Source: Atopobiaceae bacterium (GTDB taxonomy: Bacteria; Actinomycetota; Coriobacteriia; Coriobacteriales; Atopobiaceae). Taken from it: 34,683 nucleotides of DNA. Of the stretch, positions 1-34,683 are shown in pieces. The notes beneath the pieces were generated by a model. It did no database searches. It was not told the origin of the DNA and was given only the letters and a program-made list of their open reading frames with translations. Made by a program: the position numbers and the translations under genes. The stretch covers positions 1-34,683 of the forward strand of contig JAFWMI010000122.1 in NCBI GenBank assembly GCA_017513965.1, given 5' to 3'. How positions within the stretch are numbered: the stretch's first letter is position 1; each line of letters starts with the position of its first letter.

Positions 1-67
1 AACGTGTTTCCAAGTATCCACGCGTGCGGCTATTGGAGCCAACGCGCACGTTCAATTGGAGGCAAGC

Positions 68-766
68 ATGAAGACAGGCTGCGTCGTGATCAAAGACTTC
101 AAGAGGCCGGACCCCGAGTTGGTCAAGCAGTTCGAGGGCGTCGCCGTCGCGAACCTCGACGACGTGATGAACCGCATCTCCGCCGTTGACCCGGCAATCG
201 TGCCCGTCAACAGCAGCCCGCTGTTGGGCACCGCCTTTACGGTAAAGGTCCCCGCTGGCGACAACCTCTTCTTCCACATTGCCATGGACCTCGCCAAGCC
301 CGGCGACGTAATCGTTATCGACGCTGGCGGCGACACCCGTCGCTCCACCTTCGGCGAGCTCATGGTCGGCTATTGCCGTCTGCGCGGCATCAACGGCATC
401 GTGGTTGATGGCGCCATCCGTGACGTCGACGCCATGCAAAAGCTCGACGACTTCAACGTCTATGCCCGCGGCGTCACGCCCGACGGCCCGTACAAGAACG
501 GCCCCGGCGAGATCAACACGCCCGTCTCCGTGGGCGGCCGCACCGTATTCCCCGGCGACATCGTGCTTGGCGATGCTGACGGCGTCATCTTCGTACGTCC
601 CTCCGAGGCTCCCGCTCTGCTCGAGGCCGTACACACCATCGAGGCCAACGAGGCCAACATCCTCAAGACCATGGAGGCCGACGGCACCTACATCCGCCCG
701 TGGGTGGACAAGAAGGTCGCCGAGATTGGCGTGGAGTTCCTGGACTACGCGGACTACACGGAGTAA
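68..766 (+). CDS. RraA-family protein (HMG/oxaloacetate aldolase-like)
   Basis: This 232-residue protein belongs to the RraA / 4-hydroxy-4-methyl-2-oxoglutarate aldolase family. Members cleave 2-oxo acids or decarboxylate oxaloacetate with a divalent metal; some act as RNase E regulators. The sequence shows the family core: GGD at residues 87-89, GELM at 96-99, and the metal and substrate motif DGAIRD at 114-119, whose Arg and Asp are expected ligands. The ATG at 68 is preferred over the TTG at 56 because GGAGG lies at 58-62, five bases before it. Twelve bases after its stop a 2-hydroxyacid dehydrogenase begins, so the two are surely cotranscribed. That pairing suggests catabolism of a hydroxy or keto acid, with the rest of the pathway probably upstream of the window. 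A role as an RNase regulator is less likely here. The exact substrate cannot be read from the sequence. Confidence 0.88.
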   Translation: MKTGCVVIKDFKRPDPELVKQFEGVAVANLDDVMNRISAVDPAIVPVNSSPLLGTAFTVKVPAGDNLFFHIAMDLAKPGDVIVIDAGGDTRRSTFGELMVGYCRLRGINGIVVDGAIRDVDAMQKLDDFNVYARGVTPDGPYKNGPGEINTPVSVGGRTVFPGDIVLGDADGVIFVRPSEAPALLEAVHTIEANEANILKTMEADGTYIRPWVDKKVAEIGVEFLDYADYTE

Positions 767-778
767 GGGAGCCAGCGC

Positions 779-1705
779 ATGTCTGTTTACCTCAGTGAGT
801 TCATAGACCCCACGTGCCGGGCAAAGCTCGAGGAGAAGTTCGAGGTTGTCGACAACTTTGACAAGCCCGAAGAGGTGGAGGCCATTATCCTGCGCGTCTT
901 CCCCGTTGACGCCGAGCTCATGGACAAGCTGCCCAACCTCAAGATCATCAGCAAGCACGGCGTGGGCTGCAACACCATCGACTTGGATGCGGCCAAGGAG
1001 CGCGGCATCATCGTCACCAACACCCCGGGTGCCAACGCCAACTCCGTAGCCGAGCTCATCGTGGGCCTCATGCTCGACATCTGCCGCAACATTACGGTGG
1101 CGGATCGCAAGAGCCAGGCTGGCGAGTTCTCGTCCATCGCCCCCAAGGAGATGACTGGCATCGAGCTCACCGGCAAGACGCTTGGTCTTATTGGTGCCGG
1201 CAACATCGCGCGCATCGTGGGCAAGATCCTGCATGGTGGCTTTGACTGCGACATCATTGCCTACGACCCCTACATGCCCGCCGAGGTGATGGCAGGCTTT
1301 GGGTACGAGAAGGTGGAGACCGTCGCCGAGATCATCGAGCGCGCCGACATCGTCAACGTGAGCGTACCGCTCACCCCCGAGACAAAAGACCTCATCGCCG
1401 GCGACATGTTCGACAAGTTCAAGCCCAACGCGATTTTGGTCAACGCGGCACGTGGCGGCATCGTGAACGAGGCAGACCTCTACGATGCGCTCAAGGCCGG
1501 TAAGCTGCGCGCTGCGGCATGCGACGCGTTCGTGGAAGAGCCTCCCACCGCACAGAACACCAACCTCTATGAGCTGGACAACTTCATTGGCACGCCGCAC
1601 ATTGGCGCGGGCACCGAAGAGGCGCTCGTGCGCATGGGCGAAGAGTCCGTTGCCAACGTGATCACCGTGCTCGAGGGTGGCGAACCCGCACGCCGCGTGG
1701 TGTAG
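779..1705 (+). CDS. D-isomer-specific 2-hydroxyacid dehydrogenase
   Basis: This 308-residue cytosolic enzyme is an NAD-dependent D-2-hydroxyacid dehydrogenase of the phosphoglycerate dehydrogenase-like family, which interconverts 2-oxo acids and D-2-hydroxy acids. The nucleotide-binding loop GLIGAGNIA is at residues 136-144, with Ala at the last Gly position of the usual GxGxxG. The catalytic triad appears as Arg225 (NAARGG), Glu253 or 254 (FVEEP) and His274 (TPHIG). The length is that of a minimal member with no C-terminal ACT domain, so it is probably not the biosynthetic SerA. AAGGGA at 765-770, overlapping the stop of the RraA gene, is the ribosome site. Pairing with an RraA aldolase suggests the two handle successive steps on a 2-keto or hydroxy acid. 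Substrate unknown. Confidence 0.9.
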   Translation: MSVYLSEFIDPTCRAKLEEKFEVVDNFDKPEEVEAIILRVFPVDAELMDKLPNLKIISKHGVGCNTIDLDAAKERGIIVTNTPGANANSVAELIVGLMLDICRNITVADRKSQAGEFSSIAPKEMTGIELTGKTLGLIGAGNIARIVGKILHGGFDCDIIAYDPYMPAEVMAGFGYEKVETVAEIIERADIVNVSVPLTPETKDLIAGDMFDKFKPNAILVNAARGGIVNEADLYDALKAGKLRAAACDAFVEEPPTAQNTNLYELDNFIGTPHIGAGTEEALVRMGEESVANVITVLEGGEPARRVV

Positions 1706-1736
1706 CAGTATTTAGAGCCCCAAGGGCAATTTCTAG

Positions 1737-1802
1737 CCAGAGAGGGACTGTCCCCGATTGGTTGATCCGCGGATCAACCAATCGGGGACTGTCCCTCTCT
1801 GG
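1737..1802. repeat. 66-bp near-perfect palindrome (REP-like)
   Basis: Two 33-base arms pair around the central CCGCGG at 1767-1772 with a single T/T mismatch (1749 against 1790). Each arm carries GGGACTGTCCC (1744-1754 and 1785-1795) in the same orientation, which is what creates the mismatch. The palindrome begins 31 bases after the dehydrogenase stop and has no T-run on either side, so it is not a canonical terminator, although RNA from it would fold strongly. The related motif at 6295-6356 suggests a dispersed REP-like family. Otherwise the 207-base gap 1706-1912 holds only the upstream region of the next gene. Confidence 0.9.
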
Positions 1803-1912
1803 TTTCTACTTGTGTCGGGCTCCTACCACCAGCCGATTACCCAAAAAGCATGTGTCGGCAATCCCCATAATGGTTGTTATCGAACCCCATTCGTTCGTGG
1901 AGAGGACCTTGC

Positions 1913-2842
1913 ATGCGATACATCGAGTTTGGCACCACAAAGGCAAAGGTGTCCGAGGTAATTCTTGGCACCATGCGCATAGCCCAAAAGGCCCCCGAGC
2001 AGGTGGCAGACCTCATTGAGGTCGCACTGGATAGCGGCATCAATGCCGTGGACACCGCACCCATCTACGGCCCCTCCGAGGGTCTCATCGGCAAGGCCTT
2101 CGCCTGCCGGCCCGGCCTCAGGGACCGCGTATGGCTTCAAACCAAGCTGGGCATCCGCCCGCACCCGCGCGTAGAGGCCAACTACTTCGACTTCTCGTAT
2201 GAGCACATCATGGACTCCGTGGAGAACAGCCTCAAGGAGCTCAAGACGGACCACATCGACTCCTTGCTGCTGCATCGTCCAGACGCGCTCATGGAGCCGC
2301 AGGAGATCGCGCGCGCCTTCCAAGAGCTGCACGACGCCGGAAAGGTCATCGACTTTGGCGTCTCCAACCAAAACCCGGCCATGATGCGCAGGCTCGCCGC
2401 CTATCTCCCCTTCCCCATCACCGCAAACCAGGTACAGCTGTCCGCGGCATTCACGCCCATGTTCGATGCGTTCTTCAACGCCAACATGCAAAACGACGCC
2501 GGCATCATGCGCGACGGCGGCATCCTTGAGTACGGCGCGGAGCACGACATGGCCATTCAGGCATGGAGCGTACTACAGCACGGCTACTTTGGCGGCGTGT
2601 TCCTTGGCGACTCCGACTATCAGGGTCTCAACGACTCGCTCTCGCGCATTGCCGCCGACCACGGCACCACGCCCACGGCCGTTGCCATCAACTGGGTGCT
2701 GCGCTATCCCGCGAAGATGCAGGCAATCGTAGGTACGACGAGGCCCGAGCGCGTGCGGCAGAGCGCCGCGGCCTGCGATTGGACCATGACCCGCGAGGAG
2801 TGGTACGAGGTCTACCTCTCGGCAGGGAACAAGCTCCCCTAG
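1913..2842 (+). CDS. aldo/keto reductase, YdhF-like
   Basis: This 309-residue protein is an NADPH-dependent aldo/keto reductase, a TIM-barrel oxidoreductase reducing carbonyls to alcohols. The catalytic tetrad is complete: Asp47 and Tyr52 (VDTAPIYG), Lys78 (LQTKLG) and His121 (LLLHRPD). The C-terminal IVGTTRPERVR segment is the cofactor-binding part and resembles the E. coli YdhF branch. The ATG at 1913 is chosen because GGAGAGG lies at 1899-1905; an upstream TTG at 1874 in the same frame has no such site. It stands alone, downstream of the palindrome and followed by its own terminator, so it is probably monocistronic. The physiological substrate cannot be inferred. Confidence 0.9.
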   Translation: MRYIEFGTTKAKVSEVILGTMRIAQKAPEQVADLIEVALDSGINAVDTAPIYGPSEGLIGKAFACRPGLRDRVWLQTKLGIRPHPRVEANYFDFSYEHIMDSVENSLKELKTDHIDSLLLHRPDALMEPQEIARAFQELHDAGKVIDFGVSNQNPAMMRRLAAYLPFPITANQVQLSAAFTPMFDAFFNANMQNDAGIMRDGGILEYGAEHDMAIQAWSVLQHGYFGGVFLGDSDYQGLNDSLSRIAADHGTTPTAVAINWVLRYPAKMQAIVGTTRPERVRQSAAACDWTMTREEWYEVYLSAGNKLP

Positions 2843-2879
2843 CCAACAACACGCCACGCATCGCACCAAATGCTTCCAC

Positions 2880-2918
2880 GAGGGCGTTCGCCTGCGACCA
2901 CCGCACGCGAACGCCCTC
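2880..2918 (+). terminator. rho-independent terminator after aldo/keto reductase
   Basis: A perfect 12-bp stem (2880-2891 with 2907-2918) encloses a 15-base loop, followed by ATTTCGT. The tail is only moderately T-rich. It lies 37 bases after the reductase stop and separates it from the nuclease gene. Confidence 0.7.
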
Positions 2919-3009
2919 ATTTCGTCCGACCAAGGACATCGCCCATAATTACGTCACATGGGACTGCTACGCTCCCAACAGAGTCAACGGCGATGCGAGG
3001 GGTATTGTC

Positions 3010-3972
3010 ATGCGCAACAGTACGTATGCCATGCGCATCCTCATATCTGCGCTCATTGCAGGCTTCGTAATGCTGAGTGGCTGCGAACTCACCTCATGGC
3101 CAGCGATGCATGCGCAAGTGGACAAGGCACCCCCCGCCCCAACATACACGGCGTGGGATGCAAGTGCCTACCCAAACTACTATCGCGTAGACGGCCCGGC
3201 AACATACGTGAGCACACTCTCTGCGGGCGAGACGGCCTACGGTGACCTTGACGCACTGGGAAGGGCCACGTGGGCAGAGACGGTAGTGGACTACGACGCC
3301 ATGGCACGAGGCATCGCGCGCGAGCGGGGCGACATGAGCTCGCTCGAACCCACGGGATGGGGACACAACGCCGAGGTCGAGCTCCAGCTGCCAGATGGCA
3401 GCTCCTACCACGGCTACTTTTGGAATCGGTCTCATTTGCTGGCAAAGTCGCTGGGTGGCTGCGACGAGCTCTGCAACCTCATAACGGGCACGCGCCTGCA
3501 GAACGTGGGCAACAACGACGGTTCTGGCGGCATGGCCTATTGCGAGACGCGGTGCAGGGCATGGCTTGAGGAGCATCCCAAGGGCACCCTCTCGTATCGC
3601 GCCGTTGCGGCATACGAGGGAGACGAGCCTGTGCCCCGCAGCGTGATCGTGGACATGCGGTCATCGGACGGGCTTATCGACGAGCGTGTGGAGGTGTTCA
3701 ACGCAGCCCTGGGCTTTTCCATCGACTACGCCACAGGCGAGTACGCTCAGGAGACCACGGCGCCTGTTCCAGATCCCCAACCCACGCCAATTGACGACGA
3801 GACGCTCGTGGTGGTGTCGGCGTCGGGAAAGGCCTATCATCGCGATGCTGGCTGCAGCGGACTCAGCAACGCAAACGAGGAGGCGCTTCGCACCGTAAGT
3901 CTCGAGGAAGCAGAGCGCATGGGCCGTCATGCGTGCGGCATATGCTATGGTGACACGGAATCAAAGAACTAA
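3010..3972 (+). CDS. lipoprotein DNA/RNA non-specific endonuclease with C-terminal Cys/His module
   Basis: This 320-residue secreted nuclease is EndA/streptodornase-like. A hydrophobic segment ends in the lipobox LSGC with Cys25, so it is probably a membrane-anchored lipoprotein. The nuclease domain (about residues 45-245) carries NRSHLL at 139-144, the equivalent of the DRGH catalytic motif with His142 as general base, and NVGNND at 165-170 as the likely metal-binding Asn region. After a Pro-rich linker (252-260) comes a small domain with His277, Cys282, Cys309 and Cys312, spaced like the Ada-like metal-binding tails of some secreted nucleases. GAGGGG at 2997-3002 sets the start; Met8 is possible. 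The DUF389 gene follows after 23 bases. The likely role is scavenging extracellular nucleic acid or DNA uptake; this is inference from the family. Confidence 0.83.
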   Translation: MRNSTYAMRILISALIAGFVMLSGCELTSWPAMHAQVDKAPPAPTYTAWDASAYPNYYRVDGPATYVSTLSAGETAYGDLDALGRATWAETVVDYDAMARGIARERGDMSSLEPTGWGHNAEVELQLPDGSSYHGYFWNRSHLLAKSLGGCDELCNLITGTRLQNVGNNDGSGGMAYCETRCRAWLEEHPKGTLSYRAVAAYEGDEPVPRSVIVDMRSSDGLIDERVEVFNAALGFSIDYATGEYAQETTAPVPDPQPTPIDDETLVVVSASGKAYHRDAGCSGLSNANEEALRTVSLEEAERMGRHACGICYGDTESKN

Positions 3973-3995
3973 CGGTCCAACCTTGGGGGCGACAC

Positions 3996-5096
3996 ATGGC
4001 AATCGGTAACCCACGGCACATGCTGAGGTCATACTTCAGCATGCATCAGGGTCGCGCAAAATACGAGGTCATCAAGGAACGCATTTCGGCAGGCGAACGC
4101 ATAGACGGCATCCACCTCTGCCTGCTCATCGTCGCCATGCTCATTGCGTCCATTGGCCTTAACGTGGATTCCACCGAGGCTATCGTGGGCTCCATGCTCA
4201 TCTGTCCTCTCATGGGCTCCGTACTGGCCATCGCCTATGCGTTTGCCACCGTCAACTGGCGCATGCTTCGCTCTTCGGCCTTTGGGCTGCTCATACAGAT
4301 GGCCATTTGCCTGGCAACCTCTACGCTCTACTTCGTTATCTCCCCCATCTCCAACACCACCTCCGAGCTGCTCACCAACACGAGCCCGACCGTGTGGGAC
4401 CTGCTCATCGCCCTCGCAGGCGGCATTGCGGGCGGCATAGGCAACTCGCGCCGACAAGAGCCTTCCACGCTCATTGCCGGGGTTGCCGTAGCCACCGCAC
4501 TCATGCCGCCGCTCTGCACCGCAGGCTTCTACCTTGCCATGCGCAGCCTTATGGACGTTGTGATGGCGTTGTACGAGTTCCTCATAAACGTGGTGTTCAT
4601 CGCCTTTGGCGCCGAGCTCATCTTCGTGTGGCTCCATGTTCCCCTCAAGTACGACCTCAACGACGACGGCGTCGTGACGCCTGAGGAGCGCACGACCGTG
4701 AATCAGGAGGTGCAGCACGTACGCCGACGACTCGTGTTTTGCACCATCGCCTTTGCCATTCCCTGCGTTATTGTCTCGGGTCACGTGGTGCACCAAACGC
4801 AGATAAACAACGGCGGCGAGGTATTTGAGGCCACCGACACATACGACATAGAGACCACCACCCTCGAGCTGGAGGCCGTTTGTCCCGGCTTCTCTTCCTA
4901 CGTGGTGAGCGTTGAGGATTCCTACGACATCAAGCAGGACAGCATTGTCCAGCATCTGGTGGCCACCATCACCACTACGCGCGAGCTTTCCGCAAACGAA
5001 CGGGACCGGCTCAACAAGCTCGTACACATCCACGTTCCCCAGCTCGACAAGCTCAACTTTGTTACGCAAAAAGCCCCTTCCGAGCAATCTGGCTAG
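3996..5096 (+). CDS. DUF389 (TIGR00341-type) membrane protein with EF-hand-like loop
   Basis: This 366-residue integral membrane protein matches the DUF389 family of unknown function. Roughly five or six hydrophobic segments occupy residues 30-215, including the conserved-looking Gly-rich AGGIAGGIGNSRR and the ATALMPPLC motif. A soluble loop then holds DLNDDGVVTPEE at residues 220-231, which fits the 12-residue EF-hand calcium loop (D-x-N-x-D-G-x-V-x-x-x-E). One more membrane segment (LVFCTIAFAIPCVIVSG) precedes a C-terminal soluble domain. The ATG follows GGGGG at 3984-3988. It lies 23 bases after the nuclease gene and may be cotranscribed with it. No function is established for the family. 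Phosphofructokinase follows after a 90-base gap and probably has its own promoter. Confidence 0.82.
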   Translation: MAIGNPRHMLRSYFSMHQGRAKYEVIKERISAGERIDGIHLCLLIVAMLIASIGLNVDSTEAIVGSMLICPLMGSVLAIAYAFATVNWRMLRSSAFGLLIQMAICLATSTLYFVISPISNTTSELLTNTSPTVWDLLIALAGGIAGGIGNSRRQEPSTLIAGVAVATALMPPLCTAGFYLAMRSLMDVVMALYEFLINVVFIAFGAELIFVWLHVPLKYDLNDDGVVTPEERTTVNQEVQHVRRRLVFCTIAFAIPCVIVSGHVVHQTQINNGGEVFEATDTYDIETTTLELEAVCPGFSSYVVSVEDSYDIKQDSIVQHLVATITTTRELSANERDRLNKLVHIHVPQLDKLNFVTQKAPSEQSG

Positions 5097-5186
5097 GACT
5101 TCGTTTCCATTGGCGCACATTACAAACATCGCATCACAATTTTGTGCCATACTCGTAGCATTGTTGAACTCAGGAGAGGAGCCCAG

Positions 5187-6260
5187 ATGCTCAGAATTGG
5201 AATGCTCACCAGTGGCGGAGACTGCCAGGCGCTCAATGCGGCCATGCGCGGTGTGGCAAAGACGCTCTATGCTCAGAGCAAAGACCCCGTGGAGATCTAC
5301 GGCTTCCTGGATGGCTACCGTGGCATGATCTACGGCAACTACCGCAAGCTTTCCCCCATCGACTTCAAGGGCATTCTCACGCAGGGCGGCACCATGCTCG
5401 GCACGAGCCGCACACCCTTCAAGCTGCTTGACGAGCCCACGCCCGAGGGTCTCAACAAGGTTGCTTCCATGAAGCAGACCTACAAGGAGCTCCAGCTTGA
5501 CGGCCTGGTCATGGGTGGCGGCAACGGCTCCACCAAGACGGCCAACCGCCTTTCGGAGGAGGGCCTCAACGTAATCGCCCTTCCCAAGACGATTGACAAC
5601 GACACCTGGGGCACCGACTACACCTTTGGCTTTGACTCCGCCATCGAGATTGCCACCAAGTGCATCGACGACATCCACACCACGGCGAGCTCCCACGGCC
5701 GCGTGTTCGTCATTGAGATCATGGGCCACAAGGTTGGCTGGATTCCTCTGTATGCCGGCATCGCCGGTGGCGCGGACGTCATCCTGCTGCCCGAGATTCC
5801 ATATGACATCAACAAGGTCATCGAGACCATCGACCATCGCGACGGCACCGGAAGCCGCTTCTCCATTATCGTGGCCGCCGAGGGCGCCATCTCCAAGGAG
5901 GACGCGGAGCTGCCCAAGAAGAAGTACAAGAAGAAGGTTGCCAGGCGCGGCCATTCCGTTGCGTACGAGATCGCCAAGGAGATTGGCGAGCGCACCGGTC
6001 GCGAGATTCGCGTTGCCGTACCCGGCCACACCCAGCGTGGTGGCCAGCCGTGCGCGGCCGACCGCGTGTTTGCCACGCAGGTGGGCGTCGAGGCAGCAAG
6101 CGGCATCCTCAAGGGCGAGTGGGGCTTCATGGTTGCCGACAAGGACCGCAAGATCGTGCGCGTGCCGCTCGACATCGTTGCTGGCAGGCTCAAGGTCGTC
6201 GACCCCGAGAGCCAGCTCGTACAGCAGGCAAAGCTTCTGGGCATCAGCTTTGGCGACTAG
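5187..6260 (+). CDS. pfkA: 6-phosphofructokinase
   Basis: This 357-residue cytosolic enzyme phosphorylates fructose 6-phosphate to fructose 1,6-bisphosphate, the committed glycolytic step. The nucleotide loop is GGDCQALN at residues 10-17, where most relatives have GGDxPGxN. The second motif is GGNGS at 111-115, with Asn where the usual metal-binding Asp sits, and the catalytic loop is PKTIDND at 133-139 with Asp137. By E. coli numbering the pair is Gly104/Lys124: Gly104 points to ATP and Lys124 is common in PPi or mixed-group enzymes, so the phosphoryl donor is uncertain, ATP more likely. AGGAGAGGA at 5172-5180 supports the ATG at 5187. The gene is monocistronic, convergent with the aminopeptidase across an inverted repeat. 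Confidence 0.93.
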   Translation: MLRIGMLTSGGDCQALNAAMRGVAKTLYAQSKDPVEIYGFLDGYRGMIYGNYRKLSPIDFKGILTQGGTMLGTSRTPFKLLDEPTPEGLNKVASMKQTYKELQLDGLVMGGGNGSTKTANRLSEEGLNVIALPKTIDNDTWGTDYTFGFDSAIEIATKCIDDIHTTASSHGRVFVIEIMGHKVGWIPLYAGIAGGADVILLPEIPYDINKVIETIDHRDGTGSRFSIIVAAEGAISKEDAELPKKKYKKKVARRGHSVAYEIAKEIGERTGREIRVAVPGHTQRGGQPCAADRVFATQVGVEAASGILKGEWGFMVADKDRKIVRVPLDIVAGRLKVVDPESQLVQQAKLLGISFGD

Positions 6261-6294
6261 GCGCTCACGTCAAACGTCAACTCACGATAGGTAT

Positions 6295-6335
6295 GGGACA
6301 GCCCCTTTGCTGCGTTGCAACAAAGGGGCTGTCCC
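6295..6335. repeat. 15-bp-arm inverted repeat between convergent genes
   Basis: GGGACAGCCCCTTTG (6295-6309) and its exact complement (6321-6335) flank an 11-base centre that can itself pair TGC with GCA. It lies between the phosphofructokinase stop and the convergent aminopeptidase stop. Neither side has a T-run, so a canonical terminator is not supported, though a hairpin in both transcripts is likely. A weaker relative, GGGGATTGTTCCCC, lies at 6343-6356. The GGGACAG core resembles the palindrome at 1737-1802. Confidence 0.85.
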
Positions 6336-6362
6336 GACTTCAGGGGATTGTTCCCCATCCTT

Positions 6363-7688
6363 CTATCCCATCGAGATGTTGCCCTCTCCGTCGAATTCAA
6401 GCGTGGAGGCAAAGAACGCCTTGAGCGCCGCGATAAGATACGACGTGTCCCGCGCGCCCGCCGTCTCGTAGGCCGAGTGCATGGCAAGCTGCGCGAGACC
6501 CACGTCCACGGTGTGCATACTGGCCTGGCGCATGGCGAGGTTGCCCAGCGTTGAGCCACCAGCAATGTCGCTCCGGTTGGCGAAGGCCTGTGTAGGAACG
6601 CCCGCACGCTCACAGATGCGTGCAAACACGGCGCGACTCAGGCCGTCAGTCGCGTACTTTTGGTTGGCCGCCTCTTTTATTACCACACCACCGTTCATGC
6701 GAACGCGATTCTCTTCGTCGTAGAGCTCGGGATGATTGGGATGCAATGCCTGGGCGTTGTCGCAACTCACCATAAACGAGCGTGCCAATGCACGAAAATA
6801 CTCCTCGCGCCGCATCCCTAGGCCCGCACACACGCGACGCAACACGTCTGGCAAAAACGTTGACTGGGCACCCTGCATGGTGCCCGAACCCACCTCCTCG
6901 CTATCAAAGCACGCATGCACCGTGATTGCCGCTTCGTTGCGCGTCTCTGCAAACGCACGTAGCGAAGAAAACGCGCACTGAAGGTCATCCAGGCGCGGGG
7001 CCGAGACAAACTCGTTAGCCGCACCCCACACCACGCCTTGCTGTCGGTTTACCACGAACAGGTCGCGACCGAGCACCTCCTCCGGTTCCACGCCAACCTC
7101 AGAGGCAATCAACCGGTCAAATGAGCCAGCCTCAAGCAATCCCGCAGAGAGCAAGGGGCGTATGTCACACTTGCGGTCGATCGCGCCCTTCTCGTTAACC
7201 GAGCGGTTGAGGTGGATCGCAAGACTCGGGATAAGAAGCAAGTCTTTGTTTGGGCATATCAAATGGCTGCGTATGCCAGCATCGTCTTTAACCAGCACCC
7301 TACCCGCCACCGTGAGCGGCCTGTCCAACCACGTGCGATCGATCATGCCACCATACACATCGGTGTCGATGCCCGCATACCCCAGAGGGCCGCTCGTTTG
7401 GGCGTGCGCCTTGATCTTGAACATGGGCGAATCGGTATGCGAGGCAGCAATAAGAAACTGTGGGTTGGTCACGTGCTTCCCCACGCTCAGCGCCACGATA
7501 CTGGAACCGTTGCGAATCGTGTAATACCGGCCGCCGCGCTCAACCCGCCACTTGCTTGACTCCGGAAGAAACGTGAAGCCCGCATCTTCCAAGACCGTTC
7601 GCTGCTCACGTACGGCATGGAACGCCGTGGGGCTCGCAGCTATAAAGGACAACAGGTCATGGCTTGTGCGAAGGCTCTCCTCGTCCAT
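6363..7688 (-). CDS. M18 family aminopeptidase (aspartyl aminopeptidase-like)
   Basis: This 441-residue cytosolic metallo-aminopeptidase removes N-terminal, often acidic, residues from peptides. The dinuclear zinc ligands of the M18/MH clan are visible: His84 in ASHTDSP, Asp234 in RLDDL, Glu264/265 in DSEEVGS, Asp310 in SCDNAQ and His404 near the C terminus (MHSAYE). The reading frame is open far upstream, but the ATG at 7688 gives the normal family length and comes two bases after the stop of the membrane-protein gene, with GGAG just upstream. The two genes therefore form a coupled operon. The peptide source is unknown; a general role in intracellular peptide turnover is likely. Confidence 0.92.
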   Translation of the reverse strand: MDEESLRTSHDLLSFIAASPTAFHAVREQRTVLEDAGFTFLPESSKWRVERGGRYYTIRNGSSIVALSVGKHVTNPQFLIAASHTDSPMFKIKAHAQTSGPLGYAGIDTDVYGGMIDRTWLDRPLTVAGRVLVKDDAGIRSHLICPNKDLLLIPSLAIHLNRSVNEKGAIDRKCDIRPLLSAGLLEAGSFDRLIASEVGVEPEEVLGRDLFVVNRQQGVVWGAANEFVSAPRLDDLQCAFSSLRAFAETRNEAAITVHACFDSEEVGSGTMQGAQSTFLPDVLRRVCAGLGMRREEYFRALARSFMVSCDNAQALHPNHPELYDEENRVRMNGGVVIKEAANQKYATDGLSRAVFARICERAGVPTQAFANRSDIAGGSTLGNLAMRQASMHTVDVGLAQLAMHSAYETAGARDTSYLIAALKAFFASTLEFDGEGNISMG

Positions 7689-7690
7689 CC

Positions 7691-8080
7691 CTATCGCTCC
7701 GCACGCTTGGCCATGCCGCGCGACAACAAAACGATGACCAACGAGAACACCGCCGGAATGGCAGAGAGGCATACGGGCAAGGGGTTCTCGGCAACGTGGT
7801 CGGTGCCGATTGTCATCACGATTGCGACAATGCATACCACCTGTATGAGCAGCGCCACGAGTCCAAAGGACACGAGCTTGCCAATACGTGCCGGCACGTT
7901 TGCAATGAGCGCCGAACGCGCGCCAAAGAACAGGCCAAAGACGCCCTCGCCGCACATGACGGCAGGCATATGAGCAGGACTTCCGCCCACGATAAGCACA
8001 ATGCCATACACCACCAAGGCCAAGCCGAGTGCCAGCTCGAGGAGCGTGAATATTTTGACGCGCTTTGCTTCGGAAGACAT
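7691..8080 (-). CDS. small four-TM membrane protein, unknown function
   Basis: This 129-residue protein has four hydrophobic segments (about residues 10-30, 42-60, 72-95 and 104-122), so it should lie in the cytoplasmic membrane with both termini on the same side. I recognise no family. The ATG at 8080 is preferred over the one at 8113 because GAGG stands five bases before it. It is translationally coupled to the M18 aminopeptidase: its stop is two bases before that start. The coupling suggests related roles, for example with imported peptides, but nothing in the sequence proves transport. Confidence 0.65.
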   Translation of the reverse strand: MSSEAKRVKIFTLLELALGLALVVYGIVLIVGGSPAHMPAVMCGEGVFGLFFGARSALIANVPARIGKLVSFGLVALLIQVVCIVAIVMTIGTDHVAENPLPVCLSAIPAVFSLVIVLLSRGMAKRAER

Positions 8081-8157
8081 GGAAACCTCGTTTCTCGTCG
8101 TTGTACCCTGCATGAGCGTAGCACACTTGACCGCACGCGTTCGCGTTTTACCACGTC

Positions 8158-8185
8158 ACAACAATGGGAAACGCCGCAACCGGAC
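8158..8185 (+). repeat. 28-bp direct repeat, copy A
   Basis: This copy matches 9689-9716 in 27 of 28 positions in the same orientation; the common core is ATGGGAAACGCCGC followed by AACCGGAC. Weaker similarity (about half the bases by hand alignment without gaps) continues for some 36 bases downstream. The two copies flank the diguanylate cyclase gene. Downstream in this copy, CAACGA (8190-8195) can pair with TCGTTG at about 8219-8224. Confidence 0.85.
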
Positions 8186-8316
8186 CAGCAACGAGCATCA
8201 TGCACGTATGAACCATGGGTCGTTGGTACCCGACTATGTCATTTGATTCCCATGAATGGTGCTCGGCGGTCTGGCACACGTTGAGGTCGCGGAGTAGGCA
8301 CACGACCTCCCCGGGC

Positions 8317-9483
8317 CTACCTTCTGCGTCGACGGTCGCGGACAACGCCTTGGTAATACGCTGCCTTGGCACCATACATGACGAGGTCAGCCTCATGTAT
8401 GAGCGCCTCGGCGGAGGCTCCCTCGCAGTCCGCCGCCACTGCGTACCCCACCGAGAGCGTGATGCCCGACACAAGCTTTCCGTGCCATTGCGCGGTTTCT
8501 CGCTTCAAACGTTCCAGCATCTCCTCGGGCTTCCCACGGAGCAGGCATGCGAGCACCACGAACTCGTCCCCGCCGGTTCTGTAACAGCGGCCAGTGGTGC
8601 CAAAGGCTGCCTTCAGGCAATTTGCCGCACCTACGATCAGCTCATCACCCGCCTCGTGTCCCAATGTGTCATTCATCTGCTTAAGGCCGTTGATGTCTAC
8701 GGAGAAGGCGACGAGGTCGCTGGGCAGTGATCCTGCGGCGTTTAACTCGGCGAGCGCCTGCGTATAGGCACGGCGACTGAACATGCCGGTAAGGGCGTCC
8801 GTGTCTATCTGCTCGCGCTGAGTGTTGAGACGCTCGTCCATCTCGAGTGACGAGAATTCTGCATAGCGTATGAACATAAGAGACGCACCCATGGCCATGG
8901 CCACACACACTGCCTTAGGCCTCATGGGCAGCAGCGCTTGCATGGCGATGCCCGCCATGATGAAGAGCATCACGGCGCCAAGCGACAGGCGGTTCTGCCG
9001 GCTAAATGCCTTGCTGTAAAGGAACGACTCAACCGTCACCAACACGACGACTGCGACGCAGGCCGTGAGGTAGGCAGGATACAAGACCCCATGGCCATAG
9101 TGACCCTGATTGTTGACCACGACCATCCATCCGTTGAAGGCGGCGACAATTTGCAACAGGGCATTGAAGGCAAGCATGGAGATGAGCGCCTTGCGCCATC
9201 GGTTATGCAGGTGCATCTGCGCGACCAGCGTACCTCCCGCCATGGGCTTTACGATAAAGTCCACGCACTTGACCGCCGGCAACACCCATGAGGGCAAATC
9301 AGTCCGCCCGTCACACCACCCGCCGAGCCACTCAGTTACCGTGGTAAGCGCGATGAGCGCGTACGTGACATGGAGCAGTCGTTTGTCGCTACTGGACATG
9401 CGGTTGTTCTCCCAGACCATCACCGCGAGTGTCCCAAGCGACATGAGGCACAAGAGCGTAATGGCAGTGTAGTAGGTTAGCAA
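8317..9483 (-). CDS. seven-TM GGDEF diguanylate cyclase
   Basis: This membrane protein of about 388 residues makes cyclic di-GMP from GTP. The N-terminal 210 residues hold about seven hydrophobic segments, a 7-TM sensory-type module; the C-terminal part is a GGDEF domain beginning at DTDALTGMFSRR. The active-site motif is intact (YRTGGDEFVV). The inhibitory RxxD site five residues upstream is absent, so product inhibition by that route is not expected. The TTG at 9483 is chosen because GGGGAGG ends four bases before it; a TTG at 9507 has no ribosome site. There is no EAL or HD-GYP partner in the window. It stands alone between the two 28-bp repeats, which may mark a separately acquired cassette. 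Confidence 0.88.
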   Translation of the reverse strand: MLTYYTAITLLCLMSLGTLAVMVWENNRMSSSDKRLLHVTYALIALTTVTEWLGGWCDGRTDLPSWVLPAVKCVDFIVKPMAGGTLVAQMHLHNRWRKALISMLAFNALLQIVAAFNGWMVVVNNQGHYGHGVLYPAYLTACVAVVVLVTVESFLYSKAFSRQNRLSLGAVMLFIMAGIAMQALLPMRPKAVCVAMAMGASLMFIRYAEFSSLEMDERLNTQREQIDTDALTGMFSRRAYTQALAELNAAGSLPSDLVAFSVDINGLKQMNDTLGHEAGDELIVGAANCLKAAFGTTGRCYRTGGDEFVVLACLLRGKPEEMLERLKRETAQWHGKLVSGITLSVGYAVAADCEGASAEALIHEADLVMYGAKAAYYQGVVRDRRRRR

Positions 9484-9487
9484 GAAA

Positions 9488-9494
9488 CCTCCCC
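9488..9494 (-). promoter_or_regulatory. ribosome binding site that sets the diguanylate cyclase TTG start
   Basis: Read on the minus strand, GGGGAGG ends four bases before the TTG at 9483. The next upstream candidate start (TTG 9507) lacks any such site, so this one decides the N terminus. The same GGAGG-4-TTG arrangement is seen at pyrH. Confidence 0.65.
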
Positions 9495-9682
9495 AGCTCG
9501 GAAGCAACTAGAGCGAACGTTATACCACATGGGTATCCCAAATGCGGTGAGAGCCCAGTTGTTCTCATCCGTTTATAAGCAAAAGCAGATGCTCTGCACA
9601 AAAGGGGGTTCCATTCTGTCACATCGGCCGATCCACGCATCGTTGGCACGTAAACAGGTAAGACGCCTCATTGGGCAGCGCA

Positions 9683-9736
9683 ATATGAACAACCATGGGA
9701 AACGCCGCAACCGGACTTTCGTTGAGAATTGCGCGC
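9683..9736. repeat. 28-bp direct repeat copy B inside an inverted repeat
   Basis: The repeat core at 9689-9716 is the second copy of 8158-8185. Here it lies inside a longer hairpin: GCGCAAT just upstream (about 9679-9685) pairs with ATTGCGC (about 9728-9734), and inner CAAC with GTTG. It sits on the same strand as fbp, about 90 bases before its start, so it could be a leader RNA element. No known riboswitch consensus was recognised. Confidence 0.6.
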
Positions 9737-9804
9737 ATATGGACTATAGGCTTCTAGTATGCTTGCTATAACACACCAATATGGGTCTGTGAAGGGAGCG
9801 ACGC

Positions 9805-11694
9805 ATGGAAGGCAACCTCAAGTACTTGCGACTGCTGTCGCATGAGTTCCCCACGCGCCAAGCCGTGTACACCGAGATTATCAACCTGGAGGCAATCCTC
9901 AACCTCCCGTGCGCCACCGAGCACTTTATGAGCGACATCCACGGTGAGCTCGAGGCGTTTACGCACATTCTCAACAACTGCTCCGGCGTCATTCGCGAGA
10001 TCGTGAACAACCTCTATGCCAATGAGCTGGACGAGCGGGAGCGTGCCGAATTGTGCACGCTCATCTATTACCCCGACGAGAAGCTCGCGCAGCTCAGGAG
10101 CGAAGGCAAGCTCAGCACCCACTGGTACGACGCAACACTCAAGAACCTCTGCAACCTCGCACGGAGGCTCTCCGACAACTACACGCGCAGCTTCGTGCGC
10201 AAGCAGCTCTCCGAGGCGTATGGCTACATTATCGACGAGCTGTTGCACGTGAGCCTTGGCGCTGACTCCGCGCACCACTTCTACCACGAGCGCATTGTGG
10301 ATTCGATCATCGCCATAGGTGCGTCCGATGACTTTATCGAATCCATCACGCGGCTCATCAAGCGCCTCGCCGTTACACGCCTGCACGTGGTGGGAGACAT
10401 ATTCGACCGCGGTCCGCGACCCGACAGAATCCTGGACGAGCTCATCGCGTTCGACAACGTGGACATCCAGTGGGGCAACCACGACGCGGCATGGATGGGC
10501 GCCGCTGCTGGCAGCGAGGTATGCATAGCGCAGGTGGTGCGCACCTGCATCCACTACAACACGCTCGACGTGCTCGAGAGCTCCTATGGCGTCTCGCTTC
10601 GCGAGCTCGCGCTCTTTGCCGACTCCACCTACGAGCACGATCCGCACATTCATAGGCTCGAGAAGGCCATCAACGTCATCATGTTCAAGCTCATGGAGCA
10701 GACCATCCACCGGCACCCCAACTGGGGCATGGAAAGCCGCTGCCTCCTGGGCAACATCGACATCGACAAGGGCACGGTGCGCATAGACGGCAAGGACTGG
10801 GAGCTCATAACGCGCGACTTCCCCACGCTGGATCCCGCGCATCCCGCCGAGCTCTCTGAGGGAGAGCGCCACGTGATGAATCGCCTTGTGGATGCGTTTG
10901 CCGACTCGGACCGCCTGCACGACCACATTCAGTTCCTCTATGACCACGGGTCGCTCTACAAGGTGTGCAACGGACGCCTGCTCTTCCATGGCTGCATCCC
11001 CTTGGACGAGGACGGAAGCTTCTCGCGCGTTACGAGCGGCGGCCGCGTGCGTTCCGGCAAGGAATACCTCGACTACGTGGACAAGATCGCGAGGCAGGCG
11101 TGGACAACTGGCGACCAAAAGGCGCTGGACTGGATGTGGTACATGTGGTGCGGGTATCACTCCCCGCTGGCCGGCAGGACCATGAAGACGTTCGAGCGCG
11201 CGTATGTGGCAAACAAGGACGCCTGGAAGGAGCCTCAGGACCCCTACTTTGACCTCAGCCGCGACGAGAGGGTGGCGGAGCGCGTGCTCGCCGAGTTTGG
11301 CCTCACGGGCGACAACGTCCACATCGTGAACGGCCACACGCCCGTGCACGAGATTGACGGCGACACGCCCGTACGGGCGGGCGGCAAGCTGCTTGTGATT
11401 GACGGCGGTTTCTGCAGCGCGTATCACAAGACGACGGGCATCGCCGGCTACACGCTCATCGAGGACAAGTTCGGTTTGCGGCTCAAGGCGCATCGCCCGT
11501 TCCGAGGCGTCGACGCTGCGCTCGCAAAGAACAACGACATCGCCAGCGCCCACGAGGAGATTATCGAAGACCATCGCGATAAGCCCCTGCGCGTCCTCGA
11601 CACCGACGACGGCCTGAGCATCCTCGAACAGATCGAGGACCTCTCGGAGCTGCTCTCCGCGTATCGCGGGGGCATCTTGCCCGAGCACGGATGA
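9805..11694 (+). CDS. fbp: fructose-1,6-bisphosphatase, class III
   Basis: This 629-residue protein is the large class III fructose-1,6-bisphosphatase of Firmicutes and some Actinobacteria. It hydrolyses fructose 1,6-bisphosphate to fructose 6-phosphate in gluconeogenesis, opposing the phosphofructokinase encoded 4 kb away. Metallophosphoesterase motifs are in order: GDIFDRGPRPD near residue 197, WGNHDAAW near 223, and NGHTPVHE near 509 followed by VIDGGF. The length is close to that of B. subtilis Fbp. GAAGGGAG precedes the ATG by a normal distance. It is monocistronic, with an upstream region containing the direct repeat and a possible TATAAC -10. The hairpin at 11761-11786 follows. Confidence 0.95.
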   Translation: MEGNLKYLRLLSHEFPTRQAVYTEIINLEAILNLPCATEHFMSDIHGELEAFTHILNNCSGVIREIVNNLYANELDERERAELCTLIYYPDEKLAQLRSEGKLSTHWYDATLKNLCNLARRLSDNYTRSFVRKQLSEAYGYIIDELLHVSLGADSAHHFYHERIVDSIIAIGASDDFIESITRLIKRLAVTRLHVVGDIFDRGPRPDRILDELIAFDNVDIQWGNHDAAWMGAAAGSEVCIAQVVRTCIHYNTLDVLESSYGVSLRELALFADSTYEHDPHIHRLEKAINVIMFKLMEQTIHRHPNWGMESRCLLGNIDIDKGTVRIDGKDWELITRDFPTLDPAHPAELSEGERHVMNRLVDAFADSDRLHDHIQFLYDHGSLYKVCNGRLLFHGCIPLDEDGSFSRVTSGGRVRSGKEYLDYVDKIARQAWTTGDQKALDWMWYMWCGYHSPLAGRTMKTFERAYVANKDAWKEPQDPYFDLSRDERVAERVLAEFGLTGDNVHIVNGHTPVHEIDGDTPVRAGGKLLVIDGGFCSAYHKTTGIAGYTLIEDKFGLRLKAHRPFRGVDAALAKNNDIASAHEEIIEDHRDKPLRVLDTDDGLSILEQIEDLSELLSAYRGGILPEHG

Positions 11695-11760
11695 GCCGGC
11701 AGCAGCGAGCTACGGCGACAAGGCCTCGCCAGTGCGATAACGAACTGATGCAAACGACAC

Positions 11761-11786
11761 AGCCCTCGACCGTTATGCCGAGGGCT
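11761..11786. terminator. hairpin between fbp and the STT3 gene
   Basis: An 8-bp perfect stem (11761-11768 with 11779-11786) with a 10-base loop lies between convergent genes. T-runs are poor on both sides, so it may serve as a weak bidirectional terminator. Confidence 0.5.
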
Positions 11787-11858
11787 GGCCTCATACATTA
11801 GCCACCAGCTAACGTTGGCACAGACGGATTGCAGCGATAGACACTTGCACATATTGCC

Positions 11859-14045
11859 CTATGCGATGCGCCATACGCGCACATGCGAGACGCCATCGTC
11901 CTCGTCGAACACGCGAGCAAAGGCACCGTCCACCTTGCCATCGACGAGCAGTCGCCACATGGTCTCACCAGAGCGCCTTTGAAGCAGCTCTTTTCCCTCG
12001 TCACTGTCCTGTAGGGGCGTGCCGTCCCAAGCCTTGTTAAACGCCGTCGCCCTCGGCGGTGTGGCTTCGCCCGAGAAGTCCCAGTCCGCGTAGTACTCAT
12101 ACCAACCCAAACGTAGCAGCATCTCGTTCGAGAGCACCAGATACACCTCTTGGGATGCACGGGGGTGCACGAGTAACTCGACCTCACTTGCCTCATCCCG
12201 AGTGAGCCCGCACCTCTCCACGAGCAGCGAGCGTGTTTCGTCTTCCCCAAGCAAGAGCGCGTCGCATACGGCAGAAAACACCATGGATGCGTCCACGTGC
12301 CCCATAAGTCTGTCCACGGCACGATTGCCCGATGCCGAGAGCATGCGAAGCATGGCTACTGAAAACTGTGGGTCCTGTGCGACCAGAGCCTTGGCAAGAA
12401 GCATCGCGCGCGTGCCATTGAGCGTCCCGCCATCCCAGAGACAAGGATGCCCCGACTCGAACTCGTAGAAATACCCCATGTCCCACCACGTGACTACGAC
12501 TGCGTTCGCATCCAGCGCGTGATTACGTACCCACTGCATGGCATGGGCATGGGCATCGGATGCCGAAGGACGCGTGCGGGCGCTAATCGCATATGAGCCA
12601 AGCAGCGAGGGCGCTATTGCCATAGTGCAAACCACAGTGCAGAGGGCTCCCGCGAGCACGCGGCAAACGTGATCTTTCGGGTGTAGGTGCGCACGAATCA
12701 GTTGAGCGGCCCAGCCCACTCCTACGCCTGCAAGCACCCCAACAGGCACAGCCAGATGCTCGATGAACCGGATACCGCGCAGACTCAGGTAGCATCCTCC
12801 AACCAACTGAACACCAATCACACAAAGATAGATGCGACATGCATTCGGGTCTAGCGGTGTATTCGTTGCCTTTCGGTCGCGGGCACACGAGACAAGCGCC
12901 AACAAGCCCACGGCTGCGAACAGACAAACCACGACACCGCCCAAACCCTCCAAGATAGTTGCGTCACTCCTGAGCATATCGCCCACAAGCCACCGCAAGC
13001 CCACTTCGGGCGACAGGGCTGGCGCGCGCAGCTCCGAGACCGACGTGAACATGCTCGGCATGGCACTACTTGCGCCAAGGTCGACAGTGCCTGCTACGGC
13101 ACGTACGGCTTGGCTCACAAAGTGGGGGCCATACACGACAAAGCCTGCGACAACCGCTACAATCACACACAGCACCACCAGCGCAAGGTTAACACCAGAC
13201 GTTGTGACCGCGTCGATTGCACCAAGGCCTTTTGTACGCCGATTCCATGCTACGAGCAGTACATACAGCAGCGCTCCCACAAGCAGCATTGCCACGTAAA
13301 GGGCTACATTTTGTGGCGTCCAACAGAGACCATACGTCCAAGCGACAAACAGGAACCCTCCGAATAGCAGTGCCTTTTTGCGTAAGGTTTGTGCACGCAA
13401 AGCTTCGGTGAGCATCAGCACCAAAAGCACGTCCAAGAGCACGATAAGCGCATCCGTATCGTATCTTCCAAACACGCTACGAAGCACAAAGCCAGGCGCA
13501 CATGACACCAACACGCCCACCACTAAGCCGCATACTCCCCCGTTCACGCGCATGCCAAGCACGAAGCCGACGAGGGCAACCAAGGAAGACGCCAAGACGG
13601 GAATACAGAACTCCATCCGCTCAAGGCTCACACCGGCGTACGCATGCAAGACACCCCATGCGGCTTCCGTTAGCCACACGATTCCAGGTGGATATGCGGC
13701 ACTTCTACCTTCGGGCCAAAAGCTCTTGGTGTCCCATGAGGTTTGTCCATCCACAACGGTATCGCCAAACACGCCGCTTGTCATATGGTTTTGTACCAGG
13801 CGCACATGATAGTAGGAGTCCTGATCGGTGAAGTACGGCGTACCCGTGTCGGTGGTATACGCTGTGCGCTCCTTGTTGCTCGCGCCATAGGGTTCTGCAG
13901 AGGGAAGGCGTACGACCACCGATAAAAGTGCCGCCACACAAGCAGCAACACACAGACAAAAAACGAGCACGGCAGGGTGCTTTATCTTGCCTGCCATGCC
14001 CGTCGATAAGACCTGTTGCCCAGCGTCTCTCTTGGTTTCGTCCAC
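11859..14045 (-). CDS. STT3/PglB-type oligosaccharyltransferase family membrane protein
   Basis: This 728-residue polytopic protein belongs to the STT3/AglB/PglB (GT66) family. Such enzymes transfer a lipid-linked glycan to Asn in N-X-S/T sequons on the outer face of the membrane. The key motifs are all present: DQD at residues 74-76 in TDQDSYYH (first DxD region), YDTD at 195-198 (second metal site, as in PglB), SVSE at 335-338 as a likely SVSE/TIxE loop, and WWDMG at 520-524, the sequon-binding WWDxG signature. About a dozen hydrophobic segments lie before residue 490, then a C-terminal extracellular domain. The length resembles Campylobacter PglB. The GTG at 14045 is six bases after the upstream secreted-protein stop; ATG 13997 is an alternative. 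No glycan-assembly genes are in the window, so donor and targets are unknown. Confidence 0.88.
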   Translation of the reverse strand: MDETKRDAGQQVLSTGMAGKIKHPAVLVFCLCVAACVAALLSVVVRLPSAEPYGASNKERTAYTTDTGTPYFTDQDSYYHVRLVQNHMTSGVFGDTVVDGQTSWDTKSFWPEGRSAAYPPGIVWLTEAAWGVLHAYAGVSLERMEFCIPVLASSLVALVGFVLGMRVNGGVCGLVVGVLVSCAPGFVLRSVFGRYDTDALIVLLDVLLVLMLTEALRAQTLRKKALLFGGFLFVAWTYGLCWTPQNVALYVAMLLVGALLYVLLVAWNRRTKGLGAIDAVTTSGVNLALVVLCVIVAVVAGFVVYGPHFVSQAVRAVAGTVDLGASSAMPSMFTSVSELRAPALSPEVGLRWLVGDMLRSDATILEGLGGVVVCLFAAVGLLALVSCARDRKATNTPLDPNACRIYLCVIGVQLVGGCYLSLRGIRFIEHLAVPVGVLAGVGVGWAAQLIRAHLHPKDHVCRVLAGALCTVVCTMAIAPSLLGSYAISARTRPSASDAHAHAMQWVRNHALDANAVVVTWWDMGYFYEFESGHPCLWDGGTLNGTRAMLLAKALVAQDPQFSVAMLRMLSASGNRAVDRLMGHVDASMVFSAVCDALLLGEDETRSLLVERCGLTRDEASEVELLVHPRASQEVYLVLSNEMLLRLGWYEYYADWDFSGEATPPRATAFNKAWDGTPLQDSDEGKELLQRRSGETMWRLLVDGKVDGAFARVFDEDDGVSHVRVWRIA

Positions 14046-14051
14046 AGCTCG

Positions 14052-14810
14052 CTACTTCACCACAAGCTTGATGGTCCTGGTAGTAATTGTCTTTTTATAG
14101 TTGCTTGTTGCACCAGCGGTTATCTTGACCCTGAGTTTATACGTGCCCTTTTTGAGCCCGCGCGAAACAGACACCTTACCCTGACTGTTCACAGAAACAT
14201 ATTTAGCCGCTTTCTTCGACACAGTTACGCGTTTGAAGCTCTTCGAGGCGTTATCCTTTGTTATTGCAGAAATCCTGAACGTTTGTTTCCTCTTCTTGAG
14301 CTTGGAGGCATTCAACGTCTTGGATCTGGTCACCTTCGTAATGGTGTTGGGTGCCTTTGCTATGGTGAACCGGACGGTAATCTGGCCGCTGTATAAACCC
14401 TTGCCCGTAACGGTAACGATGCCTGAGCCAACGTTCTTGTTTACGCCATACGAAACGATATAATCGCGATCCTTTACGAGTCGCGTCGCGCCTGTAATGG
14501 TTGTCACGACCGGCAGCGGCTTTATCTGAGCGCCCGTATAAACCTGTTTGGCAATTGGCGACACCTTTGCGACAGAGGCAAGTTGCTTGGCTTGCGGTTT
14601 GTCGACGACCGACGTGCCATTGGAAGAAACCGAAAGCATGGGATTGGATTCTTGGGCCGATTGCAAGTAGACCGCACCCTCCGCAGAGCGCCGTACGTCT
14701 CCCTCGAGCATCGACAGCTCCTCATCGGCCGTCTGTGCCAGCGCCGTCATAGGCAGAACGCCAACGCTCAAAGCCGCAGCCATGAGTAGACACATCAACG
14801 TCTTCTTCAT
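14052..14810 (-). CDS. secreted Ig-like repeat protein cotranscribed with STT3
   Basis: This 252-residue protein has a signal peptide (Lys-Lys start, hydrophobic core, likely cleavage after ALA at residue 25). Residues 85-150 form a domain like the bacterial Ig-like surface repeats: YTG-A-IKP, a KDRDYIVSYGVNKNVG stretch, then GKGLYSG and a RFTI strand. Residues 160-252 form a second Lys-rich beta-type domain. It has no LPxTG or other anchor. Three N-X-S/T sequons occur (N64, N167, N187), which is not clearly above chance in a Ser/Thr-rich protein. GGGAGG precedes its ATG. The STT3 gene begins six bases after its stop, so it is the first gene of that operon and a candidate glycosylation substrate or partner; that is inference. 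Confidence 0.75.
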   Translation of the reverse strand: MKKTLMCLLMAAALSVGVLPMTALAQTADEELSMLEGDVRRSAEGAVYLQSAQESNPMLSVSSNGTSVVDKPQAKQLASVAKVSPIAKQVYTGAQIKPLPVVTTITGATRLVKDRDYIVSYGVNKNVGSGIVTVTGKGLYSGQITVRFTIAKAPNTITKVTRSKTLNASKLKKRKQTFRISAITKDNASKSFKRVTVSKKAAKYVSVNSQGKVSVSRGLKKGTYKLRVKITAGATSNYKKTITTRTIKLVVK

Positions 14811-15136
14811 TATTCCTCCCGATGTGAACTATACTGCGCGTTTTCTGAATAATAGTTTAAACACTGTGTGATACATCAAGAAAGAACAGGATTGAAACAA
14901 ACGACAGGATGTGAGAAGTTCTGCTCTGCACCACCTAGACGGACTTCGTTGAGGCACAGCCGGCAGTGGCCTGCGGCACCGAACCGATTGAAGCAAGACC
15001 GAACAACGCGTTGGCTCAGGCCACCGTAAGACACCTAACCTGCTTGATCCGCTGTATCCTCATGTGCAATGTCGGCCTACGAGTCCACACCTACGTGCTA
15101 CCCTACCGGTATGGGCAAACGGCAAGGGGTAGACAG
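14811..15136. other. 326-base divergent intergenic region
   Basis: This region separates the minus-strand secreted-protein operon from the plus-strand Cys-rich protein gene. It contains the GGGAGG ribosome site for the former and AAGGGG (15124-15129) for the latter. A minus-strand TATAGT about 25 bases from the ATG could be a -10, without a good -35. I see no gene, repeat or terminator in the remainder. Confidence 0.5.
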
Positions 15137-15778
15137 ATGAACAACGCACAGCAGAAGAAGATTGAGTTTCGGGGAACTGTGCGCGCTGTGCAGGTACGAT
15201 CCGACGTATGGAGGTACCGCCTTGACAATCGCACCCACTCCCACAAAGGCTATAACGTGTTCCTGGAGGGTGTCTCGGCAGGTGTCGAAGGGCGCTTCTC
15301 GGTCGCCGTATCCGAGAAGCAGCAACAGAAGCTTCACCTCCGTCTCGGCGATGAGCTCATGGGTACCGCATGGACGAAGCTCTATCCCAAGCGCGAGTAC
15401 GCCGATTACTACCGAGCGGGCGCGCTCAAGGTGGTCGCGCGAGGACCGGAGCCAGTCGAAGGCCCCCGACCGCCGTGGACCGGCGAGGTCGAGCCGCTCG
15501 CGACGTATGCGTATCGCCAGTGCAGGATGCTCGACACGCGCCGCTACAAGGGCAAGTGTTTCACGTGCAAGTGGGCAGCGATGGCAAACGCCATCATCGA
15601 ATATGACTTTGGGGTTTCTCAGCGACTTCGCTTCGAGAGCTTTTGCTACGGGCCCAAGTCGTGCCCGCTCTACACGATGGGCCGCCCGAGGGCAGTGCCA
15701 TACAAGGGGATGGGTAGCGTGTACGACGAGGGATGGCTTGATTCCGACATAACCGCGCACCGCGACTGGGACGAGTAG
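15137..15778 (+). CDS. conserved-looking Cys-rich protein, unknown function
   Basis: This 213-residue protein is predicted to be soluble and cytosolic. The first 90 residues look like a beta-rich domain beginning EFRGTVRAVQVR. The C-terminal half contains CRMLDTRRYKGKCFTCKW, then FCYGPKSCPLY: Cys pairs spaced CxxC and CxxxxxC, with a further Cys nearby, which could bind zinc or an iron-sulfur cluster. No catalytic motif was recognised. The ATG at 15137 with AAGGGG upstream is chosen; the frame is open further upstream but without a ribosome site, and the residues there look random. It stands alone between intergenic regions. I do not recognise the family with confidence and assign no function. 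Confidence 0.7.
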   Translation: MNNAQQKKIEFRGTVRAVQVRSDVWRYRLDNRTHSHKGYNVFLEGVSAGVEGRFSVAVSEKQQQKLHLRLGDELMGTAWTKLYPKREYADYYRAGALKVVARGPEPVEGPRPPWTGEVEPLATYAYRQCRMLDTRRYKGKCFTCKWAAMANAIIEYDFGVSQRLRFESFCYGPKSCPLYTMGRPRAVPYKGMGSVYDEGWLDSDITAHRDWDE

Positions 15779-15853
15779 CGCGACGCACGTTACGACGATA
15801 CGCCCAACCACCCAATTCTGCCGATGTCGCCCGCATCGTCTCAGCTAACGGTT

Positions 15854-15879
15854 GACTGGTTAGGTTCCTGCCACCAGTC
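15854..15879. repeat. short hairpin GACTGGT/ACCAGTC
   Basis: A 7-bp perfect stem with a 12-base loop lies just before the 30-bp repeat array. It has no T-run. It may be a terminator stem for the Cys-rich protein gene or an edge of a REP-like element; the sequence does not decide. Confidence 0.4.
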
Positions 15880-15893
15880 CTACGGGACAATTC

Positions 15894-15983
15894 ACCGAGA
15901 TTTTCATCGCTGAAGGTCCATTCGCTGGGTTTTTCATCGCCGAGGGTCCGTCCGCCAAGTTTTGCATCACCGAGGGTTTTTCG
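15894..15983. repeat. tandem array of three 30-bp units
   Basis: Three head-to-tail units (15894-15923, 15924-15953, 15954-15983) keep exact 30-base spacing: CATCGC at 15905 and 15935 and CATCAC at 15965, each followed by a CGAGGGT-like stretch. There are no spacers, so it is not a CRISPR. Read on the minus strand the units encode a 10-residue repeat (PSAMKNPANG type), but no supported start exists. Confidence 0.85.
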
Positions 15984-16020
15984 GACTCGGCAATGCAGAT
16001 TCCAGCGAAAAAACCCTCGG
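15970..16020. repeat. inverted copy closing the 30-bp array
   Basis: CCGAGGGTTTTTCG at 15970-15983 is matched by CGAAAAAACCCTCGG at 16006-16020, with one extra base, so the last unit can fold back on an inverted copy across a 22-base loop. The inverted copy is followed by CGAGCG and resembles the array unit. The stretch 15779-16102 otherwise holds no gene. Confidence 0.75.
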
Positions 16021-16097
16021 CGAGCGCAAAGCCAGCGGAACTGCCAACACCATCAGTTACACGTGGCCAAAGGGGGGTATGACATATCTCATTAAGC

Positions 16098-16126
16098 AAA
16101 AACAGGCCAGCACATATGCTGACCTG
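16098..16126 (-). terminator. terminator of the CAU tRNA
   Basis: On the minus strand a 10-bp stem with one mismatch (16117-16126 with 16103-16112) and a 4-base loop is followed by five T (16098-16102). It lies ten bases after the tRNA CCA end. Confidence 0.85.
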
Positions 16127-16136
16127 CTCGTTTGTC

Positions 16137-16212
16137 TGGTGGGCCCGGAGGGATTCGAACCCCCAACCCAGGGATTATGAGTCCCCTGCGCTAACCGTTG
16201 CGCCACAGGCCC
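16137..16212 (-). tRNA. tRNA with CAU anticodon (Met elongator or Ile2)
   Basis: The 76-base cloverleaf includes an encoded CCA. The acceptor pairs GGGCCTG with CGGGCCC. The anticodon stem GGGGA/TCCCT encloses CTCATAA, giving anticodon CAT, and the T-arm has the usual GGTTCGAATCC form. It is not initiator tRNA: the acceptor is fully paired and the anticodon stem lacks three consecutive G-C pairs at the loop. Elongator Met and lysidine-modified Ile2 cannot be separated with certainty by eye; tRNAscan-SE with the TFAM model would decide. Confidence 0.9.
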
Positions 16213-16216
16213 TAGT

Positions 16217-16242
16217 AAAAAAGCGACGGCAATCGCCGCCGC
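16217..16242 (-). terminator. terminator between the two tRNAs
   Basis: On the minus strand, GCGGCGGC pairs with GCCGTCGC (one G-T pair, 4-base loop, 16223-16242) and six T follow (16217-16222). It lies ten bases after tRNA-Ala, so transcription of the downstream CAU tRNA depends on readthrough, processing, or a promoter I cannot see. Confidence 0.85.
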
Positions 16243-16251
16243 TCGGATACT

Positions 16252-16327
16252 TGGTGGAGAATAGGGGGATCGAACCCCTGACCTCATGACTGCCAGTCAT
16301 GCGCTCTCCCAGCTGAGCTAATTCCCC
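16252..16327 (-). tRNA. tRNA-Ala (GGC)
   Basis: This 76-base cloverleaf has an encoded CCA. The acceptor GGGGAAT/ATTCTCC contains the G3-U70 pair that is the alanine identity element. The anticodon loop CTGGCAG gives GGC. D-arm TAGCTCAGCTGGGAGAGC and T-arm GGTTCGATCC are canonical. Confidence 0.97.
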
Positions 16328-16346
16328 GTGACTTGGTGCGAGAAAT

Positions 16347-16375
16347 AATATACGGCATTCTTGCGCTCAGGTCAA
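16347..16375 (-). promoter_or_regulatory. strong promoter for tRNA-Ala
   Basis: On the minus strand, TTGACC (16370-16375) and TATATT (16347-16352) are separated by exactly 17 bases. The -10 ends 19 bases before the first tRNA base, as expected for a stable-RNA promoter. Confidence 0.85.
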
Positions 16376-16524
16376 CACTTTTTTTGAAAAAAGCCGCAGT
16401 GAGTCGTTTCACGACTTGACGGTATCCACTAGCTAGGCCAATGGGAGGATTGCGTGCGTCATTACCATCATATTCGATTAAACTAAATGCAACCTTAAGA
16501 CTGGTTCAGAAGAAAGGAACCATC

Positions 16525-17007
16525 ATGAAGAGACGCTCTTCCCTCCGCGTAATCATTTGTTTGCAGCTCGCTGCGTTGATGGCATTTGCCGCCATACCCG
16601 TCGCAGCCTTTGCAAGCACCACGAACGCTGATGCCGCTCCCATCCTTAGCACGGCAGCTTCGGCCAAGCGCATTAAGAAGCGCACCTACACAACGAAGAA
16701 CTTCAAGATCACCGTACCCAAAAAGTGGAAAGGTAAATGGTACAAGGAGAGCGTCCGCAAGTCTGGCGGTGTGACCACATATACCTTCTCCAAGAACGCT
16801 CGCTATGGAAGCTATTCCTATAGGGAGTACGGAACGGTGTATGTCTGCAACAGCAAAAAGGCCGCAAAGAGGGCGTGCTCCTATGCCAAGTATGTGGGCA
16901 AGTCCAGGCGTGGCAAGTACGTATACATCTATACCGACACGAGCTTCTTCAAGATTTACAACAACTCTGGCTCGAGCTCTAGCTACGCGAGGGTACGCGT
17001 ACGCTAA
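16525..17007 (+). CDS. small secreted basic protein, unknown function
   Basis: This 160-residue protein starts with a clear signal peptide (MKRRSS, hydrophobic 9-29, likely cleavage near AFA at 28-30). The mature part is strongly basic and tyrosine-rich. FKITVPKKWKGKWYKES near residue 57 resembles the beta-type stretch seen in many small exported proteins of Coriobacteriia; two Cys (C100-C112 region) could form a disulfide outside the cell. It has no lipobox or sortase signal. AAAGGAA about eight bases upstream supports the ATG at 16525; the frame is open to 16441 without a ribosome site. It is monocistronic and convergent with proS. No function is recognised. Confidence 0.7.
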   Translation: MKRRSSLRVIICLQLAALMAFAAIPVAAFASTTNADAAPILSTAASAKRIKKRTYTTKNFKITVPKKWKGKWYKESVRKSGGVTTYTFSKNARYGSYSYREYGTVYVCNSKKAAKRACSYAKYVGKSRRGKYVYIYTDTSFFKIYNNSGSSSSYARVRVR

Positions 17008-17028
17008 TTTGCCCTCATCAATAAAAGC

Positions 17029-17064
17029 GCGCGCCCCCGTTGCGACAGAGCAAAGGGGGCGCGC
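17029..17064. terminator. terminator between secreted-protein gene and proS
   Basis: A 10-bp all-GC stem (17029-17038 with 17055-17064) lies 20 bases from each stop codon. On the minus strand it is followed by CTTTTATT, a good tail for proS; the plus-strand tail is weak. It probably serves both genes. Confidence 0.85.
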
Positions 17065-17084
17065 TATCTCCGCGTTATGTGAGC

Positions 17085-18800
17085 CTACGCACGCTGTGGC
17101 GCCACGCGCTCTGCGAGCCAGTCGGCAACCTCGTCCAACGGCACTTCGGTACGCTCGCCAGAGGCGCGTTCCTTCACCTCAGCCACACCGTTCTTCACGC
17201 CACGCTTGCCCAGAATGACCTGGTATGGGAAGCCCATGAGGTCGGCATCGGCGAACTTGACGCCCGCACGCTCCTTGCGATCGTCGAGTACGACCTCAAG
17301 GCCAGCGTCCACGGCGGCGGTGGCAATGCGCTCCGCCACGTCAAGCACCTCGCCCTTCACATCGAGCGGGACGATCTCCACCTCATACGGAGCCACGCAC
17401 ACTGGCCAGCAGATGCCCTGATCGTCGTGATGCTGCTCCACCACTGCTTGTAGCGTACGGCTCACACCGATGCCATAGCAGCCCATCTGGAAGGGCTTCT
17501 CTTTGCCGTCCTCGTCCATGAAGGTGGCACCCATGGCCTCCGAGTACTTGGTCCCAAGCTGGAACACCTGAGACACCTCAATACCGCGTGCACCGTGCAG
17601 CGGCTTACCACAACGCGGGCAGGCGTCACCCTCCTGGGCAGTAACCACATCGACCCAGTTGTCGTCCGCAATCTGGAAGTCGCGACCGGGATGCGCATGT
17701 ACCAGATGATAGTCGGACTCGTTGGCACCCACAGTCCACCACGCGCTCTGTCGCAGGCTCTCGTCCGCATAGGCCGTCACACCCTCGGGTAGGCCAACGG
17801 GGCCTATGAAGCCCTTCACAAGACCGTAGTACTCAATCTCCTCGTCGGTCATGAGGTGGAACTCGCCAAAGACATGCTCCGCCTTTACATCGTTCATCTC
17901 GTGATCGCCGGGAACGAACACGACGGCAGGCTTGCCGTCGCCGTCGACGAGCGCAAGCGCCTTGCGGGTCGCAGACTCAGGCACGCCCAAGAAGGTGGCG
18001 AGGTCCGCAATCGTAGCACAATCGGGTGTGTGCACCTTCTCCAAATCGCCGGAAGTGCCCTCAACCACCGTCACGCCAGCCGTGGCGGCCTCGGTGTCTG
18101 CCGCAAAGCCACAATCGCACCATACGAGCTCGGCCTCCCCCGCCTCGGCAAGGGCCATGTACTCCACGCTCGTGTCACCACCGATCTGACCAGAGTCGGC
18201 CACCACGGGCAGCGCACGGAGGCCACAGCGCTCACAACTGCGAGCGTAGGCGTCCTTCTGCTCCTCGTAGGAATGCTGCATGCCCTCAACGGTTGCGTCA
18301 AAGGAATAGGCGTCCTTCATTATGAACTCGCGACCGCGCATGAGGCCGAATCGAGGACGCATCTCGTCGCGGAACTTGTCCTGTATCTGATAGAGCGTTA
18401 CAGGGAGCTGCTTGTAGCTACGCAGCTCGTTGCGTACCAAATCGGTAAAGGTCTCCTCGTGCGTGGGGCCAAGGCAGAACTCCCTGCCGTGACGGTCCTC
18501 CATGCGCATGAGTTCGGGGCCGTACTTCTCCCACCTGCCCGAGTCATGCCACAGCTCGCCGGGGGTCACCATGGGCACCAGCATCTCCTGTGCCCCGATG
18601 TCCTCCATCTCCTCGCGAATGACCGCCTCGATCTTGAGCAGAGAACGCCATGCGAGCGGCAGATAGCTGTACAGACCTGCGGCCGTCTTGCGAATCATGC
18701 CGGCACGCAACAAAAGCCTATGACTCGCAAGCTCCGCCTCGGCCGGATCCTCCTTGAGCGTTGGCGCATAGGTCGCGCTCATGCGTGCAAAGTGCTTCAC
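17085..18800 (-). CDS. proS: prolyl-tRNA synthetase
   Basis: This 571-residue class II synthetase charges tRNA-Pro. It has the bacterial layout: motif 2 around FRDEMRPRFGLMRGREF, an insertion of about 180 residues corresponding to the YbaK-like editing domain that removes mischarged Ala (including GDHEMNDVKAE), motif 3 in GYGIGVSRTLQAVVEQ, and the anticodon-binding domain at the C terminus. The GTG at 18800 is chosen because AAGGA lies six bases before it and the N terminus then matches the family; the frame itself starts at 18818. It follows ispG by 36 bases and ends the operon at the terminator 17029-17064. A CPRC/GKPL cysteine pair near residue 395 is consistent with a metal site in some family members. 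Confidence 0.96.
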   Translation of the reverse strand: MKHFARMSATYAPTLKEDPAEAELASHRLLLRAGMIRKTAAGLYSYLPLAWRSLLKIEAVIREEMEDIGAQEMLVPMVTPGELWHDSGRWEKYGPELMRMEDRHGREFCLGPTHEETFTDLVRNELRSYKQLPVTLYQIQDKFRDEMRPRFGLMRGREFIMKDAYSFDATVEGMQHSYEEQKDAYARSCERCGLRALPVVADSGQIGGDTSVEYMALAEAGEAELVWCDCGFAADTEAATAGVTVVEGTSGDLEKVHTPDCATIADLATFLGVPESATRKALALVDGDGKPAVVFVPGDHEMNDVKAEHVFGEFHLMTDEEIEYYGLVKGFIGPVGLPEGVTAYADESLRQSAWWTVGANESDYHLVHAHPGRDFQIADDNWVDVVTAQEGDACPRCGKPLHGARGIEVSQVFQLGTKYSEAMGATFMDEDGKEKPFQMGCYGIGVSRTLQAVVEQHHDDQGICWPVCVAPYEVEIVPLDVKGEVLDVAERIATAAVDAGLEVVLDDRKERAGVKFADADLMGFPYQVILGKRGVKNGVAEVKERASGERTEVPLDEVADWLAERVAPQRA

Positions 18801-18836
18801 GTTGTTTCCTTCCCTCAAAGAACAGGTTGCCCTACT

Positions 18837-19913
18837 CTAGCAGAACCTGCGTCCAATCTCCTCAAAGAGTTCGTCTACCAAATGCTCCTCTTCCACGCGC
18901 CGCAACGGCTCGCCGCCCACGAAGATGAGTCCACGGCCTTTGCCACACGCAATGCCAATGTCGGCGTCACGCGCCTCGCCAGGGCCGTTGACCACGCAAC
19001 CCATCACGGCCACGCTAATGGGAGACCTCACGTCGCGCAGCCTGCGCTCCACTTCCTCGGCCATGCCAATGAGGTTTACCTGCGTGCGCCCACACGTGGG
19101 GCAACTCACGAGCTCGGGACGAAGACGACGCATCCCCAGCGCGGCAAGCAGCTCCCAGGCGACGTCCACTTCCTCAACCGGGTCCGCCGTGAGCGAGAGG
19201 CGCATGGTGTCTCCGATGCCCTCTTCCAGCAGCACGCCAACAGCAGCACAGTTCTTGACCGTGCCTTGGCGAAGCGTCCCCGCCTCCGTAACGCCCACAT
19301 GCAACGGATAGTCCGGAAGCGACTGAGAGAGCATGCGATACGTCTCTATGGTCACCGGTACCGAGTGAGCCTTTGCCGAGAGCACGATGTCGCCGAAGCC
19401 TCGCTCCTCGAAGTGACGCACGAACGCCTCGCAAGACGCCACGAGCTTTTGCGGAAGCGTGAGATCCTGTCGCTCGGCAACCGCCGTGTCAAGTGACCCT
19501 GCATTCACACCAATGCGAATGGGAATACCCGCGCTGCCTGCCTCATCTATGATGGCGTCCACGCGATCGAATGAGCCAATGTTGCCCGGGTTCACGCGCA
19601 GGGCTGCAGCACCACGTTGCGCCGCCCCAATGGCCAACTCATGGTCAAAGTGAATATCGGCAACCACGGGCAACGGCGACGAGGCGCAGATTTCCGCAAA
19701 ACCCGGCAGGGCGTCCTTGTTGGGCACGGCCACACGGATGATCTCGCAACCCGCCTTTGCCAGACGATCGATCTGCTCAAGCGTGGCGCTGGCATCGTCC
19801 GTATGCGTCGTGCACATGGACTGCACGCTCACCGGCGCACCGCCTCCAACGGGCACGTTGCCCACCATCACCCTGCGCGTACGCGCGCGAGGCGTGTCTT
19901 GCTTCTGTACCAT
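18837..19913 (-). CDS. ispG: 4-hydroxy-3-methylbut-2-enyl diphosphate synthase (GcpE)
   Basis: This 358-residue iron-sulfur enzyme converts MEcPP to HMBPP, the penultimate step of the MEP isoprenoid pathway. The cluster ligands are visible in SCPTCGRTQ and GCVVNGPGE, and a conserved Glu lies in NGPGEARDAD. The N-terminal TIM-barrel half begins VGNVPVGGGAPVSVQSM. The start ATG 19913 follows the rseP stop by nine bases. With dxr two genes upstream, this operon covers two steps of the MEP pathway, whose product feeds undecaprenyl phosphate through UppS in the same operon. Confidence 0.96.
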   Translation of the reverse strand: MVQKQDTPRARTRRVMVGNVPVGGGAPVSVQSMCTTHTDDASATLEQIDRLAKAGCEIIRVAVPNKDALPGFAEICASSPLPVVADIHFDHELAIGAAQRGAAALRVNPGNIGSFDRVDAIIDEAGSAGIPIRIGVNAGSLDTAVAERQDLTLPQKLVASCEAFVRHFEERGFGDIVLSAKAHSVPVTIETYRMLSQSLPDYPLHVGVTEAGTLRQGTVKNCAAVGVLLEEGIGDTMRLSLTADPVEEVDVAWELLAALGMRRLRPELVSCPTCGRTQVNLIGMAEEVERRLRDVRSPISVAVMGCVVNGPGEARDADIGIACGKGRGLIFVGGEPLRRVEEEHLVDELFEEIGRRFC

Positions 19914-19922
19914 GAATGATTC

Positions 19923-21314
19923 CTATCCCGCGAGCAGTCGCAACACGTCGTTGCGCACGACCACAACAAACACGAACACGAAGAACGCAATGCCCACGTA
20001 GCTCATCGCCATGCGCGCCTTCATGGAGAGCGGCCGATGGATAATCGCCTCAATGAGCTCAGTGAGCACCTTGCCTCCATCAAGCGGCGGTATGGGCAGC
20101 AGATTCATGAATCCGAGCGACATGGATATGGCGGCCATAAGCGAGATAACGTCCAAAAAGCCCTTCGACACCGCCTCCGACGCCATAACCGAGATACCCA
20201 CGATCGACGAGGACTGGTTGAGCACCTCCATGGTATGCTGCGGCATGATAAGTCGAGCGACCACAGACACCACCATGCCCACATAGTTAAACGTGGCGGT
20301 TACCGCCTCAGACAGCGTGAGGTGGAAGGACTCTATGCGAGGACTCACGCCGATTATCTCCACCTGCTCGTCCTCGGGCAAATCAATGTGAGCGACTGCT
20401 TCCTTCCCATCGCGCACATAGGAGATATCGAAGTCATCGCCAGCCGCACAGGCAGCTTGCAGGGCGGTCGCGAGCTCGTTCCAGTCCGCAATGGACGTCT
20501 CGCCCACGGACACCAGCTCGTCACCCTCACGCAGCCCGGCGGATTCGGCAATTGAGCCTTGCTCCACGCTTCCCAGCACGTTCTCGTTTATGGGGACCCG
20601 CTGCTCTACGGCCATAAAGACGCCCACCGTAAGAACAAACGCCAAGATGATGTTGACCAAGGGGCCAGCTACCAGAATGGCAAGGCGCCTGGGCAAGTTG
20701 CATCCTAGGTAGGTATGGCTCTTCTCTGCCTCGAGCTGCTCGTTGGGACGGGACACCGGTCGCGGCTCCCCTGCCTCGGTTGAACCCTCCAAAGAGAAGT
20801 CGTGTCCCAAGTCGTACTCGGTGAGCATGTTGGCGTCGCGCGCCAGCGTCTCGAATGCCGCCGGGAATTCCTTTTGGTTGGGCTTCTCATCCAAATCGGG
20901 GTTGTAGTACGGACGAATGGCTGCCCAATCGGTAAGCATGGCAAGCAGGTCGTACGCCTGAGCCAGCTCTATGCCCATGCGATCTGCCACAACCTCGGCA
21001 TCCACGCGACCTTCCTGCTGCACGATTGCAAATGCCTCGGCAAGCATCTCGTCAGTCAGGCCGTCAAGGCTCTCCATGCCGCAAATGCGATTGTATCCAC
21101 CGAGCAACAACGGCGTTACGCCCACCTCGGTACCGTATTTTTTGCTCTTGCGGAAGAGCTTTATGCGACACGGCAAGCCCAGATAGAATTCCGTGACCCG
21201 CACGTGAAAGGCGCGAGCCATCAAATAGTGACCGCCCTCGTGCACGAACACGAGAACGGAAAGCAATACCACTCCCCAAAACACAGCGGAGAGTACCCCT
21301 ATGGCAACGTTCAT
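19923..21314 (-). CDS. rseP: RseP-like site-2 protease with unusual insertion
   Basis: This 463-residue membrane metalloprotease (M50) cleaves transmembrane segments of regulators or signal-peptide remnants. The zinc site is HEGGH at residues 25-29 in the first membrane segment; the third ligand is Asp412 in NLLPIPPLDGG (404-414). A PDZ domain spans about 240-320. Between the GGY loop (72-74) and the second membrane segment (from about 209) lies an extra stretch of about 110 residues not found in E. coli RseP. Its part 86-136 reads like a winged helix (VDAEVVADRMGIELAQAYDLL). Its start overlaps the dxr stop as ATGA. Substrates are unknown; no anti-sigma factor is in the window. Confidence 0.93.
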   Translation of the reverse strand: MNVAIGVLSAVFWGVVLLSVLVFVHEGGHYLMARAFHVRVTEFYLGLPCRIKLFRKSKKYGTEVGVTPLLLGGYNRICGMESLDGLTDEMLAEAFAIVQQEGRVDAEVVADRMGIELAQAYDLLAMLTDWAAIRPYYNPDLDEKPNQKEFPAAFETLARDANMLTEYDLGHDFSLEGSTEAGEPRPVSRPNEQLEAEKSHTYLGCNLPRRLAILVAGPLVNIILAFVLTVGVFMAVEQRVPINENVLGSVEQGSIAESAGLREGDELVSVGETSIADWNELATALQAACAAGDDFDISYVRDGKEAVAHIDLPEDEQVEIIGVSPRIESFHLTLSEAVTATFNYVGMVVSVVARLIMPQHTMEVLNQSSSIVGISVMASEAVSKGFLDVISLMAAISMSLGFMNLLPIPPLDGGKVLTELIEAIIHRPLSMKARMAMSYVGIAFFVFVFVVVVRNDVLRLLAG

Positions 21315-22510
21315 GCAGAAACCTCCAGCAGCACTTCACGCGCGCGCGATCGCGCGAGCGCATCGCAATCCTCAAGCTGTTGAAGAGACTCTACCCGCTC
21401 CACGCTCGTTTGTTCCATCACCTCGCGCACAATGCGCTCGATGTCAAGAAAACCACATTGATTGAGGCGGAAAGCCTCATTCGCCACCTCGTTGGCGGCG
21501 TTCATGGCGCAGGGCAACGTGCCTCCCACACGCCCTGCCTCTCGTGCCAATGCCAAGCAGCCGAACGCGTCCTCGTCTGCCTCGCCCAGCGTTAGAGCCG
21601 GTTCCTGGCACCAGTCCACGGGCGTGCACGGTGCGGACCAGCGATTGGGATAGCTCAGCGCATATTGAATGGGAATGCGCATGTCGGAAGGACCGAATTG
21701 CGCCTTTACGGAGCCGTCCACAAACTCCACCATGGAGTGGATGCGGCTTTGACGCTGCACGAGCACACGCACATCGTCCACGCCCACCTCAAACAGATGA
21801 TGCGCCTCGAGCACCTCGAGTCCCTTGTTCATGAGCGATGCCGAGTCGATGGTGATCTTTTGGCCCATGTTCCACGTGGGATGGGCAAGCGCGTCCGCAG
21901 CGGTCATGTGGGCAAGCTCTTCACGCGACATGCCGTAAAACGGACCGCCCGAACAAGTGAGCCAGATCTTGGCAACCTCTGAGCCTCGCTCCCCCACCAG
22001 GCATTGGTAGATGGCACTATGCTCAGAGTCCACCGGTATGAGCTGGCCAGGAGCCACGAGCGGCATAAGCAGGTCGCCACCCACCACGATCGATTCCTTG
22101 TTGGCATAGGCCAACACCTTGCCGGCGGAGAGCGAGGCGAGCCCCGCCCGAATGCCGGCAGCACCCACGACGGCCGACACCACGCAGTCAACCTCGGGAA
22201 GCTCTCCCAACGCCACAACGCCCTCTGGGCCAGTGTGCAGCACACAGCCCTGTGGCAACTCGCCCAAGATGGCATCGTGCGCATGGCGCTCATCGCTCAC
22301 GGCAACGTGGCTCACGCCAAACTCACGCGCTGCCGCCACAAGTGCCTTGGTTGATCCATGCACGGACAGCGCCACGACCTGGACCTTATCCGCGTGCTGT
22401 CGGCATACGTCCAGTGTTTGCGTACCTATGGACCCCGAGCACCCAAGAACCGCCACGCGTAGCGGTTGGTGACGGCTAGCGCGCGGCGCAGTGTCCTCAA
22501 AGATGCTCAC
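21311..22510 (-). CDS. dxr: 1-deoxy-D-xylulose 5-phosphate reductoisomerase
   Basis: This 399-residue NADPH-dependent enzyme makes MEP from DXP, the first committed step of the MEP pathway. The cofactor loop is LGCSGSIGTQTL (near residue 24), followed by NKESIVVGG and the metal/substrate motif PVDSEHSAIYQ. The start is GTG, overlapping the cdsA stop as GTGA, and the stop overlaps the rseP ATG. It is therefore translationally coupled on both sides. The length matches the family. Confidence 0.97.
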   Translation of the reverse strand: MSIFEDTAPRASRHQPLRVAVLGCSGSIGTQTLDVCRQHADKVQVVALSVHGSTKALVAAAREFGVSHVAVSDERHAHDAILGELPQGCVLHTGPEGVVALGELPEVDCVVSAVVGAAGIRAGLASLSAGKVLAYANKESIVVGGDLLMPLVAPGQLIPVDSEHSAIYQCLVGERGSEVAKIWLTCSGGPFYGMSREELAHMTAADALAHPTWNMGQKITIDSASLMNKGLEVLEAHHLFEVGVDDVRVLVQRQSRIHSMVEFVDGSVKAQFGPSDMRIPIQYALSYPNRWSAPCTPVDWCQEPALTLGEADEDAFGCLALAREAGRVGGTLPCAMNAANEVANEAFRLNQCGFLDIERIVREVMEQTSVERVESLQQLEDCDALARSRAREVLLEVSA

Positions 22511-23460
22511 AGTATGCCTCCAATCAGGAGAATGAAATAGATAACCACGCTGCCAAAGAGCAGCGAGTCGGTACGATCAAGCAAACCACCGTGGCCGGGC
22601 AGAATGTTTCCCGAGTCCTTTACGCCCACGCCACGCTTAATGCGCGACTCAAACAGGTCACCGATAACGGCCACAACGGCCTCCACCAAGGCACACGCCA
22701 ACGCGAGCTGGATGGAAATGCCACCTATGTGCAGCGCTGCCGCAATGCCCCAAGCAAGCAGCGACCCAACGATGCCACCATAGAAGCCCTCCCAACTCTT
22801 GTTGGGCGAGATGCGCGGCGCCATTTTGTGCGATCCCAAGCTGGAACCCACGATGTACGCAAGCGAGTCCTCGGCCCATATGGCCGCTATCACCACAAGT
22901 GCAAGGGCGGCACCTGATAACCCAGGGTCATACGCGCGTATGAGGGCAATGCACGAGAGCGGCAGCGAGGTATAGACCGGTCCCAAAACCGAAACGGCGA
23001 CGTCTGCAATGTTCGCCCGTGGGTTGAGGACGTACCATGTGGCGACCACCAACAATAGCGGCAGCGTCACCGCAATGAGCATGCCTGGTCCCCAAAGGGT
23101 GGCAACGATTGGGTAGGCTATCGCGGCCGTTAGGCCCGCAATCTCATACGGACGCCTGCCGGCCATGCGACAAATCCTGAAGAATTCCGAACAACAGAGC
23201 CAGGCCATGGCCGCCATGAGAGCGGCCGTGGGCAAAACGCCCCAGTACAGGCAGGCGATGATGGCAATCACGTATACGGCGCCCGACATGGTACGCGTGA
23301 GCAGCTTCTCCGTCCAACCGCGCACGCGCTGTCCCTTGAGCGTCCCAGCTACGCGCTGCTCCTCCTTGGAGTCGCGCCTGCTTTCGAGCTTCTCTATTCC
23401 ACGGTCAATGCCAACGACCGCTGACTTGCCTTCTTGCTCTGGGGCTGGCTTCTTACTCAC
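22507..23460 (-). CDS. cdsA: phosphatidate cytidylyltransferase
   Basis: This integral membrane enzyme of about 317 residues makes CDP-diacylglycerol, the precursor of anionic phospholipids, from phosphatidate and CTP. The C-terminal signature is clear: SPNKSWEGFYGG, then a DLFESRIKRGVGVKDSG block and LPGHGGLLDRTDS. About eight hydrophobic segments precede and accompany it. An N-terminal tail of about 55 charged residues is longer than usual. The GTG at 23460 is selected because its GTGA overlaps the uppS stop; the open frame extends to 23547 inside uppS. Confidence 0.95.
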   Translation of the reverse strand: MSKKPAPEQEGKSAVVGIDRGIEKLESRRDSKEEQRVAGTLKGQRVRGWTEKLLTRTMSGAVYVIAIIACLYWGVLPTAALMAAMAWLCCSEFFRICRMAGRRPYEIAGLTAAIAYPIVATLWGPGMLIAVTLPLLLVVATWYVLNPRANIADVAVSVLGPVYTSLPLSCIALIRAYDPGLSGAALALVVIAAIWAEDSLAYIVGSSLGSHKMAPRISPNKSWEGFYGGIVGSLLAWGIAAALHIGGISIQLALACALVEAVVAVIGDLFESRIKRGVGVKDSGNILPGHGGLLDRTDSLLFGSVVIYFILLIGGIL

Positions 23461-24242
23461 GCAGACGTTACACCCCCAAAGCGGCGGTCTCGATGCTGGT
23501 ACGACCGGATGGCACGCAGGTAGTCCCAGCGTGAAAAATCTGGCCACAGCACATCGGTAACGACGATCTCGGTATAGGCAAGCTGCCAGAGCAGGTAGTT
23601 GGAGAGACGTAGCTCCCCCGACGTACGTACCAGCAGTTCCGGATCGGGAAGCCCGGCCGTGTAGAGCCGGTCGGCGATCGCCTGCTCGTCTATCTGGTCC
23701 TTGTCCAATATTCCTGCGGCAACGTCGCTTGCAATCATTCGAGCGGCTCGTGCCATTTCTGCACGCGAACCATAGTTAACCGCCAGGGCGAACGTCATGC
23801 CGTCGTAGCCTGCCGTCTCGTCCAAACCGCGCTGGAACACGTTCGCGGTCTTCTTGGGCAGAGCATCAATGTCTCCCAAGAACCGCAGGCGCACGTTTTC
23901 CTGATGGAAGAGCGGCAGTTCCTTCACCAGTGTCGTGGCGAACAGATGCATGAGGAGATTGACCTCCTCCTGAGGCCTCCGCCAATTCTCTGTGGAGAAG
24001 GCATAGGCAGAGAGCACGTCCACACCGAGTCTCACGCTGGTGGTAACCGCTTCGCGCAACGAATCAACCCCGGCCGCGTGGCCCTTGGAGCGCGCCAAAC
24101 CGCGTGCCTGTGCCCAGCGGCCATTGCCGTCCATAATAAACGACACATGACGCGGGATGCGAGCCAAGTCAACGTCTTCCAAGCTCACATCAGCGGGGGG
24201 TTCCTCAAAGTAAGCGCGAAGCTTAGCCTCGTCGCGCTCCAC
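23457..24242 (-). CDS. uppS: undecaprenyl diphosphate synthase
   Basis: This 261-residue cis-prenyltransferase condenses isopentenyl diphosphate onto farnesyl diphosphate to make the C55 carrier for cell-wall glycans. The diphosphate-binding site is MDGNGRWAQ, followed by RxxGH (RSKGHAAG), and the substrate Arg motifs RTSGELRLSN and W-Q are near the end. The start is GTG immediately after the frr stop, with GGAG within the frr end. The neighbouring cdsA, dxr and ispG match the usual lipid and isoprenoid operon. Confidence 0.96.
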   Translation of the reverse strand: MERDEAKLRAYFEEPPADVSLEDVDLARIPRHVSFIMDGNGRWAQARGLARSKGHAAGVDSLREAVTTSVRLGVDVLSAYAFSTENWRRPQEEVNLLMHLFATTLVKELPLFHQENVRLRFLGDIDALPKKTANVFQRGLDETAGYDGMTFALAVNYGSRAEMARAARMIASDVAAGILDKDQIDEQAIADRLYTAGLPDPELLVRTSGELRLSNYLLWQLAYTEIVVTDVLWPDFSRWDYLRAIRSYQHRDRRFGGVTSA

Positions 24243-24788
24243 TTATATCTCCATTACCTCGGCAGTCTTCTGCTTGAGCATGTCGTCGATAATGCCCACG
24301 TACTTGTCGGTGAGCTTTTGAATGCGCTTCTTCTCGACGGTCTGCTGATCCTCGGAGAGCTCCTCGTCACGGTCGATGGCACGGTTCGCGTCCTTGCGCG
24401 CGTTGCGGATGGAGATGCGTGCCTCCTCGGCAAGCTGCTTGCAGTCGCGCACGAGCTCCTTGCGGCGCTCCTCGGTGGGCTGGGGGAACGGGAGCCTGAT
24501 GGCGTGGCCGTCGTTCGAGGGGGTGATGCCAAGGTCGGACTGACGGATGGCCTTCTCGATGTTGCGCAGCGAACTCTTGTCCCAAGGCTCGATGACCAGC
24601 ATTGAGGCTTCCGGCACCTTGACACCGGCAAGCTGGGTAATGGGCGTAGGAACGCCATAGTAGTCCACCTTGATGGGATCAAGAATGTGCGGATTCGCAC
24701 GACCGGTGCGCACGCGGCCAAAGTTGTACTTGAGCGAGTCAAGCGTCTTCTCCATGCGCTCCTGTGCCTCGTCTGTATGCAAGCTCAT
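24243..24788 (-). CDS. frr: ribosome recycling factor
   Basis: This 181-residue cytosolic protein splits post-termination ribosomes with EF-G. The family core is visible: RTGRANPHILD near residue 27, VDYYGVPTPITQLA, the LVIEPWDKS segment, and the helical C-terminal KRIQKLTDKYVG. The ATG at 24788 is chosen over the open frame from 24851 because GGGA lies upstream and the length then matches the family (about 185). It begins ten bases after pyrH. Confidence 0.97.
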   Translation of the reverse strand: MSLHTDEAQERMEKTLDSLKYNFGRVRTGRANPHILDPIKVDYYGVPTPITQLAGVKVPEASMLVIEPWDKSSLRNIEKAIRQSDLGITPSNDGHAIRLPFPQPTEERRKELVRDCKQLAEEARISIRNARKDANRAIDRDEELSEDQQTVEKKRIQKLTDKYVGIIDDMLKQKTAEVMEI

Positions 24789-24798
24789 GATCTGTTCC

Positions 24799-25518
24799 CT
24801 ACCCTTCCACAACGGTCGTACCGACTTTTTCTCCACGGACAGCCAGACCAAAGGCCTCCGTCTCTTCCATGCTAAACACGACTATGGGCAAATGGTTCTC
24901 TTGGCAAAGCGCCGTTGCCGTTGCGTCCATTACCTTGAGCCCACGTGAGAGCACCTCAGAATAGGTTATCTCGTCGAACTTCTTTGCCTCGGGATTCGTG
25001 ACGGGATCTGCGTCGTAGATGCCGCTCACCTTGGTGGCCTTCATGAGTACCTGCGCGTCGATCTCGCAGGCACGCAACGCGGCGGCCGTATCCGTGGTGA
25101 AGTATGGATTGCCCGTACCGGCGGCAAAGATCACGATGCGGCCCTTCTCCAAATGGCGAATGGCACGGCGCCTGATGTAGGGCTCTGCGACTTGGCGCAT
25201 CTCGATGGCGCTCATAACGCGGCAATCCATGCCATTGCGTTCAAAGCAATCCTGAAGCGCAATGGAGTTGATTACCGTGGCGAGCATACCCATGTTGTCG
25301 CCCTGCGCACGATCCATGCCAGCAGCTGCACCAGACACGCCGCGGAAGATGTTCCCGCCTCCCACGACCACCGCGATTTGGACGCCGTCCTCCCATGCCG
25401 GTTTGATCGTTTGTGCGATGCGCTGCGGGACGGCGGGATCGATGCCATATTGATTGGCACCCATGAGCGCCTCTCCCGACAGCTTGAGCAGAATGCGTCG
25501 ATATTTGTAGTCAGCCAA
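24799..25518 (-). CDS. pyrH: UMP kinase
   Basis: This 239-residue amino acid kinase-fold enzyme phosphorylates UMP to UDP and is feedback-regulated by nucleotides in bacteria. Motifs include LLKLSGEAL near the start, [28 protein letters not shown] and [13 protein letters not shown]. The start is TTG at 25518, with GGGAGG four bases before it and no ATG or GTG available in the N-terminal region. A terminator separates it from tsf, so pyrH has an additional promoter or is expressed by readthrough. Confidence 0.96.
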
Positions 25519-25522
25519 AATA

Positions 25523-25528
25523 CCTCCC
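25523..25528 (-). promoter_or_regulatory. ribosome binding site for the pyrH TTG start
   Basis: GGGAGG on the minus strand ends four bases before the TTG at 25518. No other start codon lies near the conserved [13 protein letters not shown] beginning, so this site decides the start. Upstream, TTGGAA and TAGACT with a 16-base spacer could be a promoter, weakly supported. Confidence 0.65.
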
Positions 25529-25583
25529 TCGCTCGTTAACCATCGAACAGTCTAACAGAATCGTGATTCGTTCCAAAGAAAGA

Positions 25584-25614
25584 GCCCCCACGTTCCGCAA
25601 ATGAACGTGGGGGC
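25584..25614 (-). terminator. terminator between tsf and pyrH
   Basis: On the minus strand a perfect 12-bp stem with a 7-base loop (25584-25614) is followed by TCTTTCTTT. It lies 26 bases after the tsf stop, so rpsB-tsf can be expressed at a higher level than the downstream genes. Confidence 0.88.
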
Positions 25615-25640
25615 CACAGAATCATAAGAAATGCGAGATG

Positions 25641-26510
25641 CTACTCACCAAACTGGAAACGCACGAACGAGACGACCTTAACGTCGTCGTCAACGCTCTT
25701 GGAGACCTTCTCGGCAAGCTGGCCAACGGTGATGTCGGGATCCTTGATGAAGTCCTGCTCGGTGAGCACGCTCTCGGCATAGAACTTCTTCAGGCGACCC
25801 TGGATGATGTTGTCCCAGAACTTCTCGGGACGGCCGGACTCGGCAGCCTGAGCACGGTAGATCTCCTTCTCGTGCTCGACGATGCTCTCGGGTACGTCCT
25901 CGCGGGTGGCGCCGGCGGGATTGGAAGCGACGACCTGCATGGCAACGTCGTGAGCGAACGTCTTGAACTCATCGTTCTGGAGGGTCTCGGGCTTGTTGAA
26001 GGAGAAGCTCACCAGGGCACCGAGCTTGCCGTTGTGGTGGATGTAGGCAACAAGGCCGCCGTTATCCAAGGCAACGCGCTCGAAGCGCTGGATCTTCATG
26101 TTCTCGCCGATAACGTGGATCATTTCCTTGAGCTCGGCGTCAACACTGTTGCCGTTCATCTCGCAAGCAAGCAGAGCCTCGACGTCTGCGGGAGCAAGGT
26201 TGGTCACGACCTCAGCAAGATCGGTGGCAAAGCCAGTGAACTTGGCGTTGCTGCCCACGAAGTCGGTCTCGCAGGTGAGCTCGAGCAGCGTGCCCGTCTT
26301 GCCGTCCTCGGAGACGAATGCGGCAATGGTGCCCTCGTTGGTGTCGCGGCCAGCACGCTTGACGGCCTTGGCAAGACCCATGGTGCGCAGGACGTCGACG
26401 GCCTTCTCGATGTCGCCCTCAGCCTCGACGAGTGCCTTCTTGCACTCCATCATGGGAGAGTCGGTCATGTTGCGCAGTTCCTTGACCATAGCGGCAGTAA
26501 TCTTAGCCAT
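25641..26510 (-). CDS. tsf: elongation factor Ts
   Basis: This 289-residue protein is the nucleotide exchange factor for EF-Tu. The N-terminal UBA-like domain reads AAMVKELRNMTDSPMMECKKAL, the GTP-exchange signature TDFVGSNAKF follows near residue 82, and the later dimer-type domain includes the KIQRFERV region. The ATG at 26510 follows GAGGAGG. It lies 53 bases after rpsB in a two-gene translation operon. Confidence 0.97.
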   Translation of the reverse strand: MAKITAAMVKELRNMTDSPMMECKKALVEAEGDIEKAVDVLRTMGLAKAVKRAGRDTNEGTIAAFVSEDGKTGTLLELTCETDFVGSNAKFTGFATDLAEVVTNLAPADVEALLACEMNGNSVDAELKEMIHVIGENMKIQRFERVALDNGGLVAYIHHNGKLGALVSFSFNKPETLQNDEFKTFAHDVAMQVVASNPAGATREDVPESIVEHEKEIYRAQAAESGRPEKFWDNIIQGRLKKFYAESVLTEQDFIKDPDITVGQLAEKVSKSVDDDVKVVSFVRFQFGE

Positions 26511-26563
26511 GATTGGTTCCTCCTCGATACTCAATCACTTTGATGAATGCGAAGTGCTGTTTA

Positions 26564-27316
26564 CTATTCAGCGGGCATCTCGACGGCAGGGGTAACCTCG
26601 CCCGTAGCCATCTCCTCGGCAGAGATCTGCTCTTTGCCGGAGCCGGCCAGGACGGCGTCGGCCACGAGCTCGCACATGAGGGCGACCGAACGGATGGCAT
26701 CGTCGTTGGCGGGAATGCCGTACTCGATTACGTCGGGGTCGGAGTTGGTGTCCAGCAGGCCGATCACCGGAATGTGCAGGCGGTTGGCCTCCTTGACGGC
26801 AATCTCCTCACGCTTGGTGTCCACCACGAAGATGGCCTGAGGCAGCGACTTCATCTCGCGCACGCCACCCAGGTTGCGCTGCAGCTTCTCGAGCTCCTTG
26901 GTGAGCACGGCCTGCTCCTTCTTGCCGCGCTCGGCCATGCGGCCGTCCTCGACCATGGTCTCGAGCTCCTCCATGCGCTCAATGCGGGAGCGCATGGTAA
27001 CGAAGTTGGTGAGCATGCCGCCCAGCCAGCGCTGGTTGATCCAAGGCATGCCGGCGCGCTCGGCCTGGGTCTGGATGGACTCCTGAGCCTGCTTCTTGGT
27101 GCCGACGAACAGCACGGTGCCGCCCTTGGCCGCAGTCTCGCGGAGCATGGTGTAGGCGCGGTCGGCGTTGATTATGGTCTGCTTGAGGTCGAGGATGTAG
27201 ATTCCGTTGCGCTCACCAAAGATGTACGGGCGCATCTTTGGGTTCCAGCGGCGCGTCTGGTGCCCGTAGTGGCACCCCGCGTCGAGCAGGGTCTGGATGT
27301 TGATCTTGACTGCCAT
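26564..27316 (-). CDS. rpsB: 30S ribosomal protein S2
   Basis: This 250-residue protein belongs to the small ribosomal subunit. Conserved stretches include [19 protein letters not shown], the [14 protein letters not shown] block, and [11 protein letters not shown] with [12 protein letters not shown]. The ATG at 27316 follows AGGAGGT. The C-terminal tail is short and acidic. A consensus promoter lies about 140 bases upstream, giving a long leader which in other bacteria often carries S2 autoregulation; I did not identify a specific structure. Confidence 0.97.
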
Positions 27317-27455
27317 GGTAATACCTCCTGTGGTTGGTCCTCCGCGTGAGGTCATTCCCCCCTATCCACCCAACGCCTGGCAGAGACGCTGAGCACCACG
27401 GACGAGGAGTCGTCACGCGTGTGTGATATGCCGTACGGTTGCACGACAATACAGC

Positions 27456-27485
27456 ATGATAACACAGCCGGACGTATGTGGGCAA
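27456..27485 (-). promoter_or_regulatory. promoter of rpsB-tsf
   Basis: On the minus strand TTGCCC (27480-27485) and TATCAT (27456-27461) are separated by 18 bases. The expected start near 27449 gives a leader of about 130 bases before rpsB. That leader has no gene; it is a candidate for S2 autoregulation. Confidence 0.7.
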
Positions 27486-27498
27486 GCCCCATGCAACG

Positions 27499-28413
27499 TC
27501 ATCCACGTGGATGTGCTTGTCGTGTGGCGGCCTTGAGGCGCTCCACCGAGAGGTGCGTGTAAATCTGGGTCGTCGCCAGGCTCTCGTGGCCCAAGAGTTC
27601 CTGCACCGCCTTGAGGTCGGCACCTCCCGTGAGCAGCTCCGTGGCAAACGTGTGACGCATGGCGTGCGGCGTAACCGCCCTGCTCACCCCTGCCAACGTC
27701 ACAAGCCGCTCAAACCTCGTCCGCAGCGCACCCGCCGTCATGTCGTTCCCGCGCGCCGAGACAAAGAGCGCCTGGGCGCGCCTCCCGCCTTTGCGACGAC
27801 GAGTCAGCTCCGGTCTGCCTTCCTGCAGGTATGTGCGAATCGCCTCGAGCGCCACGTCATAGAGGGGCACGATGCGCTCCTTGGACCCCTTGCCAAACAG
27901 GCGCACCTGACCTTGGTTGAAGTCGATGTCTTCCGGCTTGAGTGCCGCCGCCTCCGAGATGCGCGCACCCGAGGCATAGAGCAGCTCGATGAGCGCGCGA
28001 TCGCGTAGGCCCTCTGCCGTGCTCTCGTCGCATGCCTCCAAGATGCGTCGCACGTCTTCGTCGACCATAGTCTTTGGTAGCGTCTTGGGCAGCTTGCGTC
28101 CTGGAATGGGTGCCGCAGGATTCGACTCGATCACGTCCTCGCGCACCAGCCACCCATAGAACGTGCGCAACGAGGAGAGCCGCCGGTTGATGGTCTTGTC
28201 CGCGTACCTCGCCCTGGTCATGTTCGCCATATAAGCCCGAAGCCTGCGCTGCGTCATGTTGAGCGGGTTTGCACCATTCAGATCGCACCATTCCACGTAC
28301 GCCTGCAGGTCGGTTTTGTAGGCACGGACGGTATGGGGTGAGAGCCTCCGCACGTCCGTGAGGTACGTCAAGAAGCCGTCAACGAGCTCTCCCACGCTCG
28401 CGGACTCGCTCAC
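27499..28413 (-). CDS. xerC: tyrosine recombinase XerC/XerD-like
   Basis: This 304-residue recombinase resolves chromosome dimers at dif, usually with a partner. The N-terminal SAM-like DNA-binding domain spans about 1-105. The catalytic residues are complete: Arg151 (SGARISE), Lys175 (FGKGSKER), His250 and Arg253 (TPHAMRHTFAT), His276 (LLGHESLATTQ) and Tyr285 (IYTHL). The start GTG overlaps the trmFO stop as GTGA. Its place next to trmFO matches codV/xerC in Bacillus, which favours a housekeeping Xer over a phage integrase. XerC versus XerD cannot be settled by eye. Confidence 0.9.
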   Translation of the reverse strand: MSESASVGELVDGFLTYLTDVRRLSPHTVRAYKTDLQAYVEWCDLNGANPLNMTQRRLRAYMANMTRARYADKTINRRLSSLRTFYGWLVREDVIESNPAAPIPGRKLPKTLPKTMVDEDVRRILEACDESTAEGLRDRALIELLYASGARISEAAALKPEDIDFNQGQVRLFGKGSKERIVPLYDVALEAIRTYLQEGRPELTRRRKGGRRAQALFVSARGNDMTAGALRTRFERLVTLAGVSRAVTPHAMRHTFATELLTGGADLKAVQELLGHESLATTQIYTHLSVERLKAATRQAHPRG

Positions 28414-29762
28414 GACGTCAACCCCAACGGCTGTCCTTGCGCGTCCGCGAAGAGCTCGGGTCTTTGGGCCAAGTATGCGCGCAAGTCTTCGCGCGCGCGT
28501 TCTGCATAGGCGCGATACCGCTCCCGCTTGCGAAGCTTGCCCCCCTCAATGGGCGGGACAAGGCCAAAGTTCACGTGCATGGGTTGGTACGGCTGGGTAT
28601 TGGGGTTGGTGGCATAGGCAACGAGCGAGCCGAATGCCGTCGTGTTGGGAAGGCGCACGGGCTCGTATCCTCGCATGCGTGCGGCAACGTTTGCGGCCGC
28701 GAGCACGCCGGATGCCATCGCCTCCACGTACCCTTCCGTACCCGTAATCTGACCAGCCAGCCACACGTCTCTACCCGGAATGGCAAAGGTGTGGTCGAGC
28801 ACGCGGGGCGTATCCACAAACGTGTTGCGATGCATTACGCCGTAGCGAAGGAACTCCGCCTCCTCCAAGCCAGGTATGGTGCGAAAGACGCGCGCCTGTT
28901 CGCCCCAGGTGAGGTTCGTTTGGAATCCCACCAGGTTGTAGGCAGTTCCTGCGGCATTCTCGGGCCTCAGCTGCACCACCGCCCACGGCCTGTGCCCCGT
29001 ACGCGGATCCACCAGGCCAACTGGCTTGAGGGCACCAAAGCGCAGCGTGTCGACTCCCTTGCGGGCCACCTCCTCAACGGGCTGGCAGGCGTTGAACAGG
29101 TCCCTCTCCTCAAACTCCTTGGCAATCACGCGCCGCGCACCTACCAGCTCATCCCAAAAGTGCTGGTACTCGTCCGCGTTCATGGGACAGTTGAGATAGT
29201 CGCCCAGCCCGTTCTCCTCGTAGCGCGACTGTGAGAACACCACCTCGCGGTTGATGCTCTGCGCATCCACCACCGGAGCGGCCGCATCGAAGAAGGCCAG
29301 TCGGTCTCCACCCACCAACTCCGCAAGCGCCTCCGCAAGCTCTGGCGCGCACAGAGGACCAGCCGCTATGACCGCCGGTCCGTCTGGTATGGCGTCCACA
29401 CGCTCCCGGCACAGCTCGACGAGTGGCTCATCCTCAACCGCCTGCGTAACGGCCGCAGAAAAACGCTCCCTGTCCACCGCCAGCGCACCACCTGCGGGCA
29501 CCGCGCAGGAACGGGCAATACGCAAGAGGTGGGAGCCCATGCAGTCAAGCTCCTCCTTGAGCAATCCCGCCGCGCTGTCTGGCCTCATGGCCTTGAGCGA
29601 GTTGGAGCAGACGAGCTCGGCAAGCCTGTCCGTATGGTGTGCCGGGGCATCGCCTCCGGGTCGCTGCTCAAAGAGGCGCACCGCGATGCCACGCGCGGCC
29701 AGCGAGAGCGCACATTCGCTTCCCGCCAGTCCTCCCCCCACGACCGTTACCACATCTGCCAT
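28410..29762 (-). CDS. trmFO: tRNA (uracil-5-)-methyltransferase, folate/FAD dependent
   Basis: This 450-residue flavoenzyme makes ribothymidine at position 54 of tRNAs using methylene-tetrahydrofolate. The FAD loop GGGLAGSE is at residues 9-16; the conserved HHTDRLAELVCSNSLK stretch follows, and later the GxxxAAGPL region and the C-terminal QPYQPMHVNFGL block. The ATG at 29762 is one base after the dprA stop, with GGAGGGA inside the dprA end. The open frame extends upstream only as a shadow in dprA. The Bacillus equivalent of this interval also includes topA, absent here. Confidence 0.96.
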   Translation of the reverse strand: MADVVTVVGGGLAGSECALSLAARGIAVRLFEQRPGGDAPAHHTDRLAELVCSNSLKAMRPDSAAGLLKEELDCMGSHLLRIARSCAVPAGGALAVDRERFSAAVTQAVEDEPLVELCRERVDAIPDGPAVIAAGPLCAPELAEALAELVGGDRLAFFDAAAPVVDAQSINREVVFSQSRYEENGLGDYLNCPMNADEYQHFWDELVGARRVIAKEFEERDLFNACQPVEEVARKGVDTLRFGALKPVGLVDPRTGHRPWAVVQLRPENAAGTAYNLVGFQTNLTWGEQARVFRTIPGLEEAEFLRYGVMHRNTFVDTPRVLDHTFAIPGRDVWLAGQITGTEGYVEAMASGVLAAANVAARMRGYEPVRLPNTTAFGSLVAYATNPNTQPYQPMHVNFGLVPPIEGGKLRKRERYRAYAERAREDLRAYLAQRPELFADAQGQPLGLTS

Positions 29763-29763
29763 G

Positions 29764-30699
29764 CTACGTTCCCTCCGTGTTACACAGCGTCGTACCCGCA
29801 AACGAGCCGGACGTCCTGTATTCCTGATAAGCCCGGGCGGTAAGCCCATAGCGCCCGTCCGGTAGGTGTTCAACAATACCACGCGACTCGTAGTCGGCAA
29901 GCGTGCACAGCAACGTGAGCACCGATTGTCCAAGTCGGGGTGCCAGGTCGTCTGGTCGCAACGGCGTGGCGACGAGCGCCGATATGAGCTCGCCCATTTG
30001 GGGCGTCACGCCATCTGCCATCACCCGCAGCACCCCATAGTCCATGGAGAGTCGCGTCTCCAGGTCCACCTCGCTGCATATGGGCAACGCACCCTCGCAG
30101 ATGAGCCGGTTCGTTCCCTGTGACGTGGGCGAGAAGATGGAACCCGGCGCCGCGTAGATGATGCGGTCGAGGGCAAGAGCGGCGTCCGCCGTGCTCATGG
30201 TGCCCGAGCGCTCCCCTGCCTCTGCCACCAGCAGCACCGGCGAAAGCGCCGCTATCACCACGTTGCGCTTTGGGAACGTATGCTTTTGCGGCGGGGTTCC
30301 CCACGACTCGATCGCCACCACAGCCCCGTCATGCTCAAGAGCGCCTTCAAACACGTCGCGAGACGATGCCGGATACACGCGATCTGCCCCACAGCCCGCA
30401 ACGATGACCGTCCGGCCTCCCGCGTCGAGCGCCGCGCGACTTGCCGCATGATCACAGCCCATGGCACCTCCCGAAACGACCACGACGCCAGACTCCGCGG
30501 CAACACGACCGGCCATCTCCGCAATGGCGATCCCATAGGGCGTTGCACGACGTGCGCCTATAACGGAGATGCACGGTTCGTTGAGCACCTCGGCGTTGCC
30601 CCTCCCATAGAGAACGGAGATGTGTGCCGTCATCTCCTCACGCAACATGCTCGGGAAGAGTTCGTCATCCTGTTTGAGCTCCCATCGTTCGTCACTCAT
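29764..30699 (-). CDS. dprA: DNA processing protein DprA
   Basis: This 311-residue Rossmann-fold protein loads RecA on incoming single-stranded DNA during natural transformation. Motifs: GARRATPYG at 48-56, SGGAMGCDHAA at 76-86, GADRVYP, FPKRNVVIAALS at 142-153 and ERSGTMSTADAAL. A C-terminal winged-helix-like domain covers about 230-300. The N-terminal SAM-like domain is reduced to a few residues. ATG at 30699 with GAGGGG upstream; it follows the comM-like gene by 12 bases. Natural competence in this organism is not shown, since other com genes are outside the window. Confidence 0.93.
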   Translation of the reverse strand: MSDERWELKQDDELFPSMLREEMTAHISVLYGRGNAEVLNEPCISVIGARRATPYGIAIAEMAGRVAAESGVVVVSGGAMGCDHAASRAALDAGGRTVIVAGCGADRVYPASSRDVFEGALEHDGAVVAIESWGTPPQKHTFPKRNVVIAALSPVLLVAEAGERSGTMSTADAALALDRIIYAAPGSIFSPTSQGTNRLICEGALPICSEVDLETRLSMDYGVLRVMADGVTPQMGELISALVATPLRPDDLAPRLGQSVLTLLCTLADYESRGIVEHLPDGRYGLTARAYQEYRTSGSFAGTTLCNTEGT

Positions 30700-30711
30700 G
30701 TTCCACGCCCC

Positions 30712-32208
30712 TCACAACGATGCCCGTGTTCGATAGGCACAGGCCTCCACCACATGCTCGCGCATAACTTCCTCGGACTCTGAAAGGTCCGCGATGGTTC
30801 TTGCCACACGTGCTATGCGTACGATGTTTCTCCCGCCCAGCCCCAGGCGTTCGGCCATGCCCTGCAACGTGGCGCGAGCCTCGGCACTCAGGCAGAGCTC
30901 CTTCACGCCCTTGGCCCTGTCCGGCACCGGATGCTCCTCTCGCGCGCGCCGCCACGATCCGAACTCTCGCGCCGTGGCCACCTCCCGTGCCATCTCCGCC
31001 GAAGAAGTGCCGCGCTCGCCCATGATTACGCGCGACGACGCAGGCCGTGCCACATCCACCAGCACGTCTATGCGGTCCATGAGCGGACCACCGATTCTCG
31101 ACTGATACGCCTGTATGCGGGCGGGACTGCAAGCGCACTGGTGATCGGGGTCGCCCAAATACCCACAGGGACAGGGGTTTGCCGCCGCAACTAACATAAA
31201 GTCGCACGGGAACACGTAGGTTCCGTCCACCCGCACCAGTCGAACCTCCTGATCCTCCATGGGCTGTCTGAGCGCCTGCAACACGCTTGGGCCAAATTCG
31301 GGCAGCTCGTCGAGGAACAGGACGCCATGATGCGCAAGAGAGACCTCTCCTGGTCTTACCGGTCTACCGCCACCCACCAAACCACCAAGCGAGATGGCGT
31401 GGTGTGGGGCACGAAACGGCCTGACGCCACGCTTGAGGTCCGTAAGCTCTTGTCCGGCAACCGAATGGATGAGCATGGACTCTGCCCGTTCCTCGTCGGT
31501 GAGCGGCGCCAGAATCGTAGGCATGCGTTTGGCCATCATGGACTTTCCCGCGCCCGGCGGACCAACCATGAGCAGCCCGTGGTCCCCTGCCGCCGCAATC
31601 ACGAAGGCGCGCTTTGCCAACTCCTGGTCCACCACGTCGGCAAAATCACGTTCGTTGCTGCCGGCCTTGTGCGAACTCGCTTCCTCACGCACCGTCGCAC
31701 TGGCAGGCTCCAGCGAGCGTATGCCCTGCCTGAGCTGGGTGATGCTGTGGATGGCCAAGGCCTGGCCACCCGAGGCGAGCACGCCACTCGGCCCAACGAA
31801 CTCGAGTCCCTGTTCCCGAGCGAGCAAATCGTACGCCACGAGCCCACGTACGGGGCTCACCTCGCCCGTGAGGGCGAGCTCGCCTACGAACAAACAGCCA
31901 TCCAAGTGATCGGTAGGAATCTGTGCCGTACAAGCGAGAATGGCCACGGCAATGGGAAGGTCGAACCCCGTGCCCGTCTTGCGCACCTCGCTTGGCGCGA
32001 GGTTAACGGTAAAGCACACGCGCGGCACCTCAAACTCGCAGGATTTGAAGGCGCTACGCACACGGTATTTCGCCTCGCGAACGGCTGCGTCGGGCATGCC
32101 CACAATGGTGATGCCGGGAAGCCCCTGAGAGACGCTCACCTCAACGCTCACGGGTTGGGCCTCAACGCCCCTGAGTACCGCCGTGTGGACAACATACGAC
32201 GTGCGCAT
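30712..32208 (-). CDS. ComM/YifB-like Mg-chelatase family ATPase
   Basis: This 498-residue AAA+ protein belongs to the YifB/ComM family. In Vibrio and Haemophilus ComM is a branch-migration helicase that aids chromosomal transformation. The N-terminal domain is Lon-protease-like in fold (about 1-170). Walker A is GPPGAGKS at 216-223, Walker B is GVLFLDE at 295-301, and a Cys group follows in ANPCPCGYLGDPDHQCACSP. The C-terminal VIVE-type helical part (GLGGRNIVRIARVARTIADL) completes the family. ATG at 32208. It sits directly upstream of dprA, an arrangement shared by many Gram-positive bacteria. Confidence 0.94.
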   Translation of the reverse strand: MRTSYVVHTAVLRGVEAQPVSVEVSVSQGLPGITIVGMPDAAVREAKYRVRSAFKSCEFEVPRVCFTVNLAPSEVRKTGTGFDLPIAVAILACTAQIPTDHLDGCLFVGELALTGEVSPVRGLVAYDLLAREQGLEFVGPSGVLASGGQALAIHSITQLRQGIRSLEPASATVREEASSHKAGSNERDFADVVDQELAKRAFVIAAAGDHGLLMVGPPGAGKSMMAKRMPTILAPLTDEERAESMLIHSVAGQELTDLKRGVRPFRAPHHAISLGGLVGGGRPVRPGEVSLAHHGVLFLDELPEFGPSVLQALRQPMEDQEVRLVRVDGTYVFPCDFMLVAAANPCPCGYLGDPDHQCACSPARIQAYQSRIGGPLMDRIDVLVDVARPASSRVIMGERGTSSAEMAREVATAREFGSWRRAREEHPVPDRAKGVKELCLSAEARATLQGMAERLGLGGRNIVRIARVARTIADLSESEEVMREHVVEACAYRTRASL

Positions 32209-32214
32209 GATTCG

Positions 32215-32691
32215 TCACCGATCCCAGGCATAGGCCGAGAGAAAATGCCGGAGCATCACGTTGTGGTCATTAAGCAGCTTGAGCGCTATAACGTCGAAGC
32301 GAATGGATCCGGACGAGGCCTGCTCCGCGTAGTACATGAGCGCCATCCGTTCATAACGATTGAGCTTTCGTTGCCCAACCGCCACCTCGGGTGCCAAGTC
32401 GTCTTCCTTGCTGCGAGCCAGGCGCGTCTTTACCTCAACCAGCACCAGCTCGCCTTGGTCACGCGCTACGATGTCCGCCTCGCCAAAGACGCAGCGCCAC
32501 TTCCTGTCTATGATCTCTAGCCCACGCTGTTCCAAGTAACTCGCGGCCACGTCCTCGCCAAAGTCCCCTATCTCCTTTGGCGAGCAGTCGAACACCGACT
32601 TGTCTATGCCTGTCTCCACGCATCGCAACCGTACGTCGAACATGCCGTCACGTGCGTGCGGCATGCCTGCAACCTCTTGAATCGAAACCAT
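32215..32691 (-). CDS. YraN family protein (UPF0102)
   Basis: This 158-residue protein is the widespread YraN family with an endonuclease-like fold. The family motifs are IGDFGEDVAASYLEQRG (residues 41-57) and then GEADIVARD at 70-78 and LVLVEVKTR at 82-90, whose Asp73, Glu86 and Lys88 match the GExD...ExK nuclease pattern (usual motif GEID). An N-terminal extension of about 40 residues is variable; Met10 or Met17 are alternative starts. The comM-like gene follows after six bases. Function is not established; the link to dprA/comM suggests DNA metabolism. Confidence 0.9.
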   Translation of the reverse strand: MVSIQEVAGMPHARDGMFDVRLRCVETGIDKSVFDCSPKEIGDFGEDVAASYLEQRGLEIIDRKWRCVFGEADIVARDQGELVLVEVKTRLARSKEDDLAPEVAVGQRKLNRYERMALMYYAEQASSGSIRFDVIALKLLNDHNVMLRHFLSAYAWDR

Positions 32692-32869
32692 CGCAACCCC
32701 TCTCTCCTAGCGGAAGACATAGGGTTGCAAAGCCATTGCGCACAAAACTGGCACCCAGCATGCGCATACATCGCACCAAACTTGCAGCTAATGCACAATC
32801 GACGGCAAAGACGCAGCATAGAGCCTACGTGCGAAAACAACATCCTTATGGACGATTGGGTATGGGCGG

Positions 32870-33655
32870 TTAAAAGAGGCGCGGCGTCTCCACAAAGTTG
32901 CCACAAAAGCTCACGCGGTGGATTTCGCACAGGCCATGCGCGCGAATGGCGGCTATGTGCTCAGCCGAGGCATATCCCTTGCAGGCAGCAAAATGATACG
33001 CCGGGTACACGTCGTCGTATCCCACCATGAGGGCATCACGCGTGACCTTTGCCACAATGGATGCTGCCGCTATGCAGGCAACGCGCGCGTCGCCCTTGAC
33101 CACGCATGTTTCACGCTCGTGCACATGCACCGGGTTGCCGTCTATGAGCACCGCACTCGGCTCAACACCAGCGTTCTGTATTGCCTGCGCCATGGCAACT
33201 CGCAAGGCACGCGACATGCCCATTTCATCTATCTGCGCTGGAGGAACGTGGGCTATGCCTATTGCCAGCGCAATCTCCTCGATCCTGTCCGCGAGTGACT
33301 CGCGCTGTACGGGAGTGAGCTGCTTCGAGTCGTTGATCCCCAAGAGCAGCGGGGACGATGGCAACGCGACGGCAGCAACCGTAAGCGGGCCGGCTACCGC
33401 ACCACGACCCACCTCGTCCACGCCGAGCACCAGTCCATCGCCTCCCAGCTCCAGCTGGGTTTGGTACATTGCCTCCACGCGGTTTCGCTCAGCCGCCTCA
33501 CGCGCAATACGGTTTCGCGCACGCTGGAGCGCCATCTGCACCTGCTTGCGTGGATCACCCTCATAGCGCCGCTCGAACTCTTCGAGCTCCCGTGCGTCCG
33601 CACTTGCTATGAGCGCGGCTATCTCCTTAGCGCGCATGCTTCCCGCATCTGGCAT
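32870..33655 (-). CDS. rnhB: ribonuclease HII
   Basis: This 261-residue enzyme removes ribonucleotides embedded in DNA and RNA of RNA/DNA hybrids. The catalytic acidic residues are Asp80 and Glu81 (GVDEVGRG), Asp172 (VLIDGNP) and an Asp in AKVTRD (about 207). The N-terminal extension of about 75 residues, rich in charged helices (YEGDPRKQVQMALQRAR), is like that of Bacillus RnhB. ATG 33655 follows GGAGG; the open frame starting at 33703 lies in the terminator. It follows the rplS terminator, so it has its own promoter or depends on readthrough. Downstream is a 178-base gap before yraN, in which I see no terminator. Confidence 0.94.
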   Translation of the reverse strand: MPDAGSMRAKEIAALIASADARELEEFERRYEGDPRKQVQMALQRARNRIAREAAERNRVEAMYQTQLELGGDGLVLGVDEVGRGAVAGPLTVAAVALPSSPLLLGINDSKQLTPVQRESLADRIEEIALAIGIAHVPPAQIDEMGMSRALRVAMAQAIQNAGVEPSAVLIDGNPVHVHERETCVVKGDARVACIAAASIVAKVTRDALMVGYDDVYPAYHFAACKGYASAEHIAAIRAHGLCEIHRVSFCGNFVETPRLF

Positions 33656-33676
33656 GGTTCCTCCCCCACATACAAA

Positions 33677-33708
33677 AGGCGGTGCAAGGAGATACCCTTG
33701 CACCGCCT
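33677..33708 (-). terminator. terminator after rplS
   Basis: On the minus strand a 13-bp perfect stem (33677-33689 with 33696-33708) with a 6-base loop is followed by TTTTGTATG. It lies just after the rplS stop. Confidence 0.9.
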
Positions 33709-33731
33709 GTCCATCAAGCTAAGCGACCAAC

Positions 33732-34082
33732 CTAGATGCGCTTCTCGCGAATGCGCGCGGCCTTGCCCACGCGATCGCGCAGGTAGTACAGCTTGGCACG
33801 ACGCACTTGGCCGTGGCGCACAACCTCGAGCTTAGCGATCTTGGGGCTGTGCAGGGGGAACGTACGCTCCACGCCAACACCAAAGCTGAGCTTGCGCACG
33901 GTAAAGGTCTCGCGCGCACCCTCTCCGCTCATGCGGATAACGTCGCCCTGGAATACCTGCTCACGCTCGCGCTCACCTTCGCGAATGCGGTAGTGAACCT
34001 TCACGTTGTCGCCCACGATGACCTTGGGAATGTCATCACGGACCTGCGCCTTCTCGATGGCGGCAATGTAATCGACTGCCAT
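33732..34082 (-). CDS. rplS: 50S ribosomal protein L19
   Basis: This 116-residue large-subunit protein lies at the intersubunit bridge. The family sequence is clear: [12 protein letters not shown] near residue 26, the VFQGDVI segment, [17 protein letters not shown], and a basic C terminus with [18 protein letters not shown]. The ATG at 34082 with GAGGGAA upstream gives the normal length. It is monocistronic, with a consensus promoter at 34149-34177 and a terminator at 33677-33708. Confidence 0.97.
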
Positions 34083-34148
34083 GTTTCCCTCATCTCTAGA
34101 GGTGCCGTCGCATTGCGAAACGACACATAGGCTTACACACAAACGCAA

Positions 34149-34177
34149 ATTATACGAAACGAGTCCACTCTGTGCAA
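34149..34177 (-). promoter_or_regulatory. strong promoter of rplS
   Basis: On the minus strand TTGCAC (34172-34177) and a perfect TATAAT (34149-34154) are separated by exactly 17 bases, giving a leader of about 60 bases before the rplS ATG. Confidence 0.9.
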
Positions 34178-34186
34178 GCTTTCATA

Positions 34187-34683
34187 TTACACACAAAACC
34201 CCACAACCACGCCTGCAGGCACTTCGGGCGACCCCAATGATTCAGGGAAGCCTGCCGCATTGACCTGATAGAAGTATCCGTTTGTGCCGGTGTCCCCGTA
34301 TTGCGTCCAATCAAACGGATAGACCGTCCTATACCACCACGGCATGGCCCCCGTGCTGTCTTCCAGCGAGAGGTAGCCTTGCGGATCGCCCTGGGACGTC
34401 ACCTCAGCCTGTCTGAACGCCTCATACTGGGAACCCTCGCTGTTTATGAGCCCATCGATGTCCTGGTAGCCACGCTTCTGCTTAAACTCCTCGCTATCCC
34501 ATTGCACGTCCCCGCACACCTCGTGCGCCGAGAAGAGCCAGAGCTCGTCAGCGGTGGGTGTCGCACTCCCAAACTCGTCGGTTGGCCCCGCATTGTTGGT
34601 GTACTTGTTCACGGGAACCAGAGCCTGCGCCAAATCGTCGTCCAGCATGTCCTTGGCTTCGCCAGCCAGCCATGAGCGCAGCT
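34187..34683 (-). CDS. C-terminal part of a DUF6273-like surface protein (runs off the window)
   Basis: The frame is open from the window edge to the stop at 34187, so this is the last 165 or so residues of a longer gene. The segment matches the DUF6273 type: PTADELWLFSAHEVCG, then a SEGSQYEAFRQ stretch, MPWWYRTVYPFDW in place of the common WWLRSP, and GYFYQVNAAGFPES before the final VVVGFCV. Family members are C-terminal domains of secreted or cell-surface proteins. The N terminus, signal peptide and start are outside. The ATG at 34648 is an internal Met, not a supported start. Confidence 0.75.
   Translation of the reverse strand, partial: LRSWLAGEAKDMLDDDLAQALVPVNKYTNNAGPTDEFGSATPTADELWLFSAHEVCGDVQWDSEEFKQKRGYQDIDGLINSEGSQYEAFRQAEVTSQGDPQGYLSLEDSTGAMPWWYRTVYPFDWTQYGDTGTNGYFYQVNAAGFPESLGSPEVPAGVVVGFCV

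Follow-up and report, generated by a model that had tools for sequence, protein, structure and literature searches.

Most documented cases of bacterial N-linked protein glycosylation come from epsilon- and deltaproteobacteria, and we found nothing specific in the literature on Gram-positive oligosaccharyltransferases (OSTs). The question raised by the present locus is whether an actinobacterium carries an STT3/PglB-type OST together with a dedicated secreted acceptor, as the initial annotation had proposed from two adjacent genes. The analysed stretch (the window, 34,683 nucleotides) is one whole contig (G000:C45) of the Atopobiaceae genome G000, which was assembled as 3.5 Mb in 323 contigs. 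Both annotated open reading frames exist on one strand, and according to the ORF coordinates STT3 follows the partner gene after a 6-base gap. A strong Shine-Dalgarno site precedes the partner gene. No clear one was found upstream of the STT3 GTG codon, so that this start is either uncertain (possibly later) or translationally coupled. The features of the locus are listed in Table 1.

Table 1. Features of the STT3 locus, in positions of the window
Feature	Position	Strand	Remarks
Variable island, M18 peptidase gene to tRNA-Met/tRNA-Ala	8127..16136	.	Pair, FBPase, GGDEF gene and ORF14966 inside
Terminator-like hairpin past STT3	11760..11787	-	11 pairs, 8 GC; consensus scan only
STT3/PglB/AglB-type oligosaccharyltransferase gene	11859..14045	-	728 aa, GTG start; Pfam, PDB-profile and fold matches
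WWDMG motif, residues 520-524	12474..12488	-	WWDYG-type sequon-binding motif
SVSE motif, residues 335-338	13032..13043	-	E338 invariant in 14 homologues
YDTD motif, residues 195-198	13452..13463	-	Second acidic pair; D196, D198 invariant
DQD motif, residues 74-76	13818..13826	-	D76 aligns with D of first catalytic loop
Secreted partner gene	14052..14810	-	252 aa, ATG start; signal peptide, short linker, generic tail domain
Sequon N187-A-S, partner tail	14244..14252	-	No counterpart in G007 orthologue
Sequon N167-A-S, partner tail	14304..14312	-	No counterpart in G007 orthologue
Sequon N64-G-T, partner linker	14613..14621	-	No counterpart in G007 orthologue
Shine-Dalgarno site GGGAGGA, partner gene	14814..14820	-	Read directly

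Judged by its sequence, the window gene is a real and complete STT3-type OST gene. The full-length protein matched Pfam STT3 (PF02516, E 4e-38, 132 bits vs a cut-off of 24.5) as well as STT3-PglB_core (PF21436, E 8e-8, 33 bits vs a cut-off of 23), in agreement with the annotated identity. The four annotated motifs were found at the residues assigned to them, in alignment columns that are conserved across 14 homologues; the conserved residues are D76, D196, D198, E338, W520, W521, D522 and G524. The loop at D76 reads D-S-Y-Y-H-V-R, vs D-P-Y-F-N-Y-R in STT3A. No conserved Arg equivalent to R331 of PglB was seen in the loop after E338, a region that is loosely aligned.

When the homologue profile was compared with solved structures, STT3A (E 7e-26), PglB (2e-22 to 8e-22) and AglB (2e-13) were matched, and all 17 matches were OSTs. 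An AlphaFold2 model was generated from the window STT3 and six related proteins (pLDDT 69.5, pTM 0.70) and covers the multi-span GT-C membrane domain and the C-terminal core domain, as expected of GT66. PglB ranked first in Foldseek (6gxc, E 1.5e-13), and VIA-align over residues 18-728 gave Z scores of 28 for yeast STT3, 27 for AglB and 25.5 for PglB, which are matches of the overall fold and not of active-site geometry, the loops at about 95-116 and 319-359 being poorly modelled. Other GT-C folds, such as protein O-mannosyltransferase (PMT, 20.5) and AftD, scored lower (Z 19.5-20.5). The window STT3 stayed below the cut-offs of two narrower family models, the PglB equivalog (NCBIfam ProtGlycPglB, 51.1 bits vs 1300) and the archaeosortase-associated archaeal STT3 (TIGR04154, 55.7 bits vs 450).

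The gene is rare around the window genome, as had been expected. STT3 was found in three of 100 genomes in the sample of relatives (G000 counted), in 2 of 140 genomes of the family, only in G000 among 296 sampled genomes of the class, and as two strong matches (G000 and G1219) besides weak ones among 396 genomes of the phylum. In a sample of 397 genomes around a Lachnospiraceae carrier, eight were above the STT3 cut-off, while the strict model hit one of 391 genomes in the wider class. The window STT3, a paralogue on another contig of the same genome (C205) and the STT3 of G007, a member of the same genus, formed one clade (100/97), which joined six Lachnospiraceae/Oscillospiraceae/Clostridia proteins (100/98) in an unrooted tree. 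Because the tree is unrooted, we can only infer the direction of transfer. The STT3 of G1219 (L202, 7506-9749) has a much stronger Pfam match (249 bits), sits on a long branch and belongs to a different bacterial STT3 lineage.

In G001, G006 and G007 the interval that corresponds to the variable island is without STT3, FBPase and ORF14966. The GC contents of the pair are 51% and 58%, vs 59-63% in the neighbouring genes measured. The locus gave no match in searches for plasmid, phage or viral carriage, and none to defence-system models. The sporadic distribution, the grouping with Bacillota proteins and the location in a variable island indicate that STT3 and its partner are probably acquired DNA. 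As a separate observation, gene content in this interval varies among the genus members, which makes it a hotspot for acquired genes, and the FBPase there is of the Firmicute type.

The partner has a signal-peptide-like N-terminus, consistent with its annotation as secreted. Its description as Ig-like was not confirmed, since the single-sequence model was too poor (pLDDT 50) and gave only a beta-rich tail; the protein has no Pfam match. The tail domain spans residues about 77-252 (window 14055-14580) and had 48 matches in the window genome and 93 in G010, a genome without STT3. It is possibly a wall-binding module. As it is generic in the genus, it was rejected as a marker of STT3 substrates. 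The tail-domain pattern (Y-T-G ... D-Y-x-V-S-Y ... V-T-G-K-G) likewise has no Pfam match; numerous surface proteins of the genus share it, and it is seen again at 1964-2461 of the C205 locus (L003). All tail-domain surface proteins sampled in the window genome contain sequons. Across the genus, the observed/expected sequon ratios of tail-domain surface proteins show no excess in STT3 carriers (1.17 and 1.22) vs non-carriers (1.00 and 1.34), and genome-wide sequon enrichment in carriers was likewise considered and not seen in the samples.

The three annotated sequons of the partner, N64, N167 and N187, are present. The caution that three were not clearly above chance was borne out, as shuffling gave 1.9 expected (p=0.29, z 0.9).

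An orthologous pair exists in G007, the one further genus member in which STT3 was found, at a different place in the genome. Its STT3 gene is split over two contigs and lies 24 bases downstream of the secreted partner. The two partners match in signal peptide and tail (51% identity over residues 61-252, E 8e-44, vs 2e-25 for the next-best tail-domain protein). An additional linker, some 90 residues long, is present in the G007 partner, whose residues 27-160 contain 11 sequons, of which 10 are N-X-T (p=4e-4, shuffles). The window partner is without this sequon-dense linker and keeps one sequon in its own. Thus the pair is conserved in G007, but the sequons are not, since none of the three in the window partner has a counterpart there. 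Taking N-X-T enrichment as the sign of an adjacent dedicated acceptor, the G007 orthologue shows it and the window partner does not.

Sequon-dense secreted proteins were also found beside STT3 genes of Bacillota. Those in L009, L010 and L043 contain 26, 39, 41 and 35 sequons and reached z 5.7-8.3 vs shuffles. In the genome samples the dense neighbours scored z 8.0 and 7.5 in G434, 7.6 in G380 and 5.7 in G379, while no protein in the other sampled sequence of the same three genomes (about 90-140 kb each) was above z 2.8. In five dense proteins, that of G007 included, Thr occurred 116 times at +2 of Asn vs 21-42 times at other offsets (-6 to +6), and N-P-S/T was absent (zero). No such +2 Thr peak was seen in the tail-domain proteins of the genus, in STT3 carriers and non-carriers alike. 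Acidic residues (D/E) at -2 in sequons of the STT3 neighbours were mostly at or under background, which gives no acidic rule. Sequon enrichment was weak or absent in the neighbours in L007, L042 and L012, and in L008, L011, L046 and L047 no secreted protein is evident next to STT3. With sequon-dense secreted proteins beside STT3 in some Bacillota, an OST with its own acceptor appears to be a recurrent arrangement.

GT2, DUF2304 and flippase genes stand beside STT3 in some Bacillota clusters. DUF2304 was tried as an STT3 partner gene and rejected, being present in every genus member tested regardless of STT3. In G434 (L043, 4910-17001), GT2, DUF2304, STT3 and flippase genes form a compact cluster with a sequon-dense surface protein on either side (41 and 35 sequons), which makes it the clearest candidate for Gram-positive N-glycosylation in this analysis.

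The second STT3 of the window genome (6245-8479 in G000:C205, L003 1952-11475) is a paralogue with 47-50% identity. This locus contains a secreted protein of 1,200 aa with the same tail domain at its end and 12 sequons (z about 1.8), and, beside STT3, a divergent ABC-2 permease/ATPase pair of a type used in glycan export. A small signal-peptidase-like gene, read from the sequence and without a Pfam match, also lies near STT3. Since a second STT3 accompanies another surface protein, 'dedicated' would not mean exclusive. The ABC-2 pair makes a glycan supply possible; DUF2304, which occurs in STT3-linked glycan clusters, is found throughout the genus members tested.

PglB of Campylobacter (GT66; 5ogl, 6gxc) is, like the window STT3, a single-subunit bacterial OST. 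The two share WWDxG, acidic catalytic loops and the fold, although only about 15% of residues are identical when the structures are aligned. In Campylobacter-type pgl systems the OST is linked to glycosyltransferase and flippase genes, whereas none is found among the window genes scanned; the remark that no glycan-synthesis genes are visible holds for these genes, UppS (23460-24242) being housekeeping. CjPglB needs an acidic residue at -2 of the sequon (PMC4894442), a rule absent from the sequons beside homologous STT3 genes. AglB of Archaea and eukaryotic STT3 (3waj, 6s7o, 8agb) gave the top VIA-align fold matches, with STT3A as the top profile match, and their minimal N-X-S/T sequon logic fits the proteins neighbouring homologous STT3 genes. 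Relaxed PglBs of Desulfovibrio are bacterial OSTs that take N-X-T without an acidic -2 residue (PMC4894442). They belong to another phylum and are experimentally tested. The closest homologues outside the genus are held by Lachnospiraceae/Oscillospiraceae loci (35-39% identity to the window STT3 for L007-L012; 23-24% for the more distant L042 and L043). Several of them have a secreted protein directly beside STT3, as in the window. The best of these neighbours are sequon-dense, with as many as 41 sequons, and GT2, DUF2304 and flippase genes stand in several of the loci, whereas the window locus has neither.

The reading that we favour, with somewhat better than even confidence, is that the window STT3 is an active N-type OST acquired horizontally in a unit with a secreted acceptor, of which this copy is now reduced. 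STT3 would be a single-subunit, membrane-embedded N-oligosaccharyltransferase that takes a lipid-linked glycan on the external side of the membrane and attaches it to the Asn of N-X-T/S sequons in secreted proteins. Its gene would have arrived horizontally, either from Lachnospiraceae/Oscillospiraceae or shared with them, in a two-gene unit of STT3 and an acceptor built of signal peptide, sequon-bearing linker and tail domain. Loss of the linker in the window copy, rather than its gain in G007, would explain the present form. Since the window acceptor is without most of the dense linker, STT3 now probably acts on the residual linker site and on other surface proteins, while the paralogous STT3 would serve the second surface-protein locus and the donor glycan would probably be borrowed from a cell-wall polysaccharide pathway.

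The dedicated pair in its strict form, in which the purpose of STT3 is to glycosylate its 252-aa neighbour, chiefly at N64 and at both tail sequons, is unlikely. The identity of the OST and its rarity stand, and the 6-base spacing, the pair in G007 and the sequon-dense neighbours in other genomes agree with it, but the sequons of the window are at chance level, none is conserved, the dense linker is absent and the genome has a second STT3. A dedicated acceptor is supported by the relatives and not by the window partner, which looks like a reduced one. We give just as little credence to a general system in which many surface proteins are substrates of both paralogues, the partner being just one among them or a passenger. 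The many tail-domain proteins, with sequons in all those sampled, and the ABC-2 exporter pair next to the STT3 paralogue fit this idea, whereas sequons are no higher in carriers than in non-carriers and the strong outliers in the Bacillota samples are STT3 neighbours only.

It is quite improbable that the protein, as a GT-C transferase with the fold of STT3, has given up sequon transfer and now uses another acceptor or is an inactive remnant. Such a role would suit a partner without a dense linker, and PMT and AftD folds align too, but all catalytic and sequon-binding motifs are intact and conserved, and STT3, AglB and PglB outrank the other GT-C families in fold match. An assembly or binning artefact that placed a foreign contig in this MAG is more improbable still. 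The MAG contamination is 7.09% and most genus members are without STT3, but G007 has the orthologous pair, and the contig carries the only ProS copy of the genome, 86-88% identical to those of the nearest genus members, so the contig is native. Gene order around ProS also agrees with G001, and contamination as the source of the contig was rejected on the single ProS and this synteny.

Beyond the preferred reading of a reduced acquired unit, we put forward, tentatively and at somewhat less than even confidence, that in some Gram-positive bacteria STT3 moves in a cassette together with a sequon-dense, secreted acceptor of its own (one OST, one acceptor), that it uses a minimal N-X-T sequon free of the acidic -2 rule, that the cassette was passed between Bacillota and this genus, and that the window has a reduced copy. 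Thr at exactly +2 beside STT3 makes Gram-positive N-glycosylation directly testable and points to the acceptors, and enzymes accepting N-X-T without an acidic -2 residue would be useful for glycoprotein engineering. Elsewhere in the window, positions 2563-3972 encode a protein of 469 aa that contains a domain of the DNA/RNA non-specific endonuclease family (PF01223, E 7e-10).
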